From Acidobacteriota bacterium (GTDB lineage: Bacteria > Acidobacteriota > Vicinamibacteria > Vicinamibacterales > SCN-69-37), in contig SYFT01000004.1 in NCBI GenBank assembly GCA_005799825.1, positions 37,363 through 101,362 of the forward strand: a DNA stretch of 64,000 nt, in the 5' to 3' direction. Below the pieces are notes generated by a model. That model saw only the letters and a list, made by a program, of their open reading frames with translations. It had not been told where the DNA came from and ran no database searches. A program made the translations under genes and the position numbers. Positions 1-64,000 of the stretch are shown here, piece after piece; within the stretch, counting starts at the first letter, position 1, and each line of letters starts with the position of its first letter.

Positions 1-282
1 ACCACTCGGCATGGGCGTGAATGTGCCGTCGAGTGGCAACAGTTCCAGCCCATGTTTCGCCAATTCCAGCTCGCGGATGATCTCGGGCCGCAGTAGCGAC
101 ACGACGTAGGAACAGACTGAGTATTTAAACCCTGGGTAGATCTCTTCGGTGACTGCCGCCCCGCCCACCACATGCCGTCGTTCGAGCACCAGGACCTTGC
201 GCCCTGCACGGGCGAGATACGCGGCGGCGGTCAGGCCATTGTGTCCGGCACCAATGACAATGGCGTCGTAGTGCGAGGGCAT
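1..282 (-). CDS. NAD(P)/FAD-dependent oxidoreductase (phytoene-desaturase/amine-oxidase-like), N-terminus only; runs off the window
   Basis: Reverse-strand reading [67 protein letters not shown]: GxGxxG dinucleotide-binding motif; not in the ORF track because it is open at the edge. Confidence 0.8.
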
Positions 283-372
283 CTGCTTGAATTTTACTCG
301 GAATCCTGGGTTCAAAGTCGAGGGGGACCGGAGTCAGGGCACTTTCACGCAACCTCGAGTAATATTCTCCCT

Positions 373-1560
373 ATGCTCGTCGGCACGCCGTTTCACGACC
401 GTATCCTGCCGCTCTGCAAGAGCCTCAACTACCGCGACTGGGCCGGCTACTACACGGCGAGCGCGTACGAAACCCATCACGACCACGAATACAACGCCAT
501 CAGGAACGGCACGGCGCTGATCGACATCTCCCCCCTGTTCAAGTACCTGATCACCGGACCCGGTGCGGTCCATCTGGTGGACCGAGTCATCACTCGCGAC
601 GCGCATCGGATGAGACCAGGGCAGGTCGTCTACACCCCATGGTGCAACGAGCAGGGCCGCGTGCTCGACGACGGCACAGTGACCAGACTGGGGGAGCAGG
701 CGTTCCGCTGGACCGCCGCAGAACCAAACCTGCGATGGCTCCGCCAGCAGTCGGCCGGCCTGGATGTCCATATCGAGGACGTCTCCGAGCAGGTCGCGGC
801 CCTCGCGCTGCAGGGCCCTACGTCAGCGGCTCTCCTGCGAAGCATCGTCGACGGGGACATTGAGGGCGTGAAGTACTTCGGGATGACGAGCGTGAAAATT
901 GCAGGCGCCGACGTTGACGTGTCCCGCACAGGCTACACCGGCGATCTTGGCTATGAACTGTGGATGGACCGTGCCGAAGCGCTCAAAGTCTGGGACGTCC
1001 TCGTGGCGGCCGGACCCGCGTACGGACTGATGCCCGCCGGCATGCTGGCTCTGGATGTTTCGCGCGTCGAGGCGGGTCTGCTCTTGATTGACGTAGATTT
1101 CTTCAGCGTACGAAAAGCGGTGACTGCCGCGCAGATTTATTCGCCCTTTGAGTTGGGCCTGGGCCGACTGGTTGATTTCAACAAGGAACGTTTTGTTGGC
1201 CGCGCTGCACTGGTGGCGGAACGTACCGTCGCTCCGAGACGACGCATCGTCGGCCTCACACTCGACTGGCCGTCGGTCGAGCGGCTGTACGAAGCCGTCG
1301 GCCTGCCACCGATGGCACTTGCCACCGCTTCTCGCGTTGCCGTGCCCGTGTATGCGGGCGGTGTCCAGATCGGCCGCATGACGTCGTCCACCTGGTCGCC
1401 GGTGTTGAAACAGATGATCGGCCTGGCCACCGTCAACGCATCCCACATGGCTGTGGGCACCACTGTGGAGGTGGAGCACACCGTCGAGGCTGTGCGCCAC
1501 CGTGCGCCCGCCGTGGTGACGATGACGCCGTTTTTTAATCCGGCGAGAAAGACGGCGTGA
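373..1560 (+). CDS. Aminomethyltransferase / glycine cleavage T-protein family
   Basis: ATG at 373 inside ORF 172..1560; MLVGTPFHDRILPLCKSLNYRDWAGYYTAS..., GcvT-like RTGYTGDLGYELW motif. Confidence 0.8.
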   Translation: MLVGTPFHDRILPLCKSLNYRDWAGYYTASAYETHHDHEYNAIRNGTALIDISPLFKYLITGPGAVHLVDRVITRDAHRMRPGQVVYTPWCNEQGRVLDDGTVTRLGEQAFRWTAAEPNLRWLRQQSAGLDVHIEDVSEQVAALALQGPTSAALLRSIVDGDIEGVKYFGMTSVKIAGADVDVSRTGYTGDLGYELWMDRAEALKVWDVLVAAGPAYGLMPAGMLALDVSRVEAGLLLIDVDFFSVRKAVTAAQIYSPFELGLGRLVDFNKERFVGRAALVAERTVAPRRRIVGLTLDWPSVERLYEAVGLPPMALATASRVAVPVYAGGVQIGRMTSSTWSPVLKQMIGLATVNASHMAVGTTVEVEHTVEAVRHRAPAVVTMTPFFNPARKTA

Positions 1561-1620
1561 CACTCAGGGCCGTAGCGCGCAGTTTGTTCTACGCCGCGTG
1601 ATACAACTGCCCGAGCCCAC

Positions 1621-2904
1621 ATGAGCGAACGCTCCGGCCGTCTGCGGCGTGAACTTGGCAAGTGGGACCTGACTGCCATTGGGGTGAACCAGGTCATTGG
1701 CGGCGCTGTCTTCCTCATGGCGGCGCCTCTGGCGACGCAGATCGGTGCATGGAGCGCCATCGCAGTGGCGCTGGTGGGGATCCTTTCTCTGATGATCGCG
1801 CTCAACTTCGCCGAGGCCGGCAGCCGGTTTGACGGCACCGGCGGCGCGTATCTCTACACACGCGCGGCGTTTGGGCGCTTTTTCAGCTTCGAAGTGGGCT
1901 GGATGATGTGGGTGACCCGCGTCACCAGCTGGGCCTCGGTCGTCAACGGGCTCACCACGGCGCTTGCATACTACTGGCTCGCGCTTGGAGCCAACCAACC
2001 AGGCCTGGCCCGCGAAGCGGTCATCACAGGCGTGGTCCTGACGATCATGACGATCAACGTGCTCGGCATCCGGCAGAGCGCGTGGGTGGTGAACGCGCTG
2101 ACGGTGGGCAAGCTGATGCCGCTTGTGATCTTCATCCTCTTTGGTCTGCCGTATGTGGCGTTTGACGCTCTTCGGCCGGACGTCGCGCTGACCTGGACGC
2201 AGATCTCGACGTCGGCTCTGCTCCTGATCTTTGCGTACGGCGGCTACGAGGTTGTGGGTGTTCCCGCCGGAGAAACCCGGGATCCCAAACGCGCCGTGCC
2301 CTTCGCCATGGTCATGACCACCGTCATTGTCGCCGTGGTGATGACGTTGGCGCAGGTGGTTGCCATGGGGACGCTGCCCAATATCGCCGGGTCGCAGAGG
2401 CCGCTTGCGGACGCGTCCCTGATCTTCATCGGCGCGTGGGGCGCCCTGCTCATGACCACCGGTGCCGCCGTTTCGATGAGCGGCAACAACATGGGACAGG
2501 CACTGTCGGGATCGCGCAACCTTTACGCGCTAGCGGAACAGGGCGATCTGCCGTCCGTGTTCGGCCGTGTCCATCCGCGGTTCCACACACCTGCCGTGGC
2601 GATCGTGGTGACCTCGCTCGTGGCGCTGGCGCTCGCGCTGTCGGGGAACTTTGTCACGCTGGCGGCCAGCAGCGCGGTCAGCAGGTTGATGGTGTACGCG
2701 GGAACGTGCGCGTCGGTGCTGGTGCTTCGCCGGCAGGGACGTGCGGCATTTATGATTCCCGGCGGGCCCGTCATTCCTGTAGTCGCGCTGTTGGTGTCTT
2801 TGGCTATTCTCGGCGGTGCCACGACGCTGCAGCTGCAGGTGGGCCTCGTCGCACTGGTTGTGGGCGCCGCGTTGTATCTTGTGGCTCGCTGGAGATCGCG
2901 ATGA
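1621..2904 (+). CDS. APC-family amino acid permease
   Basis: Hydrophobic multi-TM ORF, LGKWDLTAIGVNQVIGGAVFLMAAPLATQIGAWSAIAVALVG N-terminus typical of APC superfamily. Confidence 0.85.
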   Translation: MSERSGRLRRELGKWDLTAIGVNQVIGGAVFLMAAPLATQIGAWSAIAVALVGILSLMIALNFAEAGSRFDGTGGAYLYTRAAFGRFFSFEVGWMMWVTRVTSWASVVNGLTTALAYYWLALGANQPGLAREAVITGVVLTIMTINVLGIRQSAWVVNALTVGKLMPLVIFILFGLPYVAFDALRPDVALTWTQISTSALLLIFAYGGYEVVGVPAGETRDPKRAVPFAMVMTTVIVAVVMTLAQVVAMGTLPNIAGSQRPLADASLIFIGAWGALLMTTGAAVSMSGNNMGQALSGSRNLYALAEQGDLPSVFGRVHPRFHTPAVAIVVTSLVALALALSGNFVTLAASSAVSRLMVYAGTCASVLVLRRQGRAAFMIPGGPVIPVVALLVSLAILGGATTLQLQVGLVALVVGAALYLVARWRSR

Positions 2905-3407
2905 AACAGATGTTCATTCTGGGTGTGGTGATGGTAGCGATGGCGATTCCAGTATTTGCGAACGCGCAGATGGTGATTGTGGTGCGGCATGCCGAGCGGG
3001 CGGACGACGGCGCGTCGCCGGGCACATCGATGACCGCGAGCCCCGACCCCGAACTGTCCGCGGCGGGAAAGGCACGGGCGCAGAAACTGGCGGCGATGCT
3101 GGGTGATGCGGGCATCACGGCCATCTACACCACCGAATACAAGCGCACGAAGGACACGGCGGCGCCTCTTGCGGCAAAGACCGGCGTGATGGCCGAGGTG
3201 GTGCTAGCGCGTGACGCGGCAGCACTGATTGCGAAGGTCAAGTTGCACAAGACAGGTGCGGTTCTTGTAGTCGGCCACTCCAATACCGTGCCCGCAGTCG
3301 TTAAAGCTCTTGGCGGCTCCGCAGTAACGATGGCCGATGATGAGTACGACAGCATGTATTTTGTGGTGGTCAACGGCACCACCACTCGCATTCGGTTCAA
3401 GCCGTGA
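2901..3407 (+). CDS. Secreted histidine phosphatase family (SixA/phosphoglycerate mutase-like) protein
   Basis: ATGA overlap with permease; signal peptide MKQMFILGVVMVAMAIPVFANAQ, VVRHAER catalytic motif, VVGHSNT second His motif. Confidence 0.8.
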   Translation: MKQMFILGVVMVAMAIPVFANAQMVIVVRHAERADDGASPGTSMTASPDPELSAAGKARAQKLAAMLGDAGITAIYTTEYKRTKDTAAPLAAKTGVMAEVVLARDAAALIAKVKLHKTGAVLVVGHSNTVPAVVKALGGSAVTMADDEYDSMYFVVVNGTTTRIRFKP

Positions 3408-4774
3408 CCTGTCGTCGGCGGTGGCGGTCGCGGTGCGCAGTACTGGTCCTGGCGTGCACCGCTGGTGCGGCGATCGGCGCTGGCCCTGAGGCGCAGCGGG
3501 CGGGGGCACCCTCGCCACCGGTTCTGGCCAGGATGTGGGACGCCGAGCACGTGTCGTCGCTCGTGTCGCCCCTTGTTGACCATGCCGAGGTGAAGTCGCG
3601 CATCCAGGCGATTGCCGCGTCGGACAGCCCTGTGATCCGAGTGCGCGAGGTGGGGCGGTCCCTTGAAGGTCGTGAGGTATGGGACGTCACATTCGGCACG
3701 GGTCCCACCACAGTCCTCATGTGGTCGCAGATGCATGGCGACGAGCCGACGGCGACGTCAGCACTATTCGACATCTACGAGTACATCCGTCTGCACGAAA
3801 AGGAACCAGCCGTGCAGCAGGTGCTGTCGGCGCTGACCGTGCACACGGTGCCGATGCTCAATCCTGACGGCTCGGAGCGATTCCAGCGGCGCAACGTGCA
3901 GAGCATCGACATCAACCGCGATGCGCTGTTGCTGCAGACTCCGGAGGGGCGCCTGCTTAAGTCGCTGCGGGACGAGTTAAACCCGGCTGTGGGGTTCAAC
4001 CTCCACAATCAGAGCTGGCGCACCACGGTCGGGAAGCCGCCGAAGGGCGCGGCCATCTCGCTGCTTTCCGTGGCTTACGACGAAGAGCGCTCGGTAAGCC
4101 CTGGTCGTTTGCTGACCAAGCGCCTTGGTGCCGTGGTGCGCGATGCACTCGAGCCGTTTGCACTGGGCCGCATCGGCAAGTACGACGACAGCTTCGAGGT
4201 GCGCGCCTTCGGTGACAACCTGACGCTCTGGGGAACGCCGGTGTTGCTGGTGGAGACTGGGCCGTGGCCCGAGGTCAACCCCGATCCCATGTTGCTGCGG
4301 CTGAACTACACCGCCCTGATTCACGCGCTTCACGCGTTGGCGGATGGGTCGGTACACAAGGCCGATGCGGCCCGGTACGATTCGCTGCCGGAGAACCAGA
4401 CCGGGGGGTTCTACACAATTATTCGGAATGTATCGATCGTCACAGGCACCGGCATCCCGTCGTTTACCGGCGATGTCGGCCTTGTGGCGAATCGGCGCGT
4501 ACGCATCGAAGACGGCAAGCGAGTGCTTGTCACGCAGCATTCGATTGACGACATCGGAGATCTGCGCACGGCCGGTGGCCTGTTCGAGGTGGATGGTGCG
4601 GGCAAGGTGCTGGCGCCGCTTCGACCCGGTGCGGAGGTCGGCACCGAACTGGCCTTGCCCGCAGGTAAGTGGGATTCGACGATCGTCGTAGGCGCGCCAG
4701 CCAATGTGATGATGCTGGCGCCGTTGCCGGACGGCCGGTATCGTGTCGAGCGGGTATTTCGGGGAACAACCTGA
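3404..4774 (+). CDS. M14 family zinc carboxypeptidase, secreted
   Basis: GTGA overlap; QMHGDEPTAT (HxxE zinc motif), MLNPDGSERFQRRN, NLHNQSW, LLVETGPW. Confidence 0.85.
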   Translation: MTCRRRWRSRCAVLVLACTAGAAIGAGPEAQRAGAPSPPVLARMWDAEHVSSLVSPLVDHAEVKSRIQAIAASDSPVIRVREVGRSLEGREVWDVTFGTGPTTVLMWSQMHGDEPTATSALFDIYEYIRLHEKEPAVQQVLSALTVHTVPMLNPDGSERFQRRNVQSIDINRDALLLQTPEGRLLKSLRDELNPAVGFNLHNQSWRTTVGKPPKGAAISLLSVAYDEERSVSPGRLLTKRLGAVVRDALEPFALGRIGKYDDSFEVRAFGDNLTLWGTPVLLVETGPWPEVNPDPMLLRLNYTALIHALHALADGSVHKADAARYDSLPENQTGGFYTIIRNVSIVTGTGIPSFTGDVGLVANRRVRIEDGKRVLVTQHSIDDIGDLRTAGGLFEVDGAGKVLAPLRPGAEVGTELALPAGKWDSTIVVGAPANVMMLAPLPDGRYRVERVFRGTT

Positions 4775-4825
4775 AAAGACGTCGGGTGCCTTTCTAGAGG
4801 AAAAAGACACCCGACGTCTTTTTTT
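4774..4825 (+). terminator. Rho-independent-terminator-like hairpin after the M14 peptidase gene
   Basis: AAAAGACGTCGGGTG ... CACCCGACGTCTTTT, 15-bp perfect arms (4774-4788/4808-4822) followed by T-run; left arm begins on the stop codon. Confidence 0.7.
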
Positions 4826-4839
4826 CTGTGGAGTCCGGT

Positions 4840-5766
4840 ATGAAGATCGCGGTTATCGGGGCGGGTGCGGTGGGCGGGTATTACGGTGCGCTGTTGTCCA
4901 GGGCGGGCGCGGATGTCAGTTTTGTGGCCAGGGGCGCGCACCGGGATGCGATTCTCGCCAACGGGCTGCGCATCATCGGCGTCCAGGGCGATTTCACTGT
5001 CAAGATCGCCGCCGAAGATGACCCCGCGCGCATCGGCCCCGTTGACATGGTGATCATCGCGGTCAAGACCTACGACAACGACACGGCGTTCCCATTGGCG
5101 AAGGTGCTGATGCGTGAAGGAACGGCCGTCTTGACGCTCCAGAACGGCGTGGACAGCGCCGACGACCTCGCGCAAGCAGTAGGCAGGGCCGCGGTCCTCG
5201 CTGGGTCCACCTATATCGCGACCGCGATTGACGCGCCAGGTGTCATTCGTCAGACCGGATCCCATCGGCGCATTGTGTTCGGCGAGGTGTTTGATCCACC
5301 GTCCGAAGTCACGCCGCGAGTGCGTGCGCTGGCGGACCTCATGCTGGCGGCCGACATCCATGCTGAGCCCGTTGCGGACGCGCGCGTGCCGCTGTGGGAG
5401 AAGTTCATCTACCTCGCGCCATTCGCCGCGTTCACCGGTGCGGCTCGGCTGCCGATTGGCCCGCTCTGGGCTGACGAGGAATCTCGCGCGGCGTTCATGG
5501 ACGCCGTGCGTGAGGTGGAGCGCGTGGCGCGCGCGTCGGGCGTCAACGTGGCGGCCGACAGCGTCGAGAAGGTCGCCGCCTACACGGCCGGCATTCCCGC
5601 CAGCACGCGGTCGTCGCTGCTCATTGATCTGTCAATCGGGAAGCGGATCGAAGTGGAATCACTCCCCGGGTCGGTGATCCGCCGTGGGCGCGCGGTTGGC
5701 GTCGAGACACCAATGATGCGGGCCCTGTATGCGGCACTCAGGCCACACCTGAAAATGGGCCAATGA
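4840..5766 (+). CDS. Ketopantoate reductase family protein (2-dehydropantoate 2-reductase-like)
   Basis: MKIAVIGAGAVGGYYGALLSRAGADVSFVARG; VKTYDND...LQNGVDS; KFIYLAPFAAFTGAARLPIG. Confidence 0.85.
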   Translation: MKIAVIGAGAVGGYYGALLSRAGADVSFVARGAHRDAILANGLRIIGVQGDFTVKIAAEDDPARIGPVDMVIIAVKTYDNDTAFPLAKVLMREGTAVLTLQNGVDSADDLAQAVGRAAVLAGSTYIATAIDAPGVIRQTGSHRRIVFGEVFDPPSEVTPRVRALADLMLAADIHAEPVADARVPLWEKFIYLAPFAAFTGAARLPIGPLWADEESRAAFMDAVREVERVARASGVNVAADSVEKVAAYTAGIPASTRSSLLIDLSIGKRIEVESLPGSVIRRGRAVGVETPMMRALYAALRPHLKMGQ

Positions 5767-5816
5767 GGCAATGGGCCAATGCAATGAGGCAATTGGGCAA
5801 TGAGGCAATGGCCCAT
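5762..5816. repeat. Degenerate CAATGAGGCAATGGGC short repeats
   Basis: caatgaggcaatgggccaatgcaatgaggcaattgggcaatgaggcaatggcccat: three iterations of an ~18-nt word. Confidence 0.7.
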
Positions 5817-5833
5817 TTACACTGGGTCACCAG

Positions 5834-6646
5834 ATGATCGTCCTGTTCACCTTCCTCGCCGGGATAGGCGCCGGCAGCCTGGGAGCGATGCTGGGGTTGG
5901 GCGGGGGTATCTTCCTGGTGCCGGTCTTGAACATCGCGCTGGATATGCCGTTGCCGCAGGCGATGGCAATCAGCCTCGTGGCGGTCATCGCCACCTCGAA
6001 CTTCGTGTCCCTGGCCTCAGCCGGACAGAAGTCAGCGAACATTCGATTGGCCATGCTGCTGCAACTGGTTTCGGCTATTGGAGCCATTGGCGGCACCTAC
6101 ATGCTGGACTACATGTCGATGCGTACGCGCGAGCAGGTCTTCGGCGGGACCACGATCGTGGTTGCTGCGGTGATCCTCTCAAGGCTCAACCAGCGCAACG
6201 TATTGCACGGGCACGTCGACGATGTAGGATTTTTGGGTGGCTGGTTTCAGGATCACGATACGGGCGACTTGGTTGCGTATCGCCTTAAACGCGTTCCCGC
6301 TGCGGTTGGGGTCGCCGCCGGCGCCGGAGTGATCTCGACGCTTGCCGGGATCGGCGGGGGAGTGCTGGTGGTCCCCGCGCTGAATTCGTGGTGCGGCGTC
6401 CCCATGCGAGTGGCTGCCGCGACGAGCGCAGTCATTCTCGGCGTGACCGCAATTCCTGGCGTGATTGACAATTTCGCGGATGGACACCTCACTAGCCCAA
6501 TGCTGGCTGCCGGCGGTGTGTTGGGTGTGCTCGTGGGTTCGCGCGCCGGTTTCTGGATCGGCGCCAAGGTTAAAGTGCGTTCACTCAAAATTTTGCTGGC
6601 AGTTATCCTTATCGTGGTCGCGTCCCAATACCTCTTCTTCAAATGA
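5834..6646 (+). CDS. TauE/SafE family sulfite/anion exporter-like membrane protein
   Basis: GAGSLGAMLGLGGGIFLVP and repeat ISTLAGIGGGVLVVPAL typical of TauE/SafE. Confidence 0.85.
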   Translation: MIVLFTFLAGIGAGSLGAMLGLGGGIFLVPVLNIALDMPLPQAMAISLVAVIATSNFVSLASAGQKSANIRLAMLLQLVSAIGAIGGTYMLDYMSMRTREQVFGGTTIVVAAVILSRLNQRNVLHGHVDDVGFLGGWFQDHDTGDLVAYRLKRVPAAVGVAAGAGVISTLAGIGGGVLVVPALNSWCGVPMRVAAATSAVILGVTAIPGVIDNFADGHLTSPMLAAGGVLGVLVGSRAGFWIGAKVKVRSLKILLAVILIVVASQYLFFK

Positions 6647-6939
6647 CCAGCCATCTGGAGTTGTCTGCGTTGAAGCGCGGGTTGCGGCTAGCACTGATGG
6701 CCACCTCCGCGACGCTCGCGATGGGGCTGGCCCTCTCGCTGTTCGTGTCCGGCCCGGCAGCGCCAGTCGCTGAGGCGCTGTTGTGGCTCGGACTCGGGAT
6801 GCTGGTCGCCATCCCGGTCCTCAACGTCATCGACGTCGTGCTCATCGAGTGCCGTCTCAAGGAATGGCGATTTGCCGCCGCTGGTGTGACCGTGCTCGTA
6901 CTGCTCGCGTACACCGTCGCGGTGAAGGTGTGGCCCTAG
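6643..6939 (+). CDS. Small membrane protein, DUF1634-like
   Basis: 98 aa, three predicted TM segments, ATGA-coupled to TauE/SafE gene as is typical for DUF1634 proteins. Confidence 0.5.
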   Translation: MTSHLELSALKRGLRLALMATSATLAMGLALSLFVSGPAAPVAEALLWLGLGMLVAIPVLNVIDVVLIECRLKEWRFAAAGVTVLVLLAYTVAVKVWP

Positions 6940-9626
6940 GGAAAGTCGTAGGCCGCGCGGACGGGCTTGAGCGGGCGATCGAACCACAGCGGACGCCGCG
7001 TGCCGTCCGGGCCAGGCGCCGGCCGCGTCTTTGCCATCCACTCCAAGTACAGTGCATGCGACTTCGCGGTATCAACCATCACGTCGCCGTACGAATCATC
7101 CGGCGCCGCCTTTTCGAGCCGCACGCGCTGATGCCAGCAATGCATCCCACTGACGGGATCCGGCTGGACAGGGAACGTCAGGTTCTGGTGCACGCCAATT
7201 TCAGTCCACCACACCCGTGCGCTGTCCGCGTCGTCGCTCTTGAACGGCTGTGTGCCGTGCACCTGGCGCATTTCATACTTGCCGTCGTCGCTGCGCGCAA
7301 TTCGCACCAGCGCTGAGGCGTTGCGCGCGCCCCCCTGGTCTTCGTCAAGGCGCCATCGACCGAGATGATGCGACATGGCGACGACCCCGGGACGAATGCC
7401 CTCGGTGACCCATGCCCGCGTGATGAAGAAACCGATACCGGTATGGACCTTCACCAGATCGCCAATCGCGATACCCAATTTCGCCGCGTCGCCGGAGGCG
7501 ATCCACAGTGGGTTGCTGTGAGCGATCTCATACAGCCACTTTACGGGCGCCCGCGTGTGAATCAACGTCGGCAACCGGAAGTTCGGCAGCAGATCGAACT
7601 CGTTCTCCGCCGGGTTGAGGTCGCGCCAGTACACGTGCCCAGTGACGTACCGCGGAATCGCGTGCTCAGGCCAGCCCCATTCGGCCAGCGTCGGCGAAAA
7701 GAACTCGAGTTTACGTGACGGCGTATTAAACCCCGTCATCCTTTTGCCATCGATCTCCACGCCACCGGTCTCCACCGGCTGCTCATGCACCTTGCTGTAC
7801 GCCACGTCGTCTACCTTGAAGACGCCGTACTTGCGCATGTACTGGAGCGGAGTCAGTTCTTCCTTCTTCGCCGCTTCGGGAAGGCCTGGCACGGAGTTCT
7901 CGAACATCCAGCCGTAGTACTCATCGACCGTGATCTGTTTTCCAGCGCGATACGGCGACTCAAAGAACTTGCGAATGCCGAGTGAGCCGTCTGGATCGAT
8001 CTTCCACGAGAGCGCGATCCAGAACTCTGACTCTTCCCACACTTGACCGGGGTTGGCCTCATGCGTGGCGCCAACCGGCGTGCCCCGCTTTTCGAGTGCC
8101 ACTCGCCGCACGGGTTGCCGGAAGCCGAGCCAGCGTCCGGCATGAGTCTCCTGGCTCATCGTGTCGTGCCGCTCGGTGCCAAGGCCCATTGGCAGCACGT
8201 AGTCGGCGAACCACGCCGTCTCGCTCCACATCGGCGTGAGCGCCACATGGAGGCCGACCTTCGATTCGTCCTCAAGCATCTCCATCCATGAAAAGCCGTC
8301 GGGGTTCGTCCACAGCGGGTTGTAGACGCGCGTGAAGTACACGTCGAGCTTGCCGCGGCCTTCTTTGAGGAAGTGCGGCAGCAGGAAACTCATCTCGAAG
8401 AATGCGAGTGGGAACTCCTTCGGGAACAGCAGCTCGTTCCAGTAATCGGGCGCCGGCGGCGGATTTGGGTGCTTGGGCACGAACTTGTTCGTGACGTGCA
8501 GGTTCACGCCGCCCTTTTCCCCCACCGCACCCATGAGGACCACGAGGAAGTAGAGCGCACGGGTAATCTGCCATCCCCACAAGTGCCCAGCAGCCGCAGC
8601 GCGCCAACTGTGGGTCGAGAACGCGGTGCCGGCGTCAGCGATCGCTTCAGCCGCTTCAAGGATCTTGTGCGCGGGTACACCCGACTCACTCTCCGCATAC
8701 TCCGGCGTGAACTGCGCATATTCTTCTTTCAGCGCGATCTCGAACGCATCAAACGTCACCGGAAGGTCTGGCCGGCTCGTCGTCAGATACGTGTCCCAGT
8801 TCACCCAGCGCTTGACGAAGTCGCGGTTGTACTTCCCCGAGTCAATCAAGTACTTCCCGATGGCCAGCAGGATTGCGCCCTCTGTGCCCGGCTTGGTCGG
8901 CATCCACACATCGGCTTTTGCCGACGTGTTCGACATGCGTGGATCCATGACGATGAGCTTGGCGCCTTTGGTTTTGCCTTCGATGATGCGCTGCGCGTGC
9001 GGGTTGAAGTAGTGCCCCGACTCGAGATGTGACGACAGCAGCAAAATGGTCTTTGCGTTCGCGTAGTCGGGAGACGGACGATCCGCGCCCGTCCACAGGA
9101 AGTGCGCTAGGCGCGCCGATGACGAGCACACGTTGGTGTGGCTGTTGTGGCCGTCGAGGCCCCACGCCTGCAGCACGCGGTTCACGTAGCCGTCTTCGCC
9201 GGGACGGCCGACGTGATACATCACCTCGCGGCGGCGATCTTCGAGAATCGCCTTCCGGATGCGGCCGCCAATGTCTTCGAGCACTTCATCCCAGCTCACG
9301 CGCGCCCACTCGCCACTGCCGCGCTTTCCGACGCGCCTTAGGGGATACAGGATGCGGTCTGGGTCCTCGAGCTGATTCGGTGTGACCACGCCTTTAGCGC
9401 ACGTGCGCCCGCGACTGCCCGGGTGCAGGGGGTTGCCTTCGATCTTTCGAACGTCCAGCGTGTCTTTGTCGACATAGGCGATGACGCCACAGCCCGACTC
9501 GCAGTTGAAACAGATGCTGGGGATGATCCAGTACTTGCGCCGATCCTTCTTCGGCCAGCTCGTCGATTCAAAATCGACATAGTTGTCCCAATCGGATACG
9601 GGCGGGTGCTTCCTGAACTCAGTCAT
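6936..9626 (-). CDS. Molybdopterin-dependent oxidoreductase, DMSO reductase superfamily, catalytic subunit
   Basis: N-terminal CFNCESGCGVIAY...GNPLHPGSRGRTCAKG 4Fe-4S/MGD motif; IVMDPRMSNTSAKADVWMPTKPGTEGAILLAI; C-terminal molydopterin dinucleotide-binding domain; no obvious Tat signal. Confidence 0.88.
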   Translation of the reverse strand: MTEFRKHPPVSDWDNYVDFESTSWPKKDRRKYWIIPSICFNCESGCGVIAYVDKDTLDVRKIEGNPLHPGSRGRTCAKGVVTPNQLEDPDRILYPLRRVGKRGSGEWARVSWDEVLEDIGGRIRKAILEDRRREVMYHVGRPGEDGYVNRVLQAWGLDGHNSHTNVCSSSARLAHFLWTGADRPSPDYANAKTILLLSSHLESGHYFNPHAQRIIEGKTKGAKLIVMDPRMSNTSAKADVWMPTKPGTEGAILLAIGKYLIDSGKYNRDFVKRWVNWDTYLTTSRPDLPVTFDAFEIALKEEYAQFTPEYAESESGVPAHKILEAAEAIADAGTAFSTHSWRAAAAGHLWGWQITRALYFLVVLMGAVGEKGGVNLHVTNKFVPKHPNPPPAPDYWNELLFPKEFPLAFFEMSFLLPHFLKEGRGKLDVYFTRVYNPLWTNPDGFSWMEMLEDESKVGLHVALTPMWSETAWFADYVLPMGLGTERHDTMSQETHAGRWLGFRQPVRRVALEKRGTPVGATHEANPGQVWEESEFWIALSWKIDPDGSLGIRKFFESPYRAGKQITVDEYYGWMFENSVPGLPEAAKKEELTPLQYMRKYGVFKVDDVAYSKVHEQPVETGGVEIDGKRMTGFNTPSRKLEFFSPTLAEWGWPEHAIPRYVTGHVYWRDLNPAENEFDLLPNFRLPTLIHTRAPVKWLYEIAHSNPLWIASGDAAKLGIAIGDLVKVHTGIGFFITRAWVTEGIRPGVVAMSHHLGRWRLDEDQGGARNASALVRIARSDDGKYEMRQVHGTQPFKSDDADSARVWWTEIGVHQNLTFPVQPDPVSGMHCWHQRVRLEKAAPDDSYGDVMVDTAKSHALYLEWMAKTRPAPGPDGTRRPLWFDRPLKPVRAAYDFP

Positions 9627-9627
9627 T

Positions 9628-9666
9628 ACCCCATTGCCTCATTGGCCTATTGGCCCATTACGAAAT
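9628..9666. repeat. Second copy of the CAATGAGGCAATGG word, opposite orientation
   Basis: accccattgcctcattggcctattggcccattacgaaatggg; reverse complement shares AATGAGGCAATGG and AATGGGCCAAT with 5762-5816. Confidence 0.6.
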
Positions 9667-11181
9667 GGGGACACATTGTCCCGCCTCCACCCAGATGTAT
9701 TCCCACGCCAGGCTGCCGGCCAGCGTGACGACCGCCATCGGAATGAGTATCGTCATTGAAAAGCCCGTGGTGGCGGCCACCGCAAACAGGGCGAGAGGGG
9801 CGAGGCCACCAAGGCCCAGTGCGCCCACCCAGAACAATCGCGCGTACGCACCATGTCGAATCGCGCGGACGGCCAATTCGTGATGCAGCGTTGGGCTGGG
9901 CGCCAGCAGATTCTCGGAGATCAGAATCAGCAGATGAAGCGAGGTCGCCCCCGCCAGCGTCCAGCCCAGTGTGCGCAACACCCAGGGATCAACGTTGGTG
10001 AAGAGGGCGGCGATGAGCAGGGCGGCGGCGCCTTCCATCGCTGCCTGCGCGATGAGGTCAATGGTCGCGTGCGGGCCCTGCCACAGATCGCGAGCCAGGC
10101 CTTGCGCGAACAGTAGGCCTGTGTAGCCCGTGGCCGCGAGCGCAATCGGCAGTGTTAGTACCGCTAGCCCCGTGATCAGCGTCGGTGCGTCAAGCAGCCA
10201 GGCCAGCACCCAAAGGCCACCGACGGCGCCATGAGCTGTAAGGATGAATGCACCGCGCGCCATCCAGGAGTTCCAGTTGGGCCGGATGAGGATGTAGTAG
10301 AACCGCTCCGGACGTTCCAGGTCCATGACGAGCACCGCTGCGGTCAGCGTAGAAAAGATTGATGCCACCAGCGGTGCGGCAAGGCCTGACAGCGCGCTGC
10401 GGTCACCCATCAGCCAGAGAATCGCGCCCAGGAACAACGCTCCGGTCGAGATGCCTTTGGTGAGCAGGTACAGCACGAGGTCTATCCCCCAGGCCTTCTT
10501 GTGCGGCACGTCGTAATCCACGCGCGGGTCGCCAGGGGACTGGGGATCCGGTTCCTTCGAACCCAGCGGCCGCAGGTGCACCCCGCCCTCCTTAAACATG
10601 AAAGGACGCGACGCAATCTCTGGCTGAATAATACTGTCGTCGGCCGACAGGTAGAAGACCTTCGGGCCCGTGCCCTTCTCAGGTTTGCGGACGGTAAACG
10701 CCTCGCGCTGCACAATCTGTGCAACTTCCGTCGTCGGGTCGTCCATGTCACCGAAGATCCGGCATTCCGTGGGGCACACGCTCACGCAGGCGGGCTCCAG
10801 GTGATTCTCCACACGGTTCGCACAAAAATTGCACTTCTCGGCGGTCCGCGTATTCGGATCGATGAAGAGCTGGTCGTAGGGACACGCGGCCATGCACGCC
10901 TTGCATCCGATGCACGAGTCGCCATGCAGATCGACGATGCCGTCGTGGCGACGGAAGAGGGCGCTGGTCGGGCAGATCTTCATGCACGGCGCATCTGCGC
11001 ACTGGTTGCATAACACCGGCAGGAACAGCCGCTGCGCGTCGGGGAAGCGGCCCTTTTCGACCGTCTTGACCCAGCAGCGGTTCACGCCCACCGGGATGTC
11101 GTGCTCGGCCTTGCAGGCGATCGTGCAGGCGTGACAGCCGATGCACTTCTTCAAATCGATAACGAAGCCGTAATTAGGCAC
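9658..11181 (-). CDS. Fused 4Fe-4S ferredoxin-type electron transfer subunit plus NrfD/PsrC-DmsC-like membrane anchor
   Basis: Four cysteine clusters (CIGCHACTIACKAEHD, CNQCADAPCMKICP, CIGCKACMAACP, CNFCANRVENHLEPACVSVCP) followed by ~8 TM helices with LERPERFYYILIRPNWNSWMARGAFIL. Confidence 0.88.
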   Translation of the reverse strand: MPNYGFVIDLKKCIGCHACTIACKAEHDIPVGVNRCWVKTVEKGRFPDAQRLFLPVLCNQCADAPCMKICPTSALFRRHDGIVDLHGDSCIGCKACMAACPYDQLFIDPNTRTAEKCNFCANRVENHLEPACVSVCPTECRIFGDMDDPTTEVAQIVQREAFTVRKPEKGTGPKVFYLSADDSIIQPEIASRPFMFKEGGVHLRPLGSKEPDPQSPGDPRVDYDVPHKKAWGIDLVLYLLTKGISTGALFLGAILWLMGDRSALSGLAAPLVASIFSTLTAAVLVMDLERPERFYYILIRPNWNSWMARGAFILTAHGAVGGLWVLAWLLDAPTLITGLAVLTLPIALAATGYTGLLFAQGLARDLWQGPHATIDLIAQAAMEGAAALLIAALFTNVDPWVLRTLGWTLAGATSLHLLILISENLLAPSPTLHHELAVRAIRHGAYARLFWVGALGLGGLAPLALFAVAATTGFSMTILIPMAVVTLAGSLAWEYIWVEAGQCVPIS

Positions 11182-11190
11182 GCCCAGCGA

Positions 11191-11850
11191 CTATAACCTG
11201 CCTCCGCCGCGGCGCGGCAGGGTCTCGAGGATGTGTGGCTGTTTCAGGTAGTCAGACGAGACCAGCCACATGCTCGAACTTTCCCAGGGGTTGTCCAGGT
11301 AGGGACGGTCGGCCCGAAGCCGCGCGAACGACGCAGCGTCTGTCGGAAAGACCGGCACACTAAAGCGCGTCTTCAGGTCGTCTGCCCACTGCGCCATCAA
11401 CGGAGGCGGCACCAGCACCAGCACTCGCGCGTCAGCCTCGCGCCGCAGCGTTTCGGCCACGATGAGCGCGGCCTGCACGGTGTTTCCCAGGCCTACGCCA
11501 TCCGCGATGAGCACTCGCCGTGCGCCCGCGAGCACAGCCAGCGCGGGCTCAAGTTGATACGCGAAGACCGTCGTGTGCGCGTTCACCATGGATGTGGGCG
11601 TGGACGCGGCACACGCGCGGGCCGAACACGCCGCAAGCCAGGCGAGCGCACGTTGGCGTGAGACGCCGCGAGTGCGCCCCGGCTGGTCGGTGATCCACGG
11701 CTCGACGGGCAGCAGGAAGGTCCGCTGGCGCGTGGCGCGCCCATCGTCCACCACCACGCGCGTCAGGCCGGCGCCCGAGTGGGTGGCCTGCACACGCCAG
11801 CGCCGTTGCCGGATCCAGATCAGGTCGCCTTGTACAGGCAGGTCTCGCAC
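11191..11850 (-). pseudogene. Truncated SNF2/RapA-type helicase N-terminus with degenerate Walker A
   Basis: YQLEPALAVLAGARRVLIADGVGLGNTVQAALIVAETLRREADARVLVLVPPPLMAQWADDL resembles ADEVGLGKTVQAG...LVLVP..L..QW of SNF2 ATPases; stops after 219 aa, no DEAH or C-terminal helicase domain. Confidence 0.7.
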
Positions 11851-11960
11851 CTGCTGTCACTCCCCGAGGCGCTCGACATTGCAGAATCTGCCACTTTGGT
11901 CCGTTGGCACGGGTTAGGTGGCGCCTGCACGCCTCTACTGAAGCAAGGCCAGGGCCAGGT

Positions 11961-12305
11961 TCAGCGCGAGGGGTGCGTGGCCACCACAGTGGTGATGATG
12001 CCGCCGCGCGCGGTGAACGCGCCGGTCACGGTCATACGCCTGGGCTGGCACGCCTGCACGAGGTCATCCAGGATCTTGTTCGTGGCCGCCTCGTAAAAGA
12101 TGCCCTGATTGCGATAGTCGAGCAGGTAGTACTTCAGGGCCTTCAGTTCCAGGCAGGCCTGGTCGGGAATGTACTGGATGCGGATCTCGCCAAAATCGGG
12201 CAGGCCCGTCTTTGGGCACATGGAGGTGAACTCCGGGCACCGGATGTCGATGTCGTAGTCGCGGTCAGGGCGGGGGTTCGGGAATGTGTCGAGCGGAGCG
12301 GCCAT
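11961..12305 (-). CDS. queF: NADPH-dependent 7-cyano-7-deazaguanine reductase (preQ1 synthase)
   Basis: ATG at 12305; [57 protein letters not shown]. Confidence 0.93.
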
Positions 12306-12341
12306 GCTGATATTGTAAACGGCAGGACGTGGGACTGAAGT

Positions 12342-12372
12342 TTGACAGTAACCGGGGGGGCGAGGATACGAT
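12342..12372 (+). promoter_or_regulatory. Candidate sigma-70-like promoter for the HU gene
   Basis: TTGACA at 12342-12347 followed after 17 nt by GATACGAT; lies between divergent queF and HU genes. Confidence 0.4.
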
Positions 12373-12433
12373 ACCGGGCGCCACACGTGAGTACGCGACC
12401 AAATTGACGGCCGATTCAGGAATGGAGACACCG

Positions 12434-12733
12434 ATGGCAGACGCCAGGCGCATGGGGAAGATGGAGTTGTTCGCTCACTTCGCTGACAAGTTCGACTTGA
12501 AGCGCACTGTGGTGCGAGACCTTTTTGACGAGTTGCTGGTGTTGTCTGAGAAGGAACTCAAGCGGACAGGCGAGTTTTCCGTTCCCGGCATGTGCAAGCT
12601 GGTTGTGCAGCATCGCCTGGCGCGGGACGGGCGCAACCCGGCCACCGGTGAGACGATCAAGATTGCAGCCAAGACCGTGGTCAAGGCCCGAATCGCCAAG
12701 CAGCTGAAGGACGCCGTCCTTCCGCGCAAGTAG
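12434..12733 (+). CDS. HU/IHF-family DNA-binding protein
   Basis: [95 protein letters not shown]. Confidence 0.85.
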
Positions 12734-12778
12734 GCTTCGCACACGCTCGCGCGGCCGCCGCTTCCGACCGAAAAGTTT

Positions 12779-12824
12779 GATACCCGTGGTCTGGCGTCAC
12801 GCTGGTCCACGGGTGTCTTTTTTT
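12779..12824 (+). terminator. Rho-independent terminator after HU gene
   Basis: GATACCCGTGG (12779-12789) / CCACGGGTGTC (12807-12817) then TTTTTTT. Confidence 0.75.
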
Positions 12825-12830
12825 GTTAAC

Positions 12831-14261
12831 GTGACAGCTGTGGTACACGAATACGACGTAGTGGTCATTGGCGCGGGCACGGGCGGTTATGTCGCCGCCA
12901 TTCGCGCATCGCAACTGGGCCTCAAGACCGCCGTAGTCGAGCGTCAGCCCACCCTGGGCGGCACCTGCCTCAACTGGGGCTGCATTCCAACCAAGGCCCT
13001 ACTCGAAAACGCCCACGCCCTGAAGATTGCGCAGGACGCGAAGGAGTGGGGCATCGTACTGGGCGACATCAAACCGTCCATCGATATGGCCCGCGTGAAC
13101 GCGCGCCGCGTCAAGGTGGTGACGGGGCTCACCAAAGGCATTGAGTTTCTCTTCAAGAAAAACAAGATCGATTGGGTCAAAGGCAGCGCGCGGCTTGGCG
13201 GCGGTGGCCAGGTTCACGTCACCTCGCCCGAAGCCGCCCCGCAAACCCTGCAAGCCAAAGAGATCATCGTCGCCACCGGCTCTTACGCGCGCAGCGTTCC
13301 GGGGATCGAGATTGATCACAACCACATCATCACGAGCGATCACGCAATTGCGCTGAACGAAGTGCCGGCCTCGTTGGCTATCATGGGGAGCGGCGCGGTG
13401 GGCGTGGAGTTTGCGTCGATTTATCGGCGATTCGGCAGCGCGGTCACGGTGATCGAGCTGCTGCCGCGTCTCGTGCCCAACGAAGACGAAGCCGTGTCGG
13501 CGGAGCTCGAGAAGGCATTCAGGAAACGCGGCATCGCCGCAAAGACGGCCACCAAAGTCACCGCTGCGGTCGTCAAGGACGGCGGCGTGACCATCGATAT
13601 GCAGGGCGCCGATGGCAAGACCGAGTCGATTAGGGTGTCGAAGCTCCTGGTGGCTACGGGCCGGGGCCCGGTCACCGATGGCCTGGGCGCCGAGGAACTG
13701 GGCCTCGAAATGGAACGCGGCTACATCAAGGTCGACTCACTGTTCCGTACAAACGTGCCGGGCATTTCAGGGGTGGGTGATGTCATTACGATGGGCAATG
13801 GCGCCCATCCCCAGTTGGCGCACCTGTCGTCGGCTGAAGGCATCTTGCTGGCCGAGCGCCTGGCGGGCATGGATGTGAAGCCCCTCAATTACGATCAGGT
13901 GCCCGGCTGTACTTACTGTGATCCCGAGATCGGCAGCATCGGCCTCACTGAGCAGGAAGCAATCGCTCGCGGGTTCGATGTGCGCGTCGGCGTTTTTCCC
14001 TTCGGTGTGCTTGGGCGCGCGAAGATTGCGAATGAGACGGAAGGCTTCGTGAAGATCGTGGCTGAGAAGAAGTACGACGAGATCCTTGGTGTGCATATGA
14101 TCGGCCCGAGGGCCACCGAACTGGTGGCTGAAGCAGGTGTTGCGCTGCGGCTTGAGTGCACGGTAGAAGAACTCATCCGCACCATTCATGCGCATCCCAC
14201 CATGTCCGAGGCGGTAGGCGAAGCCGCACATGCGGTGCACGGCGCCGCAATACACTCGTAG
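12831..14261 (+). CDS. lpdA: Dihydrolipoyl dehydrogenase (E3)
   Basis: GTG start at 12831; GGTCLNWGCIPTKALLE redox disulfide motif, GSGAVGVEFASIYRRFGSAVTVIE, C-terminal HAHPTMSEAV. Confidence 0.93.
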   Translation: MTAVVHEYDVVVIGAGTGGYVAAIRASQLGLKTAVVERQPTLGGTCLNWGCIPTKALLENAHALKIAQDAKEWGIVLGDIKPSIDMARVNARRVKVVTGLTKGIEFLFKKNKIDWVKGSARLGGGGQVHVTSPEAAPQTLQAKEIIVATGSYARSVPGIEIDHNHIITSDHAIALNEVPASLAIMGSGAVGVEFASIYRRFGSAVTVIELLPRLVPNEDEAVSAELEKAFRKRGIAAKTATKVTAAVVKDGGVTIDMQGADGKTESIRVSKLLVATGRGPVTDGLGAEELGLEMERGYIKVDSLFRTNVPGISGVGDVITMGNGAHPQLAHLSSAEGILLAERLAGMDVKPLNYDQVPGCTYCDPEIGSIGLTEQEAIARGFDVRVGVFPFGVLGRAKIANETEGFVKIVAEKKYDEILGVHMIGPRATELVAEAGVALRLECTVEELIRTIHAHPTMSEAVGEAAHAVHGAAIHS

Positions 14262-14264
14262 TGG

Positions 14265-14298
14265 AACGTAGCTCGGCCTGTTCCTCAAGGCCGAGAAC
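14265..14298. repeat. 34-nt hairpin repeat, copy 1
   Basis: AACGTAGCTCGGCCTGTTCCTCAAGGCCGAGAAC; stem CTCGGCCT/AGGCCGAG; second copy at 15620-15653 (31/34 identical). Confidence 0.85.
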
Positions 14299-14311
14299 AA
14301 GAGGAAAGAGA

Positions 14312-15586
14312 ATGGCAACTGAAGTAGTAATGCCCCAGATGGGCGAATCAATTGCGGAAGGCACCATCGTCCGCTGGATCAAGAAAGTCGGCGACGCGAT
14401 TGACCGCGATGAGCCGCTGTTTGAGATCTCCACTGACAAGGTGGATGCGGAGATTCCGTCGCCTGGCGCCGGGGTGCTGCTCGAGATCATGGTCAAGGAA
14501 GGCGAGACCGTGCCGGTGAACAGCGTCGTTGCGCGGATCGGCGCGGCTGGCGAGAAGGCCGCGGTGGCGTCTGTGTCGGCGGCCGCGGCCGTTGCCACGA
14601 ACGGCGCCAGCGCGCCACCCGTAGTTGTGGCCGCACCACCCGCGGCCGCAGCGCCCGCAGCTGAGGTCGCACACGTCGAGTACGCAAACGAACTCGAAGC
14701 GCGCCTGCGCACGAAGTCGTCGCCTGTTGTCCGGAACATCGCGAAGGAACACGGCATCGACATCCGTCAGCTCAATGGCTCCGGCATTTCCGGTCGTGTG
14801 ACAAAGAAGGACATCCTCGACTTCGTCGAGAGTGGCGCGACTACGAAGGCCGCACCCGCGGGTAGAAGCGTGGCGCCTGTGATTGCAAAGATTATCGAAA
14901 ATGTGCGCATTGAACCGATGGGCATCATGCGCAAAAAAATCGGCGAGCACATGGTGTCGAGCATTCGCACGTCGCCACATGTGTACTCGGCGTACGAGGT
15001 GGACTTCGGCCGCATCGACGAGATTCGCCTGAAGAAGAAGGCCGAGTACGAAGCGGCTGGCGCGAAGTTGACCTACACGGCCTTCATCGCCAAGGCCACC
15101 GTAGACACGATCCGGCAGTTTCCGTTCTCAAACGCGTCAATCGATGGCGAGAACATCGTCTACAAGCGCGACATCAACCTCGGCATTGCCGTGGCGCTCG
15201 ATCAGGGACTGATCGTGCCCGTCATCAGGAATGCCGACGAACGGAATATGGTCGGTATTTGCCGCGCGATCCAGGACCTGTCGGGCCGCGCGCGGAGCAA
15301 GCAACTGAAGGCAGACGAAGTGCAGGGCGGCACGTTCACCATCACCAACCCGGGTATTTTCGGCGCAGTGTTCGGCCTGCCGATCATCAGCCAGCCCCAG
15401 GTGGCCATTCTGGGTGTGGGCAGTGTAGACAAGCGCGTGGTGGTGATTGACGACATGATCGCCATTCGCCCGATGTGTTACCTGACGCTGGGCTACGACC
15501 ACCGGCTGATTGATGGCGCCGACGCCGGCCGATTCTTGCAGGCCCTTAAAGAGCGGCTGCAGGACTTCGACGAGGGGTGGGTCTAG
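14312..15586 (+). CDS. 2-oxo acid dehydrogenase E2 component (dihydrolipoamide acyltransferase)
   Basis: Single lipoyl domain EISTDKVDAEIPSPGAGVL, E3-binding domain, C-terminal catalytic LTLGYDHRLIDGADAGRFL. Confidence 0.92.
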   Translation: MATEVVMPQMGESIAEGTIVRWIKKVGDAIDRDEPLFEISTDKVDAEIPSPGAGVLLEIMVKEGETVPVNSVVARIGAAGEKAAVASVSAAAAVATNGASAPPVVVAAPPAAAAPAAEVAHVEYANELEARLRTKSSPVVRNIAKEHGIDIRQLNGSGISGRVTKKDILDFVESGATTKAAPAGRSVAPVIAKIIENVRIEPMGIMRKKIGEHMVSSIRTSPHVYSAYEVDFGRIDEIRLKKKAEYEAAGAKLTYTAFIAKATVDTIRQFPFSNASIDGENIVYKRDINLGIAVALDQGLIVPVIRNADERNMVGICRAIQDLSGRARSKQLKADEVQGGTFTITNPGIFGAVFGLPIISQPQVAILGVGSVDKRVVVIDDMIAIRPMCYLTLGYDHRLIDGADAGRFLQALKERLQDFDEGWV

Positions 15587-15619
15587 GGTCCAGGGTCCAG
15601 GGTTCAGGGGCCAGAGTCC
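15584..15619. repeat. Five degenerate tandem copies of a CAGGGTC heptamer
   Basis: TAGGGTC CAGGGTC CAGGGTT CAGGGGC CAGAGTC; begins on the E2 stop codon. Confidence 0.8.
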
Positions 15620-15653
15620 AACGTAGCTCGGCCTGGGTCTCAAGGCCGAGAAC
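15620..15653. repeat. 34-nt hairpin repeat, copy 2
   Basis: AACGTAGCTCGGCCTGGGTCTCAAGGCCGAGAAC, near-identical to 14265-14298. Confidence 0.85.
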
Positions 15654-15671
15654 TGTGCCGCGCCAAGTGTC

Positions 15672-16334
15672 ATGACTGAAATCACCGTCCGGCGTCTCGG
15701 TCGCGTCGACTACCAGGCCGGCCTCGATCTGCAGGCGGCACTGGTTGAAGACCGGCGCGCGGGGCGCATCGGCGACACGTTGTTGCTGCTTGAACATCCA
15801 CCAGTGATTACCCTCGGCGTCAAAACGCGCCTTGGTTCGAAACACATCATTGCGTCCGATGAGGAACTCACGCGGCAGCGCGTGACTGTTCACGAGACCG
15901 GCCGAGGCGGAGACGTGACGTATCACGGACCTGGGCAACTTGTCGGGTATCCCATCCTTGACCTGAAGCCAGACCGGTGCGACGTGCACAAGTACGTGCG
16001 TGACTTGGAGGAAGTCTTGATCCTCGCGCTTCGCGGGTTCGGCATCGAAGGCGGCCGTGTGAAGGGGCTGTCCGGTGTTTGGGTTGGCCCTGAGGGACAG
16101 GAGCGGAAGATCGCCGCCATCGGTGTTCGTATCAGCAGGTGGATTACGAGCCATGGCTTTGCGCTCAATGTGGCCACCGACCTTCGTCACTTTCAGCTCA
16201 TCGTTCCGTGTGGCATCGCGGACAAGGGTGTGACGTCGGTGGAAGAGGGACTCGGCCGACGGGTCCCGCTGGCGGAGATCGAGGACGCGATCGTGCGCGG
16301 GTGTGAAGTTGTGTTTGCCCCTACTCGCGCGTGA
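15672..16334 (+). CDS. lipB: Lipoyl(octanoyl) transferase
   Basis: LLLEHPPVITLG, GRGGDVTYHGPGQLVGYPILDL, GVWVG...KIAAIGVRISRWITSHGFALNV. Confidence 0.93.
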   Translation: MTEITVRRLGRVDYQAGLDLQAALVEDRRAGRIGDTLLLLEHPPVITLGVKTRLGSKHIIASDEELTRQRVTVHETGRGGDVTYHGPGQLVGYPILDLKPDRCDVHKYVRDLEEVLILALRGFGIEGGRVKGLSGVWVGPEGQERKIAAIGVRISRWITSHGFALNVATDLRHFQLIVPCGIADKGVTSVEEGLGRRVPLAEIEDAIVRGCEVVFAPTRA

Positions 16335-17163
16335 GCGCGTTCATGAATTCCACGCGCTCCTGCGGGCTGAATGAGGGGCTGTGCCGCGCCAACACGCGCC
16401 CATTGCCCAGCGATACCTGGAGCAGGGCAGCGCGGCTGCGAGCGCCAAACTCCCGGTCAACGATCGTCACAGCCGGAATCTGGGCGCGGGTGCCAGAGAG
16501 GAGGCCCTCCACAACAGGCGCCGTCGCTGCGGCAATCGCGGAGGGGCCGGTCGGCCACAGGCCCTTGGTCTGCTGTGAAATCGCCACCAACCGATGCGCG
16601 GGGACCCGGTCGGTGATGAGGGCGCCGCCGATGGTGGCGCTGGACCATGCGATCACAAACGCGGGCGGCCGTCCGGCCACCGCAAGCGACACGTCCGCGC
16701 CCGAACCGTTCACTTCGAGCGCCACCAGTGCACGCGCGGCCCCGGCAACCGCGGCTGCCGCTGTGCCCAGGACGCGGTCGGCTGGTACGCCAAGTTCGCG
16801 GACGACCGCTTCCATCAGCCATGTCTGTTTAGGGCCGGCGAACACAAACGGCGCAGTTGCACCGGCGGTTACAAGTTGGCGCACCAGCGCCAGCCCGCGA
16901 TCGCCTTCCCACCCACCAGACTCATGGCTGTCGGCAATGACGATGACGCCGGCGCCGGCGGCGGCAAGGACATCGCCCTCACCCGAGATGCGGGTGTCGT
17001 AGCCCTCAACCGGACCAGACTGCCTGATGTCGAGCGCCTTGCCGGCAGCCACGGAAGCCGCAGCATCGATTAGGCAGACATCACGCACACGCGCGCGGCG
17101 CGCCAGTGTATGCGCCACGCTCGCACCGATCAGCCCGGCCCCGAGGATGGCAACAGTCGGCAT
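16321..17163 (-). CDS. Malate/lactate dehydrogenase-fold protein lacking the canonical catalytic motifs
   Basis: MPTVAILGAGLIGASVAHTLARRARVRDVCLIDAAASVAAGKALDIRQS matches MDH Rossmann N-terminus; no GGHGD or TAGxPRKPGMSR motif visible. Confidence 0.65.
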   Translation of the reverse strand: MPTVAILGAGLIGASVAHTLARRARVRDVCLIDAAASVAAGKALDIRQSGPVEGYDTRISGEGDVLAAAGAGVIVIADSHESGGWEGDRGLALVRQLVTAGATAPFVFAGPKQTWLMEAVVRELGVPADRVLGTAAAAVAGAARALVALEVNGSGADVSLAVAGRPPAFVIAWSSATIGGALITDRVPAHRLVAISQQTKGLWPTGPSAIAAATAPVVEGLLSGTRAQIPAVTIVDREFGARSRAALLQVSLGNGRVLARHSPSFSPQERVEFMNALTRE

Positions 17164-17192
17164 CGCGTCCTCATTGTAGCTAGACTACCTGC

Positions 17193-17924
17193 GTGCTGGA
17201 ACACTCAACCACATGGCTCGCCATAGCGTTTTTTGTGGCGGCGGTGCTGTATTCGTCCGTCGGTCATGCCGGCGCGTCCGGCTATCTTGCGGGGATGGCG
17301 TTTGTCGGGATGGCCACGCCGATGATGCGGCCCACCGCCCTGGTGCTCAATCTTCTTGTCGCGTCCATTGCGACCATTCGGTTCTCCCGCGCGGGATTTT
17401 TCTCGTGGCCGTTGTTCTGGCCGTTCGCGCTGGGCTCTATCCCGCTGGCCTACATTGGTGGCGCAATTACATTGCCGGGGCACTGGTACCGGACGCTTGT
17501 GGGGCTCGTGCTTTGGACCGCCGCGCTGCGCTTGTGGCTGGATGTCCGCCTGGTCACGACTCACGCGCCGCCAAGGGTGGCGGCGGTGCTCTCCGGGTCG
17601 GCCATTGGGTTGCTTGCAGGGCTGACCGGTACCGGCGGTGGGGTATTCCTCAGTCCACTCCTGCTGTTCATGGGCTGGGCGCAAGCCCGCGAAACAGGCG
17701 GTGTCTCGGCGGCATTCATTCTGGTGAACTCCCTGGCCGGACTCGCGGGCAATCCGGCGAGTCTCGGTAACCTGCCTCCAGAGTTGCCACTGTGGGGCGG
17801 GGCCGTGTTTGTCGGCGGACTCATTGGAGCGGAACTTGGCAGCCGACGAATCGGCACGCCGGCGTTCCGGCGTCTCCTCGGGCTCGTACTCCTCATCGCA
17901 GGCGCAAAGTTGGTGTTCTCATGA
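17193..17924 (+). CDS. TauE/SafE family membrane protein
   Basis: SVGHAGASGYLAGMAF and GLLAGLTGTGGGVFLSPLLLFMGWA motifs. Confidence 0.85.
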   Translation: MLEHSTTWLAIAFFVAAVLYSSVGHAGASGYLAGMAFVGMATPMMRPTALVLNLLVASIATIRFSRAGFFSWPLFWPFALGSIPLAYIGGAITLPGHWYRTLVGLVLWTAALRLWLDVRLVTTHAPPRVAAVLSGSAIGLLAGLTGTGGGVFLSPLLLFMGWAQARETGGVSAAFILVNSLAGLAGNPASLGNLPPELPLWGGAVFVGGLIGAELGSRRIGTPAFRRLLGLVLLIAGAKLVFS

Positions 17925-18346
17925 TCACGTATCGCGTTGGCAACAACATTCCGGTGGACGAGGTCAAAGCGTTGTACGAGGCATCCACGCTCGGCCAGCG
18001 CCGGCCGATTGATGATCCAGGTACTCTCGAAGCGATGATGCAGAACGCCAATTTGGTGGTGACGGCGTGGGACGCCGATGAACTTGTCGGCATCTCGCGG
18101 ACGTTGACCGACTTCGTCTACGTCGGCTATCTGTCGGACCTCGCAGTTCACGAACGGTGTCAGCGCCAGGGCATCGGCATCGGCCTGATCGAAAGGACCC
18201 GCGCCGCAATGGGGCCGAAGTCGAAGCTGATCCTGCTCGCGGCTCCAGCCGCCGTTGACTACTACCCCCGCATCGGCTTCACGCACCACCCGCAGGCGTG
18301 GATCCTCTCGGCCACGGACCCCTTTCCCACGAGCGCCTCGTCATGA
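17921..18346 (+). CDS. GNAT family N-acetyltransferase
   Basis: VGYLSDLAVHERCQRQGIGIGLIERT acetyl-CoA binding motif; ATGA overlap with upstream gene. Confidence 0.85.
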   Translation: MITYRVGNNIPVDEVKALYEASTLGQRRPIDDPGTLEAMMQNANLVVTAWDADELVGISRTLTDFVYVGYLSDLAVHERCQRQGIGIGLIERTRAAMGPKSKLILLAAPAAVDYYPRIGFTHHPQAWILSATDPFPTSASS

Positions 18347-18930
18347 CCTGTGCCATCACTGACCGCCCGGAACCTCAGGCCCTTGAAACCCTGTCGGCGA
18401 AGTTGCCGCACATTCAACAGTCACCCAAGGTTGAGGGCGTACTGGCGTTGATTGTCCGGCGGCCCCAGGTTGACGCGCGTGAAGTGCTGCCTGAAGGCGA
18501 GCTGAATCTGCTCGAAGGATTGGCCGGCGACACATGGAACAAGCGGAGAAGTTCGCGAACACCCGACGGATCGCCGCACCCGGACATGCAGCTCAACCTG
18601 ATGAACGTGCGCGTGATTGAAGCGATTGCTGGAAAGATCAAGCGATGGCCGCTTGCCGGCGATCAGCTTTACGTCGATCTCGACTTGAGCCAGGCCAACA
18701 TTCCGCCGGGCACACGGTTGTCGATCGGCGATGCCGTCATCGAAATCACGCCGCAGCCCCACACGGGGTGCACCAAGTTCGCGGCGCGCTTTGGCAGAGA
18801 TGCGCTCAAGTTCGTCAACTCACCAGAGGGCAGGATGCTCGGCCTTCGAGGCGTGAACGCGAAAGTGATTCAGCCCGGGCGTCTCAAGGTGTGGGATTCG
18901 GTCCGCAAGCTGGTCAACTGCGACTCGTAA
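18343..18930 (+). CDS. MOSC domain-containing protein
   Basis: DTWNKRRSSRTPDG...DLDLSQANIPPGTRLSIGDAVIEITPQPHTGCTKFAARFG...RGVNAKVIQPG. Confidence 0.8.
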   Translation: MTCAITDRPEPQALETLSAKLPHIQQSPKVEGVLALIVRRPQVDAREVLPEGELNLLEGLAGDTWNKRRSSRTPDGSPHPDMQLNLMNVRVIEAIAGKIKRWPLAGDQLYVDLDLSQANIPPGTRLSIGDAVIEITPQPHTGCTKFAARFGRDALKFVNSPEGRMLGLRGVNAKVIQPGRLKVWDSVRKLVNCDS

Positions 18931-18933
18931 CGG

Positions 18934-19389
18934 CTAAGAACAGTGCCGTCGCGTCACAGCGTGGCGATGGGCGAACATCTGACGCAGCCCGAGTTTCACC
19001 GCCCAGCCGAGCAGAGCATTCATGACCGAGCCCCCAGGCAACGCGAATGTTACGCGGTCTGTGAGTCGGCAGCGGCCGCCCTCGTCCAGAAATTCATGGC
19101 GGTGGTTCCAGAGCGCGAAGGGGCCGCTGGCTTGCTCATCCACGAATAGTGCGTCCTGTACAAACGACGTATGATGCGCCACCCAGGTGATTGGGCCAAT
19201 TCTCAGAACGACCTGGGCACCGGTGCGAATGCCCCCGGTTCGTGAGCTGACGCGCACAGGGGGAAACGCGGGCGACAGCAGCGCCAATGCGTCTTCCCGG
19301 TCGTGAAAGGCGAACACCACTGACACAGGCGCGTTGATCAGGCTGCTCTTCACAAAGGTTGGCACACCTGCCATGGTAGACCCATGCAC
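18934..19389 (-). CDS. SRPBCC family (polyketide cyclase/START-like) protein
   Basis: SSLINAPVSVVFAFHDREDALALLSPAFPPV...FVDEQASGPFALWNHRHEFLDEGGRCRLTDRVTFALPGG. Confidence 0.75.
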   Translation of the reverse strand: MHGSTMAGVPTFVKSSLINAPVSVVFAFHDREDALALLSPAFPPVRVSSRTGGIRTGAQVVLRIGPITWVAHHTSFVQDALFVDEQASGPFALWNHRHEFLDEGGRCRLTDRVTFALPGGSVMNALLGWAVKLGLRQMFAHRHAVTRRHCS

Positions 19390-20094
19390 ACTGCAATTGT
19401 CACCGGTGGAACAAAAGGAATTGGCTACGGCATTGCGGAGGCACTGCTTGCCGCGGGCGGCTGCGTAATGATCACTGGCAGGAATGCTGCCGGTGTGGCG
19501 GATGCTGTGGGGAGGTTGGGTGCCGGCGCCGGAAAGAGCACTCGCGTGAGCGGCCGGGCGGTGGATGTGCGCGACCGCGCGGCGGTTGACGCGATGGTTG
19601 CTGAGGCCGTCAGGCAGTTCGGTTCACTGAACACGCTCGTCAATAACGCCGGCGTCGGGCTGTTCACCGCGGTGGAGCAGACGACGGACGAAGACTGGGC
19701 CCGCGTCATCGAGACGAATCTTACGGGGGTGTTCTACTGTTCCCGAGCCGCGATCCCCGCCTTGAGGCAGGCTGGCGGCGGATGGATGATCAACATCGCG
19801 AGCCTGGCGGGCCGCAACTATTTCGCGAATGCATCGGCCTACTGCGCATCGAAGGCGGGCCTGGTGGCGTTTAGTGAGGCGCTCATGCTTGAGGTGAGAA
19901 ACGACAACATTCGGGTGAGCGTGGTGATGCCTGGCTCGGTGGCCACGGACTTCACGGGGCCGTCGGGAAAACACGACGACGAGTCGTGGAAGCTCACGCC
20001 TGCCGACATCGCCGAAGTCGTGATGGACCTGCTTCGCCACCCTTCGCGGAGCCTGCCGAGCAAGGTCGAGATCCGCCCGGCGCGGACCAAGTAG
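19384..20094 (+). CDS. Short-chain dehydrogenase/reductase
   Basis: TGGTKGIGYGIAEALLAAGG, NNAGVGLF, YCASKAGLVAFSE. Confidence 0.9.
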   Translation: MHTAIVTGGTKGIGYGIAEALLAAGGCVMITGRNAAGVADAVGRLGAGAGKSTRVSGRAVDVRDRAAVDAMVAEAVRQFGSLNTLVNNAGVGLFTAVEQTTDEDWARVIETNLTGVFYCSRAAIPALRQAGGGWMINIASLAGRNYFANASAYCASKAGLVAFSEALMLEVRNDNIRVSVVMPGSVATDFTGPSGKHDDESWKLTPADIAEVVMDLLRHPSRSLPSKVEIRPARTK

Positions 20095-20211
20095 GGGGAC
20101 GGGTGTGTTTTCCACAGAAACGCGGGAAATGGGGACAGGTCTCGGTTGAAAGGGGGGCCGAGACCTGTCCCCATTTCCCGCGTTTCTGTGGAAAATACAC
20201 CCGTCCCCCTA
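20092..20211. repeat. 120-nt near-perfect inverted repeat (54-bp arms, 12-nt loop)
   Basis: TAGGGGGACGGGTGTGTTTTCCACAGAAACGCGGGAAATGGGGACAGGTCTCGG / ttgaaagggggg / CCGAGACCTGTCCCCATTTCCCGCGTTTCTGTGGAAAATACACCCGTCCCCCTA; 53 of 54 positions pair. Confidence 0.95.
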
Positions 20212-21423
20212 GCGATGGGAAGGCCGAGGCGCCAGTGCCCAGATAAGGGCCGGCACCCAGAGGCCCAGGCCGACGATCGCGGCCAGCAGGCGTGGATCGA
20301 CATGCCACAGGTCCAGCGCCACCGCCGTCGAATACGCCACCGCCGACTGCACCAGCGCCATCACGATGAGTTCTGCCGAGAACACGCGGCCGCGGAACGC
20401 GTCGGGCACGCGCATTTGCAGCAACACATTGCTCGCCACCCACAACATCGACCCGAAAACATGTGCGGCAATGACAATAGCCGCGGCGAACCAGATCGTC
20501 GGCACAATTGCCAGCGCCGCGTAACAGGCGCCGGCCACGAAATACGCCGGCGCTATCAGGCGGATCAGATTGCCCTGCCTCGCCGCAATCAGACTGATGA
20601 TGAGTGAGCCGGCAAAGGCGCCAATGCCTCGCGCGGCGAACAAGATGCCAATGCCCGCATCGCTCGAGTCACCGATGCGAAAAATCCTGTCGCCAAAGAC
20701 CGTGAGCAGCAGGAGCGCGCCGCCCACAATGGCCCACCCGCCCTTGATGAGTGCGATTCGAGCCACATCGCCGTGGCGACGCATGTAGGACAGGCCATCC
20801 ATAACCCCCTGAAGGCCGAGCGTCGCCCGTTCGGACGCCTCCCTGGCAGGCACACGCATCCGCCAGAGGAACACGGCCGATGTGAAGAACGACAGCGCGT
20901 TGATGACAAAGGCCGCGTCGCGGCCGAGCAGCACGGTCACGCCGCCGCCGAGCGACGCGCCTATCGCCAGCATCGCCGACCAGGTGCCCGTCGAGATGGC
21001 GTTGGCCGCCACAAGCTGCTCGCGCGGCACGATCGACGGCACGGTGGCCGAACGCGCCGGCTCGAAGAAACCCGAACACGCCACCATCACGCCGGTCACG
21101 ACGTACGCGAGCCACACAGTGTCGGAAGACCGGACCAGGATTAGGCCGAGCACCGCCGCGCCTCTGACGAGGTCTGCAGCGATCATGATGCGCCTCCGAT
21201 CGAAGCGGTCCACAATCACTCCGGAGATGGGTCCTACAATCGCGACTGGCAGCAACTGCATCACCATCATGCCGGCCACGGCCGTGGCCGAACCCGTGAG
21301 TTCGAAGAGCAGCGCGTAGAGGGCGACGACGTTGAACCAGTCACCGAGCTGGCTGACGATTTGTCCGAACCAGAGCAGGCGGAAGTTGCGATTGTCCCTG
21401 ACGAGGGTGAGCAGAGTGCGCAT
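20209..21423 (-). CDS. MFS transporter
   Basis: NFRLLWFGQIVSQLGDWFNVVALYALLFELTGSATAVAGMMVMQLLP; multi-TM. Confidence 0.88.
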   Translation of the reverse strand: MRTLLTLVRDNRNFRLLWFGQIVSQLGDWFNVVALYALLFELTGSATAVAGMMVMQLLPVAIVGPISGVIVDRFDRRRIMIAADLVRGAAVLGLILVRSSDTVWLAYVVTGVMVACSGFFEPARSATVPSIVPREQLVAANAISTGTWSAMLAIGASLGGGVTVLLGRDAAFVINALSFFTSAVFLWRMRVPAREASERATLGLQGVMDGLSYMRRHGDVARIALIKGGWAIVGGALLLLTVFGDRIFRIGDSSDAGIGILFAARGIGAFAGSLIISLIAARQGNLIRLIAPAYFVAGACYAALAIVPTIWFAAAIVIAAHVFGSMLWVASNVLLQMRVPDAFRGRVFSAELIVMALVQSAVAYSTAVALDLWHVDPRLLAAIVGLGLWVPALIWALAPRPSHR

Positions 21424-21441
21424 GGGGGCAGCTGGCGCGTA

Positions 21442-22437
21442 CTAGAGAATCCGCCTCAGGACGGCTTCATCCACGTTCCGACCTGTCAGCATCACCCCGA
21501 CGGGACCTCCGCCCAGGTCGAGACCGCCCTGCAGCAGGGCCGCAACTGCCGCCGCTCCCGCGCCTTCAGAGACCAGCCGTTCGCGGTAGATGAGGCAGCG
21601 CATGGCGGTCTCGAGCGACGACTCTGTCACGAGCGCGACGGCGTCAACCAGATCGCGCACCAGATTGAACGTCTGACTTGCGCGCTCGAGATTGCCCGCA
21701 AGGCCGTCTGCCAGCGTGGGTTCCACCTTGACGGTCGTGATCTCACCGGTCGCAAGCGCCGCTGTGAACACGGGCGAACTCTCTGCCTCGGCGCCGATGA
21801 CACGTACGTCGCTCTGGTGACCGCGCGCGACCAGCGCGGCCCCGGCAAGAAGGCCTCCTCCGCCAAGCGGCGCGATGATGGCTGTGAGCGAGGGTTCGTC
21901 GTCGAGCATCTCAAGCGCCACGGTGCCCGCACCTGCGATCACGTCCGGGTGGTTATACGGCGAGATGTATGACGCGCCGGTCTGGGCGGCGTCAGCGCAG
22001 GCGGCAGTTTCGGCCGCATCGTAGTCGGCGGCCTCCACCAGTTCGGCGCCATACGACAGTAGGGCGTTGCGCTTGGCCGCTGGTGCACTCACAGACAGGT
22101 GCACGCGGAGTCGCAGGCCGAAGTGCTGCACCGCAATGGCCATCGCCGTGCCATGGTTGCCCGCCGACGCCGTCACGACCGTCGTGACATCCGGGCGCTC
22201 GGTATGAAGCAACTGCAGTGCGTTGAGCGCGCCCCTGATCTTGAACGACGCGCCCGGTTGAACAGTTTCGACCTTGAGCCATACGTCTGCCTTCACCCGG
22301 TCCGACAACCATGCCGACCTGAGCATCGGAGATCGGCAGACGCGGCCCGACCCGCTCATGCGTATGCCCGCCAGGCGCCGTGCCGCCGCTTCAACGTCGG
22401 CTCGTGTGGGGACGCGGACTCCGGGATAATGGGACAT
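21442..22437 (-). CDS. Threonine/serine dehydratase, PLP-dependent
   Basis: ASFKIRGALNAL PLP-Lys motif, SAGNHGTAMA, PLGGGGLLAGAAL. Confidence 0.88.
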   Translation of the reverse strand: MSHYPGVRVPTRADVEAAARRLAGIRMSGSGRVCRSPMLRSAWLSDRVKADVWLKVETVQPGASFKIRGALNALQLLHTERPDVTTVVTASAGNHGTAMAIAVQHFGLRLRVHLSVSAPAAKRNALLSYGAELVEAADYDAAETAACADAAQTGASYISPYNHPDVIAGAGTVALEMLDDEPSLTAIIAPLGGGGLLAGAALVARGHQSDVRVIGAEAESSPVFTAALATGEITTVKVEPTLADGLAGNLERASQTFNLVRDLVDAVALVTESSLETAMRCLIYRERLVSEGAGAAAVAALLQGGLDLGGGPVGVMLTGRNVDEAVLRRIL

Positions 22438-22449
22438 CGGTCATCGATT

Positions 22450-23097
22450 ATGCATGTGTGGACAACCTCGGCGCCCCCCTTCTACAAGAACGGCTACGTC
22501 GTAGCCTGCGAACGCACCCGCCACGCCATCGTCATCGACCCGGGTGATGACGTAGCAGAGCAACTGGCGGTGGTGAAGCGAGAGGGCGTATCGGTCACGA
22601 TGATTCTGCTGACCCATGCGCATCTTGACCACGTCACCGGCGTTGGCGCCGCGAAGGCCGCGCTCGGCGTGCCGGTGTGGCTCCACAGCGACGACCTGTT
22701 CCTCTATGAACGCGCGGCCGAGCAGGGGCGGATGTTCGGGTTGCATCTGAACCCCCAGCCTAAACCTGACCGGTTCTACGTGGAAGGCGAGTCACTGACC
22801 TTTGGCGATTACGTGGTGGACATCAGGCACACGCCAGGCCACTGCCCAGGGGGTGTTTGCCTGGCGATTGGCAAGGCCGGCCAGGACGGCCGTGAGCTGT
22901 TTGTGGGCGACACGCTGTTTGCCGGGTCGATCGGCCGGACCGATCTGCCAGGCGGCGATCTGGACACGCTGCTCTTTTCAATCCGCAACGAGTTGTTTGT
23001 GTATCCCGACGCAACGCTGGTGCACTCCGGCCACGGTCCGGACACGACGATTGGCGAGGAACGCAGAGGGAATCCGTTCCTGCATTCGGGACAATAG
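22450..23097 (+). CDS. MBL-fold metallo-hydrolase (hydroxyacylglutathione hydrolase-like)
   Basis: LLTHAHLDHVTG, HTPGHCPGGVCL, VGDTLFAGSIGRTDLPGGD, HSGHGPDTTIGEER. Confidence 0.9.
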   Translation: MHVWTTSAPPFYKNGYVVACERTRHAIVIDPGDDVAEQLAVVKREGVSVTMILLTHAHLDHVTGVGAAKAALGVPVWLHSDDLFLYERAAEQGRMFGLHLNPQPKPDRFYVEGESLTFGDYVVDIRHTPGHCPGGVCLAIGKAGQDGRELFVGDTLFAGSIGRTDLPGGDLDTLLFSIRNELFVYPDATLVHSGHGPDTTIGEERRGNPFLHSGQ

Positions 23098-23111
23098 GGG
23101 GACCCAACCCC

Positions 23112-23405
23112 TTAGCCTTCCGTCACGGTGAAAGACACGCGGCCGACGCCGAGGACGTCGTTGGGGCGGAGGACGGCGCGCGCTGTCGGCGTGCCGTTCA
23201 CGGATGTGCCGTTCGTGCTGCCAAGGTCTTCCATCACCAGTTGCCCGGATGCGTCAGCGGTGAGCCGGCAGTGCACGCGGGAAACGAGCGGCGCTTCGAA
23301 CACAAAGTCTGCGTGGGCGCCGCGACCAATGGTGCGCGCCGTGCCAGGGGTGAGCCGCAACAGCCGCGGCGTTTCGTCGTTGCTTTGGAGAATCCAGCCA
23401 GCCAT
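23112..23405 (-). CDS. FHA domain-containing protein
   Basis: RTIGRGAHADFVFEAPLVSRVHCRLTADASGQLVMEDLGSTNGTSVNG. Confidence 0.9.
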   Translation of the reverse strand: MAGWILQSNDETPRLLRLTPGTARTIGRGAHADFVFEAPLVSRVHCRLTADASGQLVMEDLGSTNGTSVNGTPTARAVLRPNDVLGVGRVSFTVTEG

Positions 23406-23427
23406 GGCGCTCGAGTGTAGACGAAAA

Positions 23428-25110
23428 CTACCGCTTTGCCGGAAGGACCTCTTTCAACCACGAAATCAGCGTATCGGTGATTTCACGCGACACCGTCTTG
23501 ACCGGCAACGACGCATATTCCTCCACCTCGCCCGTGCGGGTGGGCACCAGCAGGTGATTGACGCCGGGCACCACGATCTTGCGAGTGACGGCCGACGGGC
23601 CTGCGCGGCGGGCATTTGCCAACGCTTCGAGCTTGTCTGCCTGATCGGGTGGCACCTGCGTGTCGAGCGAGCCCTGCAGCAGAAGGATCGGCTGATTGGT
23701 CCGTCGCACGACCTGAGCGGGATCAAACAGCAGCCAACTCCGGAACCACACGCTGTCTGCCTGGCGCCTCAGTTCCGGCGGCACGGTCTCCCAACCGGCG
23801 CCTGAAATGACGGCATCCATGATCCTGTTCTGGAGGGCGATTTTTTCCTGTTTCGCAGTTTCCGGTTCCTGCAGTTTGTCCAGCGCCCGGCGCTGCTGCA
23901 TGAGCGTGATCTCGCGCCCGGTTTGTCCCGGCGCTGCAAGCAGTCCCAGCGCGCGAACCTGTCCGCGCATCTGACTCCCGACAAGGAGCGCAACGCTGCC
24001 GCCTTCGGAATGTCCCACCACCGCCACTCGATCGGTGTCCACGTCCTTGCGCCTGCGCACCCAGTCGACCACTCCGCGCAGGTCCTCGGCATACGCTTCA
24101 ATTGAGGTGGTCTCAATACGTCCGCCGCTCTGGCCCACGCCACGTTTGTCGTAACGCACCACGAAGAACCCGGCATCCGACAATCGCCCCGCCACCTGGC
24201 CGAGGATGGGGATGCCGAACACGGTTTCGTCGCGGTCCTGCGGACCCGAACCCGACACGAGAATGACCACTGGCGGCTTGGCGATCCCTTCCGGTTTCGT
24301 AAACGACGCCGCCAGGCTGAAGCCGTTTGCCGGGATGAACGCCGCCTCGTCGCGCGGATGGCTGAACGAATCAAGCCGCGACATGACACTCGACAGGTCG
24401 TCACGCACCACGGCCAGTGAGGCCACGGGAATGGCGAATCTGGCCAGCCGGCCGCGCGCGTCCACCCAGACCTCCACCAGCAACGCACCCCCTGGATTCT
24501 GAAACGACAGATCGAACTGGCGCAGTTCGTATTTCGTTGAGGATGTTTCCATCCGACGCGGTGTGATCTTTATGACCGTGGCCTGGATTTCTGCCTGGGG
24601 CGCGACATAGATCGGAAAAGCCGAACCTGCCTGCGCCGTGTGAAGACGCAGCGCCAACACTTCGTAGGCGCCATAGAAGTTGTTTGGCAGCGCAATCGTG
24701 TCCGCCGATACCTTGTGTGAGAGCCGCGCCTGTTTGCCTGCCTGCACCACGTCAGACGATGCGGTGCCGCCGCTGAATTCGGTATTCAGCAACAGGCCCT
24801 GGCCGCGCATCTGGCCCAAGACTTCAAGCGACTGCGTCTGCCAGTCGGCGCCATAGCGCGCCACGAACTTGTCAAAGCTGAACTCAAGAGGCGGTCCGGT
24901 GCGCCCCGTGGCGGTCACCACCCAACCGCCTGAAGGCCGCGCGACCGTGACTTCCTCTGAGCCGATGCGCTGGCCGCGGAGAAACACCGTGAACACAGCC
25001 TCGCCGGTCTGGTCTTCCTGCCCGGTTTGCACAGATTGTCCGGCCGGCCCGGCGCTCCACATTGTGAAGGCCACAAGCCCAACGCTAAGATGCCTGAACC
25101 ACTGCTTCAT
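23428..25110 (-). CDS. Secreted alpha/beta hydrolase (dienelactone hydrolase/S9-like) with N-terminal extension
   Basis: ATG at 25110, signal peptide MKQWFRHLSVGLVAFTMWSAGPAGQ; VVGHSEGGSVALL nucleophile elbow; LLQGSLDTQVPPDQA; PGVNHLL. Confidence 0.85.
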   Translation of the reverse strand: MKQWFRHLSVGLVAFTMWSAGPAGQSVQTGQEDQTGEAVFTVFLRGQRIGSEEVTVARPSGGWVVTATGRTGPPLEFSFDKFVARYGADWQTQSLEVLGQMRGQGLLLNTEFSGGTASSDVVQAGKQARLSHKVSADTIALPNNFYGAYEVLALRLHTAQAGSAFPIYVAPQAEIQATVIKITPRRMETSSTKYELRQFDLSFQNPGGALLVEVWVDARGRLARFAIPVASLAVVRDDLSSVMSRLDSFSHPRDEAAFIPANGFSLAASFTKPEGIAKPPVVILVSGSGPQDRDETVFGIPILGQVAGRLSDAGFFVVRYDKRGVGQSGGRIETTSIEAYAEDLRGVVDWVRRRKDVDTDRVAVVGHSEGGSVALLVGSQMRGQVRALGLLAAPGQTGREITLMQQRRALDKLQEPETAKQEKIALQNRIMDAVISGAGWETVPPELRRQADSVWFRSWLLFDPAQVVRRTNQPILLLQGSLDTQVPPDQADKLEALANARRAGPSAVTRKIVVPGVNHLLVPTRTGEVEEYASLPVKTVSREITDTLISWLKEVLPAKR

Positions 25111-26131
25111 GACTCCCCAGTATCGCACCATCGCGACAGGCGCAGGATGGCTCGACGTGAGCGCTCGAGGCCGCCTGCGATTCGACGGTCCTGACGCGGC
25201 GTCGTTCCTGCACGCCCTTGTCACTAATGACGTCGCGAACGTCCCTGTTGGCCGGGGCGTTTACGCCGCGCTGCTCACGCCGCAGGGACGAATGGTCACC
25301 GATTTGCGCCTGTTGCGTGTTTCCGAGGCCATCCTCGCCGAGGTCCCGGCGGGCCTCGCCTCAGGCCTGGCCGTCCGGTTCGATCATCTGATCTTCTCCC
25401 AAAAGGTCGCCGTGGCTGACGACAGCGGCGACACACGTGCCCTCTGTGTATTTGGCGGCCGCGCGGCGCAGGTGCTGTCCGATGCCACCGGCGTTCCGAC
25501 TACCCGAATCTCGGAACTCTCGATTCTTGACCACATCACGCATAACGGCCTTACTTTGATCCGCACGGACGACGTGACGCTCCCGAATTTTGAAATCTGG
25601 ATGCCCACCCTTCAATGGGACTCCACTGTGGCTGCGGTGATTGCCGCCGGTGGCGTCGACGTGAAGCCGGCCAGCGCGGCGGGGCAGGGCACCATCTTCG
25701 ACGCCCTTCGGATCGAGGCCGGGCATCCATTATTCGGCATCGACATGACAGCCGACACGATCCCACTTGAGGCAGGCCTGCTCGACCGTGCGATCAGCAC
25801 CACGAAAGGTTGTTACGTGGGCCAGGAAGTCATCATTCGCATCTTGCATCGTGGCGGCGGACGCGTGGCGAAATATCTCATCCAGCTCGTGGCCGGTCTG
25901 GATGTGACTGAAATTCCAGGTGCCGGCACACCGGTGTTCGACCAGGGTCGCGAAGTTGGGGCCGTGACCAGTGCGGCGCTCGGGCCAACTGCCGGCCGCG
26001 TGGTCGCGCTCGGCTACGTGCATCGCGACAGCGCTGGGGATGGGCGCTATGTGACTGTGGGCTCGTCGCTCAGTCGCTGGACGGTTCAACGTGAACCAGC
26101 ACATCCGCTACCCACGGCAGATCCCGCTTGA
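25109..26131 (+). CDS. ygfZ: YgfZ/GcvT-family folate-binding protein
   Basis: LHALVTNDVANV...GCYVGQEVIIRILHRGGGRVAKYL (conserved KGCYxGQE motif). Confidence 0.88.
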   Translation: MTPQYRTIATGAGWLDVSARGRLRFDGPDAASFLHALVTNDVANVPVGRGVYAALLTPQGRMVTDLRLLRVSEAILAEVPAGLASGLAVRFDHLIFSQKVAVADDSGDTRALCVFGGRAAQVLSDATGVPTTRISELSILDHITHNGLTLIRTDDVTLPNFEIWMPTLQWDSTVAAVIAAGGVDVKPASAAGQGTIFDALRIEAGHPLFGIDMTADTIPLEAGLLDRAISTTKGCYVGQEVIIRILHRGGGRVAKYLIQLVAGLDVTEIPGAGTPVFDQGREVGAVTSAALGPTAGRVVALGYVHRDSAGDGRYVTVGSSLSRWTVQREPAHPLPTADPA

Positions 26132-26945
26132 GGGTGGCCCGCACGTGCCCGCCAACGGCATGTGATGCGGCAACAGTCATGAGCGGGTCCACTTCGATAT
26201 GCAGGTCGATGTGCTACTGCAGTCCGGTCTTGCGTACAAACATTGTGTCGATACCAAGGACGCTCGGTACCGTTCTGGCCACTGGGATCACCTGGGCCGA
26301 CAGCCCCGTAGGTGGCATGGCATCAACAAGCTCGCTGGACGCACCCTTCACCACTCGCAGGCCGGTGATGACCACCACGATGCCGACCACGAACCCGCCA
26401 TAGTGATCGGCCACAAGGAACCGGCCGGGTTCGTACATCGCAAGGTCCACGGCCGTGAGCGCCGCCACGGCCGACAGGATGTCTACCGCGTCATTCCAGG
26501 CGTCGGCCACCAGGGCTGAACTCCGAATCTTGCGCCCCACTCGGAACTTCCATGACGCCATGACGCCGCGAAGAATGCTGGCAACCAGCAGCGCCGCAAC
26601 TGCGCTCGGACCGGATGGTGCATGGCTCGCGCCGATGGCTTGAAGCGACTGGTAACAGATCATTACGCCGCCGGCTGCCCGGATCACGCCCACAAGGAAG
26701 GCCGACAACGTTTCAAAGCGCCCATGCCCAGCCGGATAGTCATCGTCGACCGGTAGTGCCGCCACTCCCATATCGATGACGACAATGCTCGATGCCAGCA
26801 CATCTCAGGCGACTTCGAATCCCATCGCCAGCACTGACGTGGAATGCGCCTAGAGACTAACGATGATGTTGCTGAGCGCCAGGAATGCGCTGACGCCAAT
26901 TCCCAAACGAGCGACGCGCCGTGCCGTTCGGTACGACTCCTCAAC
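26070..26945 (-). pseudogene. Cation diffusion facilitator (CDF) family transporter, interrupted by three in-frame stops
   Basis: One continuous reading frame gives ...FLALSNIIVSL*AHSTSVLAMGFEVA*DVLASSIVVIDMGVAALPVDDDYPAGHGRFETL...VRKTGLQ*HIDLHIEVDPLMTVAASHAVGGHVRATLKRDLPWVADVLVHVEPSSD*; stops at 26850-26852, 26805-26807, 26214-26216. Confidence 0.8.
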
Positions 26946-27015
26946 CACGCTGAGCCCTCGTATTGTGACCCGGATTGCTACGGCCCTTCTGCTTCGTGCT
27001 ACCCTCGGATGTTCC

Positions 27016-28029
27016 ATGTCGACGCCGATCCTCGAGTTCGTGCTCAAGAACTATAAAAATTTCAACTCCCGGGCCACGCGCGATGCCCTGATAGCGTATT
27101 GGGCCCATGTTGACAACGGCGGGCGGATGTTCTGGGCCATGGCGGGCGCGATGTCTTCAGCACAATTAGGTATCACGCTGGCTCCGGCTATACGAGAGGG
27201 ACTCGTGCATGGTCTTTCGGTGACCGGCGCGAATCTTGAAGAGTCGCTATTCCGCCTTGTAGCCCACGACAGCTACAAGGACTTTCCGGAGTACCGCTAT
27301 TTCACGAAGCAGGATGACACCCGCATCCTCAATGAGCGCATGCGTCGCGTGACCGACACGAGTATTCCGGAAGACGAAGCATTTCGCGCTGTCGAGAAGT
27401 TCGTCGTGCCGATGTGGAAGCGCGCAAGCGAGAAGGGCGATCGACGCTTCTGGCACGAGTACTTCTACGAGCTGGTGCTGACGATCGGTGATGATCTTCA
27501 CGAGGGCAATCCAGAGGAATCGTGGCTGCTCGCAGCGGCCCAGGCCAACCTGCCCATTGTGGTGCCAGGATATGAAGACTCCACGTTTGGCAATATCTTC
27601 GCCGCGCATGTCAAGGCCGGCGACTGCCACGCGAGCATCGCGAAGTCGGGCATTGAGTACATGGGCGCATTCTACGATCAGTACGGCGCGTTATCTGAAG
27701 GCGCCGGCGTCGGGTTTTTTCAGATTGGTGGCGGGATTGCGGGCGACTTTCCGATTTGCGTGGTGCCGTCACTGAAGTACGACATGGAAAGGGAGGCCAA
27801 GCCCTGGACGTACTTCTGCCAGATCTCAGATTCGACCACGTCGTACGGATCGTATTCTGGCGCCACTCCGAATGAAAAGATCACCTGGGACAAACTGACC
27901 GAAGACACCCCGATGTTCGTCATCGAGTCGGACGCAACAATTGTCGTACCCCTCATGCTGAGCGCGCTGCTCGAGTGCAAGCGCCACCCGACCGAGGCCC
28001 GGGCGCTGATGGAGTCTGCCGCCCGCTAG
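27016..28029 (+). CDS. Deoxyhypusine synthase family protein (possible homospermidine-synthase-like function)
   Basis: GGRMFWAMAGAMSSAQLGITLAPAIREGLVHGLSVTGANLEESLFRLV; ITWDKL region corresponding to catalytic-Lys SWGKI of DHS. Confidence 0.8.
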   Translation: MSTPILEFVLKNYKNFNSRATRDALIAYWAHVDNGGRMFWAMAGAMSSAQLGITLAPAIREGLVHGLSVTGANLEESLFRLVAHDSYKDFPEYRYFTKQDDTRILNERMRRVTDTSIPEDEAFRAVEKFVVPMWKRASEKGDRRFWHEYFYELVLTIGDDLHEGNPEESWLLAAAQANLPIVVPGYEDSTFGNIFAAHVKAGDCHASIAKSGIEYMGAFYDQYGALSEGAGVGFFQIGGGIAGDFPICVVPSLKYDMEREAKPWTYFCQISDSTTSYGSYSGATPNEKITWDKLTEDTPMFVIESDATIVVPLMLSALLECKRHPTEARALMESAAR

Positions 28030-28186
28030 TGGCCTGTCCTGGTCATGTGTGCCGTGCGTTTCCACTGGGGCATCCCGCCTGGCGGCGTTGCTCGTCGCTC
28101 AAATACAGTGAGTATTCTCACTCCTCGCGCCTGGCCATCCAGGCGCCGCAACGGAAAATCACGGCACACATGACCAGGACAGGCCA
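28030..28186. repeat. Intergenic inverted-repeat element, 157 nt, 27-bp perfect terminal arms
   Basis: TGGCCTGTCCTGGTCATGTGTGCCGTG (28030-28056) / CACGGCACACATGACCAGGACAGGCCA (28160-28186), with internal secondary dyads. Confidence 0.93.
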
Positions 28187-28189
28187 GTA

Positions 28190-29509
28190 GTGATGGACAC
28201 TCTCACCGGCTGGGGCCGGTTGCCTGAGCCCGGGCGCGAGTTGCTCGACGAAGACTTCGAGACGCTCACTCGCGGCGCGGTGTTGTCGCGCGGACTCGGC
28301 CGTTCCTACGGCGACTCGTCGCTGCCGGCAAACGCCTCAGACCGGGTTGCCAATTCCCGATTTGCGAATCGCATCATCGCCTTCGATCAAAGCACAGGGG
28401 TATTGCGCGCCGAGGCGGGGCTTACGCTGGTCAATCTGGTGCGCCTCATGTTGCCGCGAGGATGGTTCCCACCCGTGGTGCCAGGAACAAAGTTCGTGAC
28501 GCTTGGCGGAATGGTGGCCAGTGACGTGCACGGCAAGAATCACCACCGCGAAGGTTGTTTCGGCGCGCACGTGCGCGCCCTCCGCGTGCGGCTGGCGGAC
28601 GACCGGATCGTGGAATGTTCCCGCGAATCAGATGCGGACTTGTTCGACGGCTGTCTCGGCGGGATGGGGCTGCTCGGACACATCCTCGAGGTGGAGTTCG
28701 CCATGCACCGCATTCCATCGCCGTGGATCTGGATGGAGCGCGAGCGGGTCTCTGATATTCAGGCATTTCTCGAGAGCATTGCGACTGCGGCTCCGCAGTG
28801 GCCCATGACCATGGGCTGGATTGATTGCGTCAAACGCGGCAAGGGCATGGGCCGCGGGCTGCTGATGGCCGGCCGATGGGCGACGACCGAGGAAGCTCCC
28901 ACTCGGCATCCGGGTTCGCCACACGAGATCACCATGCCCATGGAACTTCCCAACTGGGCGCTCAATCGCACCACCACAGGTTTCTTTAATGCCGGCATCT
29001 TCTGGGGCCACGTCCGCAACCGCGCCTCGGCTACGATGGCACCCGAACGGTTCTTCTTCCCGCTTGACGCCATCCTCGAATGGAATCGTGCGTATGGGCC
29101 ACGTGGGTTCACGCAGTATCAGTGTGTGGTACCGCGGGCGGCCGGACCTCCGGCGGTGTACGAATTCATGAAACGGCTGACGACGCTTGGTGCGGCGTCG
29201 CCGCTCTGCGTCATCAAGGACTGCGGGCCGGAAGGCCGCGGCGTCTTGTCGTTCCCCCTGGAAGGGACGTCGATTGCCGTGGACATGCCGGTGTCGGCCG
29301 ATATTCAGCGCGTGGTGAATGGCCTGAACGAGTTCATTATCTCGGTGGGGGGCCGTGTGTATTTGACGAAAGACCGCTTCACAACGGCCGAACACTTTCG
29401 GGCAATGGAGCCGCGTCTGCCGCAGTTCCAGGCACTTAGGGCCAAATGGGATCCCACCGGGCGGTTGCGAAGCGCGCAGTCGCGCAGGCTGTTTGGAGAC
29501 AAGGCATGA
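28190..29509 (+). CDS. FAD-binding oxidoreductase, DprE1-like
   Basis: SRGLGRSYGDSSLPANA, GMVASDVHGKNHHREGCFGAHV, GGMGLLGHILEVEF, C-terminal GGRVYLTKDRF. Confidence 0.85.
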   Translation: MMDTLTGWGRLPEPGRELLDEDFETLTRGAVLSRGLGRSYGDSSLPANASDRVANSRFANRIIAFDQSTGVLRAEAGLTLVNLVRLMLPRGWFPPVVPGTKFVTLGGMVASDVHGKNHHREGCFGAHVRALRVRLADDRIVECSRESDADLFDGCLGGMGLLGHILEVEFAMHRIPSPWIWMERERVSDIQAFLESIATAAPQWPMTMGWIDCVKRGKGMGRGLLMAGRWATTEEAPTRHPGSPHEITMPMELPNWALNRTTTGFFNAGIFWGHVRNRASATMAPERFFFPLDAILEWNRAYGPRGFTQYQCVVPRAAGPPAVYEFMKRLTTLGAASPLCVIKDCGPEGRGVLSFPLEGTSIAVDMPVSADIQRVVNGLNEFIISVGGRVYLTKDRFTTAEHFRAMEPRLPQFQALRAKWDPTGRLRSAQSRRLFGDKA

Positions 29510-30246
29510 AGGCAGTGGTGTTTGGCGGAACGGCAGGCATTGGCCGCGCAGTGGCCCAGAGGCTGGCCGCGCGCGGTGACCTTGTGTTTCTGCTGGGCTA
29601 TGACGAGGCGAGTCTCGCGCGCAGTGCGGCGGATCTTATGGCACGGCATCCACAGCAGGCCCGGGTTCAGTGGGCGCTTTGCGACATGGAATCGCCGTCC
29701 GGTTTCGCCGCGGCACTCGACGCTGCCGACGTGGCGCTCGGCAACTTCGACGCGGCCATCGTCACCGCCGCGATGTTTGCGACGCAAGCCGAACTGGAAG
29801 CTGATGTCGAACTCACTCGACGGCTGACGACGGTGAACTTCGCCAATACGGTGACGTTCTGCGAGCACGCGCGAAAACGGCTGCTCACACACGGCGGGGG
29901 ATGGCTGACCGTGGTGTCTTCGGTGGCCGGCGACCGCGGGCGCAAGCCGGTGGCCATCTACGGCGCAAGCAAGTCCGGCGTGTCCACGTACCTCGAAGCG
30001 TTGGACCACAAGTTCCGTGCGGCCGGCCTCTGGGTGTTGTGTGTGAAGCCCGGCTTTGTGAAGACGGCGATGACGGCCAACCTCAAGGTGCCGCCATTTG
30101 CCGGTCAGCCCGACGCCGTGGCGCGTGACATTGTCTCGGCGATGGACCGCAAGCGCCCGCTCATCTACACTCCGGGCATCTGGCGACTGGTAATGCTCGT
30201 CATCAAGCACCTACCGCGGTTTGTCATGCGCAAGATAGAGTTCTGA
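29506..30246 (+). CDS. SDR family oxidoreductase, DprE2-like
   Basis: ATGA overlap with DprE1-like gene; FGGTAGIGRAVAQRLA, VVSSVAGDRGRKPVAIYGASKSGVSTYLEALDHKF. Confidence 0.82.
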   Translation: MKAVVFGGTAGIGRAVAQRLAARGDLVFLLGYDEASLARSAADLMARHPQQARVQWALCDMESPSGFAAALDAADVALGNFDAAIVTAAMFATQAELEADVELTRRLTTVNFANTVTFCEHARKRLLTHGGGWLTVVSSVAGDRGRKPVAIYGASKSGVSTYLEALDHKFRAAGLWVLCVKPGFVKTAMTANLKVPPFAGQPDAVARDIVSAMDRKRPLIYTPGIWRLVMLVIKHLPRFVMRKIEF

Positions 30247-30318
30247 AAGGATCCCCCTTGTTGTCCGGATCCTGCTGCCTGAGGCACTGGCCGACCAGCG
30301 GGTCCGGCTGATTCCCAA

Positions 30319-30516
30319 TCAGGGCCGCTTGCTCGGTGGCGCCAATCGCGTGAACGCTTCAAGGCACAGCAGGCCACTGCCCACCGCGGGGTGAATGGCT
30401 TTCGTGGTGGTCGGGTAGAACGGACATCCCAGCTGGCAGTGGGCAGAGGCTTCGAGCCTAATTGTCGACGGCCTGACCTGCTCCATTGGCCGGAGAAGCA
30501 TCTCACGGATGGGCAA
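30319..30516 (-). pseudogene. Radical SAM protein N-terminal fragment with altered Cys motif
   Basis: RPSTIRLEASAHCQLGCPFYPTTTKAIHPAVGSG: CxxxCxxC position reads CQLGCPFY; ORF ends after 65 aa. Confidence 0.6.
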
Positions 30517-30520
30517 CGGG

Positions 30521-30907
30521 TCAGTGGCTCAGCAGATCCACCAGGCCCCTGTCGGCTTCGGGCAGATCAAGGGCCTTGAGGTCGCCCCGGGCCACCCATC
30601 GCATTTCCTGTCCAAGCTGAGGCGCCGGCTCGCCAATGAGCGTGGCGCGCCGAAAGTGCAGGCGCACTGTGCGTGAGGCATAGCCGTGTTCCACAGTGAA
30701 AATCTCTTCGCCGACTTCGCAGCGCACCGCCAGTTCCTCGTTAAGTTCGCGAGAGAGGCACGCCTCATGACTCTCACCCTCATCACATTTGCCGCCGGGG
30801 AATTCCCACGTGCCCGCCAGGTGCGCGCCTTTCAGCCTGCGGGTCATCAGGAAGTGTCCGTCGCGTTCGATGACGGCCGCGAGGACAACGATGATCGGGG
30901 AGGTCAT
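30521..30907 (-). CDS. NUDIX hydrolase (MutT / 8-oxo-dGTP diphosphatase-like)
   Basis: WEFPGGKCDEGESHEACLSRELNEELAV Nudix box; starts within the stop of mutY (ATGA overlap). Confidence 0.88.
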   Translation of the reverse strand: MTSPIIVVLAAVIERDGHFLMTRRLKGAHLAGTWEFPGGKCDEGESHEACLSRELNEELAVRCEVGEEIFTVEHGYASRTVRLHFRRATLIGEPAPQLGQEMRWVARGDLKALDLPEADRGLVDLLSH

Positions 30908-31587
30908 CGGCGCTTCGCCACGAAGGAATAAGACGTACAGCCCCGTTTCATCACGCAGGTGGGACACCGCGGTGCACGGGCCGTGCAAACGGTGGCTCCA
31001 AAGTCCATCAAGGCTTGATTGAAGTCGAAGACGTGTCTGTGGGGCAACATCAGGCGCGACAGTTCCCAGAGCCGTTTCACCATCGCATGACTCTTGAGCT
31101 CACCCTTTCCCACGAAGATGCGGAAGAGTACGCGAGCGACATTGGTGTCGAGTATGGCGGCGCGTTTGCCGAAAGCGAAACTCATCACCGCTCCGGCGGT
31201 ATAGGCGCCGATGCCCTTGAAAGACAACAGGGTCTCTTCGTCTCCGGGCAGTTCGCCGCCGTACTTCTCCATGGACTCGCGCGCGATCGCCTGAAGGCGG
31301 CGGGGACGGCTGTTGTAGCCGAGTGGATACCACGTGCCGACGACATCGGCTTCGGACGCTTCGGCGAGCGCTTCCAGACTGGGATACCGACCGAGCCATT
31401 CGTGGTATTTCGGCAGCACCCGGTCAACTTGGGTCTGCTGCAACATCACCTCAGAGACAAGGATGTGGTACGGGTCGCGGGTGTTGCGCCACGGCAGGTC
31501 GCGCCCGTTCTTGCGGTACCAGTCGAGCAGCCTGCGTCGAAACCACTGGCGTCGCGCTGGGAGTGGCAGGGGGGATGGATTCTTCAC
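30904..31587 (-). CDS. mutY: A/G-specific adenine glycosylase, glycosylase plus FeS domains only
   Basis: GTG start; LPWRNTRDPYHILVSEVMLQQTQVDRVLPKY, GIGAYTAGAVMSFAFGKRAAILDTNV, C-x6-C-x2-C-x5-C (CTARAPRCPTCVMKRGC); no C-terminal MutT-like domain. Confidence 0.9.
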   Translation of the reverse strand: MKNPSPLPLPARRQWFRRRLLDWYRKNGRDLPWRNTRDPYHILVSEVMLQQTQVDRVLPKYHEWLGRYPSLEALAEASEADVVGTWYPLGYNSRPRRLQAIARESMEKYGGELPGDEETLLSFKGIGAYTAGAVMSFAFGKRAAILDTNVARVLFRIFVGKGELKSHAMVKRLWELSRLMLPHRHVFDFNQALMDFGATVCTARAPRCPTCVMKRGCTSYSFVAKRR

Positions 31588-31614
31588 AGTCGCCACTATA
31601 ATCGGCTGAGGCCA

Positions 31615-32154
31615 ATGAAGATTTACACTAAGACCGGCGACAAGGGCGAAACGGGCCTGTTCGACGGCACCCGAGTCAGCAAAGGCGACCCCCTCGTGGA
31701 CGCCTACGGCGAGGTGGACGAAGTTAATGCGTGGCTGGGTTACGCCAGGGCCGAAGGTGTAGGCGCCGAGATTGCCGCGATGCTCGAACACCTGCAGCGC
31801 GACCTCTTCGCCCTTGGCGCCATGCTGGCCGACCCCCGGCACCGCATTGCCGTGCGCGTCGAAAAGGCCCTGCTCGGAGAAGCCGATGTCGCGCGGCTCG
31901 AAGGGTGGATCGACACCCTGGAAACCGGGGTCGCGCCTTTGCAGCGATTCATCCTCGCCGGCGGCACTCGCGCCGGCGCCGTGCTGCACCTGGCGCGAAC
32001 GGTGTGCCGTCGCGCTGAACGGCGCGTGGTGGCGCTCGGGCACGAGGCGGTCGATCCGAATGTCCTCATCTTCCTGAATCGCCTTTCAGACCTGCTGTTT
32101 GTCATGGCGCGTGCCGTCAACGCGCGCGCGGGCGTCGCCGAAACCGAGTGGTGA
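31615..32154 (+). CDS. Cob(I)yrinic acid a,c-diamide adenosyltransferase (PduO type)
   Basis: MKIYTKTGDKGETGLFDGTRVSKGDPLVDAYGEVDEVNAWLGYARAEG; ARTVCRRAERRVVAL. Confidence 0.92.
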   Translation: MKIYTKTGDKGETGLFDGTRVSKGDPLVDAYGEVDEVNAWLGYARAEGVGAEIAAMLEHLQRDLFALGAMLADPRHRIAVRVEKALLGEADVARLEGWIDTLETGVAPLQRFILAGGTRAGAVLHLARTVCRRAERRVVALGHEAVDPNVLIFLNRLSDLLFVMARAVNARAGVAETEW

Positions 32155-32167
32155 GCCCGGCAGCCGC

Positions 32168-33052
32168 GTGCTGATCAACGACGCGTACGCGACGTGCCAG
32201 CGACTGGCGCGCCGGCACTACGAAAATTTCCCGGTCGCCTCGTGGTTGATGCCTGCGGATGCACGCCCGCACATCGCGGCCATCTATGCCTTTGCGCGAA
32301 TCGCCGACGATTTTGCCGACGAAGGCGCTCGGGAAGCGGGCGACCGGCTCGCGCTGCTGGCGGATTGGCAACGCCGCCTCGACGAGGCCGCCGAAGGCCG
32401 AGTGGTTCTCGTCGGGCACCCCGAACATGATGCCGTCTGTGTGGCGCTCACCGAAACACTTCGCGGCTCCGCCGCCGATCATGGCCTCCTTAGCGACCTC
32501 CTCAGCGCTTTTCGGCAGGACGTGACGACCAAGCGCTACGAAACATGGGCGGAGGTGCTGGACTACTGCCGGCGGTCGGCCAATCCCGTCGGACGCCTCG
32601 TGTTGCTCGTCACCGGATACCGGGACGAGGCTCTGGCGCGACGGTCTGACGCAGTCTGTACCGCCCTGCAGTTGACCAACTTCTGGCAGGACCTGGCGCG
32701 GGATTGGCGCAATGGTCGGCTGTATATCCCACTCGAGGTGGCTCGCCACCACGGTGCTCAACTCGTGGATTTGGACCACGGGAACTGGACGCCCGGGTGG
32801 CGCGCAGCCCTCGCCGACGTGGGTGCACGAACTCAGGCGTTGTTTACGGAAGGTCGGCCCGTGGCCGACAACGTGCGGGGGCGCCTCAGGTGGGAACTGC
32901 GAGCCACCTGGCTGGGTGGCCGGCGCATCCTCGACCGGCTGACCGCGGCAGACTACGATGTCTTCCGCACCCGGCCGTCTCTCGATTGGCGCGACGCGGC
33001 GGGGATTGCTGCAGGCGCGGTGACCTGGCAACGTTCACGCGTGACGTCATGA
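32168..33052 (+). CDS. hpnC: Squalene biosynthesis protein HpnC
   Basis: HYENFPVASWLMPADARPHIAAIYAFARIADDFADEG; CRRSANPVGRLVLLVTG; LTNFWQDLARDWRNGRLYIPLE. Confidence 0.9.
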   Translation: MLINDAYATCQRLARRHYENFPVASWLMPADARPHIAAIYAFARIADDFADEGAREAGDRLALLADWQRRLDEAAEGRVVLVGHPEHDAVCVALTETLRGSAADHGLLSDLLSAFRQDVTTKRYETWAEVLDYCRRSANPVGRLVLLVTGYRDEALARRSDAVCTALQLTNFWQDLARDWRNGRLYIPLEVARHHGAQLVDLDHGNWTPGWRAALADVGARTQALFTEGRPVADNVRGRLRWELRATWLGGRRILDRLTAADYDVFRTRPSLDWRDAAGIAAGAVTWQRSRVTS

Positions 33053-33897
33053 CTCGAAAGACCAGCTTCTATTACTCGTTTCTGGTGCTGCCGTCGGCAG
33101 AGCGCAAGGCGATCACCGCCGTGTTCGACGTCTGCCGCGCGATAGACGACGCGGTGGACCTTGAGACAGACTCTGTTCGAGCCATTTCCGCGCTGAGCTT
33201 CTGGCGCGACGAGGTGGATCGCGTCTTTGCCGGCAGCCAGCCGAAGACGCCCCAGGGCCAGGTGCTGCAGCCGTTCGTCAAACCGTTCCGCTTGCCGAGG
33301 CAGCAGTTCGACGCGCTCATCGACGGCGTCGGCATGGACGCCTCGCCCATGCGCTTCCAGACGTTCGAGGATCTCGAGCCCTACTGTCACCGCGTGGCAT
33401 CGTCAGTCGGCTTGATGTGCGCCGAAATCTTCGGCTACAAGGACCCGGCCGTGCTCACCTACGCGCGCGAACTCGGGGTGGCGCTGCAATTGACAAACAT
33501 CCTCCGCGACGTCGGCGTGGACTACCGGCGCGGCCGCCTGTACCTGCCGCTTGCCGACCTGGCGGCGTGCGGCTGCGCCGAGGAAGACATCCGTCGCGAA
33601 GTGGCGCAGGCAGGGCAGGGTGTCCAGTTACCTCAGGTACGCGCGGCGTTGGTGCAGCATGCCGCAAAGGCCCGCGCATTCTTCGCGCGCGCAGTGGATG
33701 TGTTGCCTCGCGAAGACGCTTCGCGATTCGTAGCCGCCGAGATCATGCACGGCATCTACTTCGAGCTACTCAAGCGGATCGAAGTCGCCAACTTCGACGT
33801 GTTCAGCCAGCTCGTGCGAGTGCCGCGCCCGGCGCAGGCGCGACTGGCACTTCGCACATGGTGGGTCCTTCGCCGTGGCCGAATTCCGCAGCACTGA
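33049..33897 (+). CDS. hpnD: Presqualene diphosphate synthase HpnD
   Basis: TSFYYSFLVLPSAERKAITAVFDVCRAIDDAVD; YCHRVASSVGLMCAEIFGY; LQLTNILRDVGVDYRRGRLYLP. Confidence 0.9.
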   Translation: MTRKTSFYYSFLVLPSAERKAITAVFDVCRAIDDAVDLETDSVRAISALSFWRDEVDRVFAGSQPKTPQGQVLQPFVKPFRLPRQQFDALIDGVGMDASPMRFQTFEDLEPYCHRVASSVGLMCAEIFGYKDPAVLTYARELGVALQLTNILRDVGVDYRRGRLYLPLADLAACGCAEEDIRREVAQAGQGVQLPQVRAALVQHAAKARAFFARAVDVLPREDASRFVAAEIMHGIYFELLKRIEVANFDVFSQLVRVPRPAQARLALRTWWVLRRGRIPQH

Positions 33898-35266
33898 CAA
33901 GTGCGACGTCGTGGTCGTTGGCGCGGGCTTCGCGGGCCTGAGCGCGGCTGTGCGCCTTGCTGTGCGAGGCAAGGCTGTGACGGTCGTCGAAGAAGCGCCC
34001 AGGCTGGGCGGTCGTGCGACGGCATTCACCCACCGCGAGAGCGGGCAACGGCTCGACAACGGCCAGCACGCGCTCTTCGGCTGTTATCGCGAGACCTACG
34101 ACTTCCTGCGCGTCATCGGCACGGCCGATCTCGCGCCCCTCGACCCTACGCTTCGCTTGACGATGGCGGATGCGAGGGGACGGACGTCTACGCTGACCTG
34201 CCCCGCGTGGCCGCCGCCGTGGCATCTGGTGGGTGGCCTTCTCAAGTGGAACGCCCTGCCGTTGCGTGACCGCTTTGCCGCCACACGACTGGCGAGCCTG
34301 TTCTCGGTGGTCAGACGCGAGGGCGCCGAGGCTGCGGCCGCGCGCGTGTCACCGGACCTCACCGTCACCGACTGGCTTCGCCAACACCGCCAGCCGGCGT
34401 CGCTCTGCGAGTGGTTGTGGCATCCGCTGGCTTTCGCCGCCCTGAACCAGGATCCGGGCGTGGCCGCGGCTCGGCCGTTCGTGCGGGTTGTTGGTGAACT
34501 CTTCGGTCGCGCTCCCGGTGCGGCGTCGCTTGGGGTGCCAAGTGTGCCGCTCGATGAGTTGTACGCGGAGCCGGCCGCGAGATTCATTGAGAGTCGCGGT
34601 GGGAACGTGTTGCGTGGCACCACAGCGCTGGTGGACGTGGACCCGGTCGGGCGGGAACATCGCGTCTACGCGGGTGAGGACATTCTCTGTCCAGGCGCGG
34701 TCATCAGCGCGGTGCCGTGGCATGCGTTTGACCGCCTGTGGCGCCACGAGGTGCCGGAGCGGCTGGCTGGAATCGCCGAGGCCGCGCGTCAGATGGAGGC
34801 GGCGCCGATCGTGACGGTGAACCTGTGGTTCGACCGGCCGGTGATGACCGAGCGTCAGGTCGGGTTGGTCGGGACACAGTTTCATTGGGCGTTTCATAAA
34901 GACGTCGGCTGTCGTTTTGACGAGGGTCGACAAAAAGACACCCGACGTCTTTACTCACTCGTTGCCAGCGGCGCCGAGGGGCTGCTGCGGCAGGAAAACT
35001 ACGAACTGGCGGCGCTGGCTGAACGCGAATTACGTGCCTGTGTGCCGGACGCTGCCGCGGCAGTGTGCGAACGATCGCTTGTGGTGCGAGAATCCCGCGC
35101 GACGTTTTCACTGGCGCCCGGCGCGCCGCCCCGACCCAGCACCCAAACGCAGGTACCCGGCATATTTCTCGCGGGCGACTGGACCGACACCAGATTGCCG
35201 GGGACGATCGAAGGCGCAGTCCTGAGCGGTCATCGCGCGGCCGCCGCGGCTATGATCACTCTGTGA
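33875..35266 (+). CDS. hpnE: Hydroxysqualene dehydroxylase HpnE, carrying an in-frame palindromic insert
   Basis: VVVVGAGFAGLSAAVRLAVRGKAVTVVEEAPRLGGRATAF; GVPSVPLDELYAEPAARFIESRGG; insert DVGCRFDEGRQKDTRR coincides with palindrome 34898-34952. Confidence 0.88.
   Translation: MAEFRSTDKCDVVVVGAGFAGLSAAVRLAVRGKAVTVVEEAPRLGGRATAFTHRESGQRLDNGQHALFGCYRETYDFLRVIGTADLAPLDPTLRLTMADARGRTSTLTCPAWPPPWHLVGGLLKWNALPLRDRFAATRLASLFSVVRREGAEAAAARVSPDLTVTDWLRQHRQPASLCEWLWHPLAFAALNQDPGVAAARPFVRVVGELFGRAPGAASLGVPSVPLDELYAEPAARFIESRGGNVLRGTTALVDVDPVGREHRVYAGEDILCPGAVISAVPWHAFDRLWRHEVPERLAGIAEAARQMEAAPIVTVNLWFDRPVMTERQVGLVGTQFHWAFHKDVGCRFDEGRQKDTRRLYSLVASGAEGLLRQENYELAALAERELRACVPDAAAAVCERSLVVRESRATFSLAPGAPPRPSTQTQVPGIFLAGDWTDTRLPGTIEGAVLSGHRAAAAAMITL
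34898..34952. repeat. Imperfect inverted repeat inside hpnE, related to the hairpin at 4774-4825
   Basis: AAAGACGTCGGCTGTC...GACAAAAAGACACCCGACGTCTTT; 21 nt AAAAAGACACCCGACGTCTTT (34932-34952) identical to 4801-4821. Confidence 0.9.
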
Positions 35267-35559
35267 CATCCGTCATCGTCCACTTTGAGGAATTGGCGCT
35301 CAAGGGGCAGGGCCGCCCATGGTTCATTGGAGCGTTGCTGCGCAACATCAGGACGTTGCTTGCGGACCTTGCTGTGCGGCACGTCGCATCGTTAGTTGGT
35401 CGGATCGAGTTTGCGCGAGCAGCCGAGGCCCTGCTGGAGATCGAAGCCCTCGTGGCGCAAGCGCTCCGCGAGACCGTTGTGGAAGAGAGAATGTTTCCGG
35501 CTGGCTCCGGGCTACGCACCGTGGTCGAGAATGATAAAGTTCGGCGTCTATTGGCGTAG
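35263..35559 (+). pseudogene. ThiI-like N-terminal fragment (ferredoxin-like domain only)
   Basis: SVIVHFEELALKGQGRPWFIGALLRNIRTLL matches ThiI N-terminus; no THUMP or PP-loop domain; ORF ends at 98 aa. Confidence 0.6.
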
Positions 35560-35568
35560 GAGAGAGAC

Positions 35569-36579
35569 ATGAAGATGACTCCGGGGAAGCTCGCGGGAAT
35601 GAAGGCTGTGTCGGACGCACGTGGCGTGATCGCGGCCGCGGCCATGGATCAGCGCGGGTCGCTCAAGAAAGCGCTGGCCAAGGAAAGCGGCAAGGACGTG
35701 TCAGGCGCCATGATGGAGGAGTTCAAGGGCCTCGTCACCGAGGTGTTGACACCCCACGCGAGCGCCATCTTGCTTGACCCTGAATGGGGCATCGGCCCGT
35801 CGAAACGTCGCTCGAAAAATGCCGGCCTCCTGCTGGCGTACGAAAAGACCGGCTACGACGCGAACACGCCCGGCCGGCTGCCCGATCTACTGGATCACTG
35901 GTCGGTGCGCCGCCTGAAGGAAGCCGGTGCCGATTGCCTGAAGATCCTGCTTTACTACACGCCCTTCGATTCCAGCGCCATTAACGAGTTCAAACACGCC
36001 TGGGTGGAGCGCATCGGCGACGAATGCCGAGCAAACGACCTGCCGTACTTCCTTGAGTTTGTGGGCTACGAGGAAGGCGCCGACGAAAAGGGACTCGAGT
36101 ACGCGAAGCGCAAGCCCGAGGTGGTGGCCGGCGCCATGCGTGAGTTTACGAAGGATCGATACGGCGTGGACGTCATGAAGGTCGAGATTCCCATCAACAT
36201 GCAGTTTGTTGAAGGCGCGAAGGCCAACAAGACGGGCCAGGTGGCCTACACGCGCGACGAGGCCAAGCAGCTCTTCCTTGATGCCGCAACGGCTTCTACC
36301 AAACCGTTCATCTACCTGTCGGCCGGTGTGAGCAACGCCGAGTTCACCGAAGGCCTGCAGGTGGCCGCTGAGTCGGGCGTCCGTTACTCGGGCGTGTTGT
36401 GCGGTCGTGCAACGTGGAAGGACGGCATCTCTGTGTTCGCCAAGGAAGGCTCGGCTGCTTTCCGGGCGTGGCTCGAAACCAAGGGCGTGGAGAACATCAG
36501 GAATGTGAACGAGGCCGTGCGGCCCGCCAGCCCATGGTTCTCGGTTTACGGCGCGAAAAGCGCCGACGAAGTCGGCTGA
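35569..36579 (+). CDS. Tagatose 1,6-diphosphate aldolase (LacD-like)
   Basis: AAAMDQRGSLKKALAKESG, ILLDPEWGI, KILLYYTPFDS, VDVMKVEIPINMQFVEG. Confidence 0.88.
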   Translation: MKMTPGKLAGMKAVSDARGVIAAAAMDQRGSLKKALAKESGKDVSGAMMEEFKGLVTEVLTPHASAILLDPEWGIGPSKRRSKNAGLLLAYEKTGYDANTPGRLPDLLDHWSVRRLKEAGADCLKILLYYTPFDSSAINEFKHAWVERIGDECRANDLPYFLEFVGYEEGADEKGLEYAKRKPEVVAGAMREFTKDRYGVDVMKVEIPINMQFVEGAKANKTGQVAYTRDEAKQLFLDAATASTKPFIYLSAGVSNAEFTEGLQVAAESGVRYSGVLCGRATWKDGISVFAKEGSAAFRAWLETKGVENIRNVNEAVRPASPWFSVYGAKSADEVG

Positions 36580-36598
36580 GGCGGCTCGCGCCGCCGGC

Positions 36599-37072
36599 TT
36601 ACGGTTTCCGCAGAATCTCGGTGCCCGAGACGGGGCCGAAACACGTCGTGCCTGAGTAGGGAATCCGAATCTGATTGCCCTCAAGGGTCGCGGTGCCGGT
36701 CAGCGCCACCGCGCAGCTTCCGCCGTTGGCGCCCGTACCCGTCCCGGTTGCGGTCCAGGCGAGTCGCGTGGCGTCCAGAGTGCCCGACGCCGTGCCGCTA
36801 ACCGCGACGGTGCCCCAACACTTCGCGCTCCAGGTGCCCGACGCGCCGGTGAGCGAGATATTGGTCACCGACCACTGAAAACTCGTGCAGGTCTCCTGCA
36901 CGGTGCTGGCGGCCACCGACGCCCAGGTCCCGCTGAACGCCGCCGTTCCGGTTGCAGAACCGGTGGGGCTGGCTGGATTTGACTTGAGTGAGTCCATGCA
37001 CGATTGGCTGGACATGGCCAGAACCAGAGTGAGGGCGATTGCTGAATAAGTCACCCCGGGATTATCGGTCAA
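36599..37072 (-). CDS. Hypothetical secreted/lipoprotein-like protein
   Basis: Hydrophobic N-terminus with Cys (AIALTLVLAMSSQSCMDS), Ser/Thr/Gly-rich body. Confidence 0.6.
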   Translation of the reverse strand: MTDNPGVTYSAIALTLVLAMSSQSCMDSLKSNPASPTGSATGTAAFSGTWASVAASTVQETCTSFQWSVTNISLTGASGTWSAKCWGTVAVSGTASGTLDATRLAWTATGTGTGANGGSCAVALTGTATLEGNQIRIPYSGTTCFGPVSGTEILRKP

Positions 37073-37097
37073 AGCCTGGCGCTTCTATAATCTTTTT

Positions 37098-37664
37098 ATG
37101 GCGATTCTGAAGGTCTCGCGGCTTGGGCACCCGGTCCTGCGGGCCAGGGCCCACGAACTGGACCCCAAGTCCATTACCTCCGAGGGCGTGCAGCGCCTCA
37201 TCGACGACATGTTCGACACGATGCGCGAGTACTCGGGGGTGGGGCTGGCGGCGCCACAGGTGCACGAGGGCGTGCGAATGTTTGTGGTCGGCCTTCGCCC
37301 CGGTCCACTCGGCCCTGAAATTGGTGAAGACGATGACATGCCGATGATGGCGCTCGTGAATCCAGAGGTCACGCTGGTGGGCAAGCCGACGTCGATGGGC
37401 TGGGAGGGATGTCTGAGCATCCCTGAGATTCGGGGCCGCGTACCGCGCGCAGCCGCCGTCCGTGTGAAGGCCTGGGACCGGACAGGCGCGCAGGTGAGCT
37501 TTACGGCCAAGGGCTTCCCGGCGCGGGTCATCCAGCACGAATACGACCACCTCGACGGCATTCTGTTCCTCGACCGAATGGAGTCTTTCGAGTCGCTGAG
37601 CTACCTCGAGGAATATGACCGTTACTGGGCGCGTCACGAAGGTGATGACGGGGGCGCGGAGTGA
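37098..37664 (+). CDS. def: Peptide deformylase
   Basis: GVGLAAPQVH, GWEGCLSIPEIRG, QHEYDHLDGILF. Confidence 0.93.
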   Translation: MAILKVSRLGHPVLRARAHELDPKSITSEGVQRLIDDMFDTMREYSGVGLAAPQVHEGVRMFVVGLRPGPLGPEIGEDDDMPMMALVNPEVTLVGKPTSMGWEGCLSIPEIRGRVPRAAAVRVKAWDRTGAQVSFTAKGFPARVIQHEYDHLDGILFLDRMESFESLSYLEEYDRYWARHEGDDGGAE

Positions 37665-39247
37665 GCAGGGAGTTCACCGACGCGGAGAGTGCGGCCCTTG
37701 CGCCCTATTTTACGAACGTCGATCTGCCCGTATTCGCACTGATCAACCTGCCCGAGACCGTGAAGGGCGCATTGTTCGCGCGGTATTCGCGTTCCGCGAA
37801 ATCGTTGCGCCGCCTGTTCCTGGATGAGTTCCTCGAGCAGGTGTCAGGGGCCGGCGCCGCAGCCACCGACGGTGTTGGCGCCACACGCGCCGACCAGCTC
37901 TACATGCGGATTTTCAATGAGTACGGAGACGACTCTGTCGCGCAGCTCGGCGGAGTGCATCTGGCGTGTGAAGACGTGTCGAACCTGCTGACCAAGGTGC
38001 TCGAACGTGGACGCCTGATGGCGTATCTGGAGCAGTCCACGCGCTACATCCCATATACCCAGCGACAGGGCGATACCTGGCGTTACCTGGTGCCGGCGGA
38101 GCTTGATGGCCATGACTTGAGAACGCGGTACGTGGCCGCACTGGATCTCGCGTTCGAAACCTACGCGCGATGGATCAACCCCATGCGCGTCTGGTTTGAG
38201 GCGCGGTATCCCAAGGCGCCCGGCGATTCCGACGCGGTGTACACGTCGGCGATTCGCGCAAAAGCCCTCGACACGCTGCGGGGCCTGTTGCCGGCGGCGA
38301 CGAGGTCGAATGTCGGGATCTACGGCACCGGGCAGGCGTATGAGTCGCTGCTGCTGCGCATGCGCGCCCATCCGCTGGTCGAGATGCGTGAATGCGCGGA
38401 CGTCATGCTCACCGAACTGCGTAAAGTAGTGCCGGCGTTTTTCACACGTGTCGATCAGCCTGACCGGGGTGGACGCTGGAGCGCGTACTTCGCCGACACG
38501 CGAGAAGGAGTGTCAGCGGTCGCATCGCGTGTGACCGGTGGCGAGCCGGTCGAGGACCGTGCCGAAGTGGTGCTCTGCGATTTTGATCCAGACGGCGAAG
38601 TCAAAGTTGTTGCGGCGGCGCTGTATGCCTCGTCGTCTCTTCCTGACAACCAGTTGCTGGACGTGGCGCGGCGCATGAGTGCCGACGACCGCGCGGCAGT
38701 GCTCGCTGCATATGTGGGCGAGCGCGCCAATCGACGGCACAAGCCGGGACGCGCGTTCGAGCGCACGGGGTATCGCTTCGACGTGTTGACCGACTACGGC
38801 GCGTTCCGCGATCTGCAGCGGCATCGACTCTGCACGATCGACTGGCAGGCGCTGTCGATGGCCCACGGCTACACTCAGCCCCAGGCGATTGTGGACGCTG
38901 GCGGTAACGAAGATTGGCGACGGGTGATGGAGACCTGCGCGGATGTCCACGAGAGTCTTGTGGCTGCGGGCCTGACCCAGGTTGCGCAATATGTGGTGCC
39001 CATGGCGTACCGCGTGCGGTTCGTCATGGACATGAACGCCCGCGAAGCCATGCACGTGATCGAATTGCGCACTGCGCCACAGGGTCATCCCGCCTATCGT
39101 CGTGTGTGCCAGCAGATGCATACGCTCATTTCGGAGCGCGCAGGTCACCATGCCATTGCGGCAGCCATGAAATACGCGGACCATTCGGAAGTGGAGCTGG
39201 AGCGGCTGCAGGAAGAGCGGCGGCTCGAGGCGAAACGCAAGGCGTGA
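37661..39247 (+). CDS. Long FAD-dependent thymidylate synthase (ThyX)-family protein, apparently two ThyX-like repeats
   Basis: SRYIPYTQ-like LEQSTRYIPYTQRQGD in the first half; LQRHRLCTIDWQALSMAHGY in the second half; MHVIELRTAPQGHPAYRRVCQQMH. Confidence 0.8.
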   Translation: MSREFTDAESAALAPYFTNVDLPVFALINLPETVKGALFARYSRSAKSLRRLFLDEFLEQVSGAGAAATDGVGATRADQLYMRIFNEYGDDSVAQLGGVHLACEDVSNLLTKVLERGRLMAYLEQSTRYIPYTQRQGDTWRYLVPAELDGHDLRTRYVAALDLAFETYARWINPMRVWFEARYPKAPGDSDAVYTSAIRAKALDTLRGLLPAATRSNVGIYGTGQAYESLLLRMRAHPLVEMRECADVMLTELRKVVPAFFTRVDQPDRGGRWSAYFADTREGVSAVASRVTGGEPVEDRAEVVLCDFDPDGEVKVVAAALYASSSLPDNQLLDVARRMSADDRAAVLAAYVGERANRRHKPGRAFERTGYRFDVLTDYGAFRDLQRHRLCTIDWQALSMAHGYTQPQAIVDAGGNEDWRRVMETCADVHESLVAAGLTQVAQYVVPMAYRVRFVMDMNAREAMHVIELRTAPQGHPAYRRVCQQMHTLISERAGHHAIAAAMKYADHSEVELERLQEERRLEAKRKA

Positions 39248-39654
39248 GGATCAATCCCGAGTCCTCTCCGTGGCTGATGGCCATTCGCATCCAGGTGCGC
39301 TTTCGCGATTGTGATCCGCTGGGGCACGTCAACAACGCGGTGTACTTGACGTACCTTGAGAACGCGCGATTCGCCATCTGGAAGACACAGGGCGTGGCGG
39401 GTGTGATTCTCGCGCGCGCGGAAGTGGACTTCCGGTCGCAGTCGCGTTACGGCGATGAACTCGAAGTGCGCCTGCGTCTTGAAGGCTTCGGTCGATCGAG
39501 TTTTCGCTACGAGTATGAAATAGTCGACGTCCCGTCGCAGCGCGTGGTTGTGACGGCGAAGACCGTGCAGGTGCACTTCGACTATGTAGCGCAGGTTCCG
39601 GTGGTTCTGTCCGACGACCTGCGCGCCAGACTCAGCACACCCGTCGTGTCGTGA
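39244..39654 (+). CDS. Acyl-CoA thioesterase (4HBT/YbgC family)
   Basis: VRFRDCDPLGHVNNAVYLTYLENAR. Confidence 0.9.
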   Translation: MRINPESSPWLMAIRIQVRFRDCDPLGHVNNAVYLTYLENARFAIWKTQGVAGVILARAEVDFRSQSRYGDELEVRLRLEGFGRSSFRYEYEIVDVPSQRVVVTAKTVQVHFDYVAQVPVVLSDDLRARLSTPVVS

Positions 39655-39709
39655 TTACTGGAGACCCCACGATGGACTCACGCTACGCCTTGTCTAATAG
39701 GTCCGAACG

Positions 39710-40336
39710 ATGATTTCAGCTCCCGAGGCTCTGGCCCTTCTTCGCGATGGCAATCGCCGGTTTATGGACGAAGTCCGCAGCCCCAACAACCCCAGCAGCC
39801 GCACCCGCCGCCTTGAATTTGCGGCCGGACAGGAACCGTTTGCGATCATTCTTGGCTGCTCCGATTCGCGAGTGCCAGCCGAGCTGGTGTTCGATCAGGG
39901 CCTTGGTGATTTGTTTGTTATTCGTGTGGCCGGCAACATCGTGGCGCCCTCGCAGGTGGGCAGCGTGGAGTTTGCCGCCGAACGATTTGGCGCGCGTCTG
40001 GTCGTGGTGCTGGGCCACTCGAGTTGCGGCGCCATAATGGCGACCTTGGAAGAGTTGGGCCAGCCGACGCAGGATCAGTCCAAGAACCTGCGCTCGATCG
40101 TGGACCGCATCAGGCCCTCAGTGGAGCCGCTGCTCGCCACTGACCTCAGGCATCAGCCCGATGAGCTGGTGCATCAGGCCGTCCGGGCCAACATCCGCGC
40201 TTCCGTCAGCCATCTCAGGCACGGTTCAGATGTCCTGGCGCAGCTGGTCGCCAGCGACGGGCTCCTGGTCGTTGGCGCCGAGTACTCGCTTGAGACGGGT
40301 GCTGTCGATTTCTTCGACGCACCATCCGAGGCGTAG
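39710..40336 (+). CDS. Beta-class carbonic anhydrase
   Basis: ILGCSDSRVPAELVFDQGLGDLFVIRVAGNIV, VLGHSSCGAI. Confidence 0.95.
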   Translation: MISAPEALALLRDGNRRFMDEVRSPNNPSSRTRRLEFAAGQEPFAIILGCSDSRVPAELVFDQGLGDLFVIRVAGNIVAPSQVGSVEFAAERFGARLVVVLGHSSCGAIMATLEELGQPTQDQSKNLRSIVDRIRPSVEPLLATDLRHQPDELVHQAVRANIRASVSHLRHGSDVLAQLVASDGLLVVGAEYSLETGAVDFFDAPSEA

Positions 40337-40410
40337 GGCCTACCCGCGGTTCGGTAGTGCCTTCACCTCAGGACGCGACGTCGTCTCGATGCCATACCGC
40401 ACGGGAAAAA

Positions 40411-41219
40411 ATGATCCTGCGCATCGGATTGTCCACCGGCGCCTGCACAGACCGCTCCATTCTCGACATGCTGCCAGCCCTGGCGGCGAGCCAGGTCCGG
40501 ACCCTGGAGGTTCAGCACTCCGCCAAGGCACTTTGATGTGTGGCAGCCAGGCCAGATTGAGGCGCTCTCTCTTGAGTTGCGGAAAAGGGCACTGGACGTC
40601 GTGTCGATCCATGCGCCGTTCGGCGGTCTTCTGGATCTGGCCGAGTTCAACCCGCATCACCGCATGGCAGCTATCGAGGCCATCCTGGCGGCCGCGCGAA
40701 CCGTCAGACAACTGGGTGGGTCGATGGTCGTCGTTCACCCCAGCCGATCTCGAGCGGTCGCGCCACCATGTCTCCGGCCGGCTGGCTGACTGCGCGAGCC
40801 GTCTGGCGACTCTCGCTGGTAACTGCCGGGCGCTCGGCGTGACCATCGCCGTCGCGTCACCCCTGCCACATCTGATCGGCGGTCATCCAGACGAGTTCAA
40901 GGCGATCCTGGACTCGCTCGACCCATCGGTGAAGGTCTGCCTGGATACCGGTCATACGGCGCTAGGCGGGCACTGGCGGCGATTCGTGGAGGTCTCGGGC
41001 GCCCGGCTAGAGCACCTGCATGCGCATGACAACCAGGGCTACTGGGACGATCACCTGCCGCCAGGCGATGGGTCGATCGACTGGGCTCATGTCCGCGGCA
41101 CTTTTGAGAATGCCGGCTTCAGCGGCTGGGTCATGTTGGCGTTGGCCTGCCCTGGTTCCGACCCCGACGGGTACTCCCTTCGGGCCGCGGAAAGAACCGC
41201 CGAATTGCTCGGCGCCTAG
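40411..41219 (+). pseudogene. Sugar phosphate isomerase/epimerase (xylose-isomerase-like TIM barrel) with two frameshifts
   Basis: Pieces in three frames: MILRIGLSTGACTDRSILDMLPALAASQVRTLEV / TPPRHFDVWQPGQIEALSLELRKRALDVVSIHAPF...MVVVHP / ADLERSRHHVSGRLADC...VCLDTGHTALGGHWRRF. Confidence 0.8.
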
Positions 41220-41238
41220 AAAGCGATTGGGTCCAGGC

Positions 41239-41267
41239 TTGACTCTTTGTGAAACATTTCACATAAT
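41239..41267 (+). promoter_or_regulatory. Sigma-70-like promoter with a CRP/FNR-type dyad in its spacer
   Basis: TTGACT (41239-41244), 17-nt spacer, CATAAT (41262-41267); TGTGAAACATTTCACA dyad at 41248-41263. Confidence 0.6.
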
Positions 41268-41346
41268 ACCTAGTGTCGTTTCCGGCCCAAATACAGCAAT
41301 CAACCCGCGCAGCTATCCTCGGAAGTTGCTTGTTAACGCAAGTCCA

Positions 41347-42180
41347 ATGTCCAGCCTTTGTAATTACGTCCTCATCGCCCTCTTCCTAAATACTTGGGCC
41401 GGGAACGAGCTATTTTCCCAGCCTGGCGGAACGCCGCAGGCGAAGGCCGAGTGGGTGGCGCGTCAGGTGCAGGAGCGCGACACCGGCAACGACGGCCGTT
41501 CTACCATGCGCATGCGCCTGTTCGACCGGCAGGGCCGAGTCCGCGAGCGCGTCCTCTCCACGCTGAGCCTCAAGGGCGGGCCTGGCAGACTGGTGCCCGG
41601 TGATCGTTCCCTGACGCGCTTCACGTATCCCAACGATATCAATGGCACCGGATTCCTCGTCTGGGAAAACCCGGCGGGCGAAGATGAGCGCTTCCTTTAC
41701 CTGCCATCCCTGGGCCGGGTCCGCCGCATCGCCGGCAACGAAACCCAGGACAGCTTCGTCGGCAGCGACTTCACGTACGAGGATATTGGCGGGCGCGAGT
41801 TGAACGATTACACGTACGCACTACTTGATGAAACGAGCACATGGACAGCGCCCGACGGCGCGTCGCACCCTGCATACCGCCTCGAATCGCGCGCGAAGGC
41901 TGCGGGCGCCCGGTTCCCCCGCGTGGTGTCGCTCGTCAGGAAAGACAACTCCGTGGTCGTCCATGGTGAAATCCACAATAGGCGCGATGAACTGCAGAAA
42001 ATCTATGCGGTGAAGAGGCTCGACCGCGTCAGTGGCATTTGGACGGTCATGGAGATGGTCATGTCTGACACCCCGGCGCGTACGCGGACCGAACTGGTGG
42101 TGGAGAAGATTGAGTACAACGTTGGCCTCAAGGAGGCTAACTTTAGCCGGCGTGAACTCGAGCGGGGCACGACCCGTTGA
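41347..42180 (+). CDS. Outer membrane lipoprotein-sorting protein (LolA-like)
   Basis: FLVWENPAGEDERFLYLPSLGRVRRIAGNETQDSFVGSDFTYEDI. Confidence 0.85.
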   Translation: MSSLCNYVLIALFLNTWAGNELFSQPGGTPQAKAEWVARQVQERDTGNDGRSTMRMRLFDRQGRVRERVLSTLSLKGGPGRLVPGDRSLTRFTYPNDINGTGFLVWENPAGEDERFLYLPSLGRVRRIAGNETQDSFVGSDFTYEDIGGRELNDYTYALLDETSTWTAPDGASHPAYRLESRAKAAGARFPRVVSLVRKDNSVVVHGEIHNRRDELQKIYAVKRLDRVSGIWTVMEMVMSDTPARTRTELVVEKIEYNVGLKEANFSRRELERGTTR

Positions 42181-44504
42181 GTCTTCGGGTCGCCCAGTTC
42201 ATCTACCACTGGCGGCTCTTCCTCTCAGGCGCCATCGTCATCGGCGCGCTCATCCTCGCGCCGCGAGCGCCGATCCAGCTCATTGACAACGACCTGACCG
42301 CGTGGTTCTCGCCAGACGACCCGGTGTATCAGGACTATGTCCGTTTCAGGGACGAGTTTGGCGGCACCCGCACGGTCATCATTGCCATTGAGGCCCCGAG
42401 CCGCGAACGTCTGTTTAGCGAGGAAGGCTTCGCGTTTCTCGACAAGGTCAGTGGTGATATCGAACGGGTACAGGCCGTACGGCGCGTCAGCAGCCTGGCC
42501 ACCGCCACGGTGGTGGACGTGCTGCCGTCATCGGGCGTCAATGACGACGGCGGCCTGCAGGTACGGCGGCTGATTGAAGACCTTGAAACAACGAGCCCGG
42601 GGGCTGTCGGACAGCGCGCCATGGACGACGAGTTATTCCGCGGAGATCTGATCTCCGCGGACGGTGCGGTCTCGGCACTGATTCTGTTTTTCGACGAAGC
42701 CCGGATAGACGACGTGCGCGCCGAAGTGCTCACCGAGATCCGCCGGCTGGTGGACACGCAGTTACCCGCCGGATTCAAGGCCCATTACAACGGCAGCCTC
42801 GAGATCACCGAGTGGTACAACCGGGTCACACTCGCAAATCAAACCACCTTTACGCCGCCCATCCTAGGCCTGACCCTACTGGCCCTGTTCGTGATGTTCC
42901 GGTCGGTCAAGAAGACGCTGCTGACCTTCGGCGCGATCCTTGTCAGCCTGTTGTGGACGCTTGGGCTCTACGACCTCTTCGGCTTCAGCTACAACGTGCT
43001 GAGCAGCATGATCATCCCCCTGGTGGTTGTGCTGGCCGTGGCCGACGACGTGCACATCCTGCAGCACTATGGGCTGGAGCGGCGCACCCGGAGCCGCGAG
43101 CAGGCGTTCGTCGGCACCGTGCGGCACCTGATGGCGCCGTTGTTCGGGGCGAGTGCCACAACCGCATTGGGCATGTTGTCGCTGGCCACAAGCCAGGTGG
43201 TGGCCGTGCGCGAGTTCGGCATGGGCTCGGCCATTGGCGTGATGGTGGACTTCGTCATTTCGATCATCCTGGTGCCGACCATGCTCGGATGGGTGAAAGA
43301 GGAACGGGTGGCGGCGCCACAGGAGTCGTGGTTTCTCGAGCCCTTGCGAAACGTGGCGATGTTCTCCACGCGTCACGCGCGAGCGGTCATGGCCGTCGTA
43401 CTCGGGCTGGTGGTGCTGGCTGGCGTGGGCATGTCGCGCTTGCGGGTGGACACTAATCACATCAACTTCTTCAGCGAGCATCACGAGCTCTATACGTCGG
43501 CCCAGGTGATGGACAAGAAGCTCGCCGGGATCTACACCTTCCAGGTGTTTCTGGAAGGTGCGCCAGATTCTATGCAGCAGCCCGACATCCTCAAGCGCAT
43601 GGATCGCCTAAGTACAGAGCTTGAAGCGTTGCCGTTTGTCAGGAAGGTCACGTCGGTGGCCGACTACGTCAAGCGCGTGCATCGTGAATTGAACGATGGT
43701 CAGCAAGAGGCCTTCGTGATTCCTGAGACGTCGGCCGAGGTTGCGCAGGAGTTGCTGGTCTTTGGTCTGGGTGACGAAGGCCGGGCGGAGCTTGAACGCA
43801 TGGCGGCGAGCGATTTTTCACGGGCCCAGGTGACGGTCAAGCTGGCCTCAATGAGCTCCGACCTGGTATTCCAGCAGGTGACTGAGGCCGACCGTCTGGC
43901 CCAACAGATCTTCGTCGGATCCGGAGTCAAGGCCACGGTGACGGGGTCGGGCCGGTTGTTCAGTATGCTGGACCACTACCTGGTGCGGTCGCAGATCACG
44001 AGCTTCGCGACGGCGTTTGTCACCGTGTTCGGTGTGATTTTTCTCGTGTTCAGATCGTGGAGATTCGGGCTCCTGTCGATTGCACCAAACCTGGTGCCGG
44101 TGCTCGCCGTATTCGGCGTCATGGGCTGGCTTGGCATTTCGCTCAACGTGGCCACGGTGATGGTGGCCAGTGTCGCGCTGGGCGTGGTGGATGACGATAC
44201 CATCCATTTCATCAGCCGCTACAGGCGCGAGACGGCTGCGGGAGCCACCACTGACGAAGCGATAGAGATCGCGACGACACAGGAAGGCCGTGCGGCGCTC
44301 ACGACGGCTGTAATCAACTGCTGCGCGTTTGGCGTCTTGACGCTCTCGGAGTATCGGCCCAGCGCGTGGTTCGGCGGCCTGCTGGCTCTCACGATGGTCG
44401 TGGCCTTCCTGTCCGAAGTGTTCATTCTTCCCGCGATGATCAAATTGTTCCCAGCGTTGTTTGGCGCCGAGAGGGTGCACGCCCAGAGAGTGGGGCGGGC
44501 GTGA
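42177..44504 (+). CDS. RND/MMPL-family transporter (HpnN-like group)
   Basis: 775 aa, two sets of TM helices, VLAVADDVHILQHY and ALGVVDDDTIHFISRYRRE motifs. Confidence 0.85.
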   Translation: MSLRVAQFIYHWRLFLSGAIVIGALILAPRAPIQLIDNDLTAWFSPDDPVYQDYVRFRDEFGGTRTVIIAIEAPSRERLFSEEGFAFLDKVSGDIERVQAVRRVSSLATATVVDVLPSSGVNDDGGLQVRRLIEDLETTSPGAVGQRAMDDELFRGDLISADGAVSALILFFDEARIDDVRAEVLTEIRRLVDTQLPAGFKAHYNGSLEITEWYNRVTLANQTTFTPPILGLTLLALFVMFRSVKKTLLTFGAILVSLLWTLGLYDLFGFSYNVLSSMIIPLVVVLAVADDVHILQHYGLERRTRSREQAFVGTVRHLMAPLFGASATTALGMLSLATSQVVAVREFGMGSAIGVMVDFVISIILVPTMLGWVKEERVAAPQESWFLEPLRNVAMFSTRHARAVMAVVLGLVVLAGVGMSRLRVDTNHINFFSEHHELYTSAQVMDKKLAGIYTFQVFLEGAPDSMQQPDILKRMDRLSTELEALPFVRKVTSVADYVKRVHRELNDGQQEAFVIPETSAEVAQELLVFGLGDEGRAELERMAASDFSRAQVTVKLASMSSDLVFQQVTEADRLAQQIFVGSGVKATVTGSGRLFSMLDHYLVRSQITSFATAFVTVFGVIFLVFRSWRFGLLSIAPNLVPVLAVFGVMGWLGISLNVATVMVASVALGVVDDDTIHFISRYRRETAAGATTDEAIEIATTQEGRAALTTAVINCCAFGVLTLSEYRPSAWFGGLLALTMVVAFLSEVFILPAMIKLFPALFGAERVHAQRVGRA

Positions 44505-45787
44505 GCGGCTGGTGGTTGATCGCCTCGCTTGTGACCCAGGTGCCTGCCGTGCAGACTGCGGCCGCACCAGCTTCGCGATCGGGCAATCTCGTGATTCATG
44601 GCGAGGTGTCGTCACTGGCGATCACGTACTCAAAGCAGAAAGATACGCGCGAGTTGCGCACGCGCGCGCTGCTCGACATCACCGCGTCACTGAAGCCGTG
44701 GCTGCGGCTGCGCCTTGAGGGAACCGCCGAGGTCTTGTGGGCCGACCGTGGCGGCAGTGTGAACGACGCCATTGCAACACTGCGTGACGCCTGGGCTGAG
44801 GTGCGGCAAGACAGCTTCGAGATTCGAGCGGGGTACGGACGATTGGTGTGGGGCCGGCTCGATGAGGTGATGCCCTCTGACGTGATCAATCCGATCGAGA
44901 CGGCGACTTTCTTTCTCGAAGGCCGCACAGCCGCCCGGCTGCCTGTGGCGTTCACGCGCACCCGTGTATTTTTGCCAGGCGACACAACGGTCGAGGCGGT
45001 TGTCGCACTCCCGGGCCGCAGGGGCCGATTCGATCGGCTGGACGAAAAGACCTCGCCATTCAACCTGACCAGGGATCTTGTGTTGCCAGCAGTTCTGCCT
45101 GGTTTGGGGATTCGGCGCGAGTCGATCCCGGCGGCCTGGCGCAATCTCCAGGGCGGCGTCCGCGTTTCAACCACCGCCGGTCGTGTGGACATGAGCGTGT
45201 CGGCGTGGCGTGGGTTCGAGGGGTTTGGTTTCTTGAGCTTCGTGCCGTTCACGCTCCCGACAGGATCCGGCCCGACTCCGTCGGTTGTGGGGCAGTTGGT
45301 CGAGAGTTATCCCCGGTTCACGATGCTTGCGGCCGACGCGGAAACGGTCCGCGGTGGTTGGGCCATCCGGGGCGAAGTGGCCGGGTTCGTGGACAAGACC
45401 CTGGACGGGCCGTTGGGTCCGGTCAAGGGTAAGGCGGTTGATGCCGGCGTTGGCGTGGACCGAGCGGCCGGCGACTTCCGCGTCTTTGGGTCGCTCGTGT
45501 GGCATCGCGAATGGTCATCCATCTCGTCGTCTTACACCCGCGACCACCTCAATGTGATTGCCTCGCTTGACCGCCGTTTCTCGCGCGAGAGGTACCTGGT
45601 GCGGGTCTTCGGTGTGGTGAATCCCGAAGACCGCTCGGGGTTCGTCCGCGCCTTGGCGTCATGGAGCGTGCGCGACAACCTGACGCTCGAAGGCTCCGGC
45701 GGAGCCTTCATCGGTCAGGGCACCGACACGATCGGGCGATTTGTGGACAGAGACTTCGTTTCGGCCAGAATTAGGTACCAATTCTGA
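44501..45787 (+). CDS. DUF1302-like / porin-like outer-membrane protein
   Basis: Third gene of operon; EIRAGYGRLVWGRLDEVMPSDVINPIE, C-terminal Phe (RIRYQF). Confidence 0.65.
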   Translation: MSGWWLIASLVTQVPAVQTAAAPASRSGNLVIHGEVSSLAITYSKQKDTRELRTRALLDITASLKPWLRLRLEGTAEVLWADRGGSVNDAIATLRDAWAEVRQDSFEIRAGYGRLVWGRLDEVMPSDVINPIETATFFLEGRTAARLPVAFTRTRVFLPGDTTVEAVVALPGRRGRFDRLDEKTSPFNLTRDLVLPAVLPGLGIRRESIPAAWRNLQGGVRVSTTAGRVDMSVSAWRGFEGFGFLSFVPFTLPTGSGPTPSVVGQLVESYPRFTMLAADAETVRGGWAIRGEVAGFVDKTLDGPLGPVKGKAVDAGVGVDRAAGDFRVFGSLVWHREWSSISSSYTRDHLNVIASLDRRFSRERYLVRVFGVVNPEDRSGFVRALASWSVRDNLTLEGSGGAFIGQGTDTIGRFVDRDFVSARIRYQF

Positions 45788-45819
45788 GTAGCCTGGGTCG
45801 TGTGGAGACCTAGGTTTTG

Positions 45820-45895
45820 AGGGGGACGGGTGTCGATCTGTGGAAAACTTAACGTCATCAAATTGAGTTTTCCACAGATCGACACCCGTCCCCCT
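45820..45895. repeat. 76-nt inverted repeat (30-bp perfect arms, 16-nt loop)
   Basis: AGGGGGACGGGTGTCGATCTGTGGAAAACT / taacgtcatcaaattg / AGTTTTCCACAGATCGACACCCGTCCCCCT. Confidence 0.95.
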
Positions 45896-45918
45896 ATCTT
45901 GATCATCCAGGCAGCAGC

Positions 45919-46671
45919 TTGATCCCCTTCCCCGCGAAGAACCCCGGCACCCTGACCGGCCCCGGGAACAACACGTATCTGTTCGACGGCGCGGAGCCGG
46001 CGCTGATCGATGCGGGCGTCGGTCATGCGACGCACATTGACGCCATCGCGGCGCATCTCGGTGGGCGCGCACTGGTACGCGTGCTTGTGACGCACGGGCA
46101 TCCGGACCACGCGTCGGGCGTGCCCGCGCTACGCTCGCGCTGGCCGGGCATCGAGGTCTGCAAGTGGTTGGCCGACTCCGACCCCGGCTGGCGACCTCTG
46201 CGTGACAACGATCGTGTTCGCGCCGGCGACAGGTGGCTCTCAGTGGTGCACACGCCTGGGCACGCGCCCGATCACGTATGTTTCTGGCAGCCGGACACGC
46301 GCGACGTGTACTGCGGAGACATGATGACCGCCACCACCACCATCATGGTTCCGCCGGCCGCAGGCGGTGGCAGCCTGCGTGCGTACCTCGAGTCGCTGCA
46401 GCGGCTCGTCGCACTGCAGCCAGCGACGGCGTGGCCGGGACACGGCCCCGTCATCAGCCGGCCCGTTGAACGCATCCACGAGTATTTGGTGCACCGCGCT
46501 GAACGTGAGCGCCAGGTTGTGGCGTGTCTCGATGCCGGCGTCATCGACATCGACGCGATCGTGACGTCCGTCTATACTGAAACGCCGCGGGCGTTGTGGC
46601 CTGCTGCCCGGCTGACCGTCGAGGCACTCTTGGAAAAACTGCGCGAGGATGGCCGACCCACCTATGCCTGA
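45919..46671 (+). CDS. MBL-fold metallo-hydrolase (LACTB2-like)
   Basis: VLVTHGHPDHASG, VHTPGHAPDHVCF, GHGPVI; TTG start. Confidence 0.85.
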   Translation: MIPFPAKNPGTLTGPGNNTYLFDGAEPALIDAGVGHATHIDAIAAHLGGRALVRVLVTHGHPDHASGVPALRSRWPGIEVCKWLADSDPGWRPLRDNDRVRAGDRWLSVVHTPGHAPDHVCFWQPDTRDVYCGDMMTATTTIMVPPAAGGGSLRAYLESLQRLVALQPATAWPGHGPVISRPVERIHEYLVHRAERERQVVACLDAGVIDIDAIVTSVYTETPRALWPAARLTVEALLEKLREDGRPTYA

Positions 46672-47497
46672 TTCATCGTCCTTCACACGCGCCATGCTGA
46701 TCACACCGGAGGCGCTGCACAGGGAACTGCTGGGCGCACAGCCTCCGCTGCTTCTGGATCTGAGGCCCGCAGAGGAATTCGCCGCCGGCCATCTCGGCGG
46801 CGGCATTCACCTGGACCTCTGGGGCCTGAGCCTCATCGACACCAGTGAAGCACCGCTGCGCGCCTTCATGTGGATGATCGGTCACCTCTTTTCACTGCGA
46901 GGGGTGGCGCCCGATCGTCCCGTGGTGGTGTACGAAAGCAACTCCGGCATGCGCGCCGCCCGCGCGTTCTGGTTCCTCGAATATCTCGGCCATCCGAATG
47001 TGCGCGTCCTCGACGGCGGCGTGGCCGCCTGGACCCGCGCGAGCCTTCCACTGACAACCGCCACTGTCGTGCCGGTGCCGAGCACCTGGCACGGAGAAGC
47101 CGATTCCAGCCGCCTGGCCACCTGGTCGGACGTGAAGGACCGGCTCGGCAAGATGGAAACGGCCATCGTCGATACCCGCAGCGAAGCGGAGTACTACGGC
47201 GAAGCCGTTCGCGCTAAACGCGGTGGCGCCATTCCCGGCGCGGTGAACCTCGAGTGGACGAACAACCTCGCGGCCGACGGCACCTACAAGTCGAGCGACG
47301 AGTTGAAGGCGATGTACGCATCGCTCGGCGTCACTCCAGACCGCGAGGTCGTCACGTACTGCCAGGGCGGCTACCGCGCCGCTCACTCCTACCTCGCGCT
47401 GCGCCTGGCCGGCTTTCCCCGCGTCCGCACCTACACGGGTTCGTGGAAAGAGTGGGGCGACCGGGAAGACTTACCGATAGAGAGACCCAAGAGGTAA
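46649..47497 (+). CDS. Two-domain rhodanese sulfurtransferase
   Basis: LLDLRPAEEFAAGHLGGG, VVYESNSGMRAARAFWFLEYLG, VVTYCQGGYRAAHSYLALRLAG active-site Cys loop. Confidence 0.9.
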   Translation: MADPPMPDSSSFTRAMLITPEALHRELLGAQPPLLLDLRPAEEFAAGHLGGGIHLDLWGLSLIDTSEAPLRAFMWMIGHLFSLRGVAPDRPVVVYESNSGMRAARAFWFLEYLGHPNVRVLDGGVAAWTRASLPLTTATVVPVPSTWHGEADSSRLATWSDVKDRLGKMETAIVDTRSEAEYYGEAVRAKRGGAIPGAVNLEWTNNLAADGTYKSSDELKAMYASLGVTPDREVVTYCQGGYRAAHSYLALRLAGFPRVRTYTGSWKEWGDREDLPIERPKR

Positions 47498-47559
47498 GAG
47501 GTCAGTCGTGTACCGGTCAGACCGACTGCGGGTTGGTGATCAGGGCCACCCGTGACGGA

Positions 47560-47790
47560 TCAAACGGCCGGGTGAAACACCGGAGCCGCCGGATGATCGC
47601 CGCCTCGCACAACGTAGACAACTGCGGTCTCGGTGGCCGGATTTGAATACTGCCGCGGCATTCCGGTCGGAACGGTCAGGACATCTCCGGGCGCCAGATC
47701 GAGGCATCCGCCCGCTACGCCGACTCGTAACCCGAGTCCGCAGTTTCGAGTTCACGCTGTCCTTCGAGGTCGAATCTCCCGTCGGTGACG
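47560..47790 (-). pseudogene. Cupin-domain remnant
   Basis: Shifted frames: SLPVTDGRFDLEGQRELETADSGYESA* and VAGGCLDLAPGDVLTVPTGMPRQYSNPATETAVVYVVRGGDHPAAPVFHPAV*. Confidence 0.5.
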
Positions 47791-47798
47791 GGCAGGCT

Positions 47799-50207
47799 CT
47801 ACTGCGGCCGCAACACAAGTCTGTTTACAGTCGCCCCTGGCCGGAACGGTGTCGGTTCGCCCCTCACCCACGCGTCATGGCCATCGCGATAGTGGGGCGA
47901 CCGTGGATTGCCTGACTGGCCTGTCGCCATGTGGAAGTACCCTGCGGCTTCGTTCCCCGGCGATACCGTGAGGCGCTCCGAGGCGCCGGCGGTCGGGCTC
48001 TGCACGCGCGGCATGTGACTGTCACCTGGCATTCCCACGCGCGGCATGTCGAACCACCGTCCGAGGAATGGCACGGCGCGTGAGATCGGATGCTGAATCG
48101 CAAGCGTGTTCGCCTCGCCCCACGTGCGGTCTTTCAGCGCGCGGCCATCTGTCGTGAGTGCCGCCGCAGTCTGATCGACGGCGTCCAGCAGCAACGCCTT
48201 CCAGCTGGCATACGCAGGGTTGAGCAGATGCGCCGGCTGCGCAGAGACCATTGCCCACACAGTTCCCTCGAGGCTGCGTCCAGGCGTCGACGGATACGCC
48301 GGGTCCATCGTCCTCAGCTTCGCGACAAACGGCGCGAACGCCAACTCGGCCGTCTTCACCCTGAACTGCCGCGCCAGTCGATAGCCAACAGAGTCAGTTG
48401 ACGCGCGACCGGTCCAGCTCTCCTGCAGCAGTCGGCGAAACTCAGCGCGGCCCGCGTTGGTGTCGGAGCCGATGGTCTCGATCGCGAGTGAGCGCCAACG
48501 CTCCATCAGCAGCGCGCGGTCGTCCAGTTGTACCGCCAGCATATCGGCGGCAGTGACGCGCTCCAGTTTGCGAATGCCGTCGAGGATCTGCCGTGCGCGC
48601 GCGCCAGGGTCATAGCCGCCATCACCCAGCATCGCCAGATACTCGCCAGACACGATGCGGTTGTTCGCGGTGACAATCACACCGTCCGCGGGATTGACGA
48701 TGCGCGGGTAGGTGGCGGAGTCGTACCAACCGCTCCAGCGCCGGGTACCATCAGCCCAGGAGACCGGCAGTTGGCCGGTGAAGCCTTCGCGTTTCGGTAT
48801 GCGGCCCGCGACCGTCCACGCAATCTGACCCCGGCTGTCGGCGATAACGCAGTTCTGTCCAGGGATGCCGGCCTGATTCGCCACGGCGATCGCCTCCTCG
48901 AGCGAGGCCGCGTACTCCATCTGTGACATGCGGTAGTTCATACCCTCGGGGCTGTGCGCCACCCAGGCAATCGCGAACAGCCTGCCCTTGTGATCGGGCG
49001 CCGCCACCGGTCCCCAGATTGTCTCGCGCACGTCCAGCCACTGGTCTTCCTCGTCGTCCACCCCGATGCGCTCGCGACTCACCTCGAATGCGCGCGGACC
49101 TTCCGGCGTGAGGTAACGGGTGGGATCGCCGGGAACGGGCTCGATGAGGACGCGGTCGCTCCAGTCGGCCGTGGTGTTGGTAAAGCCCCACGCCACATGG
49201 CCGTTGCTGCCGACCACGACCGATAGTGTGCCTGGCAGAGTGATGCCAGAAACCTGATGAGGGCCGAGGTCGCCGGTCCAGACCAGAGACGCGCGGTACC
49301 AGATGTTCGGCACGCTGAGGCCCAGGTGCATGTCGTCGCTGATCAGCGCCTGGCCATCTGCCGTGCGGCTGCCGGCCACCGCCCAGTTGTTGCTGCCGCG
49401 TGCGTCTTCCGGTGTCGCCAGTCCGATCGACGCGAGGAACGACTCGCTCGCCACTGCCTGGCTTGCAGCCGGCGAAGCAGGCACTCCGTTCCGCAGGTCG
49501 AACACTGTGGCCGGTGGAGGCGTTGGCGGAGGCAGGGCCTCGCCATGCATCGGCGTATCCCACTCGCTGCTCGTGCTGTTCAGGAAGTCCGAGAGATCGG
49601 CGGGGAAGGCGTCGTGCAGAAGGGCGGCGCGCGCCTCGGCGCCGGCGGTGGAGTCCTGCAGGCTGAAGAACATCGACGCAATCACGAGTATCGAATCCTC
49701 ACGGGTCCATGGGGCCGGAGTCTTGCCCAGCAGCAGGTATTCAAATGGCAGTGCGTCCAGGGCCTGCAGGCCCGCGTTGACGCCATCAACATACGCGTCG
49801 GCCAGGGCGAGATCGGCCGGGCTGGTGGCGGCGATCACAGCGGCCGCACGATGTCGGAAGCGGTGCAGTCTTGCGCCTTGGTCGGTAGTGAGCGCGGCCC
49901 GCCCAAACAGTTCAGACAGTTCCCCGGCCGCACGGCGTCGCGACAGGTCCATCTGGAAGAATCGATCCTGCGCATGGATAAAACCAAGTGCGCGGGCGAC
50001 GTCAAGTCTTGTGGCGGCCTTAATGGTCGGCACTCCAAGCGCGTCGCGATCAACGGTGACCGGAGCCGAGAGTCCGGCAACGACGAGGGTTCCATCGAGT
50101 TGGGGCAGGCTGCGTCCCAACTGCACCCAGGCCCATCCCGCGGTGATGAGGGCAAGGAGGATTACCAGGAGTAACAGCCAGCGGAGCACACGCATCAGAC
50201 GTCGCAT
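47799..50207 (-). CDS. Penicillin acylase family protein
   Basis: GLSAPVTVDRDALGVPTIKA, FIHAQDRFFQMDLSRR, GSNNWAVAGSRTADGQALISDDMHL. Confidence 0.92.
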   Translation of the reverse strand: MRRLMRVLRWLLLLVILLALITAGWAWVQLGRSLPQLDGTLVVAGLSAPVTVDRDALGVPTIKAATRLDVARALGFIHAQDRFFQMDLSRRRAAGELSELFGRAALTTDQGARLHRFRHRAAAVIAATSPADLALADAYVDGVNAGLQALDALPFEYLLLGKTPAPWTREDSILVIASMFFSLQDSTAGAEARAALLHDAFPADLSDFLNSTSSEWDTPMHGEALPPPTPPPATVFDLRNGVPASPAASQAVASESFLASIGLATPEDARGSNNWAVAGSRTADGQALISDDMHLGLSVPNIWYRASLVWTGDLGPHQVSGITLPGTLSVVVGSNGHVAWGFTNTTADWSDRVLIEPVPGDPTRYLTPEGPRAFEVSRERIGVDDEEDQWLDVRETIWGPVAAPDHKGRLFAIAWVAHSPEGMNYRMSQMEYAASLEEAIAVANQAGIPGQNCVIADSRGQIAWTVAGRIPKREGFTGQLPVSWADGTRRWSGWYDSATYPRIVNPADGVIVTANNRIVSGEYLAMLGDGGYDPGARARQILDGIRKLERVTAADMLAVQLDDRALLMERWRSLAIETIGSDTNAGRAEFRRLLQESWTGRASTDSVGYRLARQFRVKTAELAFAPFVAKLRTMDPAYPSTPGRSLEGTVWAMVSAQPAHLLNPAYASWKALLLDAVDQTAAALTTDGRALKDRTWGEANTLAIQHPISRAVPFLGRWFDMPRVGMPGDSHMPRVQSPTAGASERLTVSPGNEAAGYFHMATGQSGNPRSPHYRDGHDAWVRGEPTPFRPGATVNRLVLRPQ

Positions 50208-50227
50208 TGGCGTATTCTACGCGGAGC

Positions 50228-51595
50228 ATGATCAACGTCATCGATTTCATCAACACCAACCGCGACCGCTACGTCCGCGAACTCAAAGACTACCTGGCCA
50301 TTCCCTCGATCAGCGCGCTGCCTGAGCATCAGGCGGACATGAAGCGCTGCGCCGAGTGGACGGGCGCGGAAATGACTCGCGTCGGCCTTGAAAACGTGCG
50401 CCTCGTTAAGACTCCCGGCAACCCGGTGGTCTATGGCGACTGGCTGCATGCCGAGGGCGCGCCGACGATTCTTTTCTACGGGCACTACGATGTGCAGCCG
50501 GTTGACCCGCTCGACTTGTGGGAGACGCCGCCATTTGAGGCCACCGTGCGCGATGGGGAAATCTATGCGCGCGGCGCGGCCGATGACAAAGGCCAGGTGT
50601 TCATGCACTTCAAGGCGATTGAAGCGCACATGAAGCAGAACGGCCGCCTGCCGGTGAACCTGAAGGTGATCATCGAAGGCGAAGAAGAAGTCGGGTCGAA
50701 CAACCTCGATGACTTCATTCGCGCGAATAAGGCGCAACTGGGTGCCGACGTTGTGGTCATTTCCGACTCGGCGATGTTCGAGCGCGGCATTCCGTCCATC
50801 TGCTACGGCCTGCGCGGCCTGACGTACTTCCAGATCGACTTGCGCGGCTCGAACAGCGACCTTCATTCCGGAGTCTTTGGCGGCTCAGTTGCCAATCCCG
50901 CGATGGTGCTGGCGCAGATGCTGGCGCAGATGCGCGACAAGGGCGGCCGCATCAAGATTCCAGGGTTTTACGACGACGTCAGGGAGTTGACCACCGAGGA
51001 GCGCGCAGAGTGGCGCAAGCTGCCGTGGAGCGACACGCGATACCGCAAGGAACTAGGCGCGCCGAAACTGTTCGGCGAGACTGGCTATACGACGAACGAG
51101 CGCCGGTGGGGCCGGCCGACATTCGAAGTGAATGGCCTGCTCAGCGGGTTCACCGGCGAAGGCGCGAAGACCGTACTGCCTGCCACGGCCATGGCGAAAG
51201 TCAGCATGCGACTGGTGCCCGACCAGCATCCCGACAAGATCGCCGCGCTGTTCGAGGAGTACGTGCGCAAGGTGGCGCCAAAGACCGTAGAGCTGAAGGT
51301 CACGCGAATGCACGGCGGCAAACCTTGGATGGCTGACTTTGACAATAGTTTCGTGCGTGCGGCCGGCCGCGCGATCGAGCAGGGCTTTGGCAAAGCGCCG
51401 GTATTCTGCCGCGAGGGCGGATCGATTCCAGTGGTGTCGACGTTCCAGGAAGAGCTGGGCATTCCGTCAGTGCTCTTCGGCGTCGGCCTTCCCGACGAGA
51501 ACGCCCACGCGCCGAACGAGAAGCTGGACCTGGCCAACTTCCATGGAGGCATAGTGTCGGCGGCGATCTTGTATCAGGAGATCGCCAGTCGGTAG
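50228..51595 (+). CDS. M20 family dipeptidase
   Basis: ILFYGHYDVQPVDPLDLWETPPFEATVRDGEIYARGAADDKGQ, EGEEEVGS, REGGSIPVV. Confidence 0.92.
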   Translation: MINVIDFINTNRDRYVRELKDYLAIPSISALPEHQADMKRCAEWTGAEMTRVGLENVRLVKTPGNPVVYGDWLHAEGAPTILFYGHYDVQPVDPLDLWETPPFEATVRDGEIYARGAADDKGQVFMHFKAIEAHMKQNGRLPVNLKVIIEGEEEVGSNNLDDFIRANKAQLGADVVVISDSAMFERGIPSICYGLRGLTYFQIDLRGSNSDLHSGVFGGSVANPAMVLAQMLAQMRDKGGRIKIPGFYDDVRELTTEERAEWRKLPWSDTRYRKELGAPKLFGETGYTTNERRWGRPTFEVNGLLSGFTGEGAKTVLPATAMAKVSMRLVPDQHPDKIAALFEEYVRKVAPKTVELKVTRMHGGKPWMADFDNSFVRAAGRAIEQGFGKAPVFCREGGSIPVVSTFQEELGIPSVLFGVGLPDENAHAPNEKLDLANFHGGIVSAAILYQEIASR

Positions 51596-51638
51596 TAAGG
51601 GACATTCGTGACATTTCGCCATTACAGGCGAAGCACCC

Positions 51639-52161
51639 CTACTCCCAGCGCAGCGCGCGCATCGGGTCCACCCGTGATGCGCGCCGCGCGGGGAGGTAGC
51701 CCGCGCCGAGCGCTACAACGCTGAGCACCACAAAGGCGGCGGCAATGACCACGGGGTCGTGGCCATTCATGCCGAAGAGTTGTTCCTCGGACTCAGCTTG
51801 TGAGAGCGCATCGTATCTCGGGGTTCGAGCCTAGCGTGGTGCTTGAGAATCCCTTCGGCGCTACTCCGACGATGGTCATGGGTCGGCCGTTGGCGATGAT
51901 CGACCTGTTGAGCACCGACTCATCGGCCCCAAATCGCGCCACCCAGTAGGCGTGACTGAGGACGACGGGCTTTGGGCTAGGGGCCGTGAGGTTCACGAGT
52001 TTGTCGGGCGACTGTACGGGCAGGGGCCGAAGGAGCATCTGATTGAAGAGTGCGAAGATAGCGGTGTTCGCGCCAATCCCCAGAGCCAGCGAGACCGCGG
52101 CAATGGTCGTGACAAATGGGGCCTTGAACAAGGTGCGGAGGGCGGATGTGAGCCTGGTCAC
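51639..52161 (-). pseudogene. MacB/ADOP-type ABC transporter permease, N- and C-termini joined by an internal deletion
   Basis: MTRLTSALRTLFKAPFVTTIAAVSLALGIGANTAIFALFNQMLLRPLPV at one end and [49 protein letters not shown] at the other, in different frames. Confidence 0.8.
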
Positions 52162-52198
52162 CCTTCATGAGACGAGAAAGCACTGACCGGAGTTGTGA

Positions 52199-52882
52199 AT
52201 GACCGCCCGAATTCGTAATGCCTCGGCCTTGGTCGCTTTCGCGTTGGCACTGGCGATAGCCGTGTGGTCCTACATGTCCGGAGGTACCGTCCGCATCCTG
52301 ATGGACGGCGCCGCCGGTTTGGGCGATTCCGGCCAAGCCCTTGACGCATTGCGGGCCGCCCTGGACCGCTGGGGGCGCCTTGCACCGGTGGTCTATGTAG
52401 CGGCGGTCGTGATCGAGGTGCTGGTGGCGCCTGTTCCGGGGACGCTGTTGTATGCGCCCGCTGGAGCGCTGTTCGGCGGTCTGATGGGCGGCACGTTGTC
52501 GCTCATCGGCAACACCTTGGGAGCAGCTATCGCGTGCGGCGTCGGTAGCGCGGTGGGCGAGGACGCGCTGGCGCGGCGCGTCGAGGGAACGAAGGCCGCT
52601 CAATACCGCGATGCCATTCGCGCCCGTGGCCTGTGGGTGGTCCTGCTCCTGCGCGTAAATCCTCTGACGTCGTCAGACATCGTGTCGTATATGGCCGGGG
52701 CAGTGGGCGTGCCTGTCTGGCGCGTGGCGCTGGGCACGTTTATCGGGATGGCACCCCTGTGCTACGCCCAGGCCTACCTGGCCGAGCAGATTTTCGAGAT
52801 CCTGCCCGGCGCGGTGTATGTGTTGGCGGTCGCCGGCCTGCTGTATGTCGCCGCCCTCGTCGTCTGGCTCACCCGAAAATAA
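52199..52882 (+). CDS. TVP38/TMEM64 (VTT domain) membrane protein
   Basis: APVPGTLLYAPAGALFGGLMGGTLSLIGNTLGAAIACGVGSAVG; LLLRVNPLTSSDIVSYMAG. Confidence 0.85.
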   Translation: MTARIRNASALVAFALALAIAVWSYMSGGTVRILMDGAAGLGDSGQALDALRAALDRWGRLAPVVYVAAVVIEVLVAPVPGTLLYAPAGALFGGLMGGTLSLIGNTLGAAIACGVGSAVGEDALARRVEGTKAAQYRDAIRARGLWVVLLLRVNPLTSSDIVSYMAGAVGVPVWRVALGTFIGMAPLCYAQAYLAEQIFEILPGAVYVLAVAGLLYVAALVVWLTRK

Positions 52883-52886
52883 AGAT

Positions 52887-52921
52887 GTACACAAAACGAC
52901 CTCAGAGGTCGTTTTGTGTAC
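52887..52921. repeat. Perfect 35-nt palindrome (17-bp arms, 1-nt centre)
   Basis: GTACACAAAACGACCTC A GAGGTCGTTTTGTGTAC. Confidence 0.92.
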
Positions 52922-52951
52922 CCACACCCGTTCAGGTGTACCTTTTTCAGC

Positions 52952-53440
52952 ATGACGGTTTCGGATATCGCCTTCCTTTTCGCCTACACCGAATCGGCCA
53001 ACGAGCAGCTCTTCGACGCCGCAGCGGCGCTTTCACACGAACAAACGACGCGGGCGGTCGGGGGGAGTTTCCCTTCAATTCGCGAAACGCTCTCCCACAT
53101 GGCCGCTGCCGACTGGATCTGGCTCTGCCGCTGGACCGGCGAGAGCCCGAAGGGGTGGCCTTCCTGGGCCATCGGCTCGGTGAGCGAGATTCATGAGGAA
53201 TGGCGGCGCATCCATGCGGCTCGCAAGGAATTTATCGGCGGACTGGCCGACGCCGACCTCGACCGCGAGATTTCATTCACTCGGATTAACGGTGACGCCG
53301 ATCGCGCGAAGCTGGGCTTCCTGCTCCACCACGTCGCCAACCACGCCACCTACCATCGCGGCCAGGTGGCCAGCCAGATCCGCATGGTCGGCGGCGTGCC
53401 GCCCTCGACAGACCTGCTGCGTTTCAGGCCGTCAGCCTGA
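52952..53440 (+). CDS. DinB family protein
   Basis: IRETLSHMAAADWIWLCRWTGESP; LLHHVANHATYHRGQVASQIRMVG metal-binding His motifs. Confidence 0.88.
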   Translation: MTVSDIAFLFAYTESANEQLFDAAAALSHEQTTRAVGGSFPSIRETLSHMAAADWIWLCRWTGESPKGWPSWAIGSVSEIHEEWRRIHAARKEFIGGLADADLDREISFTRINGDADRAKLGFLLHHVANHATYHRGQVASQIRMVGGVPPSTDLLRFRPSA

Positions 53441-53441
53441 C

Positions 53442-53500
53442 GGAAAAACGATCTCTGAGGTCGTTTCCACCCGTGTGTGTACACGAAACGACCTCAGAGG
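53442..53500. repeat. Two further degenerate copies of the ACGACCTCAGAGGTCGT palindrome
   Basis: GGAAAAACGATCTCTGAGGTCGTTTCC and GTGTACACGAAACGACCTCAGAGGTTATTTTCAC, downstream of dinB-like gene. Confidence 0.8.
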
Positions 53501-53512
53501 TTATTTTCACGT

Positions 53513-54418
53513 TCACGCCCGTATGAACGTGCCCTGACGCAAGTCTGAGAGCGCCTCCCGAATTTCGTCCTGGGTGTTCATGACGATGGGGCCGTGCCAG
53601 GCGACGGGTTCGCCCAGCGGTCTGCCCGAGACGAGCAGGAAGCGAATACCCTCCGGACCCGCCTGCACCGTGACTTCGTCGCCGCGATCGAACAGCACTA
53701 GCGACCGATTGCCCGTCAGGTCCAGCACCGGGGCCTCGTCGATTTCTCCGGTGGTGTCGGTCAGCACGCCTTGTGGCGCAGACGCATCGCGAAACGACCC
53801 CGCACCGGCAAAGACATACGCAAATGCATGGCGCGTCGTCTCCACGGGAAGCGTCTTTCGCACGCCGGGTGGGACCGAGACATCCAGGTACACCGGGTCG
53901 GCCGCGATTCCATCCACCGGACCGCGTTTCCCCCAGAACCCGCCACACACAATCTTCACCCGCGTGCCATCGTCATCCACCACCACCGGGATGTCGGTGG
54001 CGTGCACTTCCTGATACCGAGGCGCGGTCATCTTGAGCGCCGCCGGAAGGTTCGCCCAGAGTTGGAAGCCGTGCATGCGACCCTCGGCGTCACCGGTGGG
54101 CATTTCCTGATGGATGATTCCGCTTCCTGAGGTCATCCACTGGACGTCGCCTGCGGTGAGCGCGCCCTCGTTCCCGAGACTATCGCCATGATGGACCGTG
54201 CCAGCCAGCACATATGTGATGGTTTCGATTCCTCGATGCGGGTGCCAGGGAAAGCCGGCGAGGTAATCCGCCGGCCGCTCGCCCCTGAAATCGTCGAACA
54301 GCAGGAATGGATCGAACTCCGGCGTGGTGCCGAATCCGAAACCGCGATGGAGTGTGACGCCCGCGCCTTCCATGGTCGACTGCGCGGAAACGATACGTGA
54401 GACTGAACGAATGGACAC
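53513..54418 (-). CDS. Pirin family protein
   Basis: FDPFLLFDDFRGERPADYLAGFPWHPHRGIETITYVLAGTVHHGDSLGNEGALTAGDVQWMTSGSGIIHQEMP. Confidence 0.93.
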   Translation of the reverse strand: MSIRSVSRIVSAQSTMEGAGVTLHRGFGFGTTPEFDPFLLFDDFRGERPADYLAGFPWHPHRGIETITYVLAGTVHHGDSLGNEGALTAGDVQWMTSGSGIIHQEMPTGDAEGRMHGFQLWANLPAALKMTAPRYQEVHATDIPVVVDDDGTRVKIVCGGFWGKRGPVDGIAADPVYLDVSVPPGVRKTLPVETTRHAFAYVFAGAGSFRDASAPQGVLTDTTGEIDEAPVLDLTGNRSLVLFDRGDEVTVQAGPEGIRFLLVSGRPLGEPVAWHGPIVMNTQDEIREALSDLRQGTFIRA

Positions 54419-55710
54419 TATTTACCTCCCAACTCCGCAAGCGACACCGCCAGCAGCACCAGTTGCTGCGCGCCGGTCTTGGCCGAGTCGATGTGCGCCC
54501 ACTCCTGGAGCGTGTGTCCGCCACCGCCGCGAGACCTGCCCACCGAGATCGCGGGAATTTTGAGGACGACGCCGACGTTGGCGTCGGTGGAGCCGGTCGG
54601 GATGGCTTCGCGCCCTGCGGGCATGGGCACGTCGAGGAATCGCAGGACATCAATCGCCGTCTGCACCAGCGGGTGCGCGCGCTGGGCCGTGAGCTGATCG
54701 GGCCGGCCACCAGCTTCCGATTTCTGAATCCACTCACGGACAAACTTCACGCGGTGTGCCTTGCCCGCGGCCTCGCACTTGCCTACGATGGCCGCATCGA
54801 GCGTCTGAAGCATTTCGGCATCAACTGTCCGAAGGTCCACGGTAAACGTCACTTCCTGCGGAATGGCGTTCACAACGTTGCCGCCCGAGAGCATGCCGCC
54901 CACGTTGTAGATGGCGGGGATCGGGTCGTTGGCCGGGGGCAGGGGCACGGTGTAGATGTCCGTGATGCACTGCGCTGACGCGCGAACGGTGTTGGGTTGG
55001 TCGCGCGACTGCAGCGTGTGTGCGCCGTCGCCGGAGAATTTCATGCGCGACCAGTAAATGCCGAGCGCGCCGTAGTTGACCGGGCCCAGCGCGCCATCCA
55101 CGCCCACCAGCATGTCCGTAAGGCCCGGGTGTTTCTCGGCCCAGTGATACATCCCTTTCAGGCCCACCTCTTCCTGCACGGTGAACAGAAAGATGATGTC
55201 GCCCTTGGTCTCAATGTTTGCCTCGCGCAACGCTCGCATGGTCTGCAACTGGCTGGCGATTGAGGCGGTGTTGTCGAAGATGCCCGGCGCATGCAGCGTC
55301 CCATTGTCTTCGCGGCGTACCTTGAGGGGTGTATCGAGCGGATGCACCGTGTCCATGTGGGCGGCAAACACAACCGTCGGCCCGCCGCCGGTGCCCTTGC
55401 GCACAGCCCAGACGTTGCCGACCTCATCGGTCTCAGGCGTCATGTCGAGCTTGCGGAGTTCCGCCTTCACATATTCGGCGCGCTTCTGTTCATGCCCTGA
55501 AGTGCCGGGGATCTCGGTCACCCGGATCCACTCCTCCACCTGCGCGTCGAAGCGGCGGTCGATGTACGTGAGGGCCAGTCTGACGTCGGCTCTGGCGGCG
55601 ATGGCCGGCGAGAACTTCGTGGGGAATGGCGTCTGGGCGGCCGTGATGTGGCCTGAGGAGCTGAAAAGTACGCCAACGAGGACAAGAGGGAACATTCGGG
55701 ACATCGCCAC
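54418..55710 (-). CDS. M20/M28 family peptidase (peptidase T-like), secreted
   Basis: VFAAHMDTVHPLDT, FLFTVQEEVGLKGM, SVGRSRGGGGHTLQEW. Confidence 0.88.
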   Translation of the reverse strand: MAMSRMFPLVLVGVLFSSSGHITAAQTPFPTKFSPAIAARADVRLALTYIDRRFDAQVEEWIRVTEIPGTSGHEQKRAEYVKAELRKLDMTPETDEVGNVWAVRKGTGGGPTVVFAAHMDTVHPLDTPLKVRREDNGTLHAPGIFDNTASIASQLQTMRALREANIETKGDIIFLFTVQEEVGLKGMYHWAEKHPGLTDMLVGVDGALGPVNYGALGIYWSRMKFSGDGAHTLQSRDQPNTVRASAQCITDIYTVPLPPANDPIPAIYNVGGMLSGGNVVNAIPQEVTFTVDLRTVDAEMLQTLDAAIVGKCEAAGKAHRVKFVREWIQKSEAGGRPDQLTAQRAHPLVQTAIDVLRFLDVPMPAGREAIPTGSTDANVGVVLKIPAISVGRSRGGGGHTLQEWAHIDSAKTGAQQLVLLAVSLAELGGK

Positions 55711-55745
55711 GCATTATAGAATCAGGCGCGTAAAGGACGCCTGCT

Positions 55746-57119
55746 GTGCCCAAGAAAATGTGCGACAACATCCTCGAGGCCATCGGTCACACGCCGATGG
55801 TCCGCATCAATGCTCTCACCAAGGGCGTCATTGCGGCCACCGTGCTGGCCAAGGTCGAGACGTTCAACCCCGGCAACTCGATCAAGGACCGCATGGCCCT
55901 GAAGATGATTGAGGACGCCGAACGCGATGGCCGGCTCAAGCCCGGGGGCACCATCATCGAGGGCACGTCGGGCAACACCGGCATGGGGTTGGCGATTGCA
56001 GCCGTGGTCAAAGGCTACAAGTGCATCTTCACCACCACCGACAAACAGTCGAAAGAAAAGGTCGATGCCCTGCAGGCGCTTGGCGCCGAGGTCATCGTGT
56101 GCCCGACCAACGTTGAACCCGAAGATCCTCGCTCGTACTACTCGGTGTCATCCCGCCTCGAACGCGACACACCAAATTCGTGGAAGGCCAACCAGTACGA
56201 CAATGTGTCGAATTCGCAGGCCCACTACGAGCAGACGGGTCCCGAAATCTGGGACCAGACTGAGGGCCGCATCACTCACTTGGTTTCTGGCGTCGGCACC
56301 GGCGGCACGATCTGCGGTGCCGGCCGGTTTCTCAAGGAGAAGAACCCGAAGATCCAGGTGCTGGGCATCGATACGTACGGCTCGGTGTTCAAAAAATACA
56401 AAGAGACTGGCATCTTCGATAAAAACGAAATTTATCCGTACGTGACCGAAGGCATCGGCGAAGACTTCCTGCCGCAGAACGTGGACTTCTCCGTCATCGA
56501 TCACTTTGAAAAAGTCACCGACAAGGACGCGGCGGTAATGACCCGTCGGATTTCGCGCGAGGAAGGCATCTTCGCCGGCAACTCCGCCGGCTCGGCCATG
56601 GCGGGCCTGATGCAGATGAAAGCCCGCTTCAAGGCCGGCGACCTCGTCGTAGTCATCTTCCACGACCACGGCACCCGCTATCTCGGAAAAATGTTCAACA
56701 ACGACTGGATGCGCAAGATGGGCTACCTCGACAAGTCGGGCCTGACCGCGCGCGATCTGGTGACCGCCAAGAAGACGGTGCCGATGTTGTTTATTGAAAC
56801 CACCGACACCGTGGCCCAGGCTGTGCATGTGATGACCGAACACGATTTTTCGCAGATCCCCGTCATGCAGGCCGGCCGGCTGGTCGGTTCCATCAACGAG
56901 GGCCGTTTATACGGCGCGCTGGTGAAAGACCCCGCCCTTCGCACCCAGCCGGTGTCGTCGATCATGCAGTCGGCATTTCCGTTCGCCGACATTTCCACCG
57001 GCATCGACGCGCTGGCGTCAATGCTCACCGCCGACAACCCCGCCGTGCTCGTCCGCGACTTCAAAAGCGATGAGACCTACGTCATCACCCGCTCAGATAT
57101 CGTCAGGGCGCTAGGATGA
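55746..57119 (+). CDS. Cystathionine beta-synthase (PLP domain plus CBS domains)
   Basis: NILEAIGHTPMVRIN, NPGNSIKDRMALKMIE, EGTSGNTGMGLA, GVGTGGTICGAG, C-terminal CBS pair. Confidence 0.92.
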   Translation: MPKKMCDNILEAIGHTPMVRINALTKGVIAATVLAKVETFNPGNSIKDRMALKMIEDAERDGRLKPGGTIIEGTSGNTGMGLAIAAVVKGYKCIFTTTDKQSKEKVDALQALGAEVIVCPTNVEPEDPRSYYSVSSRLERDTPNSWKANQYDNVSNSQAHYEQTGPEIWDQTEGRITHLVSGVGTGGTICGAGRFLKEKNPKIQVLGIDTYGSVFKKYKETGIFDKNEIYPYVTEGIGEDFLPQNVDFSVIDHFEKVTDKDAAVMTRRISREEGIFAGNSAGSAMAGLMQMKARFKAGDLVVVIFHDHGTRYLGKMFNNDWMRKMGYLDKSGLTARDLVTAKKTVPMLFIETTDTVAQAVHVMTEHDFSQIPVMQAGRLVGSINEGRLYGALVKDPALRTQPVSSIMQSAFPFADISTGIDALASMLTADNPAVLVRDFKSDETYVITRSDIVRALG

Positions 57120-58990
57120 AGTCATATTTTACATGCAGGCATGCAGGTCTGAAGGAACGTGAAAGGGAATGCAGCGTGACGATGATTAGAGGGGCGGTAG
57201 GGCTGATGGTCGTAGCTGCAGTCGGTGTCTCTATGGCCGCGTGTGGCGCGACCCCCTCGGGGTTGCCTGCGCAAGCGATGTACAACCAGTTCAATCGCGA
57301 CTGGCAGTACTGGATGGCCCAACACCCCGAGCTGGCCGTGAGTCTCGGCGTCCCTGGCGGCGAGGGGCGCTGGACCGACTACTCCGCAGGCGCCATCGCG
57401 ACGCGGGCCACCTACGTGCGCGAGAGTCTCGAGCGTCTCAAGTTCGTTGACCGCACCACACTTGGCGAAGCCGACCAGCTTAACTACGACCTCTACCGGC
57501 AGATGCTTGAGACAGCTGTTGAGGGTCTTGACCTGCAGAATGATGCGGTCCCCATCAAAGGTGTGACCGCGCGCAACCTGATGATGCCCATGAACCAGAT
57601 GGAGGGCATGCAGCAGGACATTCCGCGCACCATCGCCCTGATGCCCACGCAGTCGTCCGCACATCTCGCGAACATCGTCGCGCGCCTGCGCGGAATTCCG
57701 GCCGTGGTGGATCAGACCATAATGCTCATGCGGCAGGGCATCGTGGAGAAGATGACGCCTCCCCGCATCGTCCTGCGTGACCTGCCGGGCCAGGTCCTGG
57801 CGCAGGTGGTGGAGGACCCGCTGTCAAGCCCGATGCTCGCCGCGTTCGCGACACGGCCGTCGGGTGTGTCTGGATCTGAGTGGCCTGGCCTCGTGGAGCA
57901 GGCCTCGGCCGCGTATCGACAGCAGGTGGCGGTCGCGTTTCGGCGGATGCACGCGTTCCTGGTGGACGAATACATTCCCGCATGCCGTGAGTCGATTGGC
58001 GCCAATGCCTTGCCGAAGGGTGAGGCGCTGTATCAATACAACGCGAAGTGGCACACCACGACCGCAAAGACGCCGAAGGAGATTCACGAGATCGGCCTCG
58101 CCGAGGTTGCGCGCATCCGGGCCGAGATGGAGAAGGTCATCGCGCAGACCGGCTATCCAAATCGCTTTGGCGATTTCGTGCGCTTCCTGCGTACAGATCG
58201 ACGCTTTTATTACACCGATGCCAACGCGCTGGTCATCGGTTACCGCGATGTTGCCAAACGCGCGGACCCCGAACTGGCGAAGCTGTTTGGGCGGCTCCCC
58301 GCGACGCCTTACGGCGTGATCCGTATGCCCGATGCCGTAGCGCCGTCACAGACCACGGCCTACTACGAACCCGGCTCCCTAATGGCCGGCCGACCGGGTT
58401 ACATGTTCGCGAATACGTACAAGCTCGACGCAAGGCCAAAATACGAGATGGAGGCCTTGACGCTGCACGAAGCCGTGCCGGGTCACCACCTGCAGATCGC
58501 CATCGCGCAGGAACTGACCGGCCTGCCGGAGTTCCGCAAACACTCCAGCTACACCGCGTACGTGGAAGGGTGGGCGTTATACGCCGAGCGCCTTGGCGAG
58601 CAGATGGGCTTCTACAAAGATCCCTATTCCCGGTTCGGCCAGCTCACCTATGAGATGTGGAGAGCCGTGCGTCTCGTGGTGGACACGGGGCTCCATTCGA
58701 TGGGATGGTCAAGGCAACAAGCCATCGACTTCTTTCTTACGAATACTGCCAAGACACAGCAGGACATTACCGTCGAAGTGGATCGCTACATCGTCTGGCC
58801 CGGCCAGGCGCTGGGGTACAAGATGGGAGAGATCACTTTTCGTGACCTCCGCACGTCGGCAGAGACACAACTCGGGGCGACCTTCGACATTCGAAGCTTC
58901 CACGACGAAGTTCTGGCCTCGGGCGCGGTTCCGCTCGACGTGGTCGAGGCAAGAGTCAAGGCCTGGATCGAGCGCGCAAAAGTCCGTTAA
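57116..58990 (+). CDS. DUF885 family lipoprotein (M2/M32-like metalloprotease fold)
   Basis: AALTLHEAVPGHHLQIAIAQEL (HExxH-like EAVPGHH), YVEGWALYAERLGEQMGFY; Cys lipobox VSMAACGA. Confidence 0.85.
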   Translation: MKSYFTCRHAGLKERERECSVTMIRGAVGLMVVAAVGVSMAACGATPSGLPAQAMYNQFNRDWQYWMAQHPELAVSLGVPGGEGRWTDYSAGAIATRATYVRESLERLKFVDRTTLGEADQLNYDLYRQMLETAVEGLDLQNDAVPIKGVTARNLMMPMNQMEGMQQDIPRTIALMPTQSSAHLANIVARLRGIPAVVDQTIMLMRQGIVEKMTPPRIVLRDLPGQVLAQVVEDPLSSPMLAAFATRPSGVSGSEWPGLVEQASAAYRQQVAVAFRRMHAFLVDEYIPACRESIGANALPKGEALYQYNAKWHTTTAKTPKEIHEIGLAEVARIRAEMEKVIAQTGYPNRFGDFVRFLRTDRRFYYTDANALVIGYRDVAKRADPELAKLFGRLPATPYGVIRMPDAVAPSQTTAYYEPGSLMAGRPGYMFANTYKLDARPKYEMEALTLHEAVPGHHLQIAIAQELTGLPEFRKHSSYTAYVEGWALYAERLGEQMGFYKDPYSRFGQLTYEMWRAVRLVVDTGLHSMGWSRQQAIDFFLTNTAKTQQDITVEVDRYIVWPGQALGYKMGEITFRDLRTSAETQLGATFDIRSFHDEVLASGAVPLDVVEARVKAWIERAKVR

Positions 58991-59000
58991 TCTTTAGGGT

Positions 59001-59639
59001 ATGGCTGACCTGAAGATGATGGGATCGCGCTGGAAGAGTGGGTGTGTGTTCGCGGTGTTGTTGACGCTGTCGGGGTGCAGTGCGCCACCTGAACCTGAAG
59101 TGGTTGGGAATCCTCGGGTGCCTGCTGGCGCCAAGAGCACCGGCGGCAAACACGCAATCATCGAGACGGGATCAGGCGCGATCGAGATTGAGTTCTTCGG
59201 AACTGACGCCCCGAAGGCGGTGGAGAACTTCCGCCTCCTGGCCGAACACGGCTACTACGACGGGCTAACCTTTCACCGCATCGTGAAGGGGTTTATGTTG
59301 CAAGGTGGCGACCCTGCAGGCGACGGCACCGGTGGCCAGAGCGCATGGGGTGGGTCTTTCCCGGACGAGATCGCGCCCGACTCTGACCTCTACAAAAACG
59401 GGTACCGACGGGGAATCGTCGCGATGGCGAATAGTGGCCGCAACACCAATGGCAGCCAGTTCTTCATCATGCACGACGACTATCCGTTGCAGCCGGACTA
59501 CGTCATCTTCGGCAAGGTCACTGCGGGCCTCGACGTGGTTGATGCGATTGCCAACACAGCCACCGTCATGGGCGGCGATGGCAATATGAGCCAGCCTGTG
59601 ATGCGGCAGGTGATCAAGAAAGTCACGATTCGGCCGTAA
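59001..59639 (+). CDS. Cyclophilin-type peptidylprolyl isomerase, lipoprotein
   Basis: GLTFHRIVKGFMLQGGDPAGDGTGG, VAMANSGRNTNGSQFFI; lipobox TLSGCSAP. Confidence 0.93.
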   Translation: MADLKMMGSRWKSGCVFAVLLTLSGCSAPPEPEVVGNPRVPAGAKSTGGKHAIIETGSGAIEIEFFGTDAPKAVENFRLLAEHGYYDGLTFHRIVKGFMLQGGDPAGDGTGGQSAWGGSFPDEIAPDSDLYKNGYRRGIVAMANSGRNTNGSQFFIMHDDYPLQPDYVIFGKVTAGLDVVDAIANTATVMGGDGNMSQPVMRQVIKKVTIRP

Positions 59640-59654
59640 CAGGCCACGACCAGA

Positions 59655-60962
59655 CTAGTCTGGCACCGCACCATCCGTGATCGCTAGACCGCGATCGATG
59701 ATCGCGAACCCCTCGCGCAATTCGTCCGCAGTGATCGTCAGGGGTGGATTCGTGAAGAACGAGTTCCACCGCACAAACGTGTAGAGACCCTCGTCTCTGA
59801 AGAAGCGGCCAAGCGCCGTCATCTCCGGCGACGACCCCGCGAACGGCGCCAACGGCACCTTCTTCGCCCTGTCGCGCACGAGTTCGACGATGCCGAAGAG
59901 ACCGATGGAGCGAATGGCGCCGACCGAGGGATGCTTCGCTGCCAGGTCCTCGAGCAGTGACCGCATCAAGACGCCGCGTTCTTTCGCGCGTGCGATGAGC
60001 CCATCCTCCTCGTACACAGCGAGCGTGGCCAACGCAGCCGCGCATCCCAGCGGGTGGCTGTTGTACGTCAGGCCACTCGGAAAGACTTTATCGGCAAAGT
60101 GGTCTGCGATGGGCCTGCGCAAGCCGACAGCGCCCAGGGGTACATACGCACTCGTCAACCCCTTCGCCATCGTGATCAAATCTGGCACGACCTTCCAATG
60201 GTCGACGGCGAACCAGGCACCAGTGCGGCCGAAGCCTGACATCACCTCGTCGCAAATCATGAGGATTCCATATTTGTCGCAGATGGCGCGAACGCCTTCG
60301 AGGTAGCCGTCAGGGGGAATCAGAATGCCGTTTGTGCCGGTGATAGGCTCAAGGATGAACGCGGCAATTTGTTTCGGTCCCTCGAGTTGAATCACTTCAT
60401 CGAGATACTCGAGCGCCTCGGCCGCCGAGTCCCAGCCTCTCGCAATTCCACGATACGGGTGCAATACGTGGACAATGCCTGGCAGGGGCGGCTCGGTCCA
60501 GCGTCGGGGATCGCCGGTCACGGCGATGGCCCCGGCGGTGCCGCCGTGATACGAGCGATATCGCGCCAGGATCTTCTGGCGGCCAGTGAAGGCGCGCGCG
60601 ATCTTGATCGCGTTTTCGTTTGCCTCAGCGCCGCCGTTGGTGAAGAAGAAGCAGTCGATGTCTCCGGGGGTCACACTCGCCAGCTTTGCACCAAGCTTGG
60701 CCCGAGATTCGGTGGCCATGAACGGATTGGCGTACGGCAGTACGGCGAGCTGGGCTTCGATCGCCTTGACCACCCGCGCGTCGCCGTGGCCGATGTTCAC
60801 GCACATCAACTGGCTGTTGAAATCGATGAAGCGTTTGCCGTCGGGGGTGTAGAAATAGACGCCGCTGGCGCGCGCAACGGGGATGGGGTCCATGGCGCCT
60901 TGAGCCGACCACTCGAAGATGGTGTGGCGCGTGGAAAGCTCGATCATTTCTTTGCTTGTCAT
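59655..60962 (-). CDS. Class III aminotransferase
   Basis: FFTNGGAEANENAIKIARAFTGRQKILARYRSYHG, MICDEVMSGFGRTG, ITMAKGLTSAYVPLGAV. Confidence 0.9.
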   Translation of the reverse strand: MTSKEMIELSTRHTIFEWSAQGAMDPIPVARASGVYFYTPDGKRFIDFNSQLMCVNIGHGDARVVKAIEAQLAVLPYANPFMATESRAKLGAKLASVTPGDIDCFFFTNGGAEANENAIKIARAFTGRQKILARYRSYHGGTAGAIAVTGDPRRWTEPPLPGIVHVLHPYRGIARGWDSAAEALEYLDEVIQLEGPKQIAAFILEPITGTNGILIPPDGYLEGVRAICDKYGILMICDEVMSGFGRTGAWFAVDHWKVVPDLITMAKGLTSAYVPLGAVGLRRPIADHFADKVFPSGLTYNSHPLGCAAALATLAVYEEDGLIARAKERGVLMRSLLEDLAAKHPSVGAIRSIGLFGIVELVRDRAKKVPLAPFAGSSPEMTALGRFFRDEGLYTFVRWNSFFTNPPLTITADELREGFAIIDRGLAITDGAVPD

Positions 60963-61018
60963 AAGTGAACTCGGAGCGTGTGATGAAGATGCCGATAGCG
61001 ACGCGGCCTACGAAGTTG

Positions 61019-61031
61019 CCCCCCCCCCCCC
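61019..61031. repeat. 13-nt homopolymeric C tract in intergenic region
   Basis: gaagttgCCCCCCCCCCCCCtcgggtg. Confidence 0.85.
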
Positions 61032-61054
61032 TCGGGTGCGGCAAGCCCCACCAA

Positions 61055-62503
61055 TTAGAACCAGCGGCTGATTGTGACTTTCTTGTCTGTATAAAACTCG
61101 AACGCGTCGCGCCCGTGCACCTTGAGATCTCCAAAGAAGCTGTCGCGCGCCCCGCCAAACGGGAAATAGGCCATGGGCGAGGCCACGCCAATGTTGACCC
61201 CGACCATTGACGCCGTCGCGCGATGCGCGAACTCGCGCGCGGTCTTGCCACTCGACGTGAAGATGGACGTAGCGTTTGCGTTCGGATGCGCTTCCATTAG
61301 CCGGAACACATCCTCCAGTCGTTCCACGGGGCAGATGGCGGCGACGGGGCCGAAGATCTCATCGCGCCCGATCGTCATGGCCGGCGTGACCGCGTCGAAA
61401 ATCGACGGCCCCACGAAGTAGCCGTCCGTTGACATCGTCCGCGTGCGTCCATCCAGGACCAACCGCGCCCCCTCGGCCGCACCGCGCTCCACATATCCCA
61501 ACACGCGATCGCGATGAGCTGCGCTGATAACCGGACCCATATCCACGCCGGCCTCCATCCCGTTACCCACCTTCATGGTGCGCGCAAATTCTACCAGTCG
61601 GTCGCGTGCCTCGGCATGCACCGGGCCCACCGGCACCAGGATGCTGCCCGCGAGGCAGCGCTCGCCTGCGCACCCGTAGAACGACTCGCTGATGATCGGA
61701 ATTGCCCGCTCTAGATCGGCATCGGGCATGACGACGATGAAGTTTTTTGCGCCACCGAGCGCCTGGACGCGCTTGCCGGCGTGGGTGGCGCGCTGATAGA
61801 CGGCGCGCGCCACGGCCGTCGATCCGACAAACGACACCGCGCGAATGCCTGGATGGTCGCAGATGGCTTCTGACACCTCGCGCTGGCCATGAACGAGATT
61901 GACCACGCCTGGTGGCAGGTCGCACTGTTCGAGCAGTTCAAACATCTTCTGCTGGGAAAGGGGCACCTGCTCCGAGGGTTTCAACACAAACGTGTTACCC
62001 GACACCACGGCGAACGGCAGGAACCATAGCGGCACCATGGCCGGAAAATTAAAAGGCGCAATGGCCGCGCACACACCAATCGGCTGTCGCATCGACGTGC
62101 AGTCGATGCCCGCCCAGACGTTTTCGAGTGCATCCCCCATCAACATCGACGGTGCGCCGCAGGCCACTTCCACGCACTCGATGGCGCGGCGGACGCTGCT
62201 GCGCGACTCATCCAGCGTCTTGCCGTGCTCGGTGGTCACGATGCGCGCGATCCCTTCAGCATGGGACTCGAGCAGTGCCTTGAAGGTGAACATCGTGCGT
62301 GCGCGCACCACTGGTGGCGTTTCGCTCCATCCGGGGAACGCAGCGGTCGCCGCCGCTACAGCGGCCGCCACATCGGCACCGCCCGAAAGCGGCGTTCGCG
62401 CAATAGTCTGCCCCGTGGCCGGGTTGTGGACGTCGATCGTGCGGCTGCCGGTGGAAGGAACCCAACGACCGCCGATGAAATTCGAGAGCGGTGGAGCCTT
62501 CAT
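61055..62503 (-). CDS. mmsA: CoA-acylating methylmalonate-semialdehyde dehydrogenase
   Basis: FNFPAMVPLWFLPFAVVSGNTFVLKPSEQVPLSQ, GGAKNFIVVMPDAD, CAGERCLAGSILVPVG. Confidence 0.92.
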   Translation of the reverse strand: MKAPPLSNFIGGRWVPSTGSRTIDVHNPATGQTIARTPLSGGADVAAAVAAATAAFPGWSETPPVVRARTMFTFKALLESHAEGIARIVTTEHGKTLDESRSSVRRAIECVEVACGAPSMLMGDALENVWAGIDCTSMRQPIGVCAAIAPFNFPAMVPLWFLPFAVVSGNTFVLKPSEQVPLSQQKMFELLEQCDLPPGVVNLVHGQREVSEAICDHPGIRAVSFVGSTAVARAVYQRATHAGKRVQALGGAKNFIVVMPDADLERAIPIISESFYGCAGERCLAGSILVPVGPVHAEARDRLVEFARTMKVGNGMEAGVDMGPVISAAHRDRVLGYVERGAAEGARLVLDGRTRTMSTDGYFVGPSIFDAVTPAMTIGRDEIFGPVAAICPVERLEDVFRLMEAHPNANATSIFTSSGKTAREFAHRATASMVGVNIGVASPMAYFPFGGARDSFFGDLKVHGRDAFEFYTDKKVTISRWF

Positions 62504-62539
62504 GCGCCGAGTCTACGCCGTATACTGGCCCCGCCAACA

Positions 62540-63487
62540 GTGAAGAAGCGGACACGTCTCACATTTGTCCAGTGCGTCGTCACCGCCGCCGCGCTGTCGT
62601 GCGCCGGTCCCACAGCGCCCTCCACGTCGCCCTCCACGCCCCAGCCGCCGGTGCCGCCACCTGGACCGGCGGCCTGCAGCACCTCTGGAGTCTCGTGTTT
62701 TGGCAGGAACAACTACATCGAGTACATCCCGGGCGACCTGCCCATCGTGATCAGCGTGCCGCACGGAGGCGCACTGACACCGGCATCCATTCCCGACAGG
62801 ACGCTCGGCACCACCACCACCGACCTGAACACGATTGAACTCAGCCGAGCGATTTCGACCGCAATGACAAATCGCTCGGCCCGTGCGCCCCACCTGGTGA
62901 TCGTGCATCTTCGTCGAACGAAGCTGGATGCGAACAGGGACATCACTGAAGCCGCGGCAGGGAACGCGGACGCCATCCAGGCCTGGAACGAGTACCACGC
63001 ATTCATCGAACAGGCGATGGCGGCCGTTCAGCAGCGGTCAGGCACGGGCGTTTACATCGACCTGCATGGGCACGGCCACACGAAGCAGCGACTGGAACTT
63101 GGTTACCTGCTTTCGGCGTCCACCCTCGACGGCACCAATACGCAACTTGATGCGCCAGGCGTTGCCCCAGCCAGCAGTCTCAGGCTGATCGCGCAATCAT
63201 CGCCATTGCTGTTCTCAGAACTACTCCGTGGACCGACAAGCCTTGGCGGATTCCTCGAGCCAGACGTCGCGTCGGTGCCGAGCCCGTCCATTCCCACGCC
63301 TGGCAACGACGACTATTTCAGCGGCGGCTACAGCACCAGCCGCTACGCGTCAACTATCCCCGGTTTGCAGATTGAGTGCAACTTCTCAGGCGTGCGCGAC
63401 TCGGTGAACAGTCGAGCCTCGTTCGCCGATCGGCTAGTCCAGGCCCTCGCGTTGTTTGCGCAGACGCACCTCAGCCTGAAGTTCTAA
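62540..63487 (+). CDS. N-formylglutamate amidohydrolase-like secreted protein
   Basis: VISVPHGG, LIVHLRRTKLDANRDI, YIDLHGHGH; signal peptide and Pro-rich linker. Confidence 0.75.
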   Translation: MKKRTRLTFVQCVVTAAALSCAGPTAPSTSPSTPQPPVPPPGPAACSTSGVSCFGRNNYIEYIPGDLPIVISVPHGGALTPASIPDRTLGTTTTDLNTIELSRAISTAMTNRSARAPHLVIVHLRRTKLDANRDITEAAAGNADAIQAWNEYHAFIEQAMAAVQQRSGTGVYIDLHGHGHTKQRLELGYLLSASTLDGTNTQLDAPGVAPASSLRLIAQSSPLLFSELLRGPTSLGGFLEPDVASVPSPSIPTPGNDDYFSGGYSTSRYASTIPGLQIECNFSGVRDSVNSRASFADRLVQALALFAQTHLSLKF

Positions 63488-63579
63488 GAGCATTCACCAT
63501 GAAGTTCCATGAAGAGATCAGGCAAACCGCTGACTTATGGTGACAAGAAGGTCGAAGATGTCAGTTCGTCTCTGAATGA

Positions 63580-63620
63580 CGCGGGGTGGGGCGCCGCCTT
63601 CGGCGGCGCTCAACCCCGCG
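63580..63620. repeat. GC-rich nested hairpin
   Basis: CGCGGGGT...GCGCCGCC TTC GGCGGCGC...ACCCCGCG. Confidence 0.75.
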
Positions 63621-63690
63621 ATCGTCAGACCGCTTTTTGGACCTTCATGGAGCTTTATGGGAAGCCCCTTTGGATCACCGGGGCGCGTGT

Positions 63691-64000
63691 TTACTTCTTG
63701 CTTGCCGCCCGTTCTAGATTCTTCCTGACCCTGAACGTCACGATCCGGGTGATCAGAGCGAGTGGCATCGGCTGGTTGAGAGGGAATCTCACCGACCCTT
63801 TCGCGCCCGCGTACTTCGATAATTCCTTTTCGAATTCTTTCAGCCCCGTCGGCGTAGGGTAGAACCCGATGTGGCTCTCGAAAGCCCCAAAGTGCACCAG
63901 GTTGCCGTGCAGAACGAACATCGGGATCTGGTAGCTGATCTTCTCTTCGGCTTTCGGTGCCGTCTTGCGGATGGTGTCCCGGACCTGTCGCAGCAGGCGC
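63691..64000 (-). CDS. DUF1801 (YdhG/iron-chaperone-like) protein, start beyond the window
   Basis: RLLRQVRDTIRKTAPKAEEKISYQIPMFVLHGNLVHFGAFESHIGFYPTPTGLKEFEKELSKYAGAKGSVRFPLNQPMPLALITRIVTFRVRKNLE. Confidence 0.85.
   Translation of the reverse strand, partial: RLLRQVRDTIRKTAPKAEEKISYQIPMFVLHGNLVHFGAFESHIGFYPTPTGLKEFEKELSKYAGAKGSVRFPLNQPMPLALITRIVTFRVRKNLERAASKK

Follow-up and report, generated by a model that had tools for sequence, protein, structure and literature searches.

A palindrome between the stop codons of two convergent acidobacterial genes, very probably a transposase-mobilised REPIN/TIR-type element

Convergent genes for an SDR family oxidoreductase and an MFS transporter are separated by a long palindrome that runs from one stop codon to the other. 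Very probably, this palindrome is a non-autonomous miniature element of the REPIN/TIR type that was mobilised by a transposase and inserted at the seam between the two genes. Here, "the window" is the whole 64-kb stretch of DNA that we analysed. G000 is the genome of the window, other G numbers are relatives, L numbers are loci, and C15 is a contig of G000.

The palindrome and its neighbours

The palindrome consists of two arms of 54 nt each (20092–20145 and 20158–20211) with 98% identity, separated by a 12-nt loop, TTGAAAGGGGGG; the sole mismatch is at 20107 (G vs. A). An earlier, sequence-only reading of this DNA gave the coordinates and the stem length correctly. In a search for arms up to 300 nt apart, this was the longest inverted repeat of the window. 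RNA folding gave −139.4 kcal/mol (z −16.5) for the + strand and −129.6 kcal/mol (z −17.7) for the − strand, with none of 200 shuffles folding as stably. An Rfam scan of the whole window returned no match. The distance from the SDR stop to the MFS stop is 114 bp, all of it filled by the palindrome, which also includes both stop triplets; the claim that it alone forms the 3′–3′ spacer is therefore right. Their Pfam matches (Table 1) and their orthologues in relatives show that both genes are real.

Table 1. Features of the SDR–MFS junction and the second family copy in the window.
Feature	Position	Strand	Match or source
SDR family oxidoreductase gene, TAG stop at 20092–20094	19384–20094	+	Pfam adh_short, 2e-53
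Complete palindrome (type A; REPIN/TIR-like), reaching from stop to stop	20092–20211	.	
Left outer terminal motif GGGGACGGGTGT, TAG before it	20095–20106	+	
Left-arm inner motif GGGGACAGGTCTC, matches GGGGWSAS	20131–20143	+	Consensus: PMC3733652
Loop TTGAAAGGGGGG	20146–20157	.	
Right-arm inner motif GGGGACAGGTCTC	20160–20172	−	
Right outer terminal motif GGGGACGGGTGT, TAG before it on the − strand	20197–20208	−	
MFS transporter gene, TAG stop read as CTA at 20209–20211	20209–21423	−	Pfam MFS_3, 2e-28
Second family copy, type B, GGGGACGGGTGTCGATCTGTGGAAAACT	45820–45895	.	

A dispersed family and its transposase

The terminal 12-mer of the palindrome, GGGGACGGGTGT, occurs at 29 sites in the 2.93-Mb draft genome, as compared to a single site for a reversed-motif control. 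The sites are grouped at ~20 dispersed places, most of which consist of an inverted pair of motifs around a copy-specific, self-complementary interior, i.e., one hairpin. The conserved ends of the family read TAG or NAG, followed by GGGGACGGGTGT. There are two main types: type A, which includes the copy at 20092–20211, has GGGGACGGGTGTGTTTTCCACAG and then GGGGACAGGTCTC, and type B has GGGGACGGGTGTCGATCTGTGGAAAACTC. Across positions 13–30, the arms within one element show 87% agreement, vs. 58% between different elements, meaning that each palindrome behaves as a unit. The motif has 26 sites in G011, a member of the same genus, and 0–4 in the other members of the order that were drawn.

The genes around the copies are predictions, scored by codon usage trained on this window. 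On this basis, 16 of the 20 places in G000 are between predicted genes and four are inside ORFs; five of the 20 copies are positioned between divergent starts (L001, L003, L008, L010, and L012). The in-gene copies are read in frame, in genes whose names we assigned by eye: uvrC-like (L023), metH-like (L013), hutH-like (L017), and ctaD-ctaE-like (L005). In-frame copies are also found in genes of G011 (L149, L151, and L147). These copies encode peptides such as GVDLWK...FSTDRHPSP, and their in-frame position resembles that of intragenic REPs and Rickettsia palindromic elements (RPEs). At L151 of G011, a copy joins stretches that, again by eye, are MeaB-like and methylmalonyl-CoA epimerase-like in a single ORF. 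The in-gene site at L013 has different palindromes in different species of the genus (G000, G008, G013, and G010).

The genome has a sole gene for a Y1 transposase, or RAYT (REP-associated Y1 transposase), at C15:1453-2061 (PF01797). The protein is 202 aa long, and an HUH motif (NHWH) and a tyrosine motif can be recognised in its sequence. Its only NCBIfam match, NF047646 (REP-associated tyrosine transposase), scores 63 bits and so falls short of the cut-off (80). A profile-domain search found Y1_Tnp alone and no helix-turn-helix, and a search of solved structures with the RAYT sequence gave no match at 0.001. The Y motif, YVERNA, falls outside all subclasses tabulated in PMC6006769.

In G000, the RAYT gene is preceded by a type A half copy at a distance of ~140 bp, and a similar half copy is found upstream of the orthologues in G008 and G011; the inner motif at this position is GGGGACAG in G008 and G011, and AGGGACAG in G000. 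Of 76 homologous RAYT loci, 18 have GGGGWSAS upstream in forward orientation and 15 have its reverse complement downstream; the controls gave 0–2 (reversed motifs) and 0 of 72 (a distal stretch). Because of this enrichment and the half copies beside the orthologues, a link between the palindrome family and the RAYT is well supported, and the ~20 elements were probably copied by the transposase of their own genome. In G000, the half copy that precedes the RAYT gene (L001:1310-1342, C15) overlaps the predicted start of a neighbouring purN-like gene, the N-terminus of which would be element-encoded (MANAVENTPVPL).

The family resembles several known systems, with differences from each. The TIRs of TIRtrons and TIRYTs (Di Nocera et al. 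2013, PMC3733652) are likewise long, self-complementary repeats beside a Y1 transposase gene that have the GGGGWSAS consensus (the inner motif here being GGGGACAG), a moderate copy number, and dispersed dimers; one TIRYT group is acidobacterial. Unlike TIRs, the family described here has an outer motif, GGGGACGG, that is one position off GGGGWSAS, and its transposase gene is adjoined by an upstream half copy only. Most TIRYTs (subclass 2.1) have a helix-turn-helix domain in the transposase. That domain is C-terminal and comes with a YIELNP-type Y motif, unlike the Y1_Tnp-only protein and YVERNA motif found here.

Similarly, REPINs (Bertels and Rainey 2011, PMC3116915) have inverted conserved ends around a variable, self-complementary spacer, form one long hairpin, have arms that match within a copy, and are linked to a RAYT. 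Of the features of REPINs, the present family has paired inverted ends, over-represented copies, a repeat adjoining the RAYT gene, and a mostly extragenic location. By contrast, its ends are not short Pseudomonas REPs, and its copies number ~20, not hundreds. GTAG REPs (PMC3733652), like the present elements, are mostly extragenic, with some in-gene copies; they are often located between convergent genes, no more than 20 bp from either 3′ end, and their termini often donate a TAG stop to the flanking ORFs. The tag here differs in being NAG, with TAG commonest. Lastly, RPEs, in the part of their description given in PMC3733652, are also palindromes inserted in frame in protein-coding genes; their sequences differ, and that part describes CGTC-tagged RPEs as having no transposase found tied to them.

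Stop codons at the element ends

The same junction in relatives shows which of the two stops is older. G009 and G011 have the convergent SDR–MFS pair but no palindrome between the two genes: in G009 the stops are 11 bp apart, and in G011 they share an overlapping CTAG. With the element-free pair this tightly packed, the seam was already tight when the element entered it. The C-terminus of the SDR protein, VEIRP(A/S)(R/K)T(K/T/R)-stop, ends at an equal position in four relatives that lack the palindrome there (G009, G011, G013, and G007). An unchanged C-terminus next to an unrelated spacer is what the sequence-only reading itself had named as evidence against its idea; the SDR stop is therefore older than the insertion. 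The MFS protein is 404 aa here and in G008, 402 aa in G009, 407 aa in G011, and 401 aa in G010 and G013, and its final few residues vary among species. The MFS stop may thus be either ancestral or element-supplied, with the latter made possible by the frequency of TAG at the element's own end. The sequence-only reading had proposed that the element supplies both stops; this does not hold for the SDR gene, and it may hold for the MFS gene. Truncation of either protein by the element was considered and rejected on the basis of orthologue lengths; at 404 aa, as compared to 401–407 aa across the genus, the MFS protein is neither truncated nor extended.

In G008, the nearest relative, the SDR gene has lost its 3′ part, so this genome provides no clean empty site, and the relatives with an empty SDR–MFS junction have an MFS identity of only ~80%. 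We sought a target-site duplication and the exact element boundary from empty sites; neither was definable, with the relatives' spacers too diverged at most loci.

TAG is in part a property of the element end, not only of the target. Of 35 element ends in G000, 32 have A at −2 and 23 have G at −1. The TAG triplet occurs at 10 of the 35, as compared to 0.35% of triplets in the window; the idea that an inserted element could create stop codons is therefore sound. Moreover, ~6 TAG ends are not stops of predicted genes (L001, L008, L010, L013, L023, and L029), arguing that the target alone does not account for the triplet. The tag consensus is NAG, with TAG commonest: the 35 ends in G000 include ATAG seven times and GTAG once, and GTAG is found at three of 29 ends in G011. 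The left end of the element at 20092–20211 reads GTAG and the right end CTAG. TAG or TAA accounts for 9 of the 10 element-abutting stops, as compared to 32 of the 62 stops of the window (p = 0.036, Fisher test); this comparison was chosen post hoc, and we therefore do not rely on it.

Other copies also lie stop to stop between convergent genes. There is no gap on either side at L015 (TAA/TAG stops) or at L143 of G011 (TAG/TAA stops); at L014, the gaps to the two TAA stops are 0 and 4. In the relative G012, the L014 site is free of the element, and its two stops abut directly (TAA|CTA). An unrelated palindrome elsewhere in the window (53441–53512) likewise occupies the whole of a convergent spacer, reaching exactly from one predicted TGA stop to the other. 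It belongs to the AAACGACCTCTGAGGTCGTTT family, for which the genome has six motif sites.

Two further observations concern palindromes of the window. A third dispersed family, AAGACGTCGGGTGTCTTT, is present at 4774–4822 and 34897–34953, and has 36 motif sites in the genome, vs. none in the reversed control; in the L020 alignment, G008 has one AAGACGTCGGGTGTCTTT copy nested within a GGGGACGGGTGT element. In addition, 28026–28190 contains a 46-nt inverted repeat (87%) with a 73-nt spacer and no obvious relation to the GGGGACGGGTGT family.

Possible functions and proposed origin

Judging from the general function of REPs, 3′ exonucleases would be impeded by a stem of >50 bp at the end of each transcript. 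The palindrome could be a mobile element that has been domesticated as a 3′ hairpin stabilising mRNA or controlling its decay, as proposed for REPs. Its location exactly past both stops, where each transcript would carry the stem as a putative exonuclease barrier, is consistent with such a role; however, the element is not conserved at the SDR–MFS locus in relatives, and we consider this reading unlikely. A related reading starts from the observation that, in this genus, unrelated families are found repeatedly at the same convergent junctions, with their ends exactly at both stops, and proposes selection for a tail-to-tail hairpin rather than mere tolerance of insertion. If this were true, TAG-bearing ends would be kept because they safely close both frames. 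We regard such selection as rather improbable; the simplest account is that tight convergent seams are harmless targets.

The sequence-only reading expected a bidirectional terminator or a decoupling structure. In a rival reading of this kind, a bidirectional terminator or insulator would be kept by selection between the two convergent genes. The hairpin is indeed very stable on both strands, and convergent junctions in the genus often hold palindromes, sometimes different ones per species at one site. Nonetheless, the flanks of the stem (CCCCCTAGCGATGGG on one strand, CCCCCTACTTGGTCC on the other) have no T-run that would give a U-tract on either strand, and a scan for intrinsic terminators found no sites. 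Furthermore, the family is also found between divergent genes and inside ORFs, and G009 and G011 lack a hairpin at the SDR–MFS junction. For these reasons, a dedicated terminator is very unlikely; the stem may affect the 3′ ends of both mRNAs incidentally. A degenerate or attenuated integron, CRISPR, or phage attachment structure would explain the inverted symmetry alone, and has a negligible probability given the dispersed single hairpins with unique interiors, their association with a RAYT, and the lack of any Rfam match in the window.

For the preferred origin as a transposase-mobilised element, we propose the following steps: (i) the RAYT would bind a folded single strand, cleave beside the end tag, and insert the element; (ii) insertions would persist mainly where no gene is broken, which would favour a seam between two stops; (iii) with TAG so frequent at its ends, the element would close the reading frame even if it landed a few bases away, such that exact stop-to-stop placement would be tolerated, and the TAG end may be the source of the MFS stop; (iv) both mRNAs probably carry the stem at their 3′ ends, where slower 3′ exonucleases or less read-through may be an incidental effect.

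The family and its RAYT are a new system of the REPIN/TIR type, and the stop-abutting position has previously been described for such elements. The exact stop-to-stop coincidence at the SDR–MFS junction would thereby be explained by a known process, in which mobile hairpins settle between genes and sometimes lend them their stops. With a single resident RAYT, and with relatives that have empty junctions, this family in an uncultured member of the Acidobacteriota is a well-defined system in which target choice is testable.
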